A stretch of DNA of 64,000 nt from contig NZ_JACIDX010000002.1 in the NCBI RefSeq assembly GCF_014196525.1, positions 343,232 through 407,231 of the forward strand, in the 5' to 3' direction. The stretch comes from Novosphingobium sediminicola (lineage in GTDB: Bacteria > Pseudomonadota > Alphaproteobacteria > Sphingomonadales > Sphingomonadaceae). Both the position numbers and the translations under genes were made by a program. Under the pieces are notes generated by a model that was not told where the DNA came from, did not search any database, and worked only from the letters and a program-made list of their open reading frames with translations. Shown one piece after another: positions 1-64,000 of this stretch (positions within the stretch are counted from its first letter, which is position 1; every line of letters begins with the position of its first letter).

Positions 1-896
1 TCACCCTGCGCGGCGGGCGACAGATGGTCTCGCTGGGCACGGAACGCCTGATCGGCACGCGCTATGGCCCCAACACGCCGCTGGCCTTTGACGGGGCGCG
101 GGCGATGGTGCACGTGGGCGCGGCCTCGGTCAGCCTGCTGGCGCTGCATCCGGTGCAGGCTGGCCTGCGCGATTTCGATGACCACACCTCCTCTACCAAG
201 GCCCTGTGGGGCGCCTATGCGGTGCTGCCGGGCTGGGATGTCTATTATCTGGCCTATCGCAACCGCAACGCCCGTTTCGGCGGGATCACGGGCCATGAAC
301 TACGCCATTCCATCGGTTTGCGCAGCCATGGCGCGCACGGCCGGTTGCATTGGAATGTCGAGGGTATTGCCCAATTCGGCCAATTCGCGGGCCAATCCAT
401 CGGCGCATGGACCTTGGGCAGCGAGGTCGGCCTTACCCTGCCCCATGCGATGGATGCAACCATGCGCGTCAACATCATCAGCGGCGACGGCAAAGCGGGA
501 GACAGCCATCTTGGCACCTTCAACGCCCTGTTTCCCAAGGGCAAATATTTCGGCGAACTCTCGCCCGTAGGCCCCGCCAACATCGTCAACCTCAACCCAC
601 GCCTCAGCGCCCAACTCTCGCGCAAGGTTTCGGCCAGTCTGGCCGCCATGGCCTTCTGGCGCTATTCACGCGGCGATGGGATCTATGACATTCCGGGCAA
701 TCTGATCCGCGCCCCCGGCCTTGGCCATTCCCGCTTCGTCGGCGGCGGCGGCGAGGCCACGGTGGCATGGCAGGCCACCGCCGAACTGGAATTGTCCTCC
801 TCCTTCTCGGTATTTGCGCCCGGCGCTTTCCTGCGCGAAACCGGATCGAGCCGCACCACCACCATGCTCGGCCTTCAGGCCAATTTCCGCTTCTAA
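1..896 (+). CDS. Alginate-export-family outer membrane protein, C-terminal part (5' partial)
   Basis: The frame is open from base 3, so the gene begins outside the window; about 297 residues remain. The visible start (LRGGRQMVSLGTERLIGTR, then YGPN) resembles the barrel strand of alginate_exp-domain porins, where a conserved LRVGRQ-xxLGxxRL segment precedes a GPN turn. The rest alternates short amphipathic strands with glycine or aspartate turns (for example VYYLAYRNRNARFGG, MRVNIISGDGKAG) and ends in LGLQANFRF, whose terminal Phe is typical of outer-membrane beta-barrels. Likely role: outer-membrane channel for a carbohydrate or other small solute; the substrate cannot be read from the sequence. 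The next gene follows after 11 bases on the same strand. Confidence 0.75.
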   Translation, partial: TLRGGRQMVSLGTERLIGTRYGPNTPLAFDGARAMVHVGAASVSLLALHPVQAGLRDFDDHTSSTKALWGAYAVLPGWDVYYLAYRNRNARFGGITGHELRHSIGLRSHGAHGRLHWNVEGIAQFGQFAGQSIGAWTLGSEVGLTLPHAMDATMRVNIISGDGKAGDSHLGTFNALFPKGKYFGELSPVGPANIVNLNPRLSAQLSRKVSASLAAMAFWRYSRGDGIYDIPGNLIRAPGLGHSRFVGGGGEATVAWQATAELELSSSFSVFAPGAFLRETGSSRTTTMLGLQANFRF

Positions 897-907
897 GGAC
901 CCCCGCC

Positions 908-1579
908 ATGACAAAATCCTCTTCTCCGCTACCGGGCCTGCTCCTGCTGCTCTCGGCCACGACGGGCCTTGTCGATGCCGTATCGGTACTGGGGCTGGGC
1001 AAGGTGTTTACCGCCAATATGACCGGCAACATCGTCTTTCTGGGCTTTGCCGCCGTCGGCACGCCCGGTTTCGCCATCAAGCCCTATCTGGTGGCGCTGC
1101 TGGCCTTTCTGATCGGCGCGCTGGTGGCCGGGCGCATCGGCCAGCGTCTGGGCCAGCGCCCCTTGCGCCAATGGCTGCTGAGCGCGGCCGGGGTGGAGGG
1201 CGCCCTGCTGGGACTGGCGGCGGTCTGCGCGCTGGCCTCTGCGCCATGGATCGACGCGATCATCGCGCTGACCGCGCTGGCAATGGGTTTTCGCAATGCC
1301 ACCATCCGTATGCTCAAAGTGCCCGATCTGACCACCACCGTTCTTACGCTCACGCTGACGGGAATCGCGGCGGATTCCGCGCTGGCAGGCGGGGCCAGCC
1401 CCAACCTGCCCCGCCGCATTTCCGCTGTGGCCAGCATCTTTGCCGGGGCCGCCGCCGGCGCGCTGATGGTCACGCTCTGGGGCCTTGCCTTGCCTCTCGC
1501 GCTGGCCGCAGGCATGGTGGTGCTGGGTACGATGATCTGCGTGGCCCACCCCGCCGCCGCCCTTGTCCATAATTCCTGA
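908..1579 (+). CDS. DUF1275 (YoaK-like) family inner membrane protein
   Basis: 223 residues. ATG 908 is preferred over in-frame starts upstream because those would overlap the preceding gene. About six hydrophobic segments are visible (LLLLLSATTGLVDAVSVL, PYLVALLAFLIGALVAG, AAGVEGALLGLAAVCALA, IDAIIALTALAMGFRNA, AVASIFAGAAAGALMVTL, LALAAGMVVLGTMICVA). The motif VFTANMTGNIVFLG and the later MGFRNATIRMLKVPDLTTTVLTLTLTG half are characteristic of the DUF1275 family, where a TGN motif follows the first membrane span. The function of the family is not established; transport has been suggested. It sits between the porin fragment and an acetyltransferase with short gaps, so the three may be cotranscribed. 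Confidence 0.85.
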   Translation: MTKSSSPLPGLLLLLSATTGLVDAVSVLGLGKVFTANMTGNIVFLGFAAVGTPGFAIKPYLVALLAFLIGALVAGRIGQRLGQRPLRQWLLSAAGVEGALLGLAAVCALASAPWIDAIIALTALAMGFRNATIRMLKVPDLTTTVLTLTLTGIAADSALAGGASPNLPRRISAVASIFAGAAAGALMVTLWGLALPLALAAGMVVLGTMICVAHPAAALVHNS

Positions 1580-1591
1580 AAGGCCGACGCC

Positions 1592-1876
1592 ATGCCCGCC
1601 GAGGTTCGCCACAATCCCGCACAAAACCGCTTTGAATTGCCGATCGAGGGCGATGCGATGGCCATCTGCGTCTATCGCCGCGACGAGGAGGGGCACTATG
1701 TCCTGCTCCACACCGAGGTCCCCGACGAATTTGCCGGACAGGGCCTCGCCTCCGCGCTGGCCAAGGGCCTGTTCGCCATGGCCCGCGCGCAGGGTTTCTC
1801 GCTGGTGCTGCGCTGTCCCTATATGGCGGCATGGTATGCCCGCCACCCCGACTATGCCGATGTGGTGGCGGGCTGA
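1592..1876 (+). CDS. GNAT-like small N-acetyltransferase (YjdJ/Acetyltransf_CG type)
   Basis: 94 residues, the usual size of this minimal GNAT subfamily. The fold is recognisable from the sequence: strand with DAMAICVYRRDEEGHYVLLHTEV, then PDEFAGQGLASALAKGLF (the Q/RxxGxA-like acetyl-CoA loop followed by helix) and a C-terminal strand LVLRCPYMAAWYARHPDY, which matches the conserved CPYVxxWxxRHPEY end of the family. Substrate unknown; these proteins are predicted cytoplasmic acetyl-CoA-dependent acetyltransferases. The ATG lies 12 bases after the stop of the DUF1275 gene with AAAGG upstream. The gene ends 3 bases before the end of the convergent E2 gene, leaving no room for a separate terminator. 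Confidence 0.85.
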   Translation: MPAEVRHNPAQNRFELPIEGDAMAICVYRRDEEGHYVLLHTEVPDEFAGQGLASALAKGLFAMARAQGFSLVLRCPYMAAWYARHPDYADVVAG

Positions 1877-1879
1877 GGC

Positions 1880-3064
1880 TCAATCCATGAACAGCAGCGC
1901 GGGATGTTCGAGCAGGCGCCGGATGCGCTGAACAAACCGCGCCGCGTCATGGCCATCGACGATGCGGTGATCGAAGGAACTCGACAGGTTCATCATCTTG
2001 CGCATCGCCACGAAAGGCCCCTGAACAGCCGGGCGCTCGACAATCTTGTTGGGGCCGATGATCGCCACTTCGGGGTGGTTGATGATCGGCGTGGTGGCGA
2101 TGCCCCCCAGCGGCCCTAGCGAGGTGATCGTGATCGTCGATCCGCTCAATTCCTCGCGCCGGATCGTGCCGTCGCGCGCCGCCGTGCTCAACCGCGCCAG
2201 TTCCGTTGCGCAGGCTCTCATGCTTAGAGTCTCGGCATGGCGGATGACCGGAACCATCAGGCCAGCCGGAGTCTGAACCGCCACCCCGACATGGACCGCC
2301 CCATATTGGCGCAGCACGCTCTGTTCATCATCATAATGCGCGTTTATATGGGGAAAGTGGGGCAAGGCGCGGACCAGCGCGCGAATGAAGAAAGGCAGCA
2401 GGGTCAGCCTTTGCCCTCCCTCCTGATTCAGTTCGCCGCGCAGCGCCTCCAGTTCGGTCAGGTCACATTCCTCGACATAGGTGATCTGGGGAATGCGCTG
2501 ATGGGCCTGCTCCATCCTTTCGGCGATCTTGCGGCGCAGGCCGGTGATGGGAATGTCGGTGATGCCCTCGCGCGGGGCGCTGCGCGGTTCTTCGGGCTTG
2601 TAAACGCGGGCGATATGGGCCTCCAAATCCTCTGGCGTGATGCGCCCGCCCGGACCCGTGCCCGCCACGGATTCCAGCGCAATGCCCAACTCCCGCGCGC
2701 GGTGGCGGGTGGCCGGAGCTGCCAAAGGCGCCTCGGCCTCGGGCGCAAGCTCGACCAAAGGTTCAACCAGAGGTTTGGCCGCCAGCCCTGCCTCCTCCAC
2801 CGCTGCTTCTGCCGCTGCTTCGGCCTCCACCTCGATCTCGACCAGAACCGCGCCCACGGGCATCATCTCGCCCACCGCACCATGGACGGCCATCACCTTG
2901 CCCTCAACCGGCGAGGTCATATCCACCGTCGCCTTGTCAGTCATCACATCGACAAGGCACTGATCCTCGCCAACGTGGTCGCCCGGTTTGACATACCAGA
3001 CCGCGATTTCGGCCTCGGCGATACCTTCGCCAATATCGGGCAGGCGGAACTGATAAAGGCCCAT
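1880..3064 (-). CDS. bkdC: Branched-chain 2-oxoacid dehydrogenase E2 (dihydrolipoyl acyltransferase)
   Basis: 394 residues. An N-terminal lipoyl domain (residues 1-80) carries the lipoylation lysine in VDVMTDKATVDM (about K44), followed by an Ala/Glu/Pro-rich linker. Next is a peripheral subunit-binding domain (ATRHRARELGIALESVAGTG, then GRITPEDL, about 117-150). A catalytic acyltransferase domain ends in SSFDHRIVDGHDAA, with the His/Asp pair near 366 and 370. The DVMTDKATV form and single lipoyl domain are typical of branched-chain rather than pyruvate E2. It transfers isobutyryl, isovaleryl or methylbutyryl groups to CoA. Last gene of the operon, 3 bases after the E1-beta stop. No E3 (lipoamide dehydrogenase) gene is in the window, so a shared E3 is expected elsewhere. 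Confidence 0.93.
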   Translation of the reverse strand: MGLYQFRLPDIGEGIAEAEIAVWYVKPGDHVGEDQCLVDVMTDKATVDMTSPVEGKVMAVHGAVGEMMPVGAVLVEIEVEAEAAAEAAVEEAGLAAKPLVEPLVELAPEAEAPLAAPATRHRARELGIALESVAGTGPGGRITPEDLEAHIARVYKPEEPRSAPREGITDIPITGLRRKIAERMEQAHQRIPQITYVEECDLTELEALRGELNQEGGQRLTLLPFFIRALVRALPHFPHINAHYDDEQSVLRQYGAVHVGVAVQTPAGLMVPVIRHAETLSMRACATELARLSTAARDGTIRREELSGSTITITSLGPLGGIATTPIINHPEVAIIGPNKIVERPAVQGPFVAMRKMMNLSSSFDHRIVDGHDAARFVQRIRRLLEHPALLFMD

Positions 3065-3067
3065 CGC

Positions 3068-4081
3068 TCAATACTCCATCACACGGCGCAGCGCGGTCAC
3101 TAGGCGCGCGGGGCCGGGGAAATAGTCCCATTCAAAAGCATGCGGATAGGGCGTATCCCAACCGGCCACCCGTTCGATTGGGGCCTTGAGATGGTCGAAA
3201 CAACGCTCCTGAACCAAAGCCGACAATTCGCCGCCAAAGCCGCCAAAGCGCGAAGCCTCATGCAGGATCACGCAGCGCCCCGTCTTGCGCACCGAGGCAG
3301 TGATGGCCTCAATATCGAGCGGCACCAGCGAGCGCAGATCAAGCAGTTCGGCATCCACGCCCGCCTCATCAATGCCCGCCAGCGCGACATGGACCATCGT
3401 GCCATAGGCCAGCACGGTGACAGCCCGCCCCTCGCGAACCACCGCCGCCTTGCCCAAAGGCACGCGGTAAAGGCCTGTGGGAACCTCGGCCTTGGGATGC
3501 CCGGCCCATGTCTTGAGCGGCCTGTCGTGATGCCCGTCAAAGGGGCCGTTATAGATCCGCTTGGGCTCAAGCATGATGACCGGATCATCGTCCTCAATCG
3601 CCGCGATCAGCAGTCCCTTAGCGTCATAGGGATTGGAGGGCACCACCGTTTTCAACCCCACCACATGGGTAAAGATCGCCTCCGGGCTCTGGCTATGCGT
3701 CTGGCCGCCGAAAATGCCGCCGCCATAAGGCGTGCGCACCGTCAGCGGCGCCCAGAACTCGCCATTCGAGCGATAGCGCAGCCGCGCCGCCTCGCTGACC
3801 AACTGGTCAAAGGCGGGCAGAATATAGTCGGCAAACTGGATTTCGACCACCGGGCGCAATCCATAGGCCCCCATACCGATGGCCGTGGCGATTATGCCCC
3901 CTTCGGCAATCGGCGTGTCGAAACAGCGCGTCAGCCCATGTTTGGCCTGAAGCCCGTCGGTCACGCGGAACACCCCGCCGAAATAGCCGACATCCTCGCC
4001 AAAGATCAGCACATCGGGATCCGCCCCCAGTTTTTCATCCAGCGCATTGTTGAGCGCCTGAACCATGTTCATCACCGGCAT
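3068..4081 (-). CDS. bkdB: Branched-chain 2-oxoacid dehydrogenase E1 beta subunit
   Basis: 337 residues. It opens with MNMVQALNNALDEKLGADPDVLIFGEDVG, the start of the transketolase pyrimidine-binding domain with the conserved GEDVG. Then follow FDTPIAEGGIIATAIGMGAYGLRPVVEIQFADYI and SPEAIFTHVVGLKTVVPSNPYDAKGLL, signature segments of E1-beta proteins. A C-terminal transketolase_C domain includes VTVLAYGTMVHVALAG and a terminal PYPHAFEWDYFPG. It forms the thiamine-diphosphate E1 heterotetramer with the upstream alpha subunit and decarboxylates the 2-oxoacids of Leu, Ile and Val. The gap to E1-alpha is 4 bases, so translation is probably coupled. Confidence 0.93.
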   Translation of the reverse strand: MPVMNMVQALNNALDEKLGADPDVLIFGEDVGYFGGVFRVTDGLQAKHGLTRCFDTPIAEGGIIATAIGMGAYGLRPVVEIQFADYILPAFDQLVSEAARLRYRSNGEFWAPLTVRTPYGGGIFGGQTHSQSPEAIFTHVVGLKTVVPSNPYDAKGLLIAAIEDDDPVIMLEPKRIYNGPFDGHHDRPLKTWAGHPKAEVPTGLYRVPLGKAAVVREGRAVTVLAYGTMVHVALAGIDEAGVDAELLDLRSLVPLDIEAITASVRKTGRCVILHEASRFGGFGGELSALVQERCFDHLKAPIERVAGWDTPYPHAFEWDYFPGPARLVTALRRVMEY

Positions 4082-4085
4082 GGCG

Positions 4086-5315
4086 TCAAACCCCCATTTC
4101 GCGGCGCTGTTCGATCACGCGCCAGTCCGGCTCCTTGAACACATCCTCGAACATCGAGCCCAGCTCCGGCTTGGATTTGCCCAGCGTGCCGATGGCCTCG
4201 CCCGCGCGGACGGCGGCGCGCACCTCATCCTCCAGCGCGGATTGCAGGGCGGCATGACGCTCCTCGTCCCACTCGCCCCGCGCGATCAGATGCTCTTTCA
4301 ACCGCTCTATCGGATCGCCCAGCGGCCATTGCAGCGCCTCGTCGGCGGGGCGATATTTGGCCGGATCATCGGCGGTGGAATGGCCGGATGCGCGATAGGT
4401 GAACAGTTCGATCAGGGTCGCGCCAAGGTTGAGCCTTGCCCTTTCCGCCGCCCATTGCGTCGCCGCCCAGACGGCCAGGAAATCATTGCCGTCCACCCGC
4501 AGGCCCGGAATGCCATAGGCCAGCGCCTTGGCCGCAAAGGTGGTTTCATTGGCCCCGGCAATGCCGGAAAAGCTCGAGATCGCCCATTGGTTGTTGGTCA
4601 CGCACAGGATCACCGGCGCGCGATAAACGCTGGCAAAGGTCAGCGCTTCGTGAAAGCCGCCCTCGGCGGTGGTGCCTTCGCCCACATAGGCCAGCGCAAT
4701 CCGGTCATCGCCCTTATACGCCGAAGCCATCGCCCAGCCCACCGCATGGCCGAACCGGCTGCCCAGATTGCCCGAGATCGAATAAAAGCCATAGGCGCGG
4801 GCCGAATAGAGGATCGGCAATTGCCGCCCGCGCAAGGGGTCGCCCGCATTGGAAAAGATCTGATTGACCAGATCGAGCAGCGGATAGTGGCGCGCCATAA
4901 GCCAGCCCAGCACGCGATAGGTGGGAAAGCACATGTCGCGCGCGTCCAGCATCAGCGACTGCGCCACGGCGATCGCCTCTTCTCCGGTGGATTTCATGTA
5001 AAAGCTGGTCTTGCCCTGCCGATGGGCGCGAAACAGCCGGTCGTCAAAGGCGCGGGTCAGCATCATCGCGCGAAGGCCCTGATGCAGCACATCGGCCTCC
5101 AGATGCGGGTCCCACGGGCCGACTGCATGATGGCCATCATCCAGCACGCGGATCAGGCCAAAGGGCATATCGCGCATGGTCGGTTCGGCGGCATCGACAT
5201 CGGGCCGCATGGTCTCGCCCGCCTTGGGCAGCTTCATTCCGCCAAAATCGGGATGATCGCCGGGGCGGGCCGGGGGCTCGGGAATATGCAGGGTGAGCCG
5301 GGGTTGGTTGTTCAT
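4086..5315 (-). CDS. bkdA: Branched-chain 2-oxoacid dehydrogenase E1 alpha subunit
   Basis: 409 residues. ATG 5315 is chosen because AAGGAGAGG lies just upstream; an in-frame start at 5369 would lack this site. The thiamine-diphosphate motif is visible as YVGEGTTAEGGFHEALTFA, then VILCVTNNQWAISS (GDG-like through NN), with VDGNDFLAVWAATQWAAERAR and ELFTYRASGHSTADDPAKYRP following. The last holds the conserved HSTSDDP-like phosphorylation-loop region of branched-chain E1-alpha. The N terminus (about 60 residues before DVLHQGLRAMMLTRAFDDRL) is longer than in pyruvate E1-alpha, as usual for the branched-chain type. A 199-base gap separates it from the lyase gene upstream, with a possible internal promoter there. 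Confidence 0.93.
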   Translation of the reverse strand: MNNQPRLTLHIPEPPARPGDHPDFGGMKLPKAGETMRPDVDAAEPTMRDMPFGLIRVLDDGHHAVGPWDPHLEADVLHQGLRAMMLTRAFDDRLFRAHRQGKTSFYMKSTGEEAIAVAQSLMLDARDMCFPTYRVLGWLMARHYPLLDLVNQIFSNAGDPLRGRQLPILYSARAYGFYSISGNLGSRFGHAVGWAMASAYKGDDRIALAYVGEGTTAEGGFHEALTFASVYRAPVILCVTNNQWAISSFSGIAGANETTFAAKALAYGIPGLRVDGNDFLAVWAATQWAAERARLNLGATLIELFTYRASGHSTADDPAKYRPADEALQWPLGDPIERLKEHLIARGEWDEERHAALQSALEDEVRAAVRAGEAIGTLGKSKPELGSMFEDVFKEPDWRVIEQRREMGV

Positions 5316-5456
5316 ATCCTCTCCTTGGCCTTTTATCCCGTGGCGCGGCTTCTCCGGCCTTTCGGGCATTTCAGCTTCTTTCAGGAAATGCTTCGCCGGT
5401 TCTGTAACGACGGCGGGATCGTTGCAAATTCCTCCTTTTTCCGGGCTTGGATAAGG

Positions 5457-5485
5457 ATCAGATGCCTATTCAAAACGCCTGTCAA
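5457..5485 (-). promoter_or_regulatory. Candidate sigma70-type promoter for the bkd genes
   Basis: On the minus strand a perfect TTGACA (complement of 5480-5485) is followed after 17 bases by TCTGAT (complement of 5457-5462), matching the -10 consensus at four of six positions. It lies in the 199-base gap between the lyase and E1-alpha genes, about 140 bases upstream of the E1-alpha ATG. If used, it would let the dehydrogenase complex be made independently of the leucine-specific genes, which suits its wider role in Val and Ile breakdown. Read from the sequence only. Confidence 0.35.
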
Positions 5486-5514
5486 CGGGGTGTCCGAAAC
5501 AGGCAAAACGGGCC

Positions 5515-6363
5515 TCAATCGCGCCCGTCGGGCAAAGCAGCCCCACCCGTCCGCGCAATAATATTACGCGCCCGCGCCAGATGTGGAGCGTCGATCATTT
5601 TGCCGTCAAGAATCAGCACCCCCGCGCCGGGCGCATCGGCAAAGGCGGCGATAATCGCGCGCGCCTGCTCGACCTGCTGCGCGCTGGGGGTAAAGGCGGC
5701 GTTGATGATCGGCACCTGATCGGGATGCAGCGCCATCATCCCGGTAAACCCATCAAAGGCCCCCCGCGCCGCATAGGCCGCCAGCCCGTCCAGATCCCGG
5801 ATCGCGGGATAGACCGTCTCAATGGCGGCCACCCCTGCGGCATGAGCGCCGAACAGCGCCATCGAGCGGACCATCTCAAAGGGGGCGGTATAGGAGCCAT
5901 CCGCGCGCCTGCTGCCCATCGCGCCGATAGCGGCGGGCAGGTCCTCCGCCCCCCATGTCAGGCCGTACAGATGCTCGGCCACCTCGCCATAGGTGCCAAG
6001 ACCAAAGATGGCCTGCGGGGTTTCAGTGGCAATGGGCAGGATTTTCATCATCGGGGCCAATAAGGCCAACGAGCGGACGGTCGCCGCCCCGACCGCCTTG
6101 GGCAGAACAATCCCATCCGCGCCACGGGCGGCGACCAGATCAGCCTCCAGATACGGGCCGTCGATGGCGTTGATCCGCACAAAACGGGCAACATCGGCCG
6201 GAGCGCTCAGATAATCCGCCACCGCCTCGCGCGCCTTGGGTTTGGCAGCGGGCGCAACTGCGTCCTCCAGATCAAGGATGATCGCATCGGCCCCGCTCTG
6301 CGCCGCCTTGACGAAACGTTCGGGCCGGTCCCCCGGCACAAACAGCAGCGAGCGCAGCCTCAT
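5515..6363 (-). CDS. HpcH/HpaI (CitE-like) lyase, probable (R)-3-hydroxy-3-methylglutaryl-CoA lyase
   Basis: 282 residues from ATG 6363, which overlaps the MaoC stop as ATGA. Family signatures are [33 protein letters not shown], the start of CitE/malyl-CoA lyases, with the metal-binding Glu/Asp pattern continuing in LPKAVGA and ICGLxWGAEDL-like [14 protein letters not shown]. Family members cleave acyl-CoA beta-hydroxy acids such as citramalyl-, malyl- or HMG-CoA. The neighbours are isovaleryl-CoA dehydrogenase, methylcrotonyl-CoA carboxylase and a MaoC hydratase, and no HMGL-type lyase is present. By analogy to Mycobacterium tuberculosis Rv2498c it probably cleaves (R)-HMG-CoA to acetyl-CoA and acetoacetate as the last leucine step. 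Substrate is inferred from context. Confidence 0.8.
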
Positions 6364-6812
6364 ACCGGCCTGCGCGTCAGCAAAGCGGTGCGCAGACATT
6401 GGCAGACCATCTCGTCGCGCTGGTTCCACAATTCATGCCGGAATGTCACCAGTCCGGCATTGGGCCGCGAACGGCTCTCGCGCCATTCCACCACCTCGCT
6501 GGCGGCGCGCAACGTGTCGCCCAGAAAGACCGGTTTGGGCATCACCACCCGATCATAACCCAGATTGGCCACCAGCGTGCCCAGCGTGGTCTCCCCCACC
6601 GACAGGCCGATCATCAGCGCAAAGGTGAAAGTGCCGTTGACGAGAATCTGGCCGAATTCGCTGGCCCGCGCGGCCTCGGCGTCGATGTGCAACGGCTGGG
6701 GATTATGCGTCATGGCCGAAAACAGCAGATTGTCGGTTTCGGTCACCGTGCGGCGGATCGGGTGGTCGATGCGGTCACCCACCTCCCATTCCTCGAAATA
6801 GCGCCCGCTCAT
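6360..6812 (-). CDS. MaoC-family enoyl-CoA hydratase, probable methylglutaconyl-CoA hydratase of leucine breakdown
   Basis: 150 residues, a single hot-dog domain. [28 protein letters not shown] matches the entry of MaoC dehydratases. The hydratase-2 motif region reads [45 protein letters not shown], giving the conserved Asp/Asn-x4-His geometry for substrate activation. ATG 6812 overlaps the carboxylase stop (ATGA) and GGGAGAG lies 5 bases upstream, inside the carboxylase gene. R-specific hydratases of this fold give (R)-hydroxyacyl-CoA, which would be matched to the CitE-like lyase next door. It would stand in for the crotonase-type liuC product, which is absent here. The reaction is inferred from position. 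Confidence 0.8.
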
Positions 6813-8662
6813 GGCGTCTCTCCCGCAATGATGCGCGCCAGCAACATCCCCTCCCGCACCTGCGCTCCTTGCGTAAAGGGCATCTCCTCGACCACCCCGT
6901 CAAAGGGCGCGATAAGGCCATGCTCCATCTTCATCGCCTCCAGCGTCACCAGCTTCTGCCCCTTGATCACGCTTTGCCCCGGCGCGACATGGACGGCGAT
7001 GATCGTGCCTGGCATAGGCGCCAGAATCGCCCCATCACCCGCCGCCGCCGCCGCCGCCGCGACGGTGGTGCGATAAGGCTTCACCTCCCAGCTCTGCCCA
7101 TGCTCGCTCAGCAGGACGCGCGCGAGCGCAGGGCGGAAGATCTCCCCTTCGCGCGGGGCCACATCGACCTCGACCGCCTGCCCCTCAACCATCACCAGCG
7201 CCCGCCCCTGCCGCGCGCCATTCAGGCGAAACCCCGCCAACGCCCCGGCCCCGCCCAGTTCCGCCGCCGCGCGCCCCAAGGCCGCCGCATCGGGCAGAGG
7301 ATCGGGCATCAAGGCATCGCCCGCCCGCGCAATCAGGCCAGTATCCATATGTCCTCCGGCAAAGTCAGGATGGTTCAGGGCTTTGACCAAGAAGCCCGCA
7401 TTGGTCCGCAAGGGCCAGACCACCGCACGATCCAGCGCCCCGGCCAGTTTGCGCCGCGCCTCGTCCCGCGTGGCGCCATGGGCGATCAGCTTGGCAATCA
7501 TCGGATCGTAATAGGGCCTGATCTGGCCCCCTTGCGCCACGCCCGTATCGACGCGCACCTCATCGCCGATAGAGAAAGCATCGAGCCGCCCGATCGATGG
7601 CAGGAACCCCCGCGCCGGGTCCTCGGCATAGAGCCGCGCCTCCATCGCCCAGCCGTGTATCGACAGATCCTCCTGCCGCAAAGGCAGTGGTTCGCCCGAA
7701 GCCACGCGCAATTGCCATTCGACCAGATCGACGCCCGTAATCGCCTCGGTGACGGGATGTTCGACCTGAAGCCGCGTGTTCATTTCCATGAACCAGATGC
7801 GGTCAGCTCGCAGGCCCTCGCGGGCGTCAGCAATGAATTCGACCGTGCCAGCGCCGACATAATCGACCGCGCGCGCCGCATCCACCGCCGCGCGGCACAC
7901 GATCGCCCGCGTAACCTCATCCATGCCGGGAGCGGGGGCTTCCTCGATCACTTTCTGATGGCGGCGTTGCAGCGAGCAGTCGCGCTCGAACAGGTGAACG
8001 ATGTTGCCAAGGCGGTCGCCAAACACCTGCACCTCGATATGGCGCGGGCACGTGATAAATTTCTCGATCAGCACGCGGTCATTGCCAAAAGAGGCCATCG
8101 CCTCGCGCCTGCACGAGGCCAGCGCATCGGCAAATTCGACAGGATCCGCCACCAGTCGCATCCCTTTGCCGCCGCCGCCCGCCACCGCCTTGATCAGCAC
8201 CGGATAGCCGATCATCGCGGCCTGCCCGGCCAGATGGCCGTCATCCTGATCTGCGCCCAGATAGCCCGGCGTGACCGGTACCCCAGCCGCAGCCATCCGC
8301 GCCTTGGCGGCGTCTTTCAACCCCATGGCGGTGATGCTGGCCGGATCAGGCCCGACCCAGATCAGACCGGCATCCATGACTGCCTGCGCAAATTCGGCAT
8401 TTTCCGACAGGAAGCCATAGCCGGGATGGATCGCCTCCGCCCCGGTTTCCAGCGCGGCGGCAATGATCCGATCCCCGCGCAGGTAGCTGTCACGCGCCAG
8501 GGCCGGACCAATCGCCACCGCCCGGTCGGCCGTGGCGACATGCAGCGCGCCCGCATCCGCATCGGAATGGACCGCCACGGTGCGGATGCCCATCCGCCGC
8601 GCGCTGCGCATCACCCGGCAGGCGATTTCGCCGCGATTGGCGACAAGGAGCGAGGCGATCAT
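6809..8662 (-). CDS. liuD: Methylcrotonyl-CoA carboxylase, biotin-carrying alpha subunit
   Basis: 617 residues from ATG 8662; earlier in-frame starts would run into the upstream gene. The biotin carboxylase part begins [25 protein letters not shown] and holds the ATP-grasp loop [14 protein letters not shown] and [17 protein letters not shown] middle linking domain follows, then a C-terminal biotinyl domain with LEAMKMEH; the biotinylated Lys is about residue 578. This is the normal arrangement and length of MccA/LiuD-type alpha subunits. It carboxylates its own biotin with ATP and bicarbonate for transfer by the beta subunit encoded 4 bases upstream, converting 3-methylcrotonyl-CoA to 3-methylglutaconyl-CoA. 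Acetyl- or propionyl-CoA carboxylase is less likely given the isovaleryl-CoA dehydrogenase neighbour. Confidence 0.92.
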
Positions 8663-8666
8663 GCCA

Positions 8667-10259
8667 TCACATCCGAAACAGGCCGAAGGACGGGCCTTCG
8701 GGCATGGGGGCATTGAGCGCGGCGGCCAGAGCAAGGCCCAGCACATCGCGCGTCTGGGCCGGGTCAATCATGCCATCATCCCACAACCGCGCGCTGGCAT
8801 ACCATGGGCTGCCCTCTTCCTCATATTTGGCGCGGATCGGGGCCTTGAAAGCTTCGGCCTCCGCCGCCGTCCATTGGCCAGCATCGCGGTGGACCGTGGC
8901 CAGCACGCTGGCGGCCTGTTCGCCGCCCATCACCGAAATGCGCGCATTGGGCCATGTGAAGAGGAAGCGCGGCCCATAGGCGCGCCCGCACATGCCGTAA
9001 TTGCCCGCCCCGAAACTGCCGCCGATCAGCACGGTGATCTTCGGCACGCTGGCCGTGGCCACGGCGGTGACGAGTTTGGCGCCGTGGCGGGCGATGCCCT
9101 CGGCCTCATATTTGCCGCCCACCATAAAGCCGCTGATATTTTGCAGGAACAGCAAAGGGATGCGCCGCTGGCATGCCAGTTCGATAAAATGCGCGCCCTT
9201 GACCGCGCTCTCGCTGAACAAGACGCCATTATTGGCCAAAATCGCCACCGGCATGCCATGAATATGGGCAAAGCCGCAGACCAGCGTCGTGCCGTAAAGC
9301 GCCTTGAATTCATGCAACGCGCTGTCATCGACGATACGAGCGATCACCTCACGCACATCATAGGGCGCGCGGACATCCTGCGGGATAATGCCATAAAGTT
9401 CGGCCGGATCGTAACGCGGCGGGCATGGGGGCTGGCGATTGACCGGCGCGGCGCTTGGCGGGGCCAGCGTGCCGACAATATCGCGCAGGATGGTGATCGC
9501 ATGGTCGTCATTTTCGGCCACATGATCGACCACGCCCGATTTGCGCCCATGCAGATCGCCCCCGCCCAGTTCCTCGGCGCTGATGATCTCGCCCGTCGCG
9601 GCCTGCACCAGCGGCGGCCCGGCAAGGAAGATCGTGCCGCCCCCGCGCACGATCACGCTTTCATCCGACATGGCCGGAACATAGGCCCCGCCAGCGGTAC
9701 AACTGCCCATCACACAAGCGATCTGCGGGATGCCGCGTGCCGACATCTGGGCCTGATTGTAAAAGATGCGGCCGAAATGATCGCGGTCGGGAAAGACCTC
9801 GGCCTGATGCGGCAGATTGGCTCCGCCGCTGTCGACCAGATAGATGCAGGGCAGATGGTTTTCGGCCGCAATCTCCTGCGCGCGCAGGTGTTTTTTCACC
9901 GTCATCGGGAAATAGGTGCCGCCCTTGACCGTGGCGTCATTGGCCGCGATCATCACATGACGCCCAGCCACACGCCCGATCCCGGCCACAATCCCCGCCC
10001 CCGCCACATCGCCGCCATACAGGCCATGGGCGGCCAGTTGCCCGATTTCCAGAAACGGGCTGCCCGGATCGAGCAGCCGGTCGATCCTTTCGCGCGGGAG
10101 CAATTTGCCGCGACCGACATGGCGTTGCCGCGCCGCCTCGCCCCCGCCCAAGGCCGCCGCCGCGACATCGGCGCGCAATTTCTCCGCAAGCGCGCGATTA
10201 TGTGCCTCATTGGCGCGGAAGGCTTCACTGTCAGCGGCGATCCCGCTTTCCAGAATCAT
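8667..10259 (-). CDS. liuB: Methylcrotonyl-CoA carboxylase, carboxyltransferase beta subunit
   Basis: 530 residues, the usual MccB length. It has tandem crotonase-like carboxyltransferase halves. The N half carries [62 protein letters not shown] and [16 protein letters not shown]. The C half carries [62 protein letters not shown] and [33 protein letters not shown]. The NISGFMVG and YGMCGRAY motifs are the ones that distinguish methylcrotonyl/geranyl-CoA carboxyltransferases from propionyl-CoA types. ATG 10259 overlaps the dehydrogenase stop (ATGA). Works with the alpha subunit downstream. Confidence 0.93.
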
Positions 10260-11401
10260 CGGCCAACTCCGATCAATTCGCGCCCAATCAGCATCCGCCG
10301 GATCTCATTGGTCCCCGCGCCAATATCGAGCAATTTGGCATCGCGCAGAAACCTCTCGACCGGCCAGTCTTTGGTATAGCCCGCCCCGCCCAACGCCTGC
10401 ACCGCATCCAAAGCCACGCGCACCGCATTCTCGCTGGCCAGCAGGATCGCGCCCGCTGCGTCATGGCGCGTGGTGCGTCCCGCATCACAGGCCCGCGCCA
10501 CCGCATAGACATAGGCCCGCGCGGAATTGAGCGCGACATACATATCCGCCACCTTGGCCTGCATCAGTTGAAACGCGCCGATAGGCTGGCCAAATTGCTG
10601 GCGTGTGCGCACATAGGGCAGGACCACATCGAGACAGGCCTGCATGATGCCAAGCTGAATGCCCGCCAGCACCGCGCGCTCATAATCCAGCCCGCTCATC
10701 AGCACCTTGACCCCGCCATGCAGCGGCCCCAGCACATTCTCGCGCGGCACCTCGCAACCGTCAAACACCAGTTCAGCGGTGGGCGATCCGCGCATCCCCA
10801 TCTTGTCGATCTTTTGCCCGATGGAAAAACCCGGCATGGTCTTTTCGATCAGAAAGGCCGTGATCGCCTCTCCCGTCTTGGCATAAACCACCAAAGTGTC
10901 GGCATAGGCGGCGTTGGTGATCCAGAATTTCGTGCCGTCCAGCACATAGCCCCGCTCGCTCTCCCGCGCGCGCAGCTTCATCGAGACGACATCCGACCCC
11001 GCCCCGGCCTCAGACATGGCCAGAGCGCCGACATGCTCGCCCGAGATCAGGCGGGGCAGATAGCGCGCCTTCTGATCCTCATTGCCCCAGCGCGCGATCT
11101 GGTTGACGCACAGGTTCGAATGCGCGCCATAGCTCAGCCCTATCGAGGCCGAGGCGCGGCTGACCTCTTCGCAGGCCAGCACATGTTCGAGATAGCCCAG
11201 CCCCAGTCCGCCCCATTCCGGCGCCACCGTGATGCCATGCAGGCCCAAATCGCCCATCGCGGGCCATAATTCCTCACGCGGGAACCAGTCCTGTGCATCA
11301 ATCCGCGTCGCCAGCGGGGCGATGCGGGCGGCGGCAAAACGCGCCGTCGTATCCCGGATCATCTGAGCATTCTCGCCCAGCGCGAAATCGAAATCGGCCA
11401 T
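10256..11401 (-). CDS. liuA: Isovaleryl-CoA dehydrogenase
   Basis: 381 residues from ATG 11401; AGGAGAGG lies 6 bases upstream, and a GTG one codon earlier is the alternative. Acyl-CoA dehydrogenase landmarks are [17 protein letters not shown] (FAD/substrate domain), [57 protein letters not shown] and a C-terminal [33 protein letters not shown]. The catalytic glutamate of isovaleryl-CoA dehydrogenases lies in the segment [10 protein letters not shown], which is present here; short-chain acyl-CoA dehydrogenases place it elsewhere. It oxidises isovaleryl-CoA to 3-methylcrotonyl-CoA with an electron-transfer flavoprotein. First gene of the eight-gene operon; the 100 bases before it hold the presumed promoter, and I identify no clear hexamers there. 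Confidence 0.93.
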
Positions 11402-11503
11402 CACGGGCCTCTCCTGCGTTTATATCTTTACGCGGAGTCTATCACCGATCCGGTTGTTTGCGATTTCTATTTCAGGGGCAAAAGCGATGGATTATTGCGG
11501 GAA

Positions 11504-12373
11504 TCATTGATCTCTTGATGGAACCGGCACGATGATGAAATGGTCATGCACCGCCCGCGTGTCCGGCACATCCAGCTTGGCCCGGAAACCGGCCTGCAGC
11601 TCGCGCAATTGCGACACCGGCATTTCCAGCACATGTTCATCGGGGTGAGTCGGGGCCTCATGGCCATAATCGCGGCCCGGCGTGCGCGTCATTTCGATAT
11701 GCGCGCCCAGCAAGGCGCGAACCCGATGGGTGGCGGCAAATTTCACCACCCGGTCCACACTGGCCCGCGCCTCATCCATGAAATTGACCGGCACATAGAG
11801 CCGCCCCGGATAAAGCGAATCCCCCGAGAGCAGGATGGCAAGGCGCGGATCATAATACATGGCCGCCGCCTTTTGATGGCCAGGCGTGGGGATCACGCTG
11901 ATGACGCGCCCGCCCAGATCGAGGCGGCCGATGCCGTCGGGCCAATGCGCAATCCCGAAGACGGCGGCGACATCAGAGGGCGCCGTGCCAACCACCACCG
12001 TATCGGGGCGTTCACGAAAGGGGGCGTCACCGGCAATATGGTCGCCGTGGCTGTGGCTATGAGCCACCACAAGGGGAATTGCCCGGCGGTGATGCGCGGC
12101 CAGCCAGCCCTGTATCACACGGTCCACCACCGGGCGGATCACGCCCCCCTGCGCGCCGGTATCGACCAGCAGGGCGCGATCATGGCCAAAAATTAGATAG
12201 AGAAAGGGCGCCTCGAAATTGGTTTTGACCGATTGCCGGATGACATAGGTGTCGCCATCAAGCGCCTGCACCTGCGCCACCGGTTCGGCGCTCTGCGTGC
12301 CATCGATCCAGCGTTCCTTGAACAGCGGCGGATTCAACGCCTGCGCCGCGATCAGTGCGGCCAGCGCTATCAT
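11504..12373 (-). CDS. Metallo-beta-lactamase-fold hydrolase, probably exported
   Basis: 289 residues. The short hydrophobic start MIALAALIAAQALNPP may be a signal peptide. The metal-binding HxHxDH motif reads AHSHSHGDHIAGD (His107, His109, Asp111, His112), with later ligands in VIPTPGHQKAAAM, ILLSGDSLYPG and ALLGAHIEMT. This is the standard two-zinc hydrolase arrangement. The order GDxLYPGR with a HIEMT-type last histidine resembles uncharacterised periplasmic MBL hydrolases of sphingomonads; it is not evidently a beta-lactamase, glyoxalase or RNase. ATG 12373 overlaps the stop of the hydroxylase gene upstream on this strand (ATGA), so the two are translationally coupled. Substrate unknown. 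Confidence 0.85.
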   Translation of the reverse strand: MIALAALIAAQALNPPLFKERWIDGTQSAEPVAQVQALDGDTYVIRQSVKTNFEAPFLYLIFGHDRALLVDTGAQGGVIRPVVDRVIQGWLAAHHRRAIPLVVAHSHSHGDHIAGDAPFRERPDTVVVGTAPSDVAAVFGIAHWPDGIGRLDLGGRVISVIPTPGHQKAAAMYYDPRLAILLSGDSLYPGRLYVPVNFMDEARASVDRVVKFAATHRVRALLGAHIEMTRTPGRDYGHEAPTHPDEHVLEMPVSQLRELQAGFRAKLDVPDTRAVHDHFIIVPVPSRDQ

Positions 12374-13239
12374 GCCTTTTCCCCGCGCCGCGCCTTATAG
12401 GCATCGACCAGCGGAACGAAGGGAAACACCGCCTGCTCGATGATAGACAGGCGCTTGCGCTCATCCTGCCCGACCACCGATGCCTCGCCCTCACGGAATG
12501 TGCCGAAAATGCGGTCAAAGATGATCAGCGAATTGCCGTAATTGCAGCGCGTATCCTCATAGGGCACCGAATGATGCAGGCTGTGATTGCGGATCGTGGT
12601 GAAAAAGAAGGAATAGAAGAAGGGCGGATTGGCCGCCACATTGGCATGGGCATAGATGGCGATCGCCGCATTGACCGAAATCGCGCAGAATTTGGCCGTC
12701 GGCGAGAAGTCGAAAAAGGCCAGCACGCTCAGGCTGATGAGGAACAGTTCGATGGGATTGCCGACCGATCCCTTCATCGCGTTCAATTGGGTAATATGAT
12801 GATGCGGCGCATGGGTAAGCCAGAAAGGCGTCGAATTATGCATCAGCCGGTGCATCCAGTACTGGCCGAATTCGATGATGGCCATAACCGAGACGACCTG
12901 CACCAGAAAGGGCAGACGCCCGGCCCAAGGTGTGGCGATGCCCAGCGCCTTCTTGGCCGCCATCAGCGGTTCTTCGGCCGCCACATTGGTCACCCATGTG
13001 ATGACCGTTGCCCCCAGGATGACATAGAACAGATCGGTGGCAAATTCGCGCCAGTCCATCCGCCAGCCCTCGTGCCGCTCGAACAGGAATTCCAGCCCCA
13101 GCACGAAAGCGGTGGTGATCGAAGTCACCCAGACCAGCGTATATTCATTGGCCAGCCACGCGGCCGGACCAAACATCCAGAAGCAGACAATGGCAACCAG
13201 CGTGGCGGGCGGCAGAAGATTGACGAGATGCTGTTTCAT
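12370..13239 (-). CDS. Sterol desaturase / fatty acid hydroxylase family membrane protein
   Basis: 289 residues from ATG 13239; a TTG seven codons earlier is possible. Four or more hydrophobic spans (LLPPATLVAIVCFWMFGPAA, LVWVTSITTAFVLGLEFLF, FYVILGATVITWVTNVA, LPFLVQVVSVMAIIEFGQY) surround the eight-histidine di-iron motif: QYWMHRLMHNS, THAPHHHITQLN and NHSLHHSVPYEDTRCNYGN. These are the HxxxH, HxxHH and HxxHH boxes of the family. It likely hydroxylates or desaturates a lipid or isoprenoid at the inner membrane using O2. It is a paralogue of the gene at 29773-30765 (shared QYWMHR-MHN, HHSLHHS-E-TR-NYG and IDRIFGT segments). Located between the TonB receptor and the MBL hydrolase on the same strand. 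Confidence 0.88.
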   Translation of the reverse strand: MKQHLVNLLPPATLVAIVCFWMFGPAAWLANEYTLVWVTSITTAFVLGLEFLFERHEGWRMDWREFATDLFYVILGATVITWVTNVAAEEPLMAAKKALGIATPWAGRLPFLVQVVSVMAIIEFGQYWMHRLMHNSTPFWLTHAPHHHITQLNAMKGSVGNPIELFLISLSVLAFFDFSPTAKFCAISVNAAIAIYAHANVAANPPFFYSFFFTTIRNHSLHHSVPYEDTRCNYGNSLIIFDRIFGTFREGEASVVGQDERKRLSIIEQAVFPFVPLVDAYKARRGEKA

Positions 13240-13271
13240 GACAGGCAAACCCTGATCCAATGGTCCAGAGA

Positions 13272-13297
13272 TGCCGGGCCAAGACGATGGCCCGGCA
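13272..13297 (-). terminator. Hairpin after the TonB receptor gene
   Basis: Perfect 10-bp inverted repeat TGCCGGGCCA / TGGCCCGGCA with a 6-base loop, 9 bases past the receptor stop on the minus strand. There is no clear T-run after it, so termination may be partial or the hairpin may stabilise the mRNA end ahead of the hydroxylase gene. Confidence 0.5.
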
Positions 13298-13305
13298 AGG
13301 CAAAT

Positions 13306-15714
13306 TCAGTAATGGAAGCGCAGGTCCACGCCCACCTTGCGCGGGGTCAGCACGCCTTGCGCGTAATAGCGCTCCACAACCCCGGTGCGGGTCTGGTTGT
13401 ACGAGCTGACATCATTGCTGATCGAGGTGATCGCATATTTGTCGAAGATATTGTCGGCAAACAGCGCCACATCAAAGGCGGGCGCATGATAGGTGACGGC
13501 GGCGCGATGGGTGACATAGCTGGGGATCACCTCGCCATTGCCGCGCAGGCCGATGCGGGAATAGACATTGCCCTTGAACACGGCGGCCCAATTGGCCTCG
13601 ATGCTGCGCCCCTCGCCCAGCGGATAGGTATAGGTAAGCTGCGCGCTGCCCGAATGCTTGGTCGATCCGGGCAGGCGGTCGCCCGCAAAGACCGGGTAGG
13701 CCACGCCCTGGCTGACCACCACATTGTCGGCGTCCTGCGTCAGATGGGCGTCGGTATAGGAATAGGTGCCGTTGAACACCAGACGCGGGGTGATGCGGAA
13801 TTGGCCGGAAAGATCAAAGCCCTGCGAAACCGCATCCTTGGCATTGACCGTCACGCCCACCGCGCCGTTGACCGTCTGGGTATCGACCTGAATATTCTTC
13901 CAGTCGATATGATAGGCCGACAGCGTGAATTGCAGGCGCCGATCCAGCATCGAGGCGCGGATGCCGATTTCGGCATTGTTGGTCTTGTCGGGCTTATAGA
14001 GCAATTCGTTGGGATAGGCGCAGACGTTCTGGCCCGGCGGCACATTGCCCGGCGAGAAGGTGCAGGGCGCCACCCGGTTCACATTGCCCGTGCGATAGCC
14101 GGTGCTGTAGGTGGCATAGACCAGCAGGTCCTTGCTGAACTTATAGGATGTGTTGGCCTTCCACACCACGCCATCGGCGCTGGTGTTGCCCGAACGGATG
14201 CGGCTGGGGTCGAACTGGATCAGCGGATAGGGCGTGCGGGTCAGGCCCCCGCCGAACAGCGGCGTATCGGTGCCGCCGGTGGCAAAGGCGTCATATTTGA
14301 AATAGCGCAGCCCGCCCGTCACCTGCCAGCCTTCAGTCAGGTGATAAGTCGCCTCGCCATAGACTGCCTTTTCCTTGGTCCGCGTGTTGACGAAGGAGAT
14401 ATATTCCAGATCATCCGGGCGATAGACCCCGGCGAAATTGGCGAAACCAGGCGTATGCTCCTGATAGTTTCGGTAATTGCGCAAGTTGTTGTAAAACCCG
14501 CCAATCACCCAGCTGATCGGCCCGCCATGGGATGAAACCAGCCGCAATTCGCCGTTGAACTGACGATAGTCCTCGTTGGTGTCATTATACGAGGAGAAGG
14601 AAGGAAACGCCTCATAGCCGTAATTCAGGTCGAGCAGCAGATCGGTGTTGTCGGCATGGGTTTTCAGGTTCTGGTTGGTATAGGCGCCCGTCGCCACCAC
14701 CTGCGCAAAGCCGAGGTTGAAGTTGAATTCGGCGGCGAACAGGTCCGCCTTGCGCGTGGTTGGCTCCAGATAGCGCCACGGGCCTTCATACTTGTCCGTG
14801 CCCAGAACCCCCGCGCCCGTGGCCTGACGGCCCAGCGTCTTGGTGATCTGATGCGCATAGGTCAGATATAGCTTGGCCGCCGGGCTGGCTTCCAGCAGCA
14901 ACTGGTTGCGGGTGGTGAAAGTGTGCTCATAGTTCACCCCTTTGCGGAAGGTGAAATTGTTCACGTAATCGGTGGAATTGCCAAAGCCGCCCTGCGCCGC
15001 CGTGGTGCCGCGCACGGGCTGCGGATCGGACACGCCGGGGTTTTTCAGCAGGTGGTTGTAATTGATAAAGCCCGGATTATCGTAATAACCCACCGTCGAG
15101 CGCAGCGCGATATGGTCGGCCAGAATGGGTATATTGACCGTGGCATCAGCATTCGCGCCGAAATCGGAGCTGTGCGACTGGGCAAAGCCGCGCGCGTGGA
15201 GATCCACCGTGAATTTGTCGGTCGTGGGGCGATTGGGCATATAACGCACCGCGCCCGCCAGCGTGCCAAGGCCATACAGCGTGCCCTGCGGCCCCTGAAG
15301 CACTTCGACGCGGGAAATGTCGATCAGTTTGAAATCGAGATAGAGCGGCACTTCGCCCAGATAGACGCCCACGGCCGTTTCGTAATTCGATCCCGTGGCG
15401 CTGGAATCGGACGAGGAAATGCCGCGCATCACGATGTTGCCGGTCGATTTGGGGCCGGTGTCATTGACCGTGATGCCCGGTGTGAACGCGGCCAGCGCCT
15501 TCACATCGTCGATCCGCGCCTTGGCCAATTGGTCAGAGCCCAGCGCGCTGATGTTGATCGGCGCGTCCTGCAAGGTGGTCTGGCGGCGCGTGGCGGTCAC
15601 CACAATGTCGCCGCCATTGGCCGGCGCATCGGCATCGGCGGCAAAGGCAGAGGTCGCCGTGCCCATCAGAATGGTGGCGCAGAGCAATGTTTTGCGGGTC
15701 GATTTCCTGGTCAC
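13306..15714 (-). CDS. TonB-dependent outer membrane receptor
   Basis: 802 residues from GTG 15714, which has AGGAGG 4 bases upstream; an upstream in-frame ATG at 15741 lacks this. Signal peptide about residues 1-25 (ending TATSAFA). Plug domain: GDIVVTATRRQTTLQDAPINISALG (TonB box region IVVTATR), then GITVNDTGPKSTGNIVMRGISSSD and VEVLQGPQGTLYGLGTLAGAVRYMPNRP. The barrel follows and the protein ends GVDLRFHY with a terminal aromatic. The plug style (LQDAPINISALGSDQL, GTLAGAVRYM) belongs to the large sphingomonad receptor group often linked to aromatic or sterol-like ligands, but the ligand cannot be deduced. Divergent from the guanidine/urea operon across 560 bases. An inverted repeat at 15894-15921 lies upstream of it. 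Confidence 0.93.
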   Translation of the reverse strand: MTRKSTRKTLLCATILMGTATSAFAADADAPANGGDIVVTATRRQTTLQDAPINISALGSDQLAKARIDDVKALAAFTPGITVNDTGPKSTGNIVMRGISSSDSSATGSNYETAVGVYLGEVPLYLDFKLIDISRVEVLQGPQGTLYGLGTLAGAVRYMPNRPTTDKFTVDLHARGFAQSHSSDFGANADATVNIPILADHIALRSTVGYYDNPGFINYNHLLKNPGVSDPQPVRGTTAAQGGFGNSTDYVNNFTFRKGVNYEHTFTTRNQLLLEASPAAKLYLTYAHQITKTLGRQATGAGVLGTDKYEGPWRYLEPTTRKADLFAAEFNFNLGFAQVVATGAYTNQNLKTHADNTDLLLDLNYGYEAFPSFSSYNDTNEDYRQFNGELRLVSSHGGPISWVIGGFYNNLRNYRNYQEHTPGFANFAGVYRPDDLEYISFVNTRTKEKAVYGEATYHLTEGWQVTGGLRYFKYDAFATGGTDTPLFGGGLTRTPYPLIQFDPSRIRSGNTSADGVVWKANTSYKFSKDLLVYATYSTGYRTGNVNRVAPCTFSPGNVPPGQNVCAYPNELLYKPDKTNNAEIGIRASMLDRRLQFTLSAYHIDWKNIQVDTQTVNGAVGVTVNAKDAVSQGFDLSGQFRITPRLVFNGTYSYTDAHLTQDADNVVVSQGVAYPVFAGDRLPGSTKHSGSAQLTYTYPLGEGRSIEANWAAVFKGNVYSRIGLRGNGEVIPSYVTHRAAVTYHAPAFDVALFADNIFDKYAITSISNDVSSYNQTRTGVVERYYAQGVLTPRKVGVDLRFHY

Positions 15715-15893
15715 TTTGCCTCCTGTTGTGTCAAATGCCAATCAATCGGACGCATTTCTCCCTCGCCACCCGACAAGGCGGCGATCGTGCGACCACTTTG
15801 TGGCCTTCCCTCAATTCTTCGATGCACATCTGGCTATCGGCAACGCAATCGCCGCGCTGCAGCATCATTGCCGACATTCTCATAACGCTATGG

Positions 15894-15921
15894 ATATTAC
15901 TTAAGCCGTCAAGCGTAATAT
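15894..15921. promoter_or_regulatory. Inverted repeat ATATTAC-N14-GTAATAT, candidate operator
   Basis: Perfect 7-bp arms separated by 14 bases, 28 bp overall, located 180 bases upstream of the TonB receptor start. The spacer length and core ATTAC...GTAAT match the repeat at 16186-16223. The 28-bp span and roughly two-turn half-site spacing resemble operators bound by NikR-type ribbon-helix-helix tetramers (E. coli NikR: 6-bp arms, 16-bp spacer). A NikR-like regulator is encoded at 18935-19417. That it is the binding protein is inference. Confidence 0.5.
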
Positions 15922-16185
15922 TTCTGCGGTCTTTCAGTATGAAATCGCTTCTTGCTGCGCTGCAGAAAACCGCGATTTCCCAACCTTTCGCCGTCTTTCA
16001 AACCCCGGCGTCGCTTCCCGTTTTTCCGATGCTGCGCCGCGCCACTATGGCCGAATCGCAACACCTGTTATCCTGCCCATTGCCGCGTCCGACTCGCCTC
16101 AAACCGGGCATTTCTCCCCATTTCGGCCCCATCCTCGCCGCATTTGGACCCGCAGGGTTTAACCCCATTTCGGCCTGCGCCCTCT

Positions 16186-16223
16186 GCGCATTATTACGAA
16201 CATGTGGTTTGGTAATAATGCGC
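16186..16223. promoter_or_regulatory. Inverted repeat GCGCATTATTAC-N14-GTAATAATGCGC, candidate operator
   Basis: Perfect 12-bp arms separated by 14 bases, ending 51 bases before the start of the ABC transporter substrate-binding gene. The inner seven bases of each arm (TTATTAC/GTAATAA) align with the repeat at 15894-15921 at identical spacing. An RNA hairpin in the 5' UTR is also possible, but there is no T-run and the loop is long, so a protein-binding site is favoured. Confidence 0.55.
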
Positions 16224-16274
16224 TAGCCTCCCTCTCGACTGCGGAATTGCTGCAATGCAAAGGGGAAGCGAGCC

Positions 16275-17360
16275 ATGTTGAGGAAGATCGGAAAAGCAGC
16301 CGCCATGGCAGGCGCCCTGATGGCGGGAACCATGCTGCTCTCCTCCTGCTCGCCCTCGACCAAGGCGCCCGAGGCGCGCAAAGAATTCAACATCGGCTGG
16401 TCGATCTATGCCGGATGGATGCCATGGCCCTATGCCCAGCAGGCCGGGATCGTGAAGAAATGGGCCGACAAATACGGCATCAAGATCAATATCACGCAGG
16501 TCAATGATTATGTCGAATCGGTCAACCAGTACACGGCGGGCAAATTCGACGGCGTGACCGTGGCCAATATGGACGCGCTGACCATTCCGGCTGCAGGCGG
16601 CAAGGATACCAGCGCGATCATCGTGGGCGATTACTCCAACGGCAATGATGGCGTTCTTCTGAAAGGCGCGGACAATATTGCCGCGATCAAGGGCCGTTCG
16701 GTCTATCTGGTCGAACTATCCGTCTCGCATTATCTGCTGGCCCGCGCGCTGGGCGAACACGGCATGGCGATGAGCGATGTCAAAACCATCAACACATCCG
16801 ACGCCGACATCGTGGCCACCTTTGGCAGCCCTCAGGCCAATGCCGCCGTCACATGGAACCCCCAATTGGCCGTGATGAAGGCTCAGCCCGGCGTGAAGGC
16901 GGTCTTCACCTCGGCCGATATTCCAGGCGAAATTCTTGACCTGCTGGTGGTGGATACGGCCACGCTCAAGGCCAACCCCAACCTTGGCAAGGCGCTGACC
17001 GGGATCTGGTATGAGACGGTTGCGCTGATGAAGCGTCAGGATGCGCAAGGCAAGGCAGCGCGCGCAGCTATGGCCAAGCTGGCCGGATCGACGCCCGAGG
17101 TCTTCGACAACCAGCTCACCACCACCTATCTCTACGATCAGCCCAAGGCCGCCGTTGCCGCCACCACGGATCCCGCACTGGTCACCACCATGACCCGCGT
17201 GCGCGATTTCAGCTTCTCCAAGGGATTGTTCAAGGGCGCGGCCAGTGCCGATGCGGTAGGCATGTCCTTCCCCGGCGGCAAGGTGCTGGGCGATCCGGCC
17301 CATGTCACGCTGCGCTTTGACCCCAGCTATATGGCCATGGCCGCCGACGGAAAATTGTAA
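16275..17360 (+). CDS. ABC transporter substrate-binding lipoprotein, urea-carboxylase-associated type (guanidine/urea uptake)
   Basis: 361 residues. A lipoprotein signal ends AGTMLLSSC with the acylated Cys at 25. The mature part begins EFNIGWSIYAGWMPWPYAQQAGIVKKWADKYGI, characteristic of the SsuA/TauA-like binding proteins found beside urea carboxylase genes. Further conserved segments are FDGVTVANMDALTIPAAGG and ATFGSPQANAAVTWNPQL, lining the expected ligand cleft. It would capture guanidine, urea or a related small nitrogen compound in the periplasm and deliver it to the permease encoded 4 bases downstream. Ligand inferred from operon content. Start ATG 16275 has AAAGGGGAAGCGAGCC upstream. 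Confidence 0.88.
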   Translation: MLRKIGKAAAMAGALMAGTMLLSSCSPSTKAPEARKEFNIGWSIYAGWMPWPYAQQAGIVKKWADKYGIKINITQVNDYVESVNQYTAGKFDGVTVANMDALTIPAAGGKDTSAIIVGDYSNGNDGVLLKGADNIAAIKGRSVYLVELSVSHYLLARALGEHGMAMSDVKTINTSDADIVATFGSPQANAAVTWNPQLAVMKAQPGVKAVFTSADIPGEILDLLVVDTATLKANPNLGKALTGIWYETVALMKRQDAQGKAARAAMAKLAGSTPEVFDNQLTTTYLYDQPKAAVAATTDPALVTTMTRVRDFSFSKGLFKGAASADAVGMSFPGGKVLGDPAHVTLRFDPSYMAMAADGKL

Positions 17361-17364
17361 CGCC

Positions 17365-18180
17365 ATGCGCTGGGTAAACCGCCAGATTTCGCGCAGTGAC
17401 AGGCTGTTATGGGGCGCTCTTCCCATCCTGCTGCTGATGTTGCTCTATATTTTCGCCGCCGCCGAGCGCCATGCGGCCAACCCTTCGGACAAGATCCTGC
17501 CGCTGCCCTCAGGGATGGCGCAGGCGATGTCCGCGCTGATCTTTGAACGCGACATGCTCTCGGGCCAGTTCCTGTTTCTGGCCGACACACTGGCCAGCCT
17601 GCAACGGCTGGGCCTCGGGCTGGGAATTGCCACGCTGGTGGCGCTGGTGTTGGGGCTACTGCTGGGGGCTTTGCCGCCGGTTCGCGCGGTGCTGGGGCCT
17701 TTGGTCACGGCGATTGCGGTGATCCCGCCGATTGCCCTGCTGCCGGTCCTGTTCATTGCGCTGGGGCTTGGCGAAACGGCCAAGGTGGCGCTGATCGCCA
17801 TCGGCGTCGCGCCGGTCATGCTGCGCGATATTGCCGGGCATGTTGCCGCCCTCCCGCGCGAGCAGATCATCAAGGCCCAGACCTTGGGCGCGGGAAGCTG
17901 GCAGATCCTGATCCGCGTCGCCCTGCCCCAAGCCATGCCGCGCCTGTTTCAGGCGGTGCGTCTGGCGCTGGGGCCGGCTTGGGTGTTCCTCATCTCCTCC
18001 GAAGCCATCGCCTCGGATGTCGGCCTTGGCTACCGCATCTTCCTCGTGCGGCGCTATCTCTCCATGGATGTGATCATCCCCTATGTGGCGTGGATCGCGC
18101 TGCTGGCCATTGCGATGGATGTCGCGCTGGCATTGGGCTCGCGCCGCTGCTTTCCCTGGGCACAAGGAGCAAACCATTGA
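17365..18180 (+). CDS. ABC transporter permease (nitrate/taurine/urea-type)
   Basis: 271 residues from ATG 17365, 4 bases after the binding-protein stop. About six membrane spans are visible, beginning WGALPILLLMLLYIFAAAE and including LGLGLGIATLVALVLGLLLG, AVIPPIALLPVLFIALGLG and PYVAWIALLAIAMDVALALG. The EAA-loop contacting the ATPase reads EQIIKAQTLGAGSWQILIRV followed by ALPQAMPRLF, the usual BPD_transp_1 sequence. It forms the inner-membrane channel with the downstream ATPase. The stop codon overlaps the ATPase start. Confidence 0.92.
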   Translation: MRWVNRQISRSDRLLWGALPILLLMLLYIFAAAERHAANPSDKILPLPSGMAQAMSALIFERDMLSGQFLFLADTLASLQRLGLGLGIATLVALVLGLLLGALPPVRAVLGPLVTAIAVIPPIALLPVLFIALGLGETAKVALIAIGVAPVMLRDIAGHVAALPREQIIKAQTLGAGSWQILIRVALPQAMPRLFQAVRLALGPAWVFLISSEAIASDVGLGYRIFLVRRYLSMDVIIPYVAWIALLAIAMDVALALGSRRCFPWAQGANH

Positions 18181-18938
18181 GCACGCTCCTCTCCTTGCGC
18201 GACCTGTGGGTCGAATATGGCGACAAGATCGTTCTGGAAAAGGTCGATCTGGATATTGCCGAAGGCTCTTTCGTCTCGATCATCGGCCCCTCGGGCGCGG
18301 GCAAGAGCAGCCTCTTGCGCGTGATCCTAGGGCAGGAAAGCCCGACGCGCGGCACGATTATGCTGGATGGCGCCCCGCTGGCGCCTGAATGCGGGCCGGA
18401 TCGCGGCGTAGTGTTTCAGCGCTATTCGGTCTTTCCGCATCTGACCGTCCTGCAAAACACGATGTTCGGGCTGGAATGCGCAGGCTCGCCGCTGACGGCC
18501 CGCCTGTTCGGCGCGGCCCGCGCCAAAGCGCGCGCAGAGGCGACCGCCATGCTGGAAGCCGTGGGCCTTGGCGACAATCTGCATATTTACCCCGCGCAAA
18601 TGTCGGGCGGGATGCAGCAGCGTCTGGCCATTGCGCAGGCGCTGATCAAACGCCCGCGCATCCTGTTGCTGGACGAACCCTTTGGCGCGCTCGACCCCGG
18701 CATTCGCGCGGATATGCACGGCCTCATCACGCAATTGTGGCGCGAATTTGGCCTCACCATCATCATGGTTACGCATGACATCCGTGAGGCTTTTTCGCTC
18801 GGCACGCGCGTTCTGGCGCTGGATAAACGCCGCCACGATCCCCACGCCCCCCACCGCTTTGGCGCCACGGCGGTTTATGACCTGCCGCTGCGCCCCCGCG
18901 AGGAAGAAGCAAGCCCCCGCGAGGAGACGGCAGCATGA
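18177..18938 (+). CDS. ABC transporter ATP-binding protein
   Basis: 253 residues from TTG 18177, which overlaps the permease stop and has AAGGAG 7 bases upstream; no ATG lies near the beginning of the conserved domain. Walker A GPSGAGKSS (37-45), Q-loop VVFQRYSVFPHLTVLQN, signature MSGGMQQRLAIAQAL, Walker B ILLLDEPFGALD and switch histidine VTHDIREA are all intact. It powers the guanidine/urea-type importer. The C-terminal tail after LALDKRRHDPHAPHRFG is short and charged. The stop overlaps the next start by four bases (ATGA). Confidence 0.92.
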   Translation: MSTLLSLRDLWVEYGDKIVLEKVDLDIAEGSFVSIIGPSGAGKSSLLRVILGQESPTRGTIMLDGAPLAPECGPDRGVVFQRYSVFPHLTVLQNTMFGLECAGSPLTARLFGAARAKARAEATAMLEAVGLGDNLHIYPAQMSGGMQQRLAIAQALIKRPRILLLDEPFGALDPGIRADMHGLITQLWREFGLTIIMVTHDIREAFSLGTRVLALDKRRHDPHAPHRFGATAVYDLPLRPREEEASPREETAA

Positions 18939-19417
18939 ACCCTCCCTCCACCTTGGCCCGGCTCAGCATGAGCCTGCCCGCCGAACTGTCGCGCAAGCTC
19001 GACATGATGGTCGAGGAGCGCGAATTGCCCTCGCGCTCGCAACTGATCGCCGAACTGATCCGCCATGCTTTGGCCAAGCATGAGAGCCTGACCCGCCCGG
19101 ACGAGATGCTGGCCGGCACCATCACGCTGGTCTATCGCGGTGACCGGGGCCGGGTGCGCCACCAACTGGCCCAGACTCAGGCCGATTACCTGACCGAAGT
19201 CATCTCCTCACAACACGTCTTTCTCGAACAGGACCAGTCGCTCGAAGTCCTGCTGGTGCAAGGCCCTGCCGTGCGCCTCAAGGATCTGTGCGATGCGCTG
19301 CGCCGGGTGCGCGGCGTGCATCAGCTCGAACTGGTCACCACCACCGCCCTGCTGCCCCCGCTTCATGCCGATGGCGCAGCATCCGACCAAACCCAACGCA
19401 AGGGAGCGGCAGCATGA
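18935..19417 (+). CDS. NikR-like ribbon-helix-helix regulator with degenerate nickel site
   Basis: 160 residues. Residues 1-50 form a ribbon-helix-helix DNA-binding unit (ARLSMSLPAELSRKLDMMVE, then RELPSRSQLIAELIRHAL). Residues 60-140 align with the ACT-like ligand domain of NikR (GTITLVYRGDRGRVRHQLAQ through RGVHQLELV). Against E. coli NikR the nickel ligands H76, H87, H89 and C95 correspond to A83, H94, F96 and S102, so three of four are lost. Nickel sensing by the known site is therefore unlikely. The gene sits in the middle of the guanidine/urea operon with ATGA overlaps on both sides and probably regulates it, perhaps through the repeats at 15894 and 16186. The effector is unknown; a pathway compound is a guess. 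Confidence 0.8.
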   Translation: MNPPSTLARLSMSLPAELSRKLDMMVEERELPSRSQLIAELIRHALAKHESLTRPDEMLAGTITLVYRGDRGRVRHQLAQTQADYLTEVISSQHVFLEQDQSLEVLLVQGPAVRLKDLCDALRRVRGVHQLELVTTTALLPPLHADGAASDQTQRKGAAA

Positions 19418-20250
19418 CAAATATACTCGCAAATACACTGGCCAATCCGATGGCCGCACGCGACCATGCCCGCGCCATGGCGGGCACCGTGGTCGAAGCC
19501 ATGCCGATCCTGCCTCCCCATGCCGATGACCTGCCCACAGGCGTAGCGCCGCAGGATCACCTCTGGGAAGAAACCATCGCGCCGGGCGGCTATGCCACGC
19601 GCCATCTGCCGCGCGGCGCCCGCCTGCGCCTGATCGACACGCAGGGCGACGCCTGCGCCAGCCTGATGATCTTCAACGCGCAAATGCCCAGCGAGCGTTT
19701 GAACGTGGCCGATACGGTCAAGGTGCAATGGAACGCCTATCTTGGCGCGGGCAAGCTGCTGCTCTCCGACATGGGCCGGGTGCTGATGAGCATCGAGGGT
19801 GATGAGGCGGGCACGCATGACTGCTTTGCCGGAACCTCCAACGCGGCCTCCAATGCCGCCAAATATGGCGACGGCACCAACAGCGGCCCACACCCCAACG
19901 GCCGCGACCGTTTCCTGCTGGGCGCGGCCAAGCATGGGCTGGGCCGCCGCGATGTCCACCCCTGCGTCAACCTGTTCAAGGGCACGCATATCGAGGAGGA
20001 CGGCACGATCACGCCGATCACCGGCCCCTTTGCGCCGGGCCGCAGCGTAGTGCTGCGCGCAGAGATGGAGGTGATCGTGGTCATCGCCAATTGCCCCCAC
20101 GTCCTCGACCCGCGCCCCGATTACACGGTCACGCCCCTGCGCGCCAGCGCATGGCGCGGGCCGATCACCCAGTCCGATGACCCCATCCGCAATGCGACGC
20201 CCGAAGGCCTGCGCGCCTTTGAAAATGTCGAAGATTACGTCCGCCGCTGA
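19414..20250 (+). CDS. DUF1989 urea carboxylase-associated protein 1, probable carboxyguanidine deiminase subunit
   Basis: 278 residues from ATG 19414, overlapping the regulator stop. DUF1989 features are GGYATRHLPRGARLRLIDTQGDACASLMIFNA, then SERLNVADTVKVQWNAYLGAGKLLLSDMGRVLMSI, a Cys/His-rich stretch (GTHDCFAGTSNA, VHPCVNLFKGT) and a C-terminal VVLRAEMEVIVVIANCPHVLDPR. The paired DUF1989 proteins of such operons form a heteromeric deiminase. It converts carboxyguanidine to allophanate plus ammonia, linking guanidine carboxylase to allophanate hydrolase. The Cys and His residues are candidate zinc ligands. This is the longer of the two subunits. Assignment rests on family knowledge plus operon order. 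Confidence 0.88.
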   Translation: MTNILANTLANPMAARDHARAMAGTVVEAMPILPPHADDLPTGVAPQDHLWEETIAPGGYATRHLPRGARLRLIDTQGDACASLMIFNAQMPSERLNVADTVKVQWNAYLGAGKLLLSDMGRVLMSIEGDEAGTHDCFAGTSNAASNAAKYGDGTNSGPHPNGRDRFLLGAAKHGLGRRDVHPCVNLFKGTHIEEDGTITPITGPFAPGRSVVLRAEMEVIVVIANCPHVLDPRPDYTVTPLRASAWRGPITQSDDPIRNATPEGLRAFENVEDYVRR

Positions 20251-20266
20251 TCGAGGAGCAGGCACC

Positions 20267-20902
20267 ATGACGCAAGATCCCCACACCGCCGGCCTGACCG
20301 GCGCCATCATCCATGACGCCATCGTCCCGGCCCGCGCGCCTTGGCTGCACACGATCCGGGCAGGCCAGACCCTGCGCATCGTCGATCTGGAAGGCAATCA
20401 GGCGGTCGATTTCCTGCTCTACAGCGCCGACGACGATGCCGAGCGCTACAGCATGCAGGATACCGTCTCGGCGCAGGGCAATCTCTTCCTGCGCGAAGGC
20501 ACAGTACTGCGTTCGAACGAAGGGCGCGCGATGATGACTATCGCGGCCACCTCAGTCGAATATCACGACACGATCGGCGGGGCCTGTTCGTGCGAATCCA
20601 ATACTTTGCGCTATGGCCACCACACCAAATCGCAACATGCCTGCGTCGAGAATTTCCTTGAGGCCAATCTGACCCAAGGGCGCGGCAAGCGTGACATCGT
20701 CTCGAACATCAACTTCTTCATGAACGTTCCGGTCGAAGCCGATGGCTCGCTGGGCATTGTCGACGGCATTTCCGCGCCGGGCCTGACGGTCGATCTGCGC
20801 GCGGAGATGGATGTGATCGTAGTCGTCTCGAACTGTCCCCAGATCAACAATCCCTGCAACGCCTTCAACCCCACCCCCGTTCGGATGATTGTATCGGCAT
20901 GA
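20267..20902 (+). CDS. DUF1989 urea carboxylase-associated protein 2, probable carboxyguanidine deiminase subunit
   Basis: 211 residues from ATG 20267, preceded by GAGGAGCAGG; an in-frame start 90 bases earlier would overlap the first subunit. It contains PARAPWLHTIRAGQTLRIVD followed by LEGNQAVDFLLYSADD, then MQDTVSAQGNLFLREGTVLRSNEGRAMMTI. A Cys/His cluster GGACSCESNTLRYGHHTKSQHACVENF and the C-terminal VDLRAEMDVIVVVSNCPQINNPCN complete it. The last segment parallels the first subunit (LRAEMEVIVVIANCPHV), showing the two are homologous partners. Predicted to pair with it in carboxyguanidine hydrolysis. The stop overlaps the carboxylase start (ATGA). Confidence 0.88.
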   Translation: MTQDPHTAGLTGAIIHDAIVPARAPWLHTIRAGQTLRIVDLEGNQAVDFLLYSADDDAERYSMQDTVSAQGNLFLREGTVLRSNEGRAMMTIAATSVEYHDTIGGACSCESNTLRYGHHTKSQHACVENFLEANLTQGRGKRDIVSNINFFMNVPVEADGSLGIVDGISAPGLTVDLRAEMDVIVVVSNCPQINNPCNAFNPTPVRMIVSA

Positions 20903-23900
20903 GTTTTGACACCGTCCTGATCGCCAATCGCGGGGCGATCGCCACCCGCATCATCCGCACTCTGCGCAAGATGAGCCTGCGCTCGGTCGCAGTCTATTCG
21001 CAGGCAGACGAGGCTTCGCTCCATGTGGCGCAGGCTGACGAAGCCATCTGCATCGGTGAAGGCAGGGCTTCCGAGAGCTATCTCAACATTCCCGCGATCA
21101 TCGCGGCGGCGCAGAAATCGGGCGCCGGGGCGATCCATCCCGGCTATGGGTTCCTTGCAGAAAGCACCGAATTTGCGCAGGCATGTGCAGAGGCGGGCAT
21201 TGTCTTTATCGGCCCCACGCCTGACAACATCCGCAGCTTTGGCCTCAAACATAGCGCCCGCGCGCTGGCCGCCGCGCATGACGTGCCGCTGGCCCCCGGC
21301 TCGGACCTGCTGACCGACGAGGCGCAGGCTCTGACAGCCGCCGCGCAGATCGGCTATCCGGTGATGCTCAAAGCCACGGCAGGCGGCGGCGGCATCGGCA
21401 TGCGCATTTGCGAAAATGACGAGGACGTGCGCGAAGGCTTTGCCGCCGTGGCCCGCCTTGGCATGAGCAATTTCGGCGATGCAGGGGTGTTCCTCGAAAG
21501 CTATATCCGCCGCGCCCGCCATATCGAGGTCCAGATCTTTGGCGACGGCGCGGGCCGCATCATGGCGCTGGGCGAGCGCGATTGCTCGCTGCAACGCCGC
21601 AACCAGAAGGTGCTGGAGGAAGCCCCTGCCCCCCTGCTGCCCCCCCATGTCCGCGCAGACCTCATCGCCTCGGCCATCCGACTGGGTCAGGCCGCCAACT
21701 ATCGCTCGGCGGGCACGGTCGAATTCCTCTATGATGCCGACCGCCAGAGCTTCTTCTTCCTCGAAATGAACACCCGCCTTCAGGTCGAACATGGCGTCAC
21801 CGAGGAGGTGATGGGCATCGATCTGGTCGAATGGATGATCCGGGGCGCAAGCGGCGATTACAGCTTCCTCGACGCGCCCACCCCCACGCCCAAGGGCCAT
21901 TCCATTCAAGTCCGCCTCTATGCCGAAGACCCCGGCCTCGATTATCGCCCCACCTCCGGCACGCTGACCGCCGTCACCTTCCCCGACAATATCCGCGCCG
22001 AAACATGGGTCATGGCGGGCAGCGAGGTCAGCGTCTGGTATGACCCGATGCTGGCGAAACTGATCGTCCATGCGCCCACTCGCGAGGAGGCCGTGGCCGC
22101 GATGCAGGAGGCGCTGGCCGCCACCCGCGTCGACGGGATCGAGACGAACCTGCGCTGGCTGCGCGATGTGGTCCGCCTGCCCGCCTTCACCAGCGGCGAG
22201 GTTTCCACCCGCGCGCTCGACAGCATCGAGTTTCGCCCCCGCGCCATCCGCGTGATCTCCGGCGGCACGGCCACCACGGTGCAGGACTGGCCGGGGCGGC
22301 AAAACCTGTGGGCGGTGGGCGTCCCCCCCTCCGGCCCGATGGATAATCAGAGCTTCCGCCTAGGCAACCGCCTGATCGGCAACAACGAAGGCACGGCAGG
22401 GCTGGAGGTCACCAACACCGGCCCGACGCTCAGCTTTACTGCGGAGGCCACAATCTGCCTGATGGGCGCGGATTTCGGCGCCACGCTGGATGGCGCGCCC
22501 ATCGCGCGCGGCGAGCCGATCCATGTCCTTGGCGGTCAGACATTGGCCATGGGCCGCGCACGCAGCGGAGGCATGCGCGGCTATATCCTGTTTGCGGGCG
22601 GCTTCGATCTCGCGCCCTATCTGGGCAGCCGCAGCACCTTTGAACTGGGCCAGTTCGGCGGCCATGCCGCGCGGCGTCTGATGGCGGGCGATACGATACA
22701 CCTGGGCGATGAACCTATGGCGGCGCCCTTGCCCTCCGCCGCCCTGCCCGAATTGCCGGGCGAATGGGCGATCCGCGTCCTTTATGGGCCCCATGGCGCG
22801 CCCGATTTCTTCACCCCCGCCGACATTGACACCATCATCGCCGCATCATGGCAGGTGCATTACAACAGCAACCGCACCGGTGTGCGCCTTGTCGGCCCCA
22901 AGCCGCAATGGGCGCGCAAGGATGGCGGCGAGGCGGGGCTGCACCCCTCGAACATCCACGACAATCCCTATGCCATTGGCGCTGTGGATTTCACCGGCGA
23001 CATGCCGATCATCCTTGGCCCCGACGGCCCCTCGCTGGGCGGTTTCGTCTGCCCCTTCGTGGTGATCGCGGCGGATCGCTGGAAAATCGGGCAACTGGCG
23101 GCGGGCGACACTTTGCGCTTCGTGCCGGTCAGCATAGAGGATGCCGCCAAGGCCGACGCCGCGCAGGAAGCCTTGCTTTCCACCGGCACGGCCATGGCCA
23201 ATACCCCCGCCCGCGCCATCGAGGCGCTCTCCCCCATTCTGGCCGAGACGCCGGCAGCATCAGGCCGCCCCCGCACTACCTATCGCCAGCAGGGCGACCG
23301 CAACATTCTGGTCGAATATGGCCCGATTACGCTGGACATCGAATTGCGCATCCGTGTCCATGCGCTGATGACCGAGCTGGAGCGGATTGCCGCGCCCGGC
23401 ATCATCGACATCGTGCCCGGCATTCGCTCGCTGCAACTGCATTTCGACGGCGCGGTGATCGATCAGGCATCCGCACTCGCCCTGCTGATCGAGGCCGAGG
23501 AAAGGCTGGGCGATCTGGCCGATTTCACTATCCCCTCGCGCATCGTCCACCTGCCGCTCAGCTGGCGCGATCCGGCGACCATCGAGACGATCGAGAAATA
23601 TATGGGCGCGGTGCGTGACGATGCGCCATGGTGCCCGGACAACATCGAATTCATCCGCCGCGTCAACGGCCTGCCCGATGCGGCCGCCGTCGAGAACCTG
23701 ATCTTCGAGGCCAATTATCTGGTGATGGGCCTTGGCGATGTCTATCTTGGCGCTCCGGTGGCAACGCCCGTCGATCCGCGCCACCGCCTTGTCACCACCA
23801 AATATAATCCCGCGCGCACATGGACGCCGCCCAATGTCGTGGGCATCGGCGGGGCCTATATGTGCATCTATGGCATGGAAGGGCCGGGCGGATACCAACT

Positions 23901-24495
23901 GTTTGGCCGCACCATTCAGGTGTGGAACACCTATCGCCAGACGCAGGATTTCATCGAGAACAAGCCCTGGCTGCTGCGCTTCTTCGACCAGATCCGCTTC
24001 TATCCGGTCAGCGCGGAAGAACTGGCCGAATGGCGGCGCGATTTTCCATCGGGGCGGCGCGCGATCCGTGTCGAGCCTTCGCAATTCCGCCTCGCCGATT
24101 ACCGCGCTTTCCTTGCCGACAATGCGCAAGGGATCGCCGAATTCGAGGCAAGGCGCGAGGCCGCCTTTGCCGAGGAACGCGAGGATTGGCAGCGCAAGGG
24201 CGAGTTCGACCGCGTATCGAGCCTGAATGAAGAGGATGCCCCCCAGACCGCCGACATCACTCTGCCCGAAGGCAGCGAATTGATCGAGGCGCCCTTTGGC
24301 GGCAGCGTGTGGAAACTGCTGGTGGCAGCAGGCGATGAAGTGAGCGCGGGCGAAACCATCGCGGTCCTCGAAACCATGAAGATGGAATGCCCGATCGAAA
24401 GTCCGGGCAGCGGCACCATCGCCGCGCTCTACATGGCCGAAAAGCAATCCCTGCAACCGGGCGCGCCGATGCTGGCGCTGCGGAGGCACGCATGA
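20899..24495 (+). CDS. Urea/guanidine carboxylase, biotin-dependent, single-chain
   Basis: 1198 residues. Domain order: biotin carboxylase (1-450, with VLIANRGAIATRIIRTLRKM, KATAGGGGIGMRICE and [19 protein letters not shown]); KipA/AHS2-like part (about 460-770, TTVQDWPGRQNLWAVGVPPSGPMD and LGPDGPSLGGFVCPFVVI); KipI/AHS1-like part (about 790-1000, YGPITLDIELRIRVHALM, IDIVPGIRSLQLHFDG and NLIFEANYLVMGLGDVYLGAP); and a biotinyl domain with LETMKMECP, biotin Lys about 1161. It carboxylates urea to allophanate or guanidine to carboxyguanidine. The adjacent DUF1989 pair favours guanidine. The residue proposed to separate the two substrates lies in the carboxyltransferase part, and the local sequence around residue 914 is WCPDNIEF; I could not align it to a reference. 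Overlaps both neighbours by four bases. Confidence 0.92.
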   Translation: MSFDTVLIANRGAIATRIIRTLRKMSLRSVAVYSQADEASLHVAQADEAICIGEGRASESYLNIPAIIAAAQKSGAGAIHPGYGFLAESTEFAQACAEAGIVFIGPTPDNIRSFGLKHSARALAAAHDVPLAPGSDLLTDEAQALTAAAQIGYPVMLKATAGGGGIGMRICENDEDVREGFAAVARLGMSNFGDAGVFLESYIRRARHIEVQIFGDGAGRIMALGERDCSLQRRNQKVLEEAPAPLLPPHVRADLIASAIRLGQAANYRSAGTVEFLYDADRQSFFFLEMNTRLQVEHGVTEEVMGIDLVEWMIRGASGDYSFLDAPTPTPKGHSIQVRLYAEDPGLDYRPTSGTLTAVTFPDNIRAETWVMAGSEVSVWYDPMLAKLIVHAPTREEAVAAMQEALAATRVDGIETNLRWLRDVVRLPAFTSGEVSTRALDSIEFRPRAIRVISGGTATTVQDWPGRQNLWAVGVPPSGPMDNQSFRLGNRLIGNNEGTAGLEVTNTGPTLSFTAEATICLMGADFGATLDGAPIARGEPIHVLGGQTLAMGRARSGGMRGYILFAGGFDLAPYLGSRSTFELGQFGGHAARRLMAGDTIHLGDEPMAAPLPSAALPELPGEWAIRVLYGPHGAPDFFTPADIDTIIAASWQVHYNSNRTGVRLVGPKPQWARKDGGEAGLHPSNIHDNPYAIGAVDFTGDMPIILGPDGPSLGGFVCPFVVIAADRWKIGQLAAGDTLRFVPVSIEDAAKADAAQEALLSTGTAMANTPARAIEALSPILAETPAASGRPRTTYRQQGDRNILVEYGPITLDIELRIRVHALMTELERIAAPGIIDIVPGIRSLQLHFDGAVIDQASALALLIEAEERLGDLADFTIPSRIVHLPLSWRDPATIETIEKYMGAVRDDAPWCPDNIEFIRRVNGLPDAAAVENLIFEANYLVMGLGDVYLGAPVATPVDPRHRLVTTKYNPARTWTPPNVVGIGGAYMCIYGMEGPGGYQLFGRTIQVWNTYRQTQDFIENKPWLLRFFDQIRFYPVSAEELAEWRRDFPSGRRAIRVEPSQFRLADYRAFLADNAQGIAEFEARREAAFAEEREDWQRKGEFDRVSSLNEEDAPQTADITLPEGSELIEAPFGGSVWKLLVAAGDEVSAGETIAVLETMKMECPIESPGSGTIAALYMAEKQSLQPGAPMLALRRHA

Positions 24496-26252
24496 ACCGT
24501 CAATCCGCCACCAAGATCGCCGCCGCCATCCGCAGCGGGCAAACCAGCGCGGTGGAGGTGGCGCGCGAAACTCTCGCCCGCCTCGCCGCCTATGACGCCA
24601 TCCAGCCGCAGATCTGGATCAGCCGGGCATCGCCCGAAACGCTGTTGGCCGCCGCCGCCGCCATCGACGCACGCGTGGCGACGGGCGAGGATCTGCCCCT
24701 TGCCGGCGTACCCTTTGCGGTGAAGGACAATATCGATGTGGCGGGGTTTGAAACCACCGCCGCCTGCCCCGCCTTTGCCTATCGGCCCGCCGCCTCGGCC
24801 CCGGTGGTCGAACGCCTGATCGCGGCGGGCGCGATCTGTGTCGGGAAAACCAACCTCGACCAATTCGCCACCGGCCTTGTCGGCACGCGCAGCCCCTATG
24901 GCATCCCGCGCAACGCCTATAACCTCGCCTATGTCAGCGGGGGGTCAAGCTCAGGCTCCTCGGTGGCGGTGGCGGCCGGATTGGCGGCCTTTGCGCTGGG
25001 CACGGATACGGCGGGATCGGGGCGGGTGCCTGCGGCCTTCAACCATCTGATCGGCTTTAAGCCCACCAAGGGGCGGTGGAGCACATCGGGTCTGGTGCCT
25101 GCCTGCCGCACGTTGGATTGCATCACCGTGTTCACCGATGACACGGCGGATGCGCGGTTGATCGACAGGGTAGTGGCCGGGTTCGATCCCGCCGATCCCT
25201 ATTCCAAACCCTTGATCGACCGCCCCCGCGCGGCGCGGACCATCGGGGTTCCACGCCGCGATCAACGCCTGTTCTTCGGCGATGCGGAGAGCGAATATCT
25301 CTATGATCGCGCGCTCGAAACACTTTCCGCGCAGGGCCAGATCGTCGAGATCGACATGGCCCCGCTGCAGGAGGCCGCGCAATTGCTCTATGGCGGCCCA
25401 TGGGTGGCCGAGCGCAGCGCCGCCATCGCGGACCTTTTGGCCGACAATCCCGATGCCATCGACCCCACCGTGCGCGCCGTGGTCGAACCGGGGCTGGAGA
25501 TAAGCGCGGTGGACCTGTGGCAGGGGATCTATCGCCTCGCCGCCTTGAAACGCCATGCCGATGAGATGTGGGAGGAGATCGACATCCTCGCCTTCCCCAC
25601 CACCGGGACAACCTATCGCGTGGCCGAATTGGCCGCCGCGCCCATCGCGCTCAACAGCAATCTTGGCGCCTATACCAATTTCGTGAACCTGCTGGATATG
25701 GCCGCGCTGGCCATTCCGGCGGGGGTGCGCGGCAATGATACCGGCTTTGGCATCACGCTGATCGGGCCTGCCGATTGCGATCTGGCGCTGCTGGACGTGG
25801 CCGATGCCTATCTCGATGCCGCCGACCTTCCCCCCATCCCACCGCTCGATCTGGAGGCTAAAATGCAGACCGTGAAACTGGCCGTTGTCGGCGCTCATCT
25901 CAAGGATATGCCCCTCCACTGGCAATTGACCAGCCGCGATGCCGCCTTTGTCGGGGCCTTTGAGACCGCGCCCAATTACCGGCTCTATGCCATGGCCGAC
26001 AGCGTGCCGCCCAAGCCTGCGCTGATCCATGCCGAAGAAGGCGCTCCGATCAAGGTGGAGGTCTATGAGCTGGGCGTGGCCGAGTTTGGCAGTTTCGTGG
26101 TCGAGGTACCCGCGCCGCTGGCCATCGGCACGGTGACGCTGGCCGATGGGTCCAGCGTCAAGGGCTTCGTGGCCGAACCGCGCGCGATTGTCGGGGCAAC
26201 CGACATCACCGATCTGGGTGGCTGGCGCGCCTATATCGCCTCGCGCGCGTAA
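24492..26252 (+). CDS. atzF: Allophanate hydrolase
   Basis: 586 residues from ATG 24492, overlapping the carboxylase stop. The amidase-signature catalytic triad is intact: Lys78 in VPFAVKDNIDVAG, the cis-Ser in VSGGSSSGSSVAVA (151-156) and nucleophile Ser175 in GTDTAGSGRVPAA. A C-terminal domain (about 440-586) ends in RAIVGATDITDLGGWRAYI, the part typical of full-length AtzF-type enzymes rather than other amidases. It hydrolyses allophanate to ammonia and carbon dioxide, completing nitrogen release from guanidine or urea without a nickel urease. Last enzyme of the pathway; the propeller gene starts within 15 bases. Confidence 0.93.
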   Translation: MNRQSATKIAAAIRSGQTSAVEVARETLARLAAYDAIQPQIWISRASPETLLAAAAAIDARVATGEDLPLAGVPFAVKDNIDVAGFETTAACPAFAYRPAASAPVVERLIAAGAICVGKTNLDQFATGLVGTRSPYGIPRNAYNLAYVSGGSSSGSSVAVAAGLAAFALGTDTAGSGRVPAAFNHLIGFKPTKGRWSTSGLVPACRTLDCITVFTDDTADARLIDRVVAGFDPADPYSKPLIDRPRAARTIGVPRRDQRLFFGDAESEYLYDRALETLSAQGQIVEIDMAPLQEAAQLLYGGPWVAERSAAIADLLADNPDAIDPTVRAVVEPGLEISAVDLWQGIYRLAALKRHADEMWEEIDILAFPTTGTTYRVAELAAAPIALNSNLGAYTNFVNLLDMAALAIPAGVRGNDTGFGITLIGPADCDLALLDVADAYLDAADLPPIPPLDLEAKMQTVKLAVVGAHLKDMPLHWQLTSRDAAFVGAFETAPNYRLYAMADSVPPKPALIHAEEGAPIKVEVYELGVAEFGSFVVEVPAPLAIGTVTLADGSSVKGFVAEPRAIVGATDITDLGGWRAYIASRA

Positions 26253-26266
26253 AGGGAGAGATGCCC

Positions 26267-27178
26267 ATGAAAGCCCTGCTGCTCGCTGCTCTCATCGCTA
26301 CCCCCGCTCTGGCCGAGCCGGTGGAGAAGGTCATCCCCGTCCCCGGTTTTGCCGACTTCATCGCGGTGGATGGCGCAACCGTGTGGACCACCAACCGGGG
26401 CCGGGTCGAACATTGGTCCGCGCAAAAGAAGCTGGCCGAAGTGGCATCCCCACGCCCCTGCGGCGGCATGAGCATCGCCCATGGCTCGTTGTGGTTTGCC
26501 GATTGCAAGGAGGGCGTGGTCAAGCGCGTCAGTCTGCATAAGGCCAAGGTGATCGCCACCATCCCCACCGGCCTTGCCAATGGCAAGGAGGGCGAATTGA
26601 ACGTGGCGGCGGGTGCGGGCTCAATCTGGGTGGCCAGCGATGCCAAGGGCGAGATCAAGCGGATCGACGCCAAAACGAACAAGGTCATCGCCACCATCCC
26701 CACCGAGCCGGGCGCCTATTACCTCGCCTTCGGTTTCGATGCGCTCTGGGCCGTCAGCGCCAAGGGCAATCTGATCCAGCGGATTGATCCGGCGACCAAC
26801 AGCGTGACGAAAACGACCCATCTCGGCAAACTGCCGGGCTTCCTTGCCGCAGGCGAAGGCGGCGTCTGGGTTCAGGAACAGGGCGACGGCACCGTGGCGC
26901 GCATCGATCCGACCAGCGGTGAGGTTTCAGGCCGGGTCAAAGTTGGCGAAGTGCTGAAATATGGCGACATCGACACGGGCGGCGGCAAGGTCTGGCTGCG
27001 CAGCACCGAGGATCAGACCTTTGTGGTGATTGATCCCAAAACGCTGGCCATCCGCGCCCGCGTCGGGCCACTGGCGGGCAGCGGGGGCCTGCGTTACGCG
27101 CCGATGGGGGTGTGGACCACCGCGCATGACAAGCACACTTTGTCCTTCTGGGCCGATCCGGCCAAGATCGGGCAATGA
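26267..27178 (+). CDS. Secreted beta-propeller protein (YVTN/virginiamycin-lyase-like repeats)
   Basis: 303 residues from ATG 26267, with AAAGGGAGAG 6 bases upstream; ATG 26261 is too close to that site. Signal peptide MKALLLAALIATPALA. The rest is a repeated unit of about 40 residues with the pattern GxxWVxSxxxGxIxRIDxxTNKVxATIPTG, for example AGAGSIWVASDAKGEIKRID, ALWAVSAKGNLIQRIDPATN, GVWVQEQGDGTVARIDPTSG and KVWLRSTEDQTFVVIDPKTL, giving about six blades. Enzyme activity is not evident. It follows the allophanate hydrolase closely and ends at a hairpin, so it belongs to the operon by position; its part in guanidine use is unclear. Confidence 0.8.
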   Translation: MKALLLAALIATPALAEPVEKVIPVPGFADFIAVDGATVWTTNRGRVEHWSAQKKLAEVASPRPCGGMSIAHGSLWFADCKEGVVKRVSLHKAKVIATIPTGLANGKEGELNVAAGAGSIWVASDAKGEIKRIDAKTNKVIATIPTEPGAYYLAFGFDALWAVSAKGNLIQRIDPATNSVTKTTHLGKLPGFLAAGEGGVWVQEQGDGTVARIDPTSGEVSGRVKVGEVLKYGDIDTGGGKVWLRSTEDQTFVVIDPKTLAIRARVGPLAGSGGLRYAPMGVWTTAHDKHTLSFWADPAKIGQ

Positions 27179-27180
27179 GC

Positions 27181-27202
27181 GGGTGGAGCGCAAGCTCCAC
27201 CC
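27181..27202. terminator. Hairpin ending the guanidine/urea operon
   Basis: Perfect 9-bp stem GGGTGGAGC / GCTCCACCC around a GCAA tetraloop, 2 bases after the propeller stop and 6 bases before the end of the convergent UrcA gene. Likely a bidirectional terminator although the T-run is weak. Confidence 0.6.
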
Positions 27203-27208
27203 CAACCC

Positions 27209-27538
27209 TTATCGCGCGGAGGCCAGCTTGACCTTGCTTGGGACGGCGGCCTGACGGCGCTCGATCTGAGCGCGGACATCGGCGGCCACCCCGGCGCGGC
27301 AGGCACGAGACTGTTCCTCAAGCGCCAGATGCACCCCGGCAAGCCGATCACCGCAAACCGCCGCTGCCGCCTGATCCAGCCGGATCGCCAGACGCTGCTG
27401 GCCCTCAACCGTGGCAAGGTCCAGCCCACTGAGGCGCAGCACGGCGCTATCTCTGGCCAAGGGGTTTTCTGACGCCTGCGCCACCGAAGCCCCGGCAAAC
27501 AGCGAAACAGCGGCCAGAGCCGCGAATACAATCTTCAT
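27209..27538 (-). CDS. UrcA family secreted protein
   Basis: 109 residues from ATG 27538 (AGGAG 6 bases upstream; the ATG immediately before is the alternative). Signal peptide MKIVFAALAAVSLFAGASVAQA. The UrcA signature is AVLRLSGLDLATVEGQQRLAIRLDQAAAAVCG, followed by a second Cys in EEQSRACRAGVAADV that may form a disulfide with the first. The C terminus is basic. UrcA proteins are small periplasmic proteins common in Sphingomonadales and Caulobacterales with no assigned function. Downstream of, and on the same strand as, another small secreted protein. Confidence 0.82.
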   Translation of the reverse strand: MKIVFAALAAVSLFAGASVAQASENPLARDSAVLRLSGLDLATVEGQQRLAIRLDQAAAAVCGDRLAGVHLALEEQSRACRAGVAADVRAQIERRQAAVPSKVKLASAR

Positions 27539-27627
27539 CATCCACTCCTGCGCAATCTTTTGGGACCGCTCTTTTGGCGACCGTCCTAAATTCATAGGCG
27601 CATTGGCAGGGTTTGACAATAAACCGA

Positions 27628-27990
27628 TTAGCGGACCCGCACCTCCAGCGCGGCCAGATCGGTGGTGTGGCCCAACAGGCCGATGGGCAGGCTGACCTCG
27701 CGCTCGGCGCTCTCGCCCGTGGCGATGGCAAGACTGCGGGCATAAGGCGCCGACCATGCGCGCAAGGTCGTCATAGGCAGGCGCAACCGCCAATCACGCC
27801 CGCCCTCGACCGCAACGCGATGCCCGTTGATGGCTACGGCATCCTCGCGCTGCCCACGATGGCCTCGGACCATCAGGCAGGTCTGATCCCCGCAGGTCAC
27901 CAGATACGTGCTGGCGACAGGCGCCGCCATGGCCCCCGAACCGAAACCGGCAGCCAGCGCAATCACACCAAGGCGAAGGGCAAGATCCAT
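27628..27990 (-). CDS. Small secreted protein of unknown function
   Basis: 120 residues from ATG 27990; the ribosome site is weak. Signal peptide MDLALRLGVIALAAGFGSGAMA. The mature part has two cysteines close together (VTCGDQTCLMV), probably a disulfide, followed by a beta-rich stretch (VAINGHRVAVEGGRDWRLRLPM) and ends LPIGLLGHTTDLAALEVRVR. I do not recognise the family. It precedes the UrcA gene on the same strand with an 89-base gap, and the shared secreted nature suggests they could be expressed together. Codon use is like its neighbours, so it is probably real. Confidence 0.6.
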   Translation of the reverse strand: MDLALRLGVIALAAGFGSGAMAAPVASTYLVTCGDQTCLMVRGHRGQREDAVAINGHRVAVEGGRDWRLRLPMTTLRAWSAPYARSLAIATGESAEREVSLPIGLLGHTTDLAALEVRVR

Positions 27991-28047
27991 AGCCGCAGAA
28001 TGCGCCCCATCGCCCGCCCCAAACATGCGCGATATGGCGTAGGCGGA

Positions 28048-29598
28048 TCAGTCCACCGCAATCCCTGCGCGATCAAAAAAGGCGCGCACCGGGGCCAGCG
28101 CCTCTTCATGCCGTCGCCATCGGGCAACCGAGTCGCGATACATCGGACGGCGCACCTGCGCGGCGCTGGGGGTGGAAACCGGGGCGGCATTATCCTGAAA
28201 CGACAGGCAGCGCGCATCCCATTCCAGCCCGCAATGGGCCAGCAGCGCGCGCGTCTGCCCCTCCTGATCGCTGACCAGATCCTCATAGACCAGCTCCATC
28301 ACTCGCCCCGGCAGCGCCTGACGCCAGAAAGCCATCAGCCGAGAAAACCCCGCATAATAGGCGGCAATGTCAATCAGGTCATAGCTGTAGTCATAGTAAC
28401 GCGAAGAAATGGCGAACAAATTGCGGAAATTGGCCAAGACCGTATCCATCGGATGGCGCCGCAGACACACGATTCGCGCATTGGGCAAGGCCCGCGCGAT
28501 CAAGCCCGCATAATGGAAATTGCCGGGGAATTTGTCGATGAAACGCGGCGCCTCCCCGCGCAGATGATGCCCCGCCCGCCGCAGATAATCGCGCCCCAGC
28601 GCCGCCATATCGCCCCGCGCCGCCGCCATCGCCGTTTCCGGGTCCAGCACATGGCGCCCGCCCGTGCCCGCCATGGCTTTCACCGCCAGCGGCATGGCCT
28701 GCAATTCGCCCGCGCTTTCCAGATCGGGATGAGAGGAGAGGATACGGTCAACCAGAGTCGTGCCCGTGCGCGGCATGCCGATGATGAAAACGGGCGCATC
28801 CTGCGGCGCGTCCCTCGCTTGGGCCACGGTCGGCCAGCTATCCGTCATCGCCTGAAAATTGGCGGCGTCCTGCGCGGGGCCATAGTCCAGATCGCGCCGA
28901 TGCCCGGCATTGACCGCGCAAAGCGTGGCAAAACCGCGCGCCTCCTCGCCGACATCCTCCAATTCCTTGGCCAGAGCATAGCCGGTCAGCAGCCGGTCAC
29001 GCCCCGGTTTCGCCGCCGCATAGGCGGTCTCCAGCCGGGCGATATGGTTGCGCCCCGCGCTCTGTTTGCGCAGCGAGGCCAGCAGGTGATGGGCGCGCGC
29101 ATCATCGGGGGCGAGCACAAGCAACGCCTCCAGCGCCGCATCGGCCTCCTCCACCCGGCCAAGGAAATTGAGCGTCACGGCCTGATTATAGCGATATTCG
29201 CGATTGGCAGGCTCGCGCTCCACGGCCGCCATGAAATGGGGCAAAGCGGCCTCATGCCGCCCCAGCCGGGCATAGACGCAACCCAGCGTATCGAGGCTGA
29301 GCGCATCGCGCGGCAGGGCCTGTTCGGCCTCGTGCAAAACCTGCGCCGCCTCGCCATCGCGGCGCAGCAGGCTGAGCAAGCGGGCCAGTTGGGCGCGATA
29401 TTCGCCGCAAGGATTATGCATCACGGCCTGCTGGAAATGCGCCAATGCCTCACCCGCCCGCCCCGTCGAGGCCGCCGCCACGCCCAGCACGAACTGACCC
29501 TCGGCGGGCGCTTGCGTCATCAGCCCCGTTGCCAGCCTCCGGGCCATCGCCCAGTCGCCCCGCCGCAAAGCCTGTCGCGCCGCCGCGCCCTGATCCAT
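28048..29598 (-). CDS. TPR-repeat sulfotransferase family protein
   Basis: 516 residues. The N-terminal half (about 1-215) is a string of tetratricopeptide repeats (ALAHFQQAVMHNPCGEYRAQ, LDTLGCVYARLGRHEAALPH and EVEEADAALEALLVLAPDD-like units). The C-terminal half is a sulfotransferase fold. The PAPS phosphosulfate loop is PVFIIGMPRTGTTLVDRILS (about 265-285), followed by RFIDKFPGNFHYAGLIARAL and IVCLRRHPMDTVLANFRNLF, the 3'-phosphate-binding region. Likely cytoplasmic transfer of sulfate from PAPS to a protein, sugar or lipid; acceptor unknown. AAGGA lies just before the ATG. A 14-codon leader frame and hairpin lie upstream on the same strand. Confidence 0.9.
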   Translation of the reverse strand: MDQGAAARQALRRGDWAMARRLATGLMTQAPAEGQFVLGVAAASTGRAGEALAHFQQAVMHNPCGEYRAQLARLLSLLRRDGEAAQVLHEAEQALPRDALSLDTLGCVYARLGRHEAALPHFMAAVEREPANREYRYNQAVTLNFLGRVEEADAALEALLVLAPDDARAHHLLASLRKQSAGRNHIARLETAYAAAKPGRDRLLTGYALAKELEDVGEEARGFATLCAVNAGHRRDLDYGPAQDAANFQAMTDSWPTVAQARDAPQDAPVFIIGMPRTGTTLVDRILSSHPDLESAGELQAMPLAVKAMAGTGGRHVLDPETAMAAARGDMAALGRDYLRRAGHHLRGEAPRFIDKFPGNFHYAGLIARALPNARIVCLRRHPMDTVLANFRNLFAISSRYYDYSYDLIDIAAYYAGFSRLMAFWRQALPGRVMELVYEDLVSDQEGQTRALLAHCGLEWDARCLSFQDNAAPVSTPSAAQVRRPMYRDSVARWRRHEEALAPVRAFFDRAGIAVD

Positions 29599-29660
29599 CC
29601 GTCCGTCCTTTGCCGCGATCCGTGTGATGGCAAGCCTAGGCCCGGCCCGCCAAAAACTCC

Positions 29661-29678
29661 ATCGCGCGCGTGCGCGAT
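29661..29678. terminator. Short hairpin with T-rich flanks on both strands
   Basis: Perfect 7-bp stem ATCGCGC / GCGCGAT around a GCGT loop. On the minus strand it is followed by GGAGTTTTT, on the plus strand by TCTTTT. It stands 12 bases after the stop of the 14-codon frame at 29691-29735 and before the sulfotransferase gene, the position expected for an attenuator. Confidence 0.5.
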
Positions 29679-29690
29679 TCTTTTGAGTGC

Positions 29691-29735
29691 TTATACGCCC
29701 GATGACGTATGACGCCCGTCCAGAATTTGCGTCAT
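29691..29735 (-). CDS. Possible 14-residue leader peptide upstream of the sulfotransferase gene
   Basis: The frame reads MTQILDGRHTSSGV and stop. A near-perfect ribosome site (GCAGGAGGACAAG) ends directly before the ATG, better than those of most genes here, and a hairpin with a T-run follows. There is no run of a single regulatory amino acid, so classical amino-acid attenuation is not apparent. It may also be the remnant of a lost gene. No homologue recognised. Confidence 0.35.
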   Translation of the reverse strand: MTQILDGRHTSSGV

Positions 29736-29772
29736 CTTGTCCTCCTGCAAGCTGGACTCAGGTAGAGACAAG

Positions 29773-30765
29773 ATGGACGGCGTTCGCGTAGGCAAGAGGA
29801 TCATCGGCGCAGAAGCGCCCGTCACCATCGGCTGGGAAAACATCCCCCGTGTCGAGGGCGGCCCGGTCAAGCAATTCATCTTCACCTGGTTTCAGCCGAC
29901 CATGCTCTTTGCGATGCTGGCCTTCTGGTACTATGCGCCCAATTCCATCGCCAAGGCATCGACCGCGATCGGCATCGGCATTGGTTTCAAGGTGCTGCTA
30001 CTGGCGCTCGAATGGGTGAACCCGCGCTTTGCCAGTTGGCGGCTGACGTGGAAGGAACTGGCCACCGACCTGTTCTATGTCGGGCTGGGCTATACGCTGA
30101 TCCGCATGATGGGCAGCTTTGCCGGCAGCGGGGTGATGGTCAAGGCGGTGCAGGATCTGATGCATTGGGACAAGGCCACGTGGTTCATCGGCCTGCCGCT
30201 GCTGGTTCAGGCTTTTCTGATCTCATTCATCTTCGATTTCGGGCAATATTGGATGCACCGGGGGATGCACAATTGGTATCCGCTCTGGCTGCCCCATTCG
30301 GTGCATCATTACATCACCCAGCTTAACATCAACAAAGGCGCGGTCGGCAATCCGGTCGAGCTGTTCCTGATCGGGCTGGGCGTGGGTGGATTTTTCGATT
30401 TTCTCCCGCGTGCGGCGCTGATGGCGGGGGCCTTTGGGCTGGCTATCGGCACGTATCAGCATATCAATGTGCGCTTCAATTCGCCCAAATGGTGGCGCTT
30501 CCTGTTCAACACGACCGAGCATCACAGCCTGCACCATTCGCAGGATTTCGAGGCCACGCGCAGCAATTACGCCGGTTCGTACATTTTCATCGACCGCATG
30601 TTCGGCACCTGCGTCGATGGCGAGGCCGAATTGCTGGGGCTGGAAAACGGGCGTCGCATGTCGATCCGCGAACAGATGACCTATCCTTTCACCGAGGGGT
30701 GGAAGACCATGAAGGAAAAATATGGCCGCAGCGCGCCTGCGCCCCTGACGGAGCCTGCCGAATGA
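29773..30765 (+). CDS. Sterol desaturase / fatty acid hydroxylase family membrane protein (paralogue)
   Basis: 330 residues from ATG 29773. Hydrophobic spans include FTWFQPTMLFAMLAFWYYAP, STAIGIGIGFKVLLLALEW and LLVQAFLISFIFDFGQYWMH. The histidine boxes are QYWMHRGMHNW, LPHSVHHYITQLN and TEHHSLHHSQDFEATRSNYAG, matching the di-iron hydroxylase family. It is clearly related to the protein at 12370-13239 but about 40 residues longer at the N terminus. It probably acts on a membrane lipid or isoprenoid. The stop overlaps the start of the 224-residue membrane protein downstream (ATGA), suggesting the two form a unit. No strong ribosome site precedes the start, so it is somewhat uncertain. Confidence 0.85.
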   Translation: MDGVRVGKRIIGAEAPVTIGWENIPRVEGGPVKQFIFTWFQPTMLFAMLAFWYYAPNSIAKASTAIGIGIGFKVLLLALEWVNPRFASWRLTWKELATDLFYVGLGYTLIRMMGSFAGSGVMVKAVQDLMHWDKATWFIGLPLLVQAFLISFIFDFGQYWMHRGMHNWYPLWLPHSVHHYITQLNINKGAVGNPVELFLIGLGVGGFFDFLPRAALMAGAFGLAIGTYQHINVRFNSPKWWRFLFNTTEHHSLHHSQDFEATRSNYAGSYIFIDRMFGTCVDGEAELLGLENGRRMSIREQMTYPFTEGWKTMKEKYGRSAPAPLTEPAE

Positions 30766-31436
30766 ATGGAACTGCCTTGGCCCCGCATGATGATTTCGCC
30801 GGATCAGTACAGGAAAAGCCCTCCGCTTTGCGCTATATCGACTGGATCTGGCATGTGCGCGGCGAAGTGGCCCTGCCCCCGCGGCAATCGAGCGAGGAAG
30901 CCTTTGATCGCCTTGCCCCGCTGTTTCGCCAGACCGGCACCAGCTATAACCGCTATCAGAACACGCTGACCTTCCGAAAAAAGGACGCGGCGGCGCAGGA
31001 CAAGATGTCCGTATTCGACAGCGGCGTATTGCAGGTGGAAAATTCCGTCCTGCGCTATGATCTGATCAGCAAGGCCCTGCTCTATTGCTTCCTCGCGCCG
31101 CTGCTGTTTCTAGCCTTTGCGCAGGCGACCATCGCGATCAACGACTGGAAAAAACCGGCCGCCCATGCCGCCGGCGCGGCAGCCAAGGCCAAACATAAAC
31201 CCGCCGACAAAAAGGTGGTTCCACCGATGAACCCCATCGACAAGGCCCTGGGCGCTCATGCCCTGGACAAGTCGGACGGCGAGGATGGCGACGAGGACGG
31301 CCCCAAAAGCAAAAAGCCCACGCCCACCCCGGCCTATGTCTTTGCCGGGATCTTCGCGGCGCTCTATCTGGTCGGGCGCGTGCTGGAGGATCGGCTGGTA
31401 AAATCCTTGTTTCGCAATAGTATAGTAGGCGCCTGA
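30762..31436 (+). CDS. Two-span membrane protein of unknown function coupled to the hydroxylase
   Basis: 224 residues from ATG 30762. An N-terminal domain (about 1-100) has RYIDWIWHVRGEVALPPRQS, then FDRLAPLFRQTGTSYNRYQNTLTFRKKDAAAQDKMSVFDSG, which looks like a small soluble domain. A membrane span ALLYCFLAPLLFLAFAQATI is followed by a low-complexity charged linker (Ala/Lys-rich, then acidic DKSDGEDGDEDGPKSKK) and a second span VFAGIFAALYLVGRVLEDRL near the C terminus. I do not recognise the family. Overlap with the sterol-desaturase-like gene suggests a partner or electron-transfer accessory role, but there is no cofactor motif to support that. Confidence 0.75.
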   Translation: MNGTALAPHDDFAGSVQEKPSALRYIDWIWHVRGEVALPPRQSSEEAFDRLAPLFRQTGTSYNRYQNTLTFRKKDAAAQDKMSVFDSGVLQVENSVLRYDLISKALLYCFLAPLLFLAFAQATIAINDWKKPAAHAAGAAAKAKHKPADKKVVPPMNPIDKALGAHALDKSDGEDGDEDGPKSKKPTPTPAYVFAGIFAALYLVGRVLEDRLVKSLFRNSIVGA

Positions 31437-31439
31437 CGC

Positions 31440-31580
31440 TTACAGCAGGCCCATCGTCCGCCCGGCCTGCGCCAGACGATTGATCCTGAGGCTTTGTGCA
31501 TTCCGGGCGGCATTCCGCGCCATAATGCCTCTGCCCTGCCGTTTGAGATCCTGCACACGTCCAAAAGGCTGGCCTTCCAT
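31440..31580 (-). CDS. Possible small basic protein, 46 residues
   Basis: The frame reads from MEGQPFGRVQDLKRQGRGIM to RLAQAGRTMGLL. It is rich in Arg, Asn and Gln, with no signal peptide. TTAGGTA precedes the ATG at short spacing. Codon use in the first third (GGA, CGT, AGA) is less typical than in neighbouring genes, while the second half looks coding. No homologue recognised; it could be spurious. Confidence 0.3.
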   Translation of the reverse strand: MEGQPFGRVQDLKRQGRGIMARNAARNAQSLRINRLAQAGRTMGLL

Positions 31581-31597
31581 TACCTAACACCCACCGA

Positions 31598-31816
31598 GTG
31601 ATCCCCATCAACCGGCGCGCGCATGAGGCGGACCCCGAACCGGCCTATTTCGGCAATCCTATGAAATACAGCCGCACATGCGTCCATGCCCGCGATCGCA
31701 GTGAGGTGTTGGCCGAATATGCCTGCAACGAGAACAATATCGATGTCGCGCATCTGGGGCCGGGACCCGAAGCCTATGCCATCGGCCCGCGCCCGGTGGG
31801 CACGCGCAAGTCTTGA
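31598..31816 (+). CDS. Possible small protein, 72 residues (GTG start)
   Basis: Codon use is typical of real genes here (GC-rich third positions) and a terminator-like hairpin starts 7 bases after the stop, both favouring expression. The product contains two cysteines (KYSRTCVHARD and AEYACNENNID) and ends AYAIGPRPVGTRKS. The start is uncertain: GTG 31598 lacks a clear ribosome site and ATG 31661 would give 51 residues. No family recognised. Confidence 0.35.
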   Translation: MIPINRRAHEADPEPAYFGNPMKYSRTCVHARDRSEVLAEYACNENNIDVAHLGPGPEAYAIGPRPVGTRKS

Positions 31817-31822
31817 AAATCT

Positions 31823-31851
31823 GGCCTCCTGTCGCAGCAAGACAGGGGGCC
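31823..31851 (+). terminator. Hairpin after the 72-codon frame
   Basis: 11-bp stem GGCCTCCTGTC / GACAGGGGGCC with one U-G wobble and a 7-base loop, 7 bases after the stop at 31816. No strong T-run. Confidence 0.4.
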
Positions 31852-31951
31852 ATCGGCGGGAGTTATCTTTCACGGAAATCGGCTGCGATCCAGTCGGCCC
31901 GCTCGAATGAAATCCGCAATTGGACAGTCACCATCAACTTATAAAAGTCTG

Positions 31952-32317
31952 TTATCGCAATTGGCTCAGATAGGCGATGATCGCCTCCCGCTCGGCCGGA
32001 TCGGGGGCGCTGGCCTCCATGTCCGACCCTTGCGCAAAGGCCTGCGGGTCGATCAGATAGCGGTTGATCGCCTCGGGTGACCACACGCCGCCCTTGGCCT
32101 TCAACGCATCGGAATAAACATAATCGCCCCGCCCCGCGACCGGACGACCCACCACCCCGATCAGCGCCGGGGCCAGCCCATCGCTGCCGTCGCCGCCAAG
32201 GCCGTGGCAGCGGGCGCAGCGGTTTTCAAACAAGACCTCGCCGCGCGGCGCGGGCGATTGCCCCTGCGCCACGGCGGCGGCCAATACAGCCATCAGGCCG
32301 ACATAAGCGGCTCGCAA
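31952..32317 (-). CDS. Class I c-type cytochrome, periplasmic
   Basis: 121 residues from TTG 32317, which has AAAGGAG at good spacing; ATG 32293 is the alternative. Signal peptide up to about residue 20 (VLAAAVAQG). Haem attachment CARCH (34-38), distal Met ligand in GSDMEAS (about Met99) and a terminal EREAIIAYLSQLR helix complete a small cytochrome c fold. It may receive electrons from, or give them to, the neighbouring redox proteins. A 57-base gap with a hairpin separates it from the thioredoxin-fold gene upstream, so it may have its own transcript. Confidence 0.88.
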   Translation of the reverse strand: MRAAYVGLMAVLAAAVAQGQSPAPRGEVLFENRCARCHGLGGDGSDGLAPALIGVVGRPVAGRGDYVYSDALKAKGGVWSPEAINRYLIDPQAFAQGSDMEASAPDPAEREAIIAYLSQLR

Positions 32318-32337
32318 CTTGCGGCTCCTTTGGGATC

Positions 32338-32369
32338 ATGGCGGGGCGGGCATGGCCGCGCCCCGCCAT
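32338..32369 (-). terminator. Hairpin between the TlpA-like gene and the cytochrome gene
   Basis: Perfect 11-bp stem ATGGCGGGGCG / CGCCCCGCCAT with a 10-base loop, 6 bases after the TlpA-like stop on the minus strand. No T-run follows, so it may attenuate rather than end transcription into the cytochrome gene. Confidence 0.5.
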
Positions 32370-32374
32370 TGGCC

Positions 32375-33709
32375 TTAGCGGTTCAGCGCCAGCGCCTTGG
32401 TCGGCTGCTCGGATGCAGCCACCACCGGCTTTTGCGACAGCAGATGCTCGATCCGCGAGGTAAATTCCTGCTGCAATTGCGCATGGAATTCGCCGCTGGC
32501 GGGAGAGGCAAAGCCCGAATGCACCGCCTTGACCTTACCGTCGCGCCCGATGAACACCGTTGCGGGCCATGTGTCGAGATGGTTGAGCTGGGGCACCTTT
32601 TCCCACATTTGCGCGGGCGATCCGGCGGTCAGATAGGTGTATTTCACGCCATATTGCTTGATGAAGGCCTTCTGGCGCTTGAGCGTATCCTGCTGATCCG
32701 GCTCTTCAAAATTGAGTGCAACGATGGCCAGCCCCTGATCGCGATATGTCTTGTCGAGCTGAACCAGATATTGCGCCTCGTCATGGCAATTGGGGCACCA
32801 AGTTCCGGTAACGACCGCCACCACGACCTTGCCCTTGAAGCGCGGATCATCCTGCGTGACCAGACGCCCATCGGCATCGGGGAAGCTGAACTTGAACGTC
32901 TCATCGGGATTGCTGGCGGTGGTGTGGGTCAGGAAATCTTCCGGCTGGGGCAGGCCCTTGGCCGCCGCGACATCGGCACGATAGGCGGTCAGGCTGTTGG
33001 CGTAGCGGCCATCGGGGGTGCTGTCATTGCCATATTCGCCGCTGGCCTTGGCGGGGCGGTCAACCTGCTGGCGGATTTCCAGCGTGCCGTCGGATTTGGG
33101 CGTGACCTGAATGACGCCGGGGCGCCCGCCGTCGAAATGGCTCAGCACCCAGCGGCCATCCTTGAAGGCGCCGCTGTATGATCCGGTGTCGCCATCGATG
33201 CGCAGGATCGCGCCCGCCACTTCGGCCCCGCGCTGCTGCACGACAAAACGAAATGCCTTTTCACCCTTGGAGGACGGGGTGGAAAGCGGGATGATCCATG
33301 TGCCCGCGATCTGGGGCGCGGCGGCGGCGCTAGCGGGGGCGTCGACGTGGCGCGTGGCGCGGAACGTATATTGCGCGGAGGATTCCCGGCCCTGCGCCAG
33401 AACGCTGCCGTTGAGCTGCCCGCCCTCCAGCTTGGCGTTGATCGTGGTCAGGTAATGTTCGAGATCGAGCACCAGATTGCCATTCTGGAAACTGGCATGG
33501 GTGGTGGCCTCATAGGGCTTGAACCCGTCATAGAACACGCCCTTCAGGCCCGCGCCCTCGCCCGTGATGTCGAGGCGGAAGGGGATGTCGGCCCCATTGC
33601 GCGAGAGAACTGCGTCCCATTGGCCGGAAATGCCCGCATCGGCGGCCAGCGCGGCATTGCCGGTCAGCAAAAGGGCGGCGGAAACAGAGGCTTTCAAAAT
33701 CGCTTTCAT
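32375..33709 (-). CDS. Periplasmic TlpA/ResA-like thioredoxin-fold protein with N-terminal beta domain
   Basis: 444 residues. Signal peptide MKAILKASVSAALLLTGNAALA. An N-terminal region of about 240 residues is beta-rich (ISGQWDAVLSRNGADIPFRL, GLKGVFYDGFKPYEATTHA and a second similar block TWIIPLSTPSSKGEKAFRFV), likely two lipocalin-like repeats. A C-terminal AhpC/TSA-Redoxin domain carries the redox motif TWCPNCHDEA (Cys305/Cys308) and later the cis-Pro region LNHLDTWPATVFIGRDGKVK. Probably reduces disulfides, for example in cytochrome c maturation. On the minus strand it follows the 448-residue CxxCH protein by 18 bases. The N-terminal extension is longer than in ordinary TlpA. Confidence 0.87.
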   Translation of the reverse strand: MKAILKASVSAALLLTGNAALAADAGISGQWDAVLSRNGADIPFRLDITGEGAGLKGVFYDGFKPYEATTHASFQNGNLVLDLEHYLTTINAKLEGGQLNGSVLAQGRESSAQYTFRATRHVDAPASAAAAPQIAGTWIIPLSTPSSKGEKAFRFVVQQRGAEVAGAILRIDGDTGSYSGAFKDGRWVLSHFDGGRPGVIQVTPKSDGTLEIRQQVDRPAKASGEYGNDSTPDGRYANSLTAYRADVAAAKGLPQPEDFLTHTTASNPDETFKFSFPDADGRLVTQDDPRFKGKVVVAVVTGTWCPNCHDEAQYLVQLDKTYRDQGLAIVALNFEEPDQQDTLKRQKAFIKQYGVKYTYLTAGSPAQMWEKVPQLNHLDTWPATVFIGRDGKVKAVHSGFASPASGEFHAQLQQEFTSRIEHLLSQKPVVAASEQPTKALALNR

Positions 33710-33727
33710 ATCCAGTTCCGATCATCA

Positions 33728-35074
33728 TCAAGTGGGGGAGACGGGGTTGGGAGAAATCTTGCGCCGCCATTCATCGGGCAGGCCGCGTTTGGTGGCGCGC
33801 AGGATGGCCAGGATCGCCTGCCGATCGGCGGGGGTCAGATGGGCGAAATCCTCGCCCTGATCCGCCCCGCTCAGCACCTGAAACAGGCGGTGATAGAGAT
33901 AGGTCTTGCCCGGTTCGGGCAGCGCGTCGAAGGCGGTGGAATAGATCAGATAGCTGCACGGATAGCGGAAGATCCGGTCATGCAGATCAAAGTCGCGCAG
34001 GGAGCGCCGGGCGCGATCGCGCGGTCCCTGCGCGGCAAACTGGCGGGCAAAGGGCGAGGCGGCGATCACCCGTGCCGCATCCGCCCCGCCCAGCGGCGTC
34101 TCATGCGAAAACAGCATATAGCGCAGCAATTGCTCGGCCGGACGGGTGATCTTTTCCCGCGCCTCCTCGGGCAGGCTGGCGAGTGTTGGCCGCGCATCCT
34201 CGCTCAGGCCCTGCGCATGAAGCGTCAGCCGGGTCTGGTAATTGAGCAGCGTGATCAGATTATGCATCTGCGCCTGATGGCCCAGCACCAGCAGGGCAAC
34301 TCCATCGCTGTCCGGCGTCAGATAGGCGGCCGGATCATAGCGGGTGGCCAGCGGGCCCAATGCAGGCAATGCGCCCGACGCCGTTACCGCCGCATTGGCC
34401 ACCCCCGCATTCGCCATCGTCGGATCAGCCAGCGCCCCGCTGACATACCACCCACCCCAGCGTTCTTTCAGCGGGCTTTTCTGATCGGTGATATATTGCG
34501 GCGCGCGCGGGGTCAGCACCCCCGAAGCCGCCGGATAGACCGAGCGCAGCAAGACCCCCGGCACGCCGCGCGTGGCCGCCGCGATATGGCATTGGGTGCA
34601 ATCCAGCTCGGCGCGCTGAAACACCGGCCGCTCGGCCTTCTGATCGTCGAGCAGGTAGAAGATCGCCCCCTGCATCGGATCGAACGAGACGATTTCGATC
34701 GTCTTGCCCTGATGGACCGAGCCGACATAGACATCGTCATTGTAATAAAGCGCGCGCGGATGCTCCGGGTTGATCTTGGTGAACTGAAAACTGGTCTTGG
34801 AAAAGACCAGCGTCTGCGAGGCCTCGGGCACATGCAGCGCCTTGAGCACCGAGCGCAGATAGCCGCGCGTGTCGTCATAGGTCAGATGCGCCGCGCCCCG
34901 GTCCAGATCCTTTTGCAACAACGCCACCGGATCGCTCAAGGGCCGCGTGCGATAATGGATCGGCGCCTCGCTATAGGGCACATAGCCCTGATTTTGCACC
35001 GCGATCTGGGCATTGGCGCCCTTGATCGCCAGCGCCCCGGCCAAAACCAGCCCGGCCCATAATACCGGCCTCAT
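33728..35074 (-). CDS. Secreted CxxCH protein, predicted haem-binding, function unknown
   Basis: 448 residues. Signal peptide MRPVLWAGLVLAGALAIKGANA. A single covalent haem motif CTQCH (159-163) is preceded by KTIEIVSFDPMQGAIFYLLDDQ. Further recognisable blocks are VLLRSVYPAASGVLTPRAPQYITDQKSPLKERWGGWYVSG and GHQAQMHNLITLLNYQTRL, the latter with His residues that could serve as axial ligands. I know of similar unnamed proteins in soil bacteria but no enzyme assignment. It sits between a DsbD-like domain protein and a TlpA-like protein, with gaps of 3 and 18 bases, so the three form an operon of periplasmic redox proteins. Confidence 0.8.
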   Translation of the reverse strand: MRPVLWAGLVLAGALAIKGANAQIAVQNQGYVPYSEAPIHYRTRPLSDPVALLQKDLDRGAAHLTYDDTRGYLRSVLKALHVPEASQTLVFSKTSFQFTKINPEHPRALYYNDDVYVGSVHQGKTIEIVSFDPMQGAIFYLLDDQKAERPVFQRAELDCTQCHIAAATRGVPGVLLRSVYPAASGVLTPRAPQYITDQKSPLKERWGGWYVSGALADPTMANAGVANAAVTASGALPALGPLATRYDPAAYLTPDSDGVALLVLGHQAQMHNLITLLNYQTRLTLHAQGLSEDARPTLASLPEEAREKITRPAEQLLRYMLFSHETPLGGADAARVIAASPFARQFAAQGPRDRARRSLRDFDLHDRIFRYPCSYLIYSTAFDALPEPGKTYLYHRLFQVLSGADQGEDFAHLTPADRQAILAILRATKRGLPDEWRRKISPNPVSPT

Positions 35075-35077
35075 GGC

Positions 35078-35602
35078 TCAGCGCCCCTCGCCCGCGATGA
35101 CATCGGCGGTCAGGTGCAGCGTCTTGGGCGGCTGACAGGTCTGGCCGTTGCAGGTCTGGAAACGCACGCTGATCGGGATCGTCTGGCGGCCCGCCTGCGC
35201 GCCCGGTTTGATGCGGACGGGCAGGGAAATCGTGAAATTCCCCGCGTAATAGGCCGTGTCGAGATTAAAGGCAGCATCGCGCGCGACAATCGGCGCGCTG
35301 CCCGCCGCTGCGCCCGCAGGCTGGGCCACAAGATTGGGTTCGACCGCCACCAGCAGCGGGGTCGGGCCATTTTCATGCTGTTTGAGCGCATAGACATGCC
35401 AGCCATCGCGCACCGCGCCGCGCAATTGCACCAAAGCGCGCCCGGACTTCCCGGCAAGGCTGATCGGCGCCACGCTCCACGCCACGGTCTGCGCCCCATT
35501 GGGGGCCTGCGCCCATGCCTGTCCGCCGCCCGCGATCAGAGCGGCCAGCCCAAGGATCACCCCCCGTTTTACAGAGACAGCGGCGCCATTCATCAAAGTC
35601 AT
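35078..35602 (-). CDS. Stand-alone DsbD N-terminal (alpha) domain protein, periplasmic
   Basis: 174 residues from ATG 35602 (AAGG 8 bases upstream; ATG 35617 and ATG 35593 are also possible). A signal peptide ends in GGGQAWA. The immunoglobulin-like alpha domain of DsbD is recognised by VRDGWHVYALKQHENGPTPLLVAVEPN, then DTAYYAGNFTISLPVRIKPGAQAG and the active-site cysteines in VRFQTCNGQTCQPPKTLHL. Normally this domain is fused to an eight-span membrane domain and a thioredoxin domain; here it ends right after the alpha domain. It may pass reducing equivalents to the adjacent TlpA-like protein, but no membrane donor is encoded nearby. Confidence 0.8.
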   Translation of the reverse strand: MTLMNGAAVSVKRGVILGLAALIAGGGQAWAQAPNGAQTVAWSVAPISLAGKSGRALVQLRGAVRDGWHVYALKQHENGPTPLLVAVEPNLVAQPAGAAAGSAPIVARDAAFNLDTAYYAGNFTISLPVRIKPGAQAGRQTIPISVRFQTCNGQTCQPPKTLHLTADVIAGEGR

Positions 35603-35815
35603 AATCCAGCCTTGCATGTAAAGAAAGCGCAGGATTCCGGCAGAGCGGGCCCCATTAGCGCTGCAAAGCCAAGGATTATCGGCAGGATGCGGCCAAGTAA
35701 CTTGAGAATATCCTATTCCGATATGAGCATTGCTCTCAAAGCAGGCTGCGCTTGCCGTTCGGGCGCGATGCGATATCCTGCACCCAAAATAAGGGCTTCA
35801 CGGGAGGGCGCGATC

Positions 35816-36904
35816 ATGGCGGCAATCAGCGATCAATGGATCGGCGCGCTCTATAGCGCGATTGATGAACCGGCGCGCTGGGTCGGATTGATGGACCTGC
35901 TGCGCCGCGATTTTGACGTTGAATGCGTTGCCGCGCAATTGCTGGTCGCCGCGCAAGGCAAGGCGCTGCCGGTCTGGGGCACGCGCGACAGCCATTCCGA
36001 ACGCCATGGCCGCCTGCATGATTCATGGGCCAACAGTCCGGCCAACCCGCGTTTCAGCCGCCCCATCGGGCCGATCCCCGATATGGAGATCCTGAGCGAT
36101 GCGCGCAGCCCCGCCTATTCCGCGCAGGATCGCCGCCGATTGTCCGACGGGCTGGCGCGCTGCGGTCTGGGGCCTGCCTTTTGGATCAGCCACAGGCTGG
36201 ACAAGGACCATCGATTTACGCTGATCTTTCACCGCACACCCGATGATCGGCGCGATATGGAGCCGCGCGAAGAGGCGATGCTGGCCCGGATGGCGCCGCA
36301 TATGCATCAGGCCGCAAAGCTGTGGCTGCGCATGAGCGAGGCCGAGGCAAAGGCGGAATGGATCGCGCAGGCCCATGACGCGACCGGCGTCGCGATGCTG
36401 GCCTGCGACCGCGATTTGCGCCTGCATTGGTGCAATGAACCGGCGCGCGCTTTGCTGGCCGAGGGGCATGGGCTGCGCCTGCGCCATGGGCATCTTGCCG
36501 CGATTGAGCGCCATGATCACGATGTCCTGGCCGCTCTGGTCGAGGGGCGTTCGGATCGCGGCGTCTTGGCGCTGGGCGGGATCGACCGCCCTGCTCTCCA
36601 TCTGCGCGCGCGCCCGGCCCGGCATTTGTCGCGCGATCTTGTGCTGCTGACCTTGGCCCAGCCTGATCGGCCGGTGCATTATGCACCCGGCGATATTGCC
36701 CGCCTGTTCGGCCTGACCATCACCGAGGCCAGCCTCGCCGCCTACCTTGCCGCCGGGCACAGCGTCAGCGATTTTGCCGCCGCGCGCGGGATTGCCGAGG
36801 GCACCGCGCGGCTGCATCTCAAGCGAGTGCTGGCCAAGACCGGGACGGGGCGGCAATCCGAATTGGTGCGGCGCATCGGCGGATCGGTGGCGGGCGCTAT
36901 ATGA
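35816..36904 (+). CDS. LuxR-type helix-turn-helix transcriptional regulator
   Basis: 362 residues from ATG 35816, with GGGAGGG 7 bases upstream; long upstream in-frame extension overlaps the divergent gene and is discounted. The C-terminal 65 residues form a GerE/LuxR-like DNA-binding domain: ARLFGLTITEASLAAYLAAG, HSVSDFAAARGIAEGTARLH, then LKRVLAKTGTGRQSELVRRI. The N-terminal 290 residues contain no domain I recognise with certainty; the part around AHDATGVAMLACDRDLRLHWCNEPARALLAEG resembles a PAS-like sensor. Similar architectures occur as solitary regulators in sphingomonads. It is transcribed toward the serine hydrolase gene, which it might control. Effector unknown. Confidence 0.85.
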   Translation: MAAISDQWIGALYSAIDEPARWVGLMDLLRRDFDVECVAAQLLVAAQGKALPVWGTRDSHSERHGRLHDSWANSPANPRFSRPIGPIPDMEILSDARSPAYSAQDRRRLSDGLARCGLGPAFWISHRLDKDHRFTLIFHRTPDDRRDMEPREEAMLARMAPHMHQAAKLWLRMSEAEAKAEWIAQAHDATGVAMLACDRDLRLHWCNEPARALLAEGHGLRLRHGHLAAIERHDHDVLAALVEGRSDRGVLALGGIDRPALHLRARPARHLSRDLVLLTLAQPDRPVHYAPGDIARLFGLTITEASLAAYLAAGHSVSDFAAARGIAEGTARLHLKRVLAKTGTGRQSELVRRIGGSVAGAI

Positions 36905-36984
36905 TATAGCCTATACCAAACGGGAGACGCGGCCCCGGCAAGGATCGCCCATGCCGGAGCCACCACTTGCTTAAAGGTCCATCC

Positions 36985-38253
36985 ATGGCTTCTCCGATCC
37001 GTGCTTCTCTTGCCCTCGCGCTTGCTCTGGCCGCACCGTGTGTCTCGGCGCAAACCGCGCCCCCCCATGTCATGCCCGATGGCAGCGTACCTCCCGCGCT
37101 GGCCGCCGCGCGGATGCATATGCTCGAAGCGCCCGAGAATATGCTGACCTTCCATAATATGGATCAGTTGTTCCAGACTCGCGTGGTGGCGCGTTCCGGC
37201 CCGGTCGCCCCTCTGGCCCGCGCCGATGCCGCCCTGCCGCCCGCCACCATTCGCGGCAAGGTGATGAGCGAGGATACGTGGGAGGATCTGACCTTTACCT
37301 CGGCCCTTCTGGTGATGCGCGATGGCAAGGTGCTGCATGAATCCTATCGGAACAACACCGATGCGGACACGCATTTCATTTCCTTTTCCATGGCCAAGAC
37401 TTTCACCTCGATGCTGGTGGGCATTGCCGTGGGCCAGAGCGCGATCCGTTCCATCGACGATCCGGCGGTCGCCTATGTCCCTGAACTGAAAGGCTCAGGT
37501 TATGATGGCGTAACGATCCGGCAATTGCTCCAGATGCGTTCGGGCGTGGATTATGAGGAGCGCTATGATTTCGGCGCAACGCCCAGTGTTGCTGCGCAGA
37601 TCTTCCTTAACGCCATCGTGGCCAACAAGGAGCGCTTTGCCGACATGGCCCCGCGCCTGAAGCGCAAATTCGCACCCGGCAGCCGTTTCAACTATTCCAC
37701 GCTCGACACTGCGGTGCTGGGCTGGGTGCTGGAGCGCGCGACCAAGCGGCCGCTGGCCGATTTCATGGCGCAATATCTGTGGCAGCCGATGGGGGCGCAG
37801 GCGCATGGCTTCTGGATTGCCGATGGCGGGCCGGGCGTCGGGCGCGAACTCAACGGCATGGGCTATAATGCCACGTTGCGCGATTTTGCCCGCTTTGGCG
37901 CGATGATGCTGGACAAGGGGCGGTTCAACGGGCGCCAGATCGTGCCCGCCGCATGGGTCGAACAGGCCACCGCCATGACCAACAACGCCGATCCCGCCGC
38001 GCCGCCTCCGCCGCCCTCGGTGACCAATCCGATGGCGCGGGCGGGCTATGGTTTTCAGATCTGGCGGCTGGATGACACCGGGGCCTATACCGCGCTGGGG
38101 TTGCAAGGCCAGTTCATCTATGTCCACCCGGCCACGCGCACGGTCATCGTCAAGCTGAGCTTCTTTCCCGAAATGGGGTCGGCCAAAGGGAATGACGCGC
38201 TGGAGGATACGCTGGCCTATTTCAGTACTTTGACGCAGTGGAACGGCCAATAA
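36985..38253 (+). CDS. Serine hydrolase, class C beta-lactamase/esterase family, exported
   Basis: 422 residues from ATG 36985. Signal peptide ending AAPCVSA (about residue 22). The nucleophile motif SxxK is SMAK (Ser135, Lys138) in DTHFISFSMAKTFTSMLVG. The tyrosine motif is RFNYSTLDTAVLGWVLERAT and further family segments are RQLLQMRSGVDYEERYDF and GYGFQIWRLDDTGAYTALG. Such proteins are periplasmic esterases, amidases or transesterases more often than antibiotic-hydrolysing enzymes. It follows the LuxR-type regulator by 80 bases and faces a TonB receptor across a hairpin. Substrate unknown. Confidence 0.88.
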   Translation: MASPIRASLALALALAAPCVSAQTAPPHVMPDGSVPPALAAARMHMLEAPENMLTFHNMDQLFQTRVVARSGPVAPLARADAALPPATIRGKVMSEDTWEDLTFTSALLVMRDGKVLHESYRNNTDADTHFISFSMAKTFTSMLVGIAVGQSAIRSIDDPAVAYVPELKGSGYDGVTIRQLLQMRSGVDYEERYDFGATPSVAAQIFLNAIVANKERFADMAPRLKRKFAPGSRFNYSTLDTAVLGWVLERATKRPLADFMAQYLWQPMGAQAHGFWIADGGPGVGRELNGMGYNATLRDFARFGAMMLDKGRFNGRQIVPAAWVEQATAMTNNADPAAPPPPPSVTNPMARAGYGFQIWRLDDTGAYTALGLQGQFIYVHPATRTVIVKLSFFPEMGSAKGNDALEDTLAYFSTLTQWNGQ

Positions 38254-38259
38254 TGAGCG

Positions 38260-38291
38260 ATGCCGCAACCGTCCGACGAGGGTTGCGGCAT
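38260..38291. terminator. Bidirectional hairpin between convergent serine hydrolase and TonB receptor genes
   Basis: Perfect 11-bp stem ATGCCGCAACC / GGTTGCGGCAT with a 10-base loop, lying 6 bases after one stop and 9 bases before the other. No T-run on either side. Confidence 0.55.
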
Positions 38292-38300
38292 AGACAATCA

Positions 38301-40934
38301 TCAGAACTTGGTGCGAATGCCCAGCGTCACTGTCCGGCCCAGCGTGGCGCCATTGGCATAGCCATTGCCCGAAGTGCGATAGGGCGGGTTCTGGTCGAAC
38401 AGATTATCGACGTTGAGCGTCAGCATCGCCGATTGCTTCAGCCCGATCTTTTGCAGATCCAGCCCCCAATACATATTGACCGTATCGAAGGACTTCACGC
38501 TGGTCTGCGTGGCGTCGAACATGATCGGATAGCCGCCGCTATGCGTCAACTGAACCCGGCCCGTGACCGGCCCGACCGTGGCGCCCGCCGCCGCGGTAAA
38601 GTTGAAACGACCCACGCCATTGTCCAGCAATTCGGTATAGACGCCATTGCTCGACGGGCTGGACCGGCGATGCAGTGTATAGGTGCCGCCAAAGCTGAGC
38701 GAGATCGAGCCGAAGCTGGTCGGGCGCTGATACTGGGCGTTGAAGTCGATGCCGTCCTGCTTCAGGCGCCCACGGTTATAGCGGCGAAGGTCGAGGATCG
38801 CATAGGGTGTGCCGTAATTGCTGTAGAGGAAGCCCAGCGAGGGGAAGTTGTCCGGCTGAACCCCGCCCGAAAAGCTGGTGACCTGTGCCTGAGTGGGATT
38901 GGCGATGAAGAAGGGCGCGTTGAGCGGATCATTGTACCAGGCCGCGCTGCCGAAACCGCCCGCGTTCACGCTGATGATGTCGGAAAAGTCGATGTTGTAA
39001 TAGGTCCCGCTCAAGGTCAGGCCCGGCAGCACCGGCGGCTTGATATCCGCGCCCAGCGACCATGTGCGCGCCTTTTCCGGCTTCAGGTTGGGGTTGCCGC
39101 CCGAAATCCAGATGATCGGGCGACCGCCCGCATAACCGATGGCCGTGGTGAACGAAATGCGCGAGTCCACCGAACCCACGGTATCGGCAAGGCTGGGCGC
39201 GTGGAACGAGGTGCCGTAATTGCCGCGCACCGTGACCCAGCCCACCGGCTTGTAGTTAAAGCCGATCTTGGGGTTGGTTGTGCCGCCCACATCGTCATAG
39301 CTGTCATAACGCACAGAGCCCGTCAGATCGAGCGCGGCAATGCCCGGCACCGCATTGGCGCTGCCCACGATGGGCACGAAGACTTCGCCAAAGACCGAGG
39401 CGACCTGACGCGCGGCGGCTGCGGCATTGCGGAAAGGCGCAGCCGAGGAACCGAAGCGGATATTGGCCGCGATCTTTTCGTAATGGAATTCGCCGCCCAC
39501 GGCCAGACGGACATCGCCGCCCGGCAGGTTGAACAGGCTGCCATCGGCCACAAGGCGCGTCTCGGCCAGATCCTGTTTGGCCACCGAATTGTTGCTGTAA
39601 TCGCGGATCGAGGCCAGCACTCCGGCATCGGTCGCGCTCAGATTATAGGGGTTGAGCGCGGTGGACGTGGTGGTCCCGGCCAGAGCGGCGACGATATTGC
39701 CCGCATTGGCCGCATTCTGGATCGTGTTGTTATAGCTGTGGCCGTAATTGGCCAGCCCGCGCAAATGCCAGCCATGGCCAAGATCGGCCTCGAACGTGGG
39801 CGTGATGCCCCATGAATCAAAGCGCGAGGGGCTGGCCACGCCCTTGCCGAACACCGGTTCGAAATTGAAGAAGACGGTCTGGCTGGTTTCCGTGCCGATC
39901 TGGCGGAAATAGGGGTTGGCGTTGGTGATCGTGCCGCTGCCCGACAGGGTGGCTTCCATGTTGACCGTATCGCGGCGCGAATAATAGGCGGTGATATTGG
40001 CCTTCAGGCTTTCGGTCAGCTGCTGATCCAGCACGGCATAGACCGAGTGGCGCGTTTCGCGCGGATAGATGTCGAGGTAATCGCTGGTGCTGCACTTGTT
40101 GGGCGCGCCTGCGGTGGTGCCGGGCATCGGGTAATAGGTGCTGCCGATGCGGACATTGCCGGGGGTGCAGGCCATGCTGCGATTGTCCGCGCCGCCAAAA
40201 CCGGTGAAATTCTGGGTGACATAATTGCGCTCATAGCCCTGCACATTGTTGTGCCATGCATAGGCATAGGACAGCATCAGCGAACCGCTGCCCCAGTCCT
40301 TGCCCGCCGTAACATTGGCGTCAGCCGTGTTATAGCCATCGGCAAAGCCATAGCGCGCGGTCGCCTCAACCCCGTTCATCCGCTTGCGCGTGATAAAGTT
40401 GATGACGCCGCCAATCGCGTCCGAACCATAGATCGACGAGCCGCCATCGGGGATGACTTCGACGCGCTCGATCAGGCCGGGGGGGATGATCTGGGGGTCG
40501 ACATAGGTTTGCAGGATGCCCTGACCCACCACACGGTGGCCGTTGATGAGCGTGAGCGTGGTCGTGCCGCCCGAGGCGCCAAGCCCGCGCAGGTTGGTCT
40601 GCACGATAGGCTGGCCGAAACCGGCGGTGCCGGTGGGGATGCCGTTGAAATTGCTGATCTGGGGGATATTGGCCAACAGGTCGTTCGAGGTCTTGGCGCC
40701 GATCGCCACCACATCGGCCTGGCCTACGCTGAGCACATTGGTGCCCACCGGCGCAATCCCGCGCAGCAGTGTGCCGGTCACAATGATTTCGGCGTTCTTA
40801 TTGGCTTCGCCATCGGCCTGTTTATCGGCCGTTTGCGCGCCTGTTTGCGCCAGAGCGGCCCCCGAACCTGCCAGAATCAGGGTCAGCGCGCTAACCGAGC
40901 CCATGATTTTACGCTTGGCTTCGATTTTTATCAT
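38301..40934 (-). CDS. TonB-dependent outer membrane receptor
   Basis: 877 residues from ATG 40934, with GAGGGG 7 bases upstream. Signal peptide ends SGAALAQ. Plug: NAEIIVTGTLLRGIAPVGTNVLSVGQADV, then GTTTLTLINGHRVVGQGILQTYVDP and VEVIPDGGSSIYGSDAIGGVINFITRK, the standard receptor plug. A long barrel follows with WVTVRGNYGTSFHAPSLADTV and the C terminus GATLGRTVTLGIRTKF, ending in Phe. The sequence LLANIPQISNFNGIP and NGHRVV are common in sphingomonad receptors for carbohydrates or oligopeptides. Divergent from the carboxylesterase gene, with which it shares a 195-base control region. Confidence 0.93.
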   Translation of the reverse strand: MIKIEAKRKIMGSVSALTLILAGSGAALAQTGAQTADKQADGEANKNAEIIVTGTLLRGIAPVGTNVLSVGQADVVAIGAKTSNDLLANIPQISNFNGIPTGTAGFGQPIVQTNLRGLGASGGTTTLTLINGHRVVGQGILQTYVDPQIIPPGLIERVEVIPDGGSSIYGSDAIGGVINFITRKRMNGVEATARYGFADGYNTADANVTAGKDWGSGSLMLSYAYAWHNNVQGYERNYVTQNFTGFGGADNRSMACTPGNVRIGSTYYPMPGTTAGAPNKCSTSDYLDIYPRETRHSVYAVLDQQLTESLKANITAYYSRRDTVNMEATLSGSGTITNANPYFRQIGTETSQTVFFNFEPVFGKGVASPSRFDSWGITPTFEADLGHGWHLRGLANYGHSYNNTIQNAANAGNIVAALAGTTTSTALNPYNLSATDAGVLASIRDYSNNSVAKQDLAETRLVADGSLFNLPGGDVRLAVGGEFHYEKIAANIRFGSSAAPFRNAAAAARQVASVFGEVFVPIVGSANAVPGIAALDLTGSVRYDSYDDVGGTTNPKIGFNYKPVGWVTVRGNYGTSFHAPSLADTVGSVDSRISFTTAIGYAGGRPIIWISGGNPNLKPEKARTWSLGADIKPPVLPGLTLSGTYYNIDFSDIISVNAGGFGSAAWYNDPLNAPFFIANPTQAQVTSFSGGVQPDNFPSLGFLYSNYGTPYAILDLRRYNRGRLKQDGIDFNAQYQRPTSFGSISLSFGGTYTLHRRSSPSSNGVYTELLDNGVGRFNFTAAAGATVGPVTGRVQLTHSGGYPIMFDATQTSVKSFDTVNMYWGLDLQKIGLKQSAMLTLNVDNLFDQNPPYRTSGNGYANGATLGRTVTLGIRTKF

Positions 40935-41054
40935 CAGAAATCCCCTCTGTTTTCAATTCATCCGCTCTGTTTTTATGCTCAATGGCGGCGGATCATTGCG
41001 TGCGTTCCATCGGACGCATGCAAAGTCACTAACAGACGGCCCTGCGTTTGACAA

Positions 41055-41083
41055 TTGACGACTTTCGATAATTTTCGTATTTA
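41055..41083 (+). promoter_or_regulatory. Candidate promoter for the carboxylesterase gene
   Basis: TTGACG (41055-41060), 17-base spacer, TATTTA (41078-41083), about 47 bases before the ATG at 41130. A second -35-like TTGACA is at 41048-41053 but gives worse spacing. Confidence 0.4.
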
Positions 41084-41092
41084 CGACGTAAA
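41080..41092. promoter_or_regulatory. Palindrome TTTACG-A-CGTAAA, candidate operator
   Basis: A perfect 13-bp palindrome that overlaps the candidate -10 element and expected transcription start of the carboxylesterase gene. It sits in the region shared with the divergent TonB receptor. A repressor binding here could control both; no regulator is assigned. Confidence 0.4.
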
Positions 41093-41129
41093 GCGCAAGA
41101 ATGATAATTTCCACCAGCGGAGAGCATGT

Positions 41130-42725
41130 ATGAAAGTCAATTCCGGGATGACGCGGCGCGCCTTGCTTGGATCGGTGGCCGCCACCGGTGCTTTGGTCGC
41201 CACGCGCGCCTATGCGGGCAATGTGGGCGCGGCCACCGACATCGTGCAGACCAGCAACGGCCCCGTGCGCGGGCGTTTCGAATGGGGCGGGGTTCAGGCG
41301 TTCAAGGGCATGCGCTATGCCGCGCCGCCGGTCGGCCCCCTGCGCTTTCGCCCGCCCCAGCCGGTGCAGAAGTGGACGCAGGTGGCCGATGCCGCGCAAT
41401 TCGGCGCCGCCGCGATCCAGAGCGATGGGCAAAATGACATGCCCTTTGACGAACAGCACAGCGAGGACTGCCTGTTCCTCAACGTCTGGACCCCCGCGCT
41501 GACCGGGAAGAAGCCGGTGATGGTGTGGCTGCATGGCGGCGGATTTTCCAGCGGGGCGGCGGGGCGGCCGACCTATTGGGGCGACCATTTCGCGCGCGAC
41601 GGCATCGTGCTGGTCTCGCTCAACCACCGCCTGAACGTTTTCGGCTATACGCAACTGCCCGAAAGCTGGGGGCCGGATTATGCCTCGTCAGGGGTGGCGG
41701 GGATGCTTGATATTGTCGCGGCGCTACAATGGGTGCGCGCCAATATCGCGCTGTTTGGCGGCGATCCGGACAATGTGACGATCTTTGGCGAGAGCGGCGG
41801 TGGGATGAAAGTCTCGCTCCTGCTGGGCATGCCATCGGCCAAGGGTTTGTATCAAAAAGCGATTATTCAAAGCGGGGCCGGATTGGACGCCACGCCCCGC
41901 AAATATGCGCAAGGCTTGGGCGCGGCGCTGACAGATGTGCTGGGGGTCAAGGCGGGCGATGTGGCCGCATTGGCAGCGGTCGATACGCAAAAGATCTTTC
42001 AATCACAGCAGGCCGCGATCGATGCCGTGGCCAAGAGCGACGCGGGCGGCTTTCTGATGGGCGGATTCAACCCCAGCATTGATGGCAAGGAATTGCCGCG
42101 CGGCCCCTTTGCGCCCGAGGCAGCGGCGATGGCTGCCAATATCCCGTTGATTATCGGCACAAACAAGGACGAGGGAACCATGTTCGCGCTGGGCGACAAG
42201 ACGCTGGCCACCGCGACCGATGCCGATTTCGAGGCCGCCGTGCGCAAAGTCCATCCCAAGAATGCGGCCACTCTGGCATCGGCGCTGCGCGCGGCCCATC
42301 CGAGATATTCACCCGGCGATCTGATCGTCGCGCTCAATGGCGCGCGGATGTTCTGGATCAACTCGGTCACGCTGGCCGAGCGCAAATCGCGCCAGAGCGC
42401 GCCGGTCTGGATGTACCGGATGGACCGCGAATTGCCGACGCTGGGCGGGCGGCTGAAGGCCGGCCATGCGACGGAATTGTCTTATGTTTTCGACACCTAT
42501 GACAATATCCGCGATTTCGTCGGCAATGGCCCTGAACCGGCCCGGATGGCGGCGCAGATGCATCCGGCATGGGTCGCTTTTGCCAAGACCGGCAATCCGC
42601 AGACCGCTGCGATCCCTGCATGGCCGCCCTATGATCTGGCGCGTCGCCAGACGATGATCTTCAATCTGGAAAGCCGGGTCGAAAGCGATCCCCATGGCGA
42701 TATTCGCAAATTCATGTCGGCGTAA
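41130..42725 (+). CDS. Carboxylesterase type B family protein, Tat-exported
   Basis: 531 residues from ATG 41130, with GGAGAG upstream. N-terminal twin-arginine signal (MTRRALLGSVAATGALVATR) cleaved near AYA. Alpha/beta hydrolase landmarks are FKGMRYAAPPVGPLRFRPPQP, EDCLFLNVWTP, VMVWLHGGGFSSGAAG (oxyanion hole), and the nucleophile Ser in VTIFGESGGGMKVSLLLGMP. Acid and histidine residues come later, in the NKDEGTMFALG region and toward GHATELSYVFD. It cleaves an ester of a small or plant-derived compound in the periplasm. A strong terminator follows. Paired divergently with a TonB receptor, which may import the substrate or product. Confidence 0.9.
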   Translation: MKVNSGMTRRALLGSVAATGALVATRAYAGNVGAATDIVQTSNGPVRGRFEWGGVQAFKGMRYAAPPVGPLRFRPPQPVQKWTQVADAAQFGAAAIQSDGQNDMPFDEQHSEDCLFLNVWTPALTGKKPVMVWLHGGGFSSGAAGRPTYWGDHFARDGIVLVSLNHRLNVFGYTQLPESWGPDYASSGVAGMLDIVAALQWVRANIALFGGDPDNVTIFGESGGGMKVSLLLGMPSAKGLYQKAIIQSGAGLDATPRKYAQGLGAALTDVLGVKAGDVAALAAVDTQKIFQSQQAAIDAVAKSDAGGFLMGGFNPSIDGKELPRGPFAPEAAAMAANIPLIIGTNKDEGTMFALGDKTLATATDADFEAAVRKVHPKNAATLASALRAAHPRYSPGDLIVALNGARMFWINSVTLAERKSRQSAPVWMYRMDRELPTLGGRLKAGHATELSYVFDTYDNIRDFVGNGPEPARMAAQMHPAWVAFAKTGNPQTAAIPAWPPYDLARRQTMIFNLESRVESDPHGDIRKFMSA

Positions 42726-42759
42726 AGTCCCCTCTCCTGACAATACGCCCCCGTGATGA

Positions 42760-42795
42760 GATGCCAGGCCCTGGTCGGCCTGGCATCTTCTTTTT
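42760..42795 (+). terminator. Rho-independent terminator of the carboxylesterase gene
   Basis: Perfect 11-bp stem GATGCCAGGCC / GGCCTGGCATC with a 6-base loop, followed directly by TTCTTTTT. It starts 34 bases after the stop codon. Confidence 0.85.
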
Positions 42796-42799
42796 GGGC

Positions 42800-44416
42800 T
42801 TACTTAGCGATGGAAATCAAAACCTTGTCATAGTGTGAGAGCGGCTCGGGCCGAACATCGCTGGCCTCGACGATGATCTGGAACATGTCGCCCGGCTTGG
42901 CATCGGCCGGGATGGTCAGGCTGGCGCGCCCGCCCGCCTCGCCCGTCACGGCCAGATCGCCCTTATAGGTCCCCGCCTCTTTCCAGTTCCACCATTTGAA
43001 GGCGATTTTGTCGCCATCAGGATCGCTGGATTTGGTCGAAAATTTCAGCACTTGGCCCGGCTTGGCCACGATCTGATGAGGGCCGACCACGCTGACGCTG
43101 GGATTGTGATTGGCACCGGCATAGGTCGGCGTCACCGCCCATTTGAAGCGTTCGGCCCAATCGCGCTGGGCCGCGGCCAGGAAGGGATGGGTCGGCGCCC
43201 GCTTGCGTTCGCCGCGCTGCATATTGGCCATCATCGCGGCAAAATCGGCCGAGCCAAAGCCGCCATGGGTGGGATCGGCCTTCGAATAGCCGCCCCAGCC
43301 GCCGAAACTGTTGTCGCGATAGCCGCGCAGACCATTATTCACCAGATTGAGGAAAGTATCGGTATCCCCCTCGCCCAGAAATTCGCCCTTGTCGCGCAAA
43401 GGAGTCCAAACGACATAGCCCTCCTTGCGCAACTCATCGGCACTCTTTCCAGAGAAACCAAAGAAATCAAAAATATCGCCCTTGACCATCTGCTTGCCAT
43501 CGCCCCAGACTCGCTCACGCTCGCCCAGCGAGCCACGGCTGGAAATGTTCTTCTCCATCCAGTCGGAGGAGAGATAGGCGGCATCTTCAAGGCTGACCGC
43601 ATTCTGCGCATTATAGCCCAGCGCCAGCCCGCCCGCCAGTTGGCGATAGCGGATCTCCGGCCAGTTAGGTTTGATATATTTGACATAAGTGTCATCCTGA
43701 TCGCCCGAGGGATGCAGGATCGCCTTGCGGATCACCTTGGCGCGGATCGCCGCCCATTGTTTGGTGCCCTTATACTGATCCTCGATGGATTTGAGCGCGC
43801 GCGCAATCGTGCTGCCCCCGCCCCATGCGTGCAGATAGATCGGCGCTTCTTCATCATCGAGCAGCAATTTCTTGATGAGATCGGAGCCCGGCGTATCCTT
43901 GTCCATTTCACCATCAAATTGAACATTGCCCCAGCGAATTTTCGACTTGAGCAATTCCGGCGTCGGATAGTCCTTATTATGGACCTTCAGATTGGGATAG
44001 GCTTTGGCATAGGCGGCCACCGCATCGTCGATAAAGCGCTCGTCGGGCGACCAGCGCCACGAGGTGCAGGGGCAGGGATTGTTGGGAATGCGCGTATATT
44101 CCCGCCCCGGCACCGACAATTTCGTCCCCTTGCCATCGCCGGTCCAGTGGAATTGGCTGCTGGCATAAACCAGCCCTTCGGTGCGATAATCGGTGCTGTA
44201 GAGCAGATAGCGGATCAATGAATTATTGTCGTCCAGCTCCGGGTCGGCGGTGATGACCACGCGCGGCTTTTGCCCCTCGGGCGTTTCAAGATAAAGCGGA
44301 GGCGCCTTCTTGCTCGCCGCCAGCGCCATCTGCGGCGTCAGGACCGCCGCCGCGCCCGCCAGCCATATGCCCGCATATCCAGCCATGGCTCCCGCCCTGC
44401 CTTTACCGATGCTCAC
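42800..44416 (-). CDS. DUF1593 (nucleoside hydrolase-like, Sde182-type) secreted protein
   Basis: 538 residues from GTG 44416, with AGAGAGG 5 bases upstream; a longer in-frame reading to 44596 lacks a ribosome site and a signal. Signal peptide ends PQMALA. The nucleoside-hydrolase-like domain begins KPRVVITADPELDDNNSLIRYLLYSTDY, with the Asp cluster that binds calcium in true nucleoside hydrolases, and includes IYLHAWGGGSTIARALKSIE. The C-terminal 100 residues (NPSVSVVGPHQIVAKPGQVLKFS, then DPDGDKIAFKWWNWKEAGTY) form an Ig-like domain like that of a cellulose-binding relative. Likely acts on a plant-derived glycoside or binds polysaccharide; reaction not established. Divergent from the CE1-type esterase. 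Confidence 0.85.
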   Translation of the reverse strand: MSIGKGRAGAMAGYAGIWLAGAAAVLTPQMALAASKKAPPLYLETPEGQKPRVVITADPELDDNNSLIRYLLYSTDYRTEGLVYASSQFHWTGDGKGTKLSVPGREYTRIPNNPCPCTSWRWSPDERFIDDAVAAYAKAYPNLKVHNKDYPTPELLKSKIRWGNVQFDGEMDKDTPGSDLIKKLLLDDEEAPIYLHAWGGGSTIARALKSIEDQYKGTKQWAAIRAKVIRKAILHPSGDQDDTYVKYIKPNWPEIRYRQLAGGLALGYNAQNAVSLEDAAYLSSDWMEKNISSRGSLGERERVWGDGKQMVKGDIFDFFGFSGKSADELRKEGYVVWTPLRDKGEFLGEGDTDTFLNLVNNGLRGYRDNSFGGWGGYSKADPTHGGFGSADFAAMMANMQRGERKRAPTHPFLAAAQRDWAERFKWAVTPTYAGANHNPSVSVVGPHQIVAKPGQVLKFSTKSSDPDGDKIAFKWWNWKEAGTYKGDLAVTGEAGGRASLTIPADAKPGDMFQIIVEASDVRPEPLSHYDKVLISIAK

Positions 44417-44613
44417 TCTCGCCTCTCTTTCGTTTTTTCGAATACAGACAAACCTACTTCTAGGCGCAGAAAAGTCAATTTTTCTCGAAGATTGATGCAT
44501 ATTCTCGATTTTCATTCCGCCTCCAAGTTTATGCAATCGAAATCTATAGAAATGAATCATAACATATTGCCTTGACGCCGCTTGGCAGCACCGCAAAACT
44601 GAAGCTCAGTTGA

Positions 44614-45876
<1,263 letters not shown>

Positions 45877-45882
45877 GCAATC

Positions 45883-45913
45883 GCGGCGGCCCTTTGCCGG
45901 AAAGGGCCGCCGC
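45883..45913. terminator. Bidirectional hairpin between convergent esterase and kinase genes
   Basis: Perfect 13-bp GC-rich stem GCGGCGGCCCTTT / AAAGGGCCGCCGC with a 5-base loop, 6 bases after the esterase stop and 5 bases before the kinase end. No T-run. Confidence 0.6.
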
Positions 45914-45918
45914 CATCG

Positions 45919-47367
45919 TTACAGACAGGCCCGCGCCACCGCCTTGCGCCAACCTTCGCGCGAGGACATCCGCGCATGCCCGGCCATGGCGGGGGCAAAA
46001 TGGCGCTCCTTGGCGATCAGCGTGTCGGACAAAGACAGCCCCGCCCCGCCCGCTGCCATCATCGCCGCGCCCAATGCGCTCAGGTCGGTTTGTGAAGGCC
46101 GCTCGACCAGTCGCCCGGAAAGATCGGCCAGCATCTGCAACAGGTGATCGTTGCGCGCGGCGGTGCCATCGACGCAAATCGCCTCCAAATCCTCGCCCAG
46201 ATCGGCCTCGATGGCGGACACCAGATCGCAGATCTGATGCGCGATGCCCTCCAGCACGGCATAGGCGACATGGGCCGGGCGCGAGCCGAGCGAGAGACCA
46301 CAAATGATCCCGCGCGCTTCTTCCTGCCAATGCGGCGCGCCCAACCCGGCCAGCGCGGGCACGACATAGACGCCGTCGCTATCCTGAACCGTCGCGGCCA
46401 GATCGGCCAGTTCCTGCGCTCCGCCAAGGCCCAGCAATTGCGCGCCAAAGGCCGCCGAATGGCCCGAAACCGTGATATTGCCTTCCAACGCATAGACCGT
46501 TTCGCCGCCGCGCCGCCAGGCAATCGTGCCCGACAGACCATGGGCCGAACGCGCCCGCGCCCCGGTGGGGCACATCAGTGAAGAGCCGGTGCCCAGCGTC
46601 ACCTTGACCCGCCCGCGCGCGGTGATCGCATGGCCGAACAGGGCGGCATGGGAATCGCCCATCATCGCATGGATCGCAATGCCATCGGGCAAGCCGCCAA
46701 ACCCGCCCGCCGTATGGCCAAACAGCGCATCAGACGCCAACACGCGCGGCAGGATCGCGCGCGGCACGCCAAACAGGCCCAGCAATTCCTCGTCCCAGTC
46801 GCCGCCATCCAGATTGAGCAACTGCGTGCGCGAGGCATTGCTGGCGTCGGTCGCATGCACGGCTCCGCCGGTCATATGCCACAAGAGCCAGCTATCAACG
46901 GTCCCGCCGCGCAGGTCTGCGCCGCCATCGACATGGTCGATCAGCCAGCGCAACTTGCTGGCCGAAAACAGCGGGTCGAGGCCGAGCCCGCTGAGTTGCT
47001 CGACCCTTTCACCCTCGCCCGCCTCACGCAGGGCCGCGCAGAAGGGCGCCGTGCGGCGGCATTGCCACAGGATGCAGGGGCCAAGCGGCACCCCCGTCTG
47101 CGCATCCCAGACCAGAGCGGATTCACGCTGGTTCGAAATGCCGATGGCGCGGATGTCGGCATCGGGGGCGCCCGCGATGGCCTGACGGATGGCCGCATCG
47201 GCGCTGACAAGGATGCCCTCACCCGATTGCTCGGCCCAGCCCGGTTCCGGGTGAGAAACGGCATTGGCCACCAACCCGCTCGACAGGATTTCCCCATCAA
47301 GCGAGATCAGCATGGCCTTGGTGTTGGTCGTCCCGCAATCGAGGGCGAGGATGGCCGGTCGCGTCAC
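45919..47367 (-). CDS. FGGY-family carbohydrate kinase, candidate D-apulose kinase
   Basis: 482 residues from GTG 47367 (AAGG upstream, 7 bases after the transketolase stop). The N-terminal phosphate loop is LALDCGTTNTKAMLISLDGE. Substrate-side segments are PEPGWAEQSGEGILVSADAAI, ISNQRESALVWDAQTGVPLGPCILWQCRRT and TVDSWLLWHMTGGAVHATDASNASRTQLLNL. The ATP side shows KVTLGTGSSLMCPTG and APHWQEEARGIICGLSLGSRPAHVAYAVLEGIAHQI. The SNQRE and WQCRRT segments resemble the glycerol kinase branch. Within this locus it should phosphorylate a ketose. The split transketolase and TIM-barrel isomerase suggest apulose to apulose 4-phosphate; erythrulose or xylulose are alternatives. Confidence 0.85.
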   Translation of the reverse strand: MTRPAILALDCGTTNTKAMLISLDGEILSSGLVANAVSHPEPGWAEQSGEGILVSADAAIRQAIAGAPDADIRAIGISNQRESALVWDAQTGVPLGPCILWQCRRTAPFCAALREAGEGERVEQLSGLGLDPLFSASKLRWLIDHVDGGADLRGGTVDSWLLWHMTGGAVHATDASNASRTQLLNLDGGDWDEELLGLFGVPRAILPRVLASDALFGHTAGGFGGLPDGIAIHAMMGDSHAALFGHAITARGRVKVTLGTGSSLMCPTGARARSAHGLSGTIAWRRGGETVYALEGNITVSGHSAAFGAQLLGLGGAQELADLAATVQDSDGVYVVPALAGLGAPHWQEEARGIICGLSLGSRPAHVAYAVLEGIAHQICDLVSAIEADLGEDLEAICVDGTAARNDHLLQMLADLSGRLVERPSQTDLSALGAAMMAAGGAGLSLSDTLIAKERHFAPAMAGHARMSSREGWRKAVARACL

Positions 47368-47374
47368 GTTGGCC

Positions 47375-48328
47375 TTACCGCCCCAGCAGGCCGCACAGGC
47401 TGGCCGCAATATTGGCCGCGGTCAGGCCCGAATATTCCATCAGAAATTCGGCAGATCCTGTGGGCTGGAACCCGGCAAAGCCCAGGATCTTCATCCGGCA
47501 GGGCGTGTTCTGCGACACGATCTCGGCCACCGCACTGCCCAGACCGCCGCGCACACTATGCTCTTCAACGGTGACAATCGCGCCGGTTTGCGCGGCGGCG
47601 AGAATGGCTTCCTCGTCAATCGGCGACATCGAACACATATTGACCACCCGCGCGGAAATGCCCTCGGCAGCCAAGGCTTCGGCCGCCTCCAGCGCGCGGC
47701 ACACCATCGTGCCATTGGCCAGAATGGCGCCATCGCCGCCCTCGCGCAAGATCTCGGCCTTGCCGATGGTAAAAGCGGCGTCCGCCGGGCGCGGCAGAGC
47801 GGGCACGCCCATGCGACTGATGCGGATGAACACCGGGCCGTCCATCTCGGCAGCGGCGCGGACGCATTGCTCGGTTTCCCAAGGGTCGGCCGGAACGAGG
47901 ACGGTGATGTCGCCCATCGTGCGCAGCCATGCGACATCCTCGATCGAGTGATGCGTGGGGCCAAGTTCGCCATAGGCCACGCCGCTCGAAATGCCGCAAA
48001 GTTTCACATTGGCTTGCGAATAGGCAACGTCCGCCTTCACCTGTTCGAGCGAACGCCCGGTCAGAAAGCACGAAGCACCGCTGACAAAGGCCACCTTGCC
48101 GCCATTGGCAAGGCCAGCGCCCACGCCCACCATGTTCTGTTCGGCAATGCCGACATTGATCAGGCGCTCGGGGAACTTGTCGCGGAAACCGCCCAGCTTG
48201 CTCGACCCCACGCTGTCATTGACCACGGCGACAATGCGCTCATCCGCCGCGCCCAGCGCTTCGAGCGTTTTGACATAGGCATCGCGGCAATCGAACAGCC
48301 CGGATGTCTGGGTTGCGGGGCTGCTCAT
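47375..48328 (-). CDS. Transketolase C-terminal subunit (candidate apulose-4-phosphate transketolase subunit)
   Basis: 317 residues. It contains the pyrimidine-binding and C-terminal domains of transketolase: RIVAVVNDSVGSSKLGGFRDKFPERLINVGIAEQNMVGVGAGLANGG (with the activating Glu in GIAEQNM), then GISSGVAYGELGPTHHSIEDVAWLRTMGDITVLVPAD. The last domain has AILANGTMVCRALEAAEALAAEGISARVVNMCSM and IVTVEEHSVRGGLGSAVAE. Split transketolases of this form occur in pathways for apiose and other unusual sugars. It pairs with the N-terminal subunit encoded immediately upstream (four-base ATGA overlap) to make one active enzyme. Confidence 0.9.
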   Translation of the reverse strand: MSSPATQTSGLFDCRDAYVKTLEALGAADERIVAVVNDSVGSSKLGGFRDKFPERLINVGIAEQNMVGVGAGLANGGKVAFVSGASCFLTGRSLEQVKADVAYSQANVKLCGISSGVAYGELGPTHHSIEDVAWLRTMGDITVLVPADPWETEQCVRAAAEMDGPVFIRISRMGVPALPRPADAAFTIGKAEILREGGDGAILANGTMVCRALEAAEALAAEGISARVVNMCSMSPIDEEAILAAAQTGAIVTVEEHSVRGGLGSAVAEIVSQNTPCRMKILGFAGFQPTGSAEFLMEYSGLTAANIAASLCGLLGR

Positions 48329-49173
48329 GCGTCCAGTTCCTTCATCGCTTGTTCGTATTGTTCGGCGTTGGGCACGCCATGGTGCCAGCTAGCCTTGTTT
48401 TCCATGAACGAAATGCCCTTGCCCTTAACCGTATTGGCGATGATGCAAAGCGGCCTTTCATGCGGCGTAGATCCGTCGAGCAGCGGCAGCAGCGCCTCGA
48501 TGTCATGCCCGTCCACCTCGACCACATCCCAGCCAAAGGCGCGGAATTTGTCGTCCAGCGGGTCAAGGCCCACCGTATCCTCGGTCCCGGCGCCCTGTTG
48601 CAGGCGGTTGCGGTCAACGATCAGCGTCAGGCTCGACAATTTGCGGTGGCCTGCGGTCATCGCGGCCTCCCAATTGCTGCCTTCCTGCAATTCGCCATCG
48701 CCGGTGATGATGAAAGTGCGATAATCCGCCTTGTCGATCTGGGCCGCGATGGCGATGCCCACCGCCACCGGCATCCCGTGGCCCAGCGGGCCGGTGTTGG
48801 TTTCGACGCCCGGAATCTTGTTGCGATTGGGATGCCCGTTCAACCGCGAGAGCGGCTGCATATAGGTGGTCAGTTCTTCCTGAGGAAAGAAGCCTGCAAG
48901 CGCCAGCGTGCTGTAAAGCGCGCCGGTGGCATGGCCCTTGGAGAGGATGAAACGATCGCGTGCCACCCAGCGCGGATCGGCCGGATCATAGCGCATCGCA
49001 TCGAAATAAAGCGCAGCCAGCGCATCGGTGGCCGAAAGGTCGCCGCCGGGGTGGCCCTGGCGCGCATCAAATACCATGCGAAGCGCCCGTTTGCGGATCC
49101 AGCGGGCCTGTTCACGGACAAAAGCGGCACGTTCGGCAAGAGTTTGGCCGCTGCGGGGGCGAGATTCGGGCAT
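48325..49173 (-). CDS. Transketolase N-terminal subunit (candidate apulose-4-phosphate transketolase subunit)
   Basis: 282 residues from ATG 49173, with AAGGAG upstream; the frame is open further but without support. Thiamine-diphosphate-binding landmarks are HPGGDLSATDALAALYFDAM, DRFILSKGHATGALYSTLA, GPLGHGMPVAVGIAIAAQ and the GDGELQEGSNWEAAMTAGHRKLSSLTLIVDRNRLQQ segment holding the GDG-N motif. It forms the heteromeric transketolase with the next gene, transferring a two-carbon unit from a ketose phosphate to an aldose phosphate. The intergenic region to the divergent transport genes is 177 bases. Confidence 0.9.
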   Translation of the reverse strand: MPESRPRSGQTLAERAAFVREQARWIRKRALRMVFDARQGHPGGDLSATDALAALYFDAMRYDPADPRWVARDRFILSKGHATGALYSTLALAGFFPQEELTTYMQPLSRLNGHPNRNKIPGVETNTGPLGHGMPVAVGIAIAAQIDKADYRTFIITGDGELQEGSNWEAAMTAGHRKLSSLTLIVDRNRLQQGAGTEDTVGLDPLDDKFRAFGWDVVEVDGHDIEALLPLLDGSTPHERPLCIIANTVKGKGISFMENKASWHHGVPNAEQYEQAMKELDA

Positions 49174-49243
49174 TCGCAAAATTCTCCTTGTCGCTGGTCC
49201 GACTATAGCAAGCGAAGGCAAAGGGCAATCCCACAACTTTTGA

Positions 49244-49270
49244 CTCCTTTCTTTTTCTTTCTTTTCCTCC
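49244..49270. repeat. 27-base pure pyrimidine tract in the divergent control region
   Basis: Every base from 49244 to 49270 on the plus strand is C or T, with two CTTTC-type repeats. It lies between the transketolase N-subunit (minus) and the DUF2291 gene (plus), where the DeoR-type regulator is likely to act. No palindrome is evident there. Confidence 0.4.
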
Positions 49271-49350
49271 ACAACCCTCTTGAAGGCGAAGCGCAATCCG
49301 GTTAGGCAAGGGGCAAGACATTTGCGATCAGCGCAAGGAGAGGATTTTTC

Positions 49351-49950
49351 GTGGCCTTCAACAAGTTTGCGCCATGGCGCAGCAGGCGACTTGCGCTTGT
49401 CGCGCTGATTGCTCTGCCCGGCTGCCTTGCGCTTTCGGGCTGCAAAGTGCTGACCCTTGAAGAAGCACGCCAGATCCGCAGCCGCGAAAGCGGCGCCTTT
49501 GATGCCGATGCGGCGGTGAAGGAAGCGTGGAACGCGCGCGTGATGCCGGGCATGGAAAAATCCTCGGTTCCGCTGGCGCAGGCCCCGCGCGACAATGCCC
49601 CCCATGCCGTTCACGGCGAAGGCATCATCGCCGCCATCGACCGCGCCTCGCGTCAGGGATCGATGCTGGTCAATGTCGCGGGCGTGGGCGAGGTGCGGCT
49701 GATGCTCGGCCCGGTGATCGTCTCCACCGCTCTGCGCGACAGTCAGCCGATTTTTGCTTTCAACGATATGCCCGATCAACTGGCCTATGCCGCCGTGTCG
49801 CGCACGCTTAACGCCCGCGCATTGGCGCAGGTGCGCCCGGCGGCGGAGCAACTGAAGCCGGGGATGAAGGTGGAATTCCTGGGCGCAGGCCAGCGTTCCG
49901 AAGATGGCGCGTGGCAGGTGATGCCCGTGCGCATCATGGCGGGCGCGTGA
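49351..49950 (+). CDS. DUF2291 lipoprotein associated with a ribose-type ABC transporter
   Basis: 199 residues from GTG 49351, with AAGGAGAGG upstream. The lipobox is LALSGC (Cys31; an earlier LPGC at Cys25 is possible). The body matches DUF2291: FDADAAVKEAWNARVMPGMEK, then GEGIIAAIDRASRQGSMLVNVAGVGEVRLMLGPVIVSTALRDS and AYAAVSRTLNARALAQVRP. These proteins regularly precede pentose-type ABC transporter genes and are thought to help substrate capture or assembly, without direct evidence. The stop overlaps the ATPase start (ATGA). Confidence 0.87.
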   Translation: MAFNKFAPWRSRRLALVALIALPGCLALSGCKVLTLEEARQIRSRESGAFDADAAVKEAWNARVMPGMEKSSVPLAQAPRDNAPHAVHGEGIIAAIDRASRQGSMLVNVAGVGEVRLMLGPVIVSTALRDSQPIFAFNDMPDQLAYAAVSRTLNARALAQVRPAAEQLKPGMKVEFLGAGQRSEDGAWQVMPVRIMAGA

Positions 49951-51452
49951 TGGCCGAACTGATGCGGGCCAGCGGCGTCAAGAAGCGCTATGGCGGGGTC
50001 ACCGCGCTGCATGGCGCGGATTTTGCCGTCGAGGCGGGCCGCGTCAGCGTGTTGATCGGCGAGAATGGCGCGGGCAAATCGACACTGATGCGCATTCTGG
50101 CGGGCATTGAAACGCCCAGCGAGGGCGAGGTCTTCGTCGATGGTCATCCGGTTCGGCTGAACGGCGCGCGCGATGCGGCGGCGCGCGGCATCGGCATGGT
50201 GCATCAGGAATTGAACCTCTGTCCCAATCTGAGCGTGGCGGAGAACATCTTTCTGCTGGGTTCGCGCAAGGGCCTGCTCGACCGTCCCGGCGAGAGGGAA
50301 AAGGCGCGCGCCTTGCTGGCCCGCTTGCGGCAAAATATCGACCCCGACCGCCGCGTGGCCACGCTGAGTATCGGCGAACAGCAGATTGTCGAGATCGCCA
50401 AGGCGCTGGCCGAGGAATGCCGGGTGCTCATCCTTGACGAACCCACCTCCGCGCTCAGCGAGGCCGAGGTCGAGGTGCTCTTCGAGGTCATCGGCGATCT
50501 GAAGCGCGCGGGCGTCGGCATCGTCTATATCTCGCACCGGCTGGAGGAATTGCTGCGCGTGGGCGACAGCATCACGGTGATGCGCGATGGACGGATCGTA
50601 GCGCGCAGCGAGGCGGCCGATGCCTCGGTCGGCTGGATCATCGAGACGATGCTGGGCGAGGAAGGGCGGCTGGAACGTGCCGACACCCCCGCGCCGGAGG
50701 AAGGCGAGACGGTTCTGGCCATTTCAGGCGTTTCGCGCCCGCGCGACCGGACTTCGGCGGCGCTGCACGACATTTCGATGGAGGCGCGCGCAGGCGGCAT
50801 TGTCGCGCTTTACGGGCTGCTGGGATCGGGGCGCACCGAATTGATGGAGGTCGCCTTTGGCGCCCGCGCCGCCAGCGATGGCACGATCACGCTGAAGGGC
50901 GAGAACATCACCCGGCTTTCGATTGCGCAAAGAGTCGAACTCGGCTTGCTGTTCGTTTCCGAAGACCGCAAGGCGCAGGGCCTGTTCGCCAATCTGGATG
51001 TAGGCCGCAATATGGCGGTCAGCGATCTGGCCAGCTTTGCGCAAAAGGGCGTGATCCGCCCCGAGCGCGAGCAAGGCGCGGTGGGGCGGATGATCGCCCG
51101 GCTGGGGGTAAAAACCGCCTCGGCCCGCACGGCGATCACCGCGCTGTCGGGCGGCAATCAGCAAAAGGCGCTGATCGGGCGGGCGCTGATGCCCGGCCCT
51201 GCGGCGCTGTTGCTGGACGAACCCACGCGCGGCATTGACGTGGGCGCGCGCAGCGAGGTTTTCGCCACGATCCGCCAACTGGCCGCCGATGGGCTGGCCG
51301 TGGTCTTTTCCACCTCCGATGTGCTCGAAGCGCTGGCCGTGGCCGAAAGGGTCATCGTCATCGCCAAGGGACGCATCACTCTCGACATACCCGTGGCCGA
51401 GGCGAGTGAGGCGCGCCTGATCCGCGCCGCCAATGCGGCAGCAGCAGCATGA
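49950..51452 (+). CDS. Sugar ABC transporter ATPase, RbsA-like (two nucleotide-binding domains)
   Basis: 500 residues from ATG 49950. The first ATPase domain has Walker A IGENGAGKSTLMRILAG, signature LSIGEQQIVEIAKAL and Walker B VLILDEPTSALSEAE. The second has a modified A-loop region ALYGLLGSGRTELMEVAFG, signature LSGGNQQKALIGRAL and Walker B ALLLDEPTRGIDVGARSE. This is the duplicated layout of ribose/xylose-type importers. It energises uptake of the pathway sugar with the permease and binding protein downstream. The last four bases overlap the permease start. Confidence 0.93.
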   Translation: MAELMRASGVKKRYGGVTALHGADFAVEAGRVSVLIGENGAGKSTLMRILAGIETPSEGEVFVDGHPVRLNGARDAAARGIGMVHQELNLCPNLSVAENIFLLGSRKGLLDRPGEREKARALLARLRQNIDPDRRVATLSIGEQQIVEIAKALAEECRVLILDEPTSALSEAEVEVLFEVIGDLKRAGVGIVYISHRLEELLRVGDSITVMRDGRIVARSEAADASVGWIIETMLGEEGRLERADTPAPEEGETVLAISGVSRPRDRTSAALHDISMEARAGGIVALYGLLGSGRTELMEVAFGARAASDGTITLKGENITRLSIAQRVELGLLFVSEDRKAQGLFANLDVGRNMAVSDLASFAQKGVIRPEREQGAVGRMIARLGVKTASARTAITALSGGNQQKALIGRALMPGPAALLLDEPTRGIDVGARSEVFATIRQLAADGLAVVFSTSDVLEALAVAERVIVIAKGRITLDIPVAEASEARLIRAANAAAAA

Positions 51453-52485
51453 CAAAAGGTAAGACATTGACAATGAACGGCGCAGGTCAGGCAGTAGGCT
51501 CGGATTATGCGATGGCCCTGCTGCTGAAATTTCGCACGGTGCTGGCGCTGGTGCTGGTCATCGCCATTTTCGCGGCGCTGGCGCCCAATTTCCTGACCGT
51601 GGCCAATGCGCTCATCATGCTCAAACATATTGCCATCGTAGCCATTCTGGCGATCGGCATGTCCTTCGTGATCCTGACCGGTGGCATCGACCTTTCGGTG
51701 GGGTCGATTGCGGGGCTGGCCGGGATGGTGGCGGGCGCGTTGATTATCAACGGCCTGCCGCTGACGGCGCTGGGCGTGGTGGTCTATCCCTCGGTCCCGG
51801 CGGTGGTGGGACTGGTCCTGCTGGTGGGCGTGGGCATCGGGCTGTTCAACGGGTTGCTCATCAACCGCTTTCAGGTCGCGCCCTTTATCGCAACGCTGGG
51901 CACGCTGTATATGGCGCGCGGCGCCGCCATGCTGATGTCGAATGGCGAGACCTTTCCCAATCTGATCGGCAATCCGGCGCTGGGCAATGAGGGCTTTTCG
52001 CGGATCGGCGCGGGGCTGTTGCTGGGTATTCCGGCGCCGGTTTGGCTGCTGGCGGTGATTGCGGCAGGGGCGGCCTTTGTGGCGGGCTCCACCACCTTTG
52101 GCCGCCGCGTCTATGCCGTGGGCGGCAGCGAGCGCGCCGCATTGCTCTCGGGCGTGCGGGTCGATCGGGTAAAATATGCGGTCTATGCGATTTCCGGGGC
52201 CATGGCGGCGCTGGTGGGCGTGCTGATCGCCTCGGATCTGGTGGCGGCGCATCCGGCCTCGGGCGAGAGTTTTGAGCTGAACGGCATTGCCGCAGTCGTG
52301 CTGGGCGGGGCCTCGCTGACAGGCGGGCGCGGCACGATTGTCGGCACGCTGATTGGGGCCTGCGTCATCGGCGTGCTGGGCGATGGAATGGTCATGGTGG
52401 GGATCAGCGAATTCTGGCAGATGGTTATCAAAGGCGGCGTCATTGTGACGGCGGTGGTTCTTGACCGTCTGCAGGAAAGGCTTGG

Positions 52486-52489
<4 letters not shown>
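51449..52489 (+). CDS. Sugar ABC transporter permease, RbsC-like
   Basis: 346 residues. Eight to ten spans are visible, including VLALVLVIAIFAALAPNFLTV, IAIVAILAIGMSFVILTGGIDLSVGSIAGLAGM (the conserved TGGIDLSVG motif), VVGLVLLVGVGIGLFNGLLI and the TFGRRVYAVGGSERAALLSGV loop that contacts the ATPase. The C-terminal GIAAVVLGGASLTGGRGTIVGTLIGACVIGVLGDGM is also diagnostic. It forms the inner-membrane channel for the sugar bound by the lipoprotein encoded two genes on. Overlaps both neighbours by four bases. Confidence 0.93.
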
Positions 52490-54284
<1,795 letters not shown>

Positions 54285-54311
54285 CCCATTCCATCCAAAC
54301 GAGGATTCCTG

Positions 54312-55286
54312 ATGAGCAAGCTGACCTTCGGTGCCGGTATCTGGCACTTTGCCACCTATGTCGACCGCTATGCCACCGATGGCTATGGCCCGGCCAAGTC
54401 GCTGATCGAGATGATCGATCTGGCCGGAAAGGTGCGCGATCTCTCGGTGGTGGACATCAACGCGCCGTGGAGCGCGGATGTCTCGGTCGATGAGGTCGAA
54501 GTCGCGCTCAAGCGCAACAACCTGTCCGTGATCGGCATCACGCCCGAAATCTATAACCGCGAATTTTCCAAGGGCGCCTTTACGAACCCCGACGCAGGCA
54601 TCCGCCGCCGCGCCAATGAAGTGTGCAACGATGCGGCCAATCTGGTGCGCCGCTTTGGCGCCTCCTATGTGAAACTGTGGCCGGGTCAGGACGGTTGGGA
54701 CTATCCGTTTCAGGTCGATCACAAGCAATTGTGGCGCCATTCCATCGAGGGCATCGGCGAACTGGCCAGCCAGAACCCGGACCTCAAATTCGTCATCGAA
54801 TATAAGCCGCGCGAGCCGCGCGTGCATATGAGCTATGGCTCGATGGCGCGCACGCTGCTGGGGATCGAGGCGATGGGCGTGCCCAATGTGGGCGTGCTGC
54901 TCGATTTCGGCCATGCGCTGTTCGGCGGGGAAAGCCCGGCGGATTCGGCGCAATTGGCCATCGACCATGGCCGCCTGTTCGGCATGGACGTGAATGACAA
55001 TCTGCGCGCCTGGGACGACGATATGGTGGCGGGCACCGTCCACCCGATCGAATTGTTCGAATTCTTCTACACTTTGCGCAAGAACAACTGGGAAGGCGTG
55101 TGGCAGCTCGACCAGTTCCCCTTCCGCGAGGATTGCGTAGAGGCAGCCGATATGGCCATCGATTTCCTCAAGCATATCGACGCATCGCTTGACCGGCTCG
55201 ATTGGGACGCGCTTGCGGCCGCGCAAAACCGTCAGGATGCGATGGGCGCACAGAAGATTGCCCGGCAGGCGCTGTTCGGCTTCTAA
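54312..55286 (+). CDS. Sugar isomerase/epimerase, xylose-isomerase-like TIM barrel (candidate D-apiose isomerase)
   Basis: 324 residues. AP endonuclease 2/xylose isomerase-like barrel: [62 protein letters not shown], then [26 protein letters not shown] and [21 protein letters not shown] metal-binding set is visible with the Glu of IEYKPR, Asp of [19 protein letters not shown], His of [13 protein letters not shown] and Asp of [18 protein letters not shown]. The order fits aldose-ketose isomerases that use a divalent ion. With a ketose kinase and a split transketolase in the locus, D-apiose to D-apulose is the leading proposal; tetrose or pentose isomerisation is possible. A terminator follows. 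Confidence 0.83.
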
Positions 55287-55308
55287 AGCCCTCGGCCCTG
55301 TGGCAAGG

Positions 55309-55345
55309 ATGCGGGCGCGGCGTTGGCCGCGCCTGCATTGCTTTT
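55309..55345 (+). terminator. Terminator of the sugar uptake and isomerase operon
   Basis: 13-bp stem ATGCGGGCGCGGC / GCCGCGCCTGCAT with one G-U pair and a GTTG loop (55309-55338), followed by TGCTTTT. It lies 22 bases after the isomerase stop. Confidence 0.75.
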
Positions 55346-55358
55346 ACGAAAGAACGCC

Positions 55359-56549
55359 ATGACTGCGGCCAAATCTGTGCATATTCCCTTTGGCCTGCTG
55401 CTGGTGCTGGCCGGCCTCAGCGCCTTTGCCCCGCTTTCCATCGACATGTATCTGCCCGCGCTGCCGGTGATGGCGCGCGATCTGGGGGGCCATGCGGCGC
55501 AGGCCTCGCTGACGGTCGCCTCCTTCTTTGCGGGCCTGTGTTTCGGGCAATTGGTGCATGGACCACTGTCGGATCGGATCGGGCGGCGGACGCCCTTGCT
55601 GGGCGGGCTGGTGCTGTATGTAGGCGCGGGGGCCTGCGCGGCGCTGGCGCCTTCGATCCCGGTGCTGATCGCCGCGCGCTTCGTTCAGGCCTTTGGCGGC
55701 TGCGCAGGGCTGGTGGTGTCGCGCGCCTCGGTGCGTGATCGCTTCACCCCGCAGGAAAGCGCGCAGGTCTTCTCCCTCCTCCTGCTGGTGATGAGCATCG
55801 CGCCCATCATCGCTCCGCTGATCGGCAGCTGGGTGCTGCTGGTTGCGTCATGGCGGGCGATTTTCTGGCTGCTCACGCTGTTTGGCGCGGCGGTGGCGGT
55901 GGCCACGTTCTTCGGCCTGCCCGAAACCCGCTCGGAGCAGACCGCCGCGCAGGCGCGCAGCGAATCCCCCTTTGCCGCCTATCGCGCCGTGCTGGGCGAG
56001 GCGCAGGTGATGGCCTATGCGCTGACCGCCGGTTTTTCTCATATGGGCCTGCTGACCTATCTGGCGATTTCGCCCGATGTGCTGGTCACCGGCTTTCACC
56101 TCTCGCCGCAAACCTATGGCTGGGTGATCGCCACCAACGGACTGGGGCTGGTGACCACCAACTGGATCAACCGCCGCCTGCTGACGCGGATCAGCTATGA
56201 TACGATCCTGCGCTGGGCCAATCTGGGCAGCATGATGGCCTCGGCGGTGCTGCTGACCGATGCGGTCACCGGGTTTGGCGGGCTGCTGGGGATCACTGTG
56301 CCGCTGTTCTTCATGGTGGCGATGATCGGCTTTACCCAGGCCAATGCGATTGCGGGCGCGCTGGCCCGCGACCCGCAAAGGGCCGGGTCGATCTCGGCGC
56401 TGGTGGGCTTTATGCAATTTGGCGGCGGGGCGCTGGGCGCGGCCATCGCCGGGGCGTTTCATGATGGCACGGCGCGACCCATGGCGATGGTGATCTTTGC
56501 CGCCTATGTGCTGGCCGCGATTGCTCTGCGCGTGCTGGGGCGCCGCTGA
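55359..56549 (+). CDS. Bcr/CflA-type multidrug efflux MFS transporter
   Basis: 396 residues from ATG 55359. The family's first-span motif APLSIDMYLPALPVMARDLGG, loop SFFAGLCFGQLVHGPLSDRIGRRTPLLGG and following ARFVQAFGGCAGLVVSRASVRDRF are diagnostic of the drug-resistance transporters of the Bcr/CflA group. About 12 hydrophobic spans are present to the end. Proton-driven export of small toxic compounds is likely; the actual substrate is unknown. A terminator separates it from the sugar operon, so it is probably independent, and it faces the GPH symporter gene across a strong hairpin. Confidence 0.9.
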   Translation: MTAAKSVHIPFGLLLVLAGLSAFAPLSIDMYLPALPVMARDLGGHAAQASLTVASFFAGLCFGQLVHGPLSDRIGRRTPLLGGLVLYVGAGACAALAPSIPVLIAARFVQAFGGCAGLVVSRASVRDRFTPQESAQVFSLLLLVMSIAPIIAPLIGSWVLLVASWRAIFWLLTLFGAAVAVATFFGLPETRSEQTAAQARSESPFAAYRAVLGEAQVMAYALTAGFSHMGLLTYLAISPDVLVTGFHLSPQTYGWVIATNGLGLVTTNWINRRLLTRISYDTILRWANLGSMMASAVLLTDAVTGFGGLLGITVPLFFMVAMIGFTQANAIAGALARDPQRAGSISALVGFMQFGGGALGAAIAGAFHDGTARPMAMVIFAAYVLAAIALRVLGRR

Positions 56550-56551
56550 TA

Positions 56552-56595
56552 GATCTGGCCCGCAGCCCGGTGGGTTGTCGGCTGCGGGCCAGATC
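56552..56595. terminator. Strong bidirectional hairpin between convergent transporter genes
   Basis: Perfect 16-bp stem GATCTGGCCCGCAGCC / GGCTGCGGGCCAGATC with a 12-base loop, starting 3 bases after the Bcr/CflA stop and 53 bases before the end of the symporter gene. It is the longest perfect inverted repeat noted in the window. Confidence 0.7.
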
Positions 56596-56647
56596 CTGTC
56601 TGCGCCATGGAGAGAGCCATCAAAACCCCATGGCGCCGACAATCAGA

Positions 56648-58120
56648 TTACGCCCGCCCCCACAGGCGATGATAGGCCACACCCGTCAGATCCTCGACCA
56701 CGATCTTTGAGGCGGGCGAGATCGGTTGATCGTGCCCCGCGCGCAGATGCTCGATTTCGGCCATCAGCATGGCATGGGTCCGCTGGTTCAGGCGAAACCG
56801 CAGCGAGATGACAAATCCGGCCAGCAGGATCGTCACCGTGCCGCAGGCAAAGATCGCCACCAGCGCCTGCGTGGCATGGGCGGTCTGGATGCTCGCCTTG
56901 GGGTCAAAGCCGGAATATTGCATGACAAGGCCCACGCTGCCCACGGCCACCGCTTGCGTGGCCTTGCGCACAAAGGTCATCACCCCGGCAAAGCTGCCCT
57001 CGCGCCGCTGGCCGGTCATGATTTCATCGACATCGGGCATGTAATTATAGACCGCCCAAGGCACATAATTGAGCGTGCCGCGCCCCAATCCCGCCAACGC
57101 CACCGCCCCCCAGACAAACAGCGCCCCGCCCCCGATGCCAAACCACCACGCCCCCAGCAACAGCGCCAATCCGCCCGCAAACAGCACCGCGCCATAGCGA
57201 TAAACCAGCGCAGGTGTGCTGCGCAGCGTAAACTGGATGGCCGCGATCACCGCGATCAACTGGCTGAAATAGAGGCTGCCCATCAGCATCGAGGCCAGCG
57301 AGACGGTGCCGCCCAGCGCAAAGACGACGAAGAAGATGAAGGCGGCGTTGAAGATGTCCTGCGAGATATAGCCGCCCAGATACATGCCCAGATGCATCCG
57401 GAACGCGCGCACCCGCAGCGTGGCGAACAATTCGCGATAGAGCGTGCGGATCGGATTGCCGCCGGTTGCGGGTTCCTGCGGCACCGGACGCTGGCGCTCC
57501 CAACTGAAGGCATAGAGGAAACCGGCGGTCAGCATGAACAGGACGGCGAAGATGCAGCCCATCCACAGGAACGTGTCCGCGCTGTCCCGCCCCAGCCATC
57601 CGATCAGCCAGAGCGGCATATAGCCCGCCATGATCGCCGCCGATTGGCCAAAGATGATGCGCGCGCCCGCGAATTTCGCCCGCGTGGCATAATCGGGCGA
57701 CATTTCCGAGGCCAGCGTCTCATAGGGGATGATCTCCACGGCATAAACCATTTCGAACAGCACATAGGTCAGCAGGTAATAGAGGAAATTCTGGCCCGGC
57801 ACCCAGATCAACGCAAAGCTGGGCAGCAGGGGGATCGCGGCCAGAATGAACACCCGCCGCCGCCCCAGCCTTTGCCCGATGCGCGTGCGGTCGAAATGAT
57901 CCGAAAGGTTGCCGATGATGGGCGAAAGAAAAGCGTCGATCACCCGCGCCACGCCAAAGATGATCGTCGCCTGCGCCGGGGTCAGCCCGCAAAAGCGGGT
58001 GTAGAAGAACAGCACCCAGCCCGCCAGAATCGCCATCGATCCCGCGCCCAGCACGTCATTCGAGCCATAGGCGATGAAATTGATCAGCCGGACCGGGCGG
58101 GTATGGGAGGACGCGCGCAT
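56648..58120 (-). CDS. GPH-family sugar:cation symporter (MFS_2), probable oligouronide importer
   Basis: 490 residues. N-terminal span FIAYGSNDVLGAGSMAILAGWVLFFYTRFCG and the glycoside-pentoside-hexuronide signature (ARVIDAFLSPIIGNLSDHFDRTRIGQRLGRRRVFILAAIP) place it in the GPH group. VYAVEIIPYETLASEMSPDYATRAKFAGARIIFGQ is the conserved YxxLxSE-like loop. Around 12 spans. It would carry a disaccharide or hexuronide across the inner membrane using sodium or protons. The start overlaps the stop of the GH105 gene upstream on this strand (ATGA), so uptake and hydrolysis are coupled. Ligand inferred from the partner. Confidence 0.88.
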   Translation of the reverse strand: MRASSHTRPVRLINFIAYGSNDVLGAGSMAILAGWVLFFYTRFCGLTPAQATIIFGVARVIDAFLSPIIGNLSDHFDRTRIGQRLGRRRVFILAAIPLLPSFALIWVPGQNFLYYLLTYVLFEMVYAVEIIPYETLASEMSPDYATRAKFAGARIIFGQSAAIMAGYMPLWLIGWLGRDSADTFLWMGCIFAVLFMLTAGFLYAFSWERQRPVPQEPATGGNPIRTLYRELFATLRVRAFRMHLGMYLGGYISQDIFNAAFIFFVVFALGGTVSLASMLMGSLYFSQLIAVIAAIQFTLRSTPALVYRYGAVLFAGGLALLLGAWWFGIGGGALFVWGAVALAGLGRGTLNYVPWAVYNYMPDVDEIMTGQRREGSFAGVMTFVRKATQAVAVGSVGLVMQYSGFDPKASIQTAHATQALVAIFACGTVTILLAGFVISLRFRLNQRTHAMLMAEIEHLRAGHDQPISPASKIVVEDLTGVAYHRLWGRA

Positions 58121-59229
58121 CAGATCGTCGTCCGCAACAATTCGCCCAGCGCGCAGATCGCAAGGCTCTGCCCATAGGGCATCGAGGTCAGCGGAATATC
58201 CTTATAAAATTGCAGATCATGGCCCATCGGCGTGCCGAAACTGGTCTGCTTCAACTCGCCCCGCTCGTCGATTTGGGCGATGATCCCCGCCACCGCGCGC
58301 AGGCCGCATTCGCGATAGGACGAAGGCAGATAGCCTTTGCGCACCGCTTTCAAAATACCATAGGCAAAACCGGCCGTGGCCGATGCCTCAAGGTAAGAGG
58401 TCGGGTCCATCACCAGCGTGTGCCACAATCCGCTCTCATCCTGCGTTTGCGCCAGGGTTTTGACCTGCGCCTCAAGCGCATTGATGAGAAAGCCGCGCAC
58501 CGCATCTTCAGGCGACAGGTCAAGCATTTCGATGATTTCGGGAATGGCGATCGTAACCCAGCAATTGCCCCGCGCCCAGAGCGCATTGGCGAAATGATGG
58601 CGGCCAAGGAAGGTCCAGCCGTGATACCACAGGCCGGTCTGACGGTCGGCCAGATATTTGATATGGATAAGGAATTGCCGCTTGGTCTCCTCGACATAAT
58701 GCGGGCGGTTCAACAGGCGCCCGATCTTGGCCAGCGGCAGGACCGACATCATCAGCGTATCGTCCCACAATTCCTGCGGGTTTTCGCGCTCCATCACGAT
58801 ATGCTGAAAACCGCCCTCCTCGGTGCGGGGCAGGCCCTCGGGCGACATCAGATAATCGGCCCAGCTTTCCAGATAGGGCAGATAGGTGATATCGCCGGTC
58901 TGCTCATACAGATAGGCCAGCGTCAGCATCGGGGCCATCGTGTTGATATTCTTGGGCGGCGCCCCGGCGGCAAAGCGGTTTTTGAACCAGTCGAGCAGGA
59001 TGGTCAGCGTCGCCTGATCGCCGGTCTGTTCATACAGGCGATAGAGGCCGAACAGGGCGACGCCATGGGTCCATTCCCAATCGTTCCACCCCTTGGCGTC
59101 GATCACGCGGCCATCGTCCAGATGGATCAGGAATTCGCCGCTCTCATCCTTGATATTGACCAGATTGTCGGCAAGCCGGTCGGTCAGTTCGAGGATTTGC
59201 GCGCGCGAGATTTGGGCTTTCGAAACCAT
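58120..59229 (-). CDS. GH105 family unsaturated rhamnogalacturonyl / galacturonyl hydrolase, cytoplasmic
   Basis: 369 residues from ATG 59229; no signal peptide, consistent with action after import. GH105 (alpha/alpha six-barrel) landmarks are GRVIDAKGWNDWEWTHGVALFGLYRLYEQTGD (conserved W and D near the catalytic region), LWDDTLMMSVLPLAKIGRLL, TGLWYHGWTF, HFANALWARGNCWVTIAIPEIIEML (the WARGNGW-like motif) and MDPTSYLEASATAGFAYGILKAV. It removes the delta-4,5 unsaturated uronic acid from disaccharides made by pectin or rhamnogalacturonan lyases, giving 5-keto-4-deoxyuronate. That product is the substrate for the KduI encoded at 63861. Exact disaccharide unknown. Confidence 0.9.
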   Translation of the reverse strand: MVSKAQISRAQILELTDRLADNLVNIKDESGEFLIHLDDGRVIDAKGWNDWEWTHGVALFGLYRLYEQTGDQATLTILLDWFKNRFAAGAPPKNINTMAPMLTLAYLYEQTGDITYLPYLESWADYLMSPEGLPRTEEGGFQHIVMERENPQELWDDTLMMSVLPLAKIGRLLNRPHYVEETKRQFLIHIKYLADRQTGLWYHGWTFLGRHHFANALWARGNCWVTIAIPEIIEMLDLSPEDAVRGFLINALEAQVKTLAQTQDESGLWHTLVMDPTSYLEASATAGFAYGILKAVRKGYLPSSYRECGLRAVAGIIAQIDERGELKQTSFGTPMGHDLQFYKDIPLTSMPYGQSLAICALGELLRTTI

Positions 59230-59342
59230 GGGGGGCAACCACTCCAGATTGTTCTTTGTGCCGGGAAAGGCCGGATTCAAAACAGAACACAGACTATGGC
59301 CCGCGCCAAGGGGCATCGCTTGCCCCCGGCGCGGGCTTAAAA

Positions 59343-61703
59343 TCAGAAACTGGCGTCGAAACGGACGCCGACATAGCGCCACGCATCGCGCGCCGGTTGC
59401 CACATCGTGCCGCGCGCGGTCACGCCCGGCGCGCTGAAGCCCGAGGCCGAGTCATAGAGATTGACGGCATAGTGCTTGTTGAACAAGTTGTTGACGAACG
59501 CCGAGAACTTATACTTGCCACCGGCCAGGCTGAGCCCCAGCGAGGCATCGACAATGCCATAGGCAGGCTGGACCGTGGTCGGATTGGTGTTGAGCAAATA
59601 GTTGACGTCATCCTGCCAGCGATAATTGACCGACAGGCTGGCCTTGCGCGCCTCGCCAATGGGCAATTCGTACAGGGCGCCGAGGTTGAATTTGAACACC
59701 GGCGCATTGTTGAGCCGCGCGCCCGACAGATTCTGGATTGAGCTGCCCGAGGGCAGAACCCCGCACTGACCCGGCGCGGGCACGGCGCTGTTGCTCGACA
59801 AGGTGACCGTTGCCTGCCCCGGATAGCAGGGGCCGGCGGGGTAATCGAGGATCTTGGCATCGGTATAGGCGGCCGAACCGTTGATGCTGAACCGGCTGGT
59901 CGGGCGGGCGTTGAATTCGACCTCGGCGCCGCGGGTGCGCAGATGGCCGACCGATTGCAGATAGGCCAGCGGGAAACCATTGGGCAGGACGGTGATCGAG
60001 GAGGTCTGGAAACCGAAGTAATCGGTCCAGAACAGCGCGGTGTTCAGCGTCAGTTTGCGGTCAAAGAAGCTGTTCTTGAAGCCGATTTCGTAATTATGCG
60101 CGGTCTCCGGGCTGACCGGCTGCTGAGCCGCGATCGTGGCGTTGAACACGCTGGAAAGGTCATAGGCCTGCCCCTTATAGCCGGTCGAATAGGTGGCATA
60201 GACCATGTTGTTGGGGGTGATGCGATATTGCACGCCCATCTTGCCGGTGATCGCATTGTGCGATGCGCCGCCGTTCAGGTGGAACGGGGTGGCGGCGGTA
60301 AAGTTCTGATAATCATAGTTGATCGTCTGGCGATTGAGACGGAAACCGCCCACCAGCGTGAACTTGGGCGAAACGTCGAGCGCCAGATCGGTGTAGAACG
60401 AATAGTTCGTGTTGTTCGAGGTGGCCGTATAATGCACCCGTTGCAGCACCGGGCCGCGATCCAGATCGCGGTACAGGTCATTATGCGCATACCACAGGCC
60501 AAAGACATAGCGGAACGGACCGCTGGGTGAGGTCACGCGCAATTCCTGCGTGGTCGAACGCACGCGGAACTGGCCATAGAGCGCCGCCCCGGAATCGATG
60601 CCAGAGGGCGTCACCACCGGATAATAGAGCAGGAAGTGGGAATCGGTGGCGTCCACATCCTGATAATCGCGCATCACATAATGGTCATACGAACCGATAT
60701 AGGTGACCGTCGCGCCGGGCAGCAGGCCGCCGTCGATATTATAGCTGGCGCGCAGCGTACCGCCCCAGCTGAAAGCATCGCCGCCCGCGCGGATATCGTT
60801 GCGCACCTTGCTGTTATACGGATCGTTATAATTGATCCCGGCCAGCACGGTGGAGGCGGGCAATTGGGTAATGCCCTGATAATACAGGCCCGTGGTCAGC
60901 TTGTTGATCGGCGTGACGCAGCAATTGATGTCCGAATGGTTATAACGCGGGGCAAGGCTGATCGACAGATTGCTGGTGGGCTCCCACAGCATCTTGCCGG
61001 TGATGGTCAGGCCCTTGCTGCCGTTCATCTTCTGGCCGGTGGTCAGATTGTCGACATTGCCGTCCCACGAATTATACGAAGCGGTGATGCGCGCCTTGAC
61101 CGTATCGCTGAGCGGGCCGGACACCGTGCCGCCCACGCGCCATTCATGATCGTCGGTCACAAGAGCCGTCACATGGCCGGTCAGATGATCGGTGGGCGCC
61201 TGCGTGACGATGTTGAGCACGCCCGAAATCGCGCTCTTGCCGAACAGCGTGCTTTGCGGGCCTTTCAGCGCCTCGACCCGCTCGATATCGACCAGATCCT
61301 TGAAGGCGGCGGCCTGAAAACCGGCAGGCACATCGTCAATCACCACGGCCACGTCTGATTCCACCGCGATGCCGTTGGTCAGCGTGCCGATGCCGCGCAG
61401 GTTGATGCTGAAATTGCCCGGCTGGGTACCGTAATTCAGCGTCAGTCCCGGCACCAGCTTGGGCAGATCGCCCAGATCGCGCACGTTCTGGCGGGTCACG
61501 GCGTCCTTGGTCACGGCGGTCACCGAGACCGGCACATCCTGCAAACGCTCGGCGCGGCGAGTCGCGGTAACCACAATATCGGCGATACCAGCATTCGCAT
61601 CGGGCTGGGGCGTGGCGCTTTGCGCATGGGCGGCGCAACCGATGGCGGCGATGCAGCTGGTGGCCAACAGCGCGGAGACGCGGGAAATCAGGCGTGTTTT
61701 CAT
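59343..61703 (-). CDS. TonB-dependent outer membrane receptor, probable oligouronide uptake
   Basis: 786 residues from ATG 61703, with AGAGGA upstream. Signal peptide ends GCAAHAQ. The plug has DIVVTATRRAERLQDVPVSVTAVTKDAVTRQ, then NFSINLRGIGTLTNGIAVESDVAVVIDDVPAGF and VEALKGPQSTLFGKSAISGVLNIVTQAP. The barrel follows and the protein ends WRYVGVRFDASF. The LQDVPVSVTAV plug style is common among sphingomonad receptors for plant or aromatic substrates. Encoded 113 bases upstream of, and on the same strand as, the GH105 and symporter genes, so uronide import is suggested. It is also divergent from the zinc alcohol dehydrogenase. Confidence 0.93.
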   Translation of the reverse strand: MKTRLISRVSALLATSCIAAIGCAAHAQSATPQPDANAGIADIVVTATRRAERLQDVPVSVTAVTKDAVTRQNVRDLGDLPKLVPGLTLNYGTQPGNFSINLRGIGTLTNGIAVESDVAVVIDDVPAGFQAAAFKDLVDIERVEALKGPQSTLFGKSAISGVLNIVTQAPTDHLTGHVTALVTDDHEWRVGGTVSGPLSDTVKARITASYNSWDGNVDNLTTGQKMNGSKGLTITGKMLWEPTSNLSISLAPRYNHSDINCCVTPINKLTTGLYYQGITQLPASTVLAGINYNDPYNSKVRNDIRAGGDAFSWGGTLRASYNIDGGLLPGATVTYIGSYDHYVMRDYQDVDATDSHFLLYYPVVTPSGIDSGAALYGQFRVRSTTQELRVTSPSGPFRYVFGLWYAHNDLYRDLDRGPVLQRVHYTATSNNTNYSFYTDLALDVSPKFTLVGGFRLNRQTINYDYQNFTAATPFHLNGGASHNAITGKMGVQYRITPNNMVYATYSTGYKGQAYDLSSVFNATIAAQQPVSPETAHNYEIGFKNSFFDRKLTLNTALFWTDYFGFQTSSITVLPNGFPLAYLQSVGHLRTRGAEVEFNARPTSRFSINGSAAYTDAKILDYPAGPCYPGQATVTLSSNSAVPAPGQCGVLPSGSSIQNLSGARLNNAPVFKFNLGALYELPIGEARKASLSVNYRWQDDVNYLLNTNPTTVQPAYGIVDASLGLSLAGGKYKFSAFVNNLFNKHYAVNLYDSASGFSAPGVTARGTMWQPARDAWRYVGVRFDASF

Positions 61704-61826
61704 CAATTTATCCTCTCATCATCTGGCTCGGCTTCGACCGATCTTTGTCGGCCTGAACAGAACCCCCGGTGTGCAAGCACTGCCCTCCCTGTCCGGAGAT
61801 GCATTGGTACGTTGTTCGGTTGACGT

Positions 61827-61860
61827 ATTATTTGACATCATACAACCATGTCAATATCAC
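61827..61860. promoter_or_regulatory. Overlapping divergent sigma70-type promoters
   Basis: Minus strand: TTGACA (complement of 61849-61854), 16-base spacer, AATAAT (complement of 61827-61832), toward the TonB receptor. Plus strand: TTGACA (61832-61837), 17-base spacer, TATCAC (61855-61860), toward the dehydrogenase. Both -35 elements are perfect and the two promoters overlap, so one bound regulator could control both. Confidence 0.5.
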
Positions 61861-61869
61861 AAGTGACAT
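61832..61869. promoter_or_regulatory. TGACAT inverted-repeat cluster, candidate operator
   Basis: TTGACAT (61832-61838), N9, ATGTCAA (61848-61854), then N9, TGACAT (61864-61869), so three TGACAT boxes occur in alternating orientation. They overlap both -35 elements. The FadR-type regulator encoded at 63110 is the nearest candidate protein. Part of the symmetry could simply reflect the two -35 hexamers. Confidence 0.4.
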
Positions 61870-61918
61870 CGCCGGCGAGATGATTCCGACCGGCACCGCA
61901 GAGAGGGTGAAAGGCACC

Positions 61919-62998
61919 ATGAAGTTGCAGGAGATGACCGCCGTGATGTGTCACGGCCCGCGCGATTACCGCGTGGAACGGGCCGCCATGCCCAAGGCCG
62001 GTCCCCATGAGATCGTGATCCGCATCGGCGCCTGCGGCATCTGCGCCTCGGATTGCAAATGCTGGCAGGGCGCCTCGATGTTCTGGGAAGGGCCCGACGG
62101 CCCCTATGTCAAAACCCCGGTCATTCCCGGCCATGAATTCTTCGGCTATGTCCACGAACTGGGCGAAGGCGCGGGCGAGCATTTCGGCGTGGCGCTGGGC
62201 GACAAGGTGATCGCCGAACAGATCCTACCCTGCAACCGCTGTCGCTATTGCACCTCAGGCTCGTATTGGATGTGCGAGCGCCACTATATCTACGGCTTCC
62301 AAAAGGGCTTTACCGATGGCGGCATGGCGCAATTCATGCGTCTGGCCTCCACCGCGCGGGTGCATAAGATCCCGCAGGACTTGCCGCTCGAAGCCTGCGC
62401 GATCATCGAGCCGCTGGCCTGTGCGATCCATACCGTCAATCGCGGCACAATTGAGTTGGCCGATACGGTGGTGATTGCAGGCGCGGGGCCGCTGGGCCTG
62501 TTGATGACGCAGGTGGCGCGGTTGAAAACGCCCAAGAAACTGGTGGTGGTCGATCCCCTGCCCGCGCGGCGGGATCTGGCGCTGCGCTATGGCGCCGATG
62601 TGGCGATCGACCCGCGTGATGGCGATGCCATCCAGCAGGTGATGGGCCTGACCGATGGCTATGGCTGCGATGTCTATATCGAAACCACCGGCGCCCCGGT
62701 CGGCGTGCGTCAGGGTTTGCAGATGATCCGCAAGCTGGGCCGCTTCGTCGAATTTTCGGTGTTTGGCGAGGAGACCACGGTGGATTGGTCAATCATCGGC
62801 GACCGCAAGGAACTGGACGTGCGCGGGGCGCATCTTGGCCCCTATTGCTATCCCATCGCCATCGACCTGCTCTCGCGCGGGCTGGTGACATCCGATGGCA
62901 TCGTCACCCACCGCTACGCCCTCGAACAATGGGATGAGGCGCTGGCCATGGCTCTCTCGCCGGATTCGGTAAAGGTCATTCTGATCCCATCCGACTGA
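61919..62998 (+). CDS. Zinc-dependent alcohol dehydrogenase, erythritol/L-threitol dehydrogenase-like
   Basis: 359 residues from ATG 61919, with GAGAGGGTGAAAGG upstream. MDR fold: EMTAVMCHGPRDYRVERAAMP, catalytic-zinc site IGACGICASDCKCWQGASMFW and VIPGHEFFGYVHELGEG, structural-zinc cysteines in EQILPCNRCRYCTSGSYWMCERH. The nucleotide-binding region is TVVIAGAGPLGLLMTQVARLK followed by LVVVDPLPARRDLALRYGAD. The segments FVEFSVFGEETTVDWSIIGD, RKELDVRGAHLGPYCYP and GICASDCKC resemble erythritol/L-threitol dehydrogenases. In this locus it may instead oxidise a polyol or a keto-deoxy acid from uronide breakdown. Substrate uncertain. Confidence 0.85.
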   Translation: MKLQEMTAVMCHGPRDYRVERAAMPKAGPHEIVIRIGACGICASDCKCWQGASMFWEGPDGPYVKTPVIPGHEFFGYVHELGEGAGEHFGVALGDKVIAEQILPCNRCRYCTSGSYWMCERHYIYGFQKGFTDGGMAQFMRLASTARVHKIPQDLPLEACAIIEPLACAIHTVNRGTIELADTVVIAGAGPLGLLMTQVARLKTPKKLVVVDPLPARRDLALRYGADVAIDPRDGDAIQQVMGLTDGYGCDVYIETTGAPVGVRQGLQMIRKLGRFVEFSVFGEETTVDWSIIGDRKELDVRGAHLGPYCYPIAIDLLSRGLVTSDGIVTHRYALEQWDEALAMALSPDSVKVILIPSD

Positions 62999-63109
62999 CG
63001 CAAGACGCAGCGGTCTGGCGGGATGACAACCCGTTATGTGATGATCTAAGAAGATGCTCTCGGCCATCGCGCCGAAACGTTCAATGCCCCCAAGGAATAG
63101 GGTTTCGGG

Positions 63110-63832
63110 ATGCAAGCAAAGCCTTTGGCCAGACGTACTCTGGCGGCCGAACTGGTCGATGAATTGCGCACGCGGATCGGTGCGGGCGCGCTGGTGCCGG
63201 GCGATCAGATCCCCACGGAAAAGGATCTGGTCAACACCTATGGCGTCAGCCGCACGGTCGTGCGCGAGGCCATCGCCCGATTGACGGCGGAGGGGTTTCT
63301 TGAACCCAAGCAGGGGCTTGGCGTGTTCATCACGATGCCGCCGCCCATGGCGTTTCAGGTGACGCATACCGAACTCGAAGATCTGGTCGAGGTCATCCGT
63401 TTTCTCGAACTGCGTCAAGCGGTTGAGGTCGAAATGGCGGGCCTTGCCGCGCTGCGCCGCAGCGATGAGGACGTGGTGGCCATGCGCGCCTGCGTCGAAC
63501 AGATCGGCCGCGAATTCGCCGCCGGTCAATCGACCACCGAAGCCGACGAGGCGCTTCATGCGCTGATCGCCAAGGCTTCGGGCAACCAGTATTTCGTGCG
63601 CTTCATCGAATTTCTCGAATTGCGCATGGTGCCGCGCCGCAATCTGGTGACCGATCTGGATGGGGCCGCGCTGGCCGCCTATCACAAGCAGGTCGATGCC
63701 GAGCATGTCGCGTTGATCGACGCCATCGAGCGCAAGGATTGCGAAGCGGCGCGCAATTGCGCGCGCCAGCATCTGGAGAATGCGCGGCGCCTGCTCGAAG
63801 AGTTCATCGCCCGGCGTCAGCCTGAAAAATAA
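63110..63832 (+). CDS. FadR-subfamily GntR transcriptional regulator
   Basis: 240 residues. The winged-helix N terminus reads [68 protein letters not shown]. The FCD ligand domain follows from about residue 90 ([32 protein letters not shown], then [34 protein letters not shown] and [32 protein letters not shown]), with the Asp/His residues that bind a metal and small acid in this family. It probably represses the uronide genes until a pathway intermediate such as a keto-deoxyuronate binds. Located 111 bases after the dehydrogenase and 28 bases before kduI. Confidence 0.9.
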
Positions 63833-63860
63833 TAATTCTTTTCCTGAGAGGGCCTCTCCC

Positions 63861-64000
63861 ATGTTTAGTAAGACCTACCACGCGACGCATCCTGACATGA
63901 TGGAATGCGTATCGAATGATGAACTGCGCGACCGCTATCTGGTCGGGGGGATGTTTGTTGAGGGTCAGGTGAACCTGAACTACTCGCATAATGAGCGGTT
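63861..64000 (+). CDS. kduI: 5-dehydro-4-deoxy-D-glucuronate isomerase, N-terminal part (3' partial)
   Basis: The window ends after 46 complete codons. The visible product, [20 protein letters not shown] followed by [20 protein letters not shown] and YSHNERF, matches the start of KduI, where xLRxxFLVxxxFVxxxxxxxYSHxDR is conserved. KduI isomerises 5-keto-4-deoxyuronate, the product of the GH105 enzyme encoded nearby, to 2,5-diketo-3-deoxygluconate. GAGAGGG lies upstream of the ATG. The zinc-binding residues are beyond the window edge, so integrity cannot be judged. Confidence 0.85.

Follow-up and report, generated by a model that had tools for sequence, protein, structure and literature searches.

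NikR proteins combine a ribbon-helix-helix (RHH) domain with a NikR_C domain whose nickel-ligand set is His/His/His/Cys, and in Escherichia coli nickel acts as the co-repressor. The sites of delta-proteobacterial NikRs are inverted half-sites separated by 13 or 14 bases, GTGTTAC-N13/14-GTAACAC, in the part of PMC545781 available to us. For guanidine, the described sensors are RNAs: Guanidine-I and Guanidine-II riboswitches control the genes for a transporter, UAAP1/UAAP2, a carboxylase and allophanate hydrolase. The accessible text of a 2025 review gives riboswitches as the only known guanidine receptors besides transporters and enzymes, and mentions transcription factors that bind guanidine as a possible future discovery (PMC12186494). 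MumR also regulates a urea-carboxylase operon in Acinetobacter; it differs in being a manganese-linked LysR-family regulator, and we rejected the mum system of A. baumannii as an identity for the present locus because it is another operon (PMC5050338, as excerpted). CdbA, likened here by its description in the available part of PMC7156744, is an RHH protein too and has a small-molecule effector, c-di-GMP; it is a nucleoid protein.

We analyzed a 64,000-nucleotide stretch of Novosphingobium sediminicola DNA (the window) encoding a NikR-fold protein that is very probably the regulator of the operon in which it lies. The protein, in which three of the four nickel ligands are missing, is likely a local and probably repressing regulator of what appears to be a guanidine uptake and carboxylation operon, released by guanidine or a close product. 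A description of such a regulator was not found in open-access PMC full text, a collection outside which most subscription papers fall. A link between NikR and urea carboxylase was absent from the accessible text of PMC2667541, and the match in that of PMC12153308 was an author's name. The relevant features are as follows.

13306..15741, minus strand: TonB-dependent receptor, divergent from the operon
15895..15920: predicted operator TATTACTTAAGCCGTCAAGCGTAATA, before the TonB-dependent receptor, with a -35-like TTGAC in the receptor direction
16192..16217: predicted operator TATTACGAACATGTGGTTTGGTAATA, before the substrate-binding-protein gene, one of two exact copies in the genome; extended arms CATTATTAC-N14-GTAATAATG at 16189-16220
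16275..17360, plus strand: ABC substrate-binding protein, TIGR03427 ('putative urea'; likely guanidine)
17302..18180, plus strand: ABC permease, true start uncertain
18030..18938, plus strand: ABC ATPase, true start uncertain, stop overlapping the regulator start by 4 bp
18935..19417, plus strand: NikR-fold regulator, ATG start, 160 aa; RHH at residues 9-48, NikR_C at residues 60-136, Pro-Pro tail LLPPLH at 139-144
19414..20250, plus strand: UAAP1 (DUF1989), predicted carboxyguanidine deiminase subunit, TIGR03425 at 307.8 bits (cut-off 205.95)
20252..20902, plus strand: UAAP2 (DUF1989), predicted carboxyguanidine deiminase subunit, TIGR03424 at 335.9 bits (cut-off 284.7)
20899..24495, plus strand: urea/guanidine carboxylase (TIGR02712) with Asp697, predicted guanidine-specific
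24492..26252, plus strand: allophanate hydrolase, TIGR02713

From the divergent receptor gene, the order runs through substrate-binding protein, permease, ATPase, regulator, UAAP1, UAAP2, carboxylase and allophanate hydrolase. The gene set of the guanidine carboxylase pathway (transporter, UAAP1/UAAP2, carboxylase and allophanate hydrolase) is thus complete in the window. Pfam and NCBIfam matches agreed with the first-pass annotation, made from the DNA letters, which had placed the regulator in a guanidine/urea carboxylase operon. Its description of the pathway as urease-free holds for the 5.37-Mb home genome as judged by the urease alpha subunit, which was not found there. The four-base overlaps that it had noted with both neighbors are seen in the sequence as ATGA (ATPase stop at 18938, UAAP1 start at 19414).

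The identity of one carboxylase residue is informative for substrate choice. Guanidine carboxylases carry an active-site Asp and urea carboxylases an Asn (PMC12186494, in the part available). Asp697 of the window enzyme (GAVDFTGD) aligned with Asn1330 of yeast urea amidolyase (GAINFTGD), and Asp was present in 83 of 89 loci, the other six having no readable motif. We take this to be the specificity position of the review, and on its sequence the window carboxylase is predicted to be specific for guanidine.

The regulator matched RHH_1 (PF01402; 23.7 bits, cut-off 20.5) and NikR_C (PF08753; 72.5 bits, cut-off 22) over the residues listed above, and was the sole NikR_C protein of its genome. Pyrococcus horikoshii NikR was the best solved relative (E 6.6e-24), with Helicobacter pylori NikR at E 1.6e-8. 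In alignment with both, the nickel-ligand positions read Ala83, His94, Phe96 and Ser102, so that His94 is kept and the other three members of the His/His/His/Cys set are replaced. All five matched NCBIfam NikR models scored the protein under their cut-offs (PRK04460, 92.0 against 105 bits; PRK01002, 86.1 against 111; PRK00630, 62.2 against 119; PRK02967, 55.6 against 83; TIGR02793, 51.8 against 175.45). A true NikR was ruled out by the ligands, these cut-offs and the gene context.

An AlphaFold2 model of the regulator (mean pLDDT 78.5, pTM 0.57) placed the helices of the DNA-binding domain at residues 16-28 and 34-52. When the model was compared with the PDB by Foldseek, all 50 matches listed were NikR. 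The modeled C-terminal domain superposed on H. pylori NikR (2y3y) with a TM score of 0.91-0.93 (by target length) and 1.2 A rmsd over 81 columns. Full-length superpositions on NikR structures mostly gave TM about 0.5-0.6 with 8-13 A rmsd, which we attribute to the two domains meeting at a different angle. The first-pass annotation had claimed an RHH plus a NikR-type C-terminal domain and the four residues named above, and had proposed structure prediction with NikR alignment as a check. Domains and residues were both confirmed, and the check returned a NikR fold with three ligands gone.

These replacements are shared with relatives. In the query and the best 120 of 2183 homologues, His94 and Phe96 were present in all 121 sequences and Ser102 in 120, His never occurred at position 83, and the segment QHVFLE..DQSLEVLLVQG was nearly fixed. 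In a 56-row tree, the guanidine-type NikR-fold proteins formed a single clade of 24 rows (support 99/94), and removal of the ligand and tail columns, in a tree that left out the long-branched L102, gave 99/99. The clade spans Alphaproteobacteria (many of them sphingomonads), Acinetobacter and one further lineage. Its sister branch contains the P. horikoshii, haloarchaeal and Manganitrophus NikRs, all with four intact ligands. A proline tail with the core hhP[P/Q]h was common to the clade members read, and the proteins read with an intact His/His/His/Cys set (HHHC) were without it.

Within the clade, two further types were found. The regulator of Acinetobacter sp. NCu2D-2, reached through a plasmid search, is 34% identical to the window protein and is encoded with UAAP1, UAAP2, carboxylase, allophanate hydrolase, a small-multidrug-resistance exporter and a 2OG dioxygenase. 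Among the best 120 of its 345 homologues, those named by organism were Acinetobacter, and the ligand positions read Gln (120/120), His (118/120), Gln (120/120) and Ile or Val (120/120). The third type, with Arg or Tyr followed by His, His and Thr, retains two of the four nickel ligands and was found in G283, G716 and G707, the last outside the class. Across the clade, position 83 is unconstrained, and Phe, Gln or His occupies position 96 depending on the subclade; no single ligand cage is therefore conserved. In 51 rows of the sphingomonad and Acinetobacter types (the Arg-His-His-Thr type being left out), 25 columns were invariant. These include a single His (H94) and a single Asp (D23, within the DNA-binding domain) but no Cys, so the two types share no nickel site. 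The only invariant polar residues of the C-terminal domain were T64, Y67, H94 and Q109. An alternative set of ligands still forming a nickel site would have spoken against the first-pass reading; in these 51 members, no such common site was seen. Judged from these alignments, ligand loss is fixed across the whole clade and is not a one-off decay.

These data bear on the idea of a protein that has kept metal sensing (of nickel, zinc or another metal) by means of rearranged ligands and couples metal supply to the pathway. The match to the NikR fold, the retained His94 and the two ligands left in the Arg/Tyr-His-His-Thr members are compatible with it, as is a TonB-dependent receptor in the predicted regulon, since such receptors often carry metal complexes. 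However, the 25 invariant columns contain no conserved ligand set, position 83 is unconstrained, the home genome lacks urease alpha, and the protein falls below the cut-offs of all five matched NCBIfam NikR models. We consider metal sensing improbable.

Ligand loss also occurs elsewhere. Three sphingomonad NikR_C proteins (L137, L145 and L154, in G826, G859 and G865) carry HART, HARS and HHVS at the ligand positions, representing a separate loss on the HHHC side of the tree; they keep His-rich tails, and guanidine genes were not found in the 15-16 kb read around them. A further NikR_C protein (L102, in G041) is strongly diverged, with Arg/Gln/Pro/Tyr at these positions. The HART, HARS and HHVS proteins, which lie outside the clade, show that NikRs do decay. 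The window protein, too, could be a passenger of the operon that senses nothing for the pathway, either as a decayed NikR or as a repressor without a ligand. Against this stand the almost fixed C-terminal segment in the query and best 120 of 2183 homologues, the single clade, and an operator kept from Acinetobacter to sphingomonads, and we regard it as very improbable. Simple decay of a NikR copy was rejected on the near-invariance of the C-terminal domain.

The predicted operator is TATTAC-N14-GTAATA. Exactly two copies occur in the home genome, both at the regulator locus, and the control pattern had none. We fetched 76 loci (1.16 Mb) from named genomes, in which the closest regulators, from Novosphingobium sp. 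SG707 and SG751A, were 99% identical to that of the window. These loci contained 125 N14 sites (116 distinct with flanks), compared with two at N8, three at N15 and none at any other spacing in the range 4 to 25, and all 76 were free of the everted form. A chance inverted repeat was ruled out by this strict spacing and by the two exact copies in the home genome. At least one operator was present in 71 of the 76 loci, and in the five others the contig ends within the transporter genes or the regulator. TTAC-N-GTAA and the spacing are common to this operator and to the delta-proteobacterial NikR consensus (PMC545781, in the part available).

Site positions were equally regular. With the two window sites included (127 in total), the nearest gene start was that of the substrate-binding protein in 64 cases, the regulator in 32, the TonB-dependent receptor in 30 and another gene in one, and no site fell inside a mapped gene. 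A TTGAC in the direction of the target gene lay within the site in 30 of 30 receptor-side, 24 of 32 regulator-side and one of 64 transporter-side sites. At the transporter promoter, the operator instead lies upstream of a -35-like TGGACA. The regulator-side sites of relatives are about 20 bp before the regulator start codon. Both Acinetobacter records examined have an operator before the transporter genes, and the A. baumannii record (L086) also has one before UAAP1; in Acinetobacter sp. NCu2D-2 the only exact site is the one before the transporter genes, and the sites nearest to its regulator and UAAP1 are one and two bases off. The first-pass annotation would have been contradicted by a regulon unrelated to the operon. 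Instead, the operon makes up its own predicted regulon, since the home genome has its two exact operators at the guanidine locus. Regulation of nickel uptake or nickel enzymes was not indicated by these sites, and the search for a nickel enzyme in this genome, which covered the urease alpha subunit, found none.

We surveyed genomes at three taxonomic levels. NikR_C was found in 17 of 385 genomes of the class, comprising 13 HHHC proteins, one RHHT (G283), two of the window type (G000, G244) and one odd RQPY. A clade profile matched 45 of 398 genomes of the phylum (47 matches), with nine proteins at E 3.1e-42 or better and then a gap to 3.7e-23; of the 30 matches whose ligands were read, nine were guanidine-type and 21 HHHC. 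Among 149 Sphingomonadaceae genomes, 23 encoded 25 NikR_C proteins, 21 of which were of the x-His-Phe-Ser type. UAAP1 and UAAP2 lay within 1.5 kb of 20 of these 21, and the remaining one is a second copy in G869, beside a 2OG dioxygenase and other genes. The other four of the 25 were other NikRs with no guanidine genes nearby.

UAAP1 scored above cut-off in 24 of the 149 genomes, and a DUF1989-type match, weaker or better, was present in 77. The regulator occurred in 20 of the 24 UAAP1 genomes and in none of the 125 others (Fisher p 3e-21, uncorrected for kinship). It also lay directly before UAAP1 in 76 of the 76 fetched loci, a set chosen for closeness to the window regulator. The co-occurrence of ligand-less NikR homologues with DUF1989 and urea carboxylase genes, proposed as a check in the first-pass annotation, is thus positive in these 149 genomes. 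Four sphingomonad genomes (G769, G798, G870 and G770; L165-L168) have the full operon with no NikR-like gene; neither an exact operator nor an Rfam riboswitch was found in them, and a different regulator is expected there.

In the same 149 genomes, the exact operator was present in 20, that is, in 18 of 20 with the regulator versus two of 129 others (one site in G726, two in G840). In the two remaining regulator genomes (G776, G849), a site with one mismatch precedes the regulator instead. The reversed control pattern occurred 18 times in the 149 genomes, so a small number of sites should arise by chance. The regulator genomes contain 30 exact sites, and for 28 of these the regulator is no more than 15 kb away. 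Protein and site are paired by co-occurrence, which leaves room for an operator that belongs to another regulator, with the NikR-like gene merely a neighbor. However, among the 24 operon-bearing genomes, the exact site was present in 18 of 20 with the gene versus none of four without it (p 0.0014). The site also has NikR geometry, and the regulator is the nearest downstream gene in 32 of 127 cases. We therefore hold ownership by another regulator to be the least probable explanation considered. On these counts, operator presence tracks the regulator and not the operon.

The nature of the effector was approached through related clusters. A Guanidine-I riboswitch precedes UAAP1 in A. baumannii (L086; operator at 834-859, riboswitch at 895-990) and in Acinetobacter sp. 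NCu2D-2 (L175), and a Guanidine-II riboswitch precedes UAAP1 in the alphaproteobacterial G283 (L158). These elements act on the same gene set as the proposed regulator, as RNA rather than protein. Rfam found no riboswitch in nine alphaproteobacterial x-His-Phe-Ser stretches scanned (the window, L002, L008, L055, L073, L080, L159, L160 and L161), and a hidden riboswitch in the window was thereby ruled out; none was found in L156 or L157 either. Because of the riboswitches in related clusters and the carboxylase Asp residue, guanidine or a near derivative is favored over urea as effector.

The clusters have other features of note. Genes for an SMR exporter and a 2OG dioxygenase occur in L081 and add to the link with guanidine. 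The Acinetobacter 2OG dioxygenase and its partner without a Pfam match are alike in kind and arrangement to the MgdH/MgdL methylguanidine demethylation pair, as described in the accessible text of PMC12508155. Between the operator and riboswitch of L086 lies TGGCATGTCCTTTGCA (866-881), which resembles a sigma-54 promoter and hints at extra nitrogen control in Acinetobacter.

A separate branch is associated with creatininase-like genes. Two distant clade members, of the Tyr/Arg-His-His-Thr type, lie beside such genes in G707 (L156, 4372-10044) and G716 (L157, 9304-10688), and a guanidine carboxylase was not found in the 19.5-kb stretches read around them. G707 has an exact operator in front of a gene run with transporter, creatininase-like, type III glutamine synthetase and regulator members. 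Given these neighbors and the lack of a carboxylase in the sequence read, this branch may have another effector, and another amidine or a creatinine-like substrate is possibly used.

Linkage alone does not separate guanidine from a pathway intermediate. The protein could regulate the operon, by repression or activation, in response to an intermediate or product (carboxyguanidine, allophanate or urea) or to a nitrogen-status signal. The operon encodes the whole route to ammonia, any member of which could induce, and the creatininase-linked members, for which the sequence read showed no carboxylase, suggest that the effector may not always be guanidine. Activation or nitrogen control would fit an operator upstream of both the -35-like box of the transporter and the sigma-54-like element of L086. 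However, the sensors that Rfam identified in three related clusters are guanidine riboswitches, and the -35-like box within the operator at all 30 receptor sites points to repression. We consider this explanation unlikely, while giving it more weight than any of the others set against guanidine-responsive repression.

On balance, guanidine or a near relative as effector, with repression as the mode, is somewhat more likely than not. A tetramer with two RHH dimers would grip two half-sites two turns apart, in the manner of NikR, at the TATTAC-N14-GTAATA operators. In the absence of guanidine, the protein would shut off the receptor and transporter genes and, in relatives, its own gene as well. 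Binding of guanidine or a close derivative to the C-terminal domain, possibly in the vicinity of His94, would then release the protein from DNA, a predicted logic likely the reverse of co-repression by nickel in E. coli NikR. We infer that guanidine or methylguanidine would be the effector, rather than urea, carboxyguanidine or allophanate. Repression is suggested because the site covers the -35-like TTGAC of the TonB-receptor promoter, and autoregulation because the sites of relatives are so close to the regulator start codon. An activator role is possible at the transporter promoter, where the operator is upstream of the likely -35 box; in L086, the operator is upstream of the sigma-54-like element and the riboswitch.

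The window protein thus resembles NikR in its RHH plus NikR_C architecture, its C-terminal fold, its nearest tree branch (which holds P. horikoshii NikR) and, if binding occurs as predicted, its N14 half-site spacing. It differs in its three replaced ligands, its proline tail and its linkage to guanidine rather than nickel genes. The earlier proposal that the fold was repurposed away from nickel in a nitrogen pathway is supported; which of its candidate molecules is sensed is a matter of inference. With the balance about even, the clade may consist of NikR descendants that sense guanidine (methylguanidine or other amidines in side branches), having lost metal sensing, kept the operator geometry and reversed the logic. 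In sphingomonads such a protein would replace the riboswitch, and in Acinetobacter it would act in series with it.

The clade is a concrete guanidine-sensor candidate with a predicted operator, regulon and species range. If guanidine or a close relative is sensed, as is likely, the protein would be the counterpart of the guanidine riboswitches, and a metal sensor would have been converted into a metabolite sensor. The name 'CopG family nickel-responsive transcriptional regulator' is likely wrong for these proteins in these bacteria, and the operator and protein could serve as a guanidine biosensor.

Further variation was seen around the locus. A second regulator copy lies between the TonB receptor and substrate-binding-protein genes in 13 of the 76 loci (L024, L032, L035, L038, L039, L044, L052, L056, L064, L065, L066, L068 and L072). 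In G869, two unlinked sites were found, one before another TonB-dependent receptor (L171, 7935-7960) and one with no evident target (L172, 7284-7309). A gene for a beta-propeller protein (YncE/virginiamycin-lyase-like; window 26261-27178) accompanies the operon in 52 of the 76 loci, in relatives sometimes on its opposite side and opposite strand.
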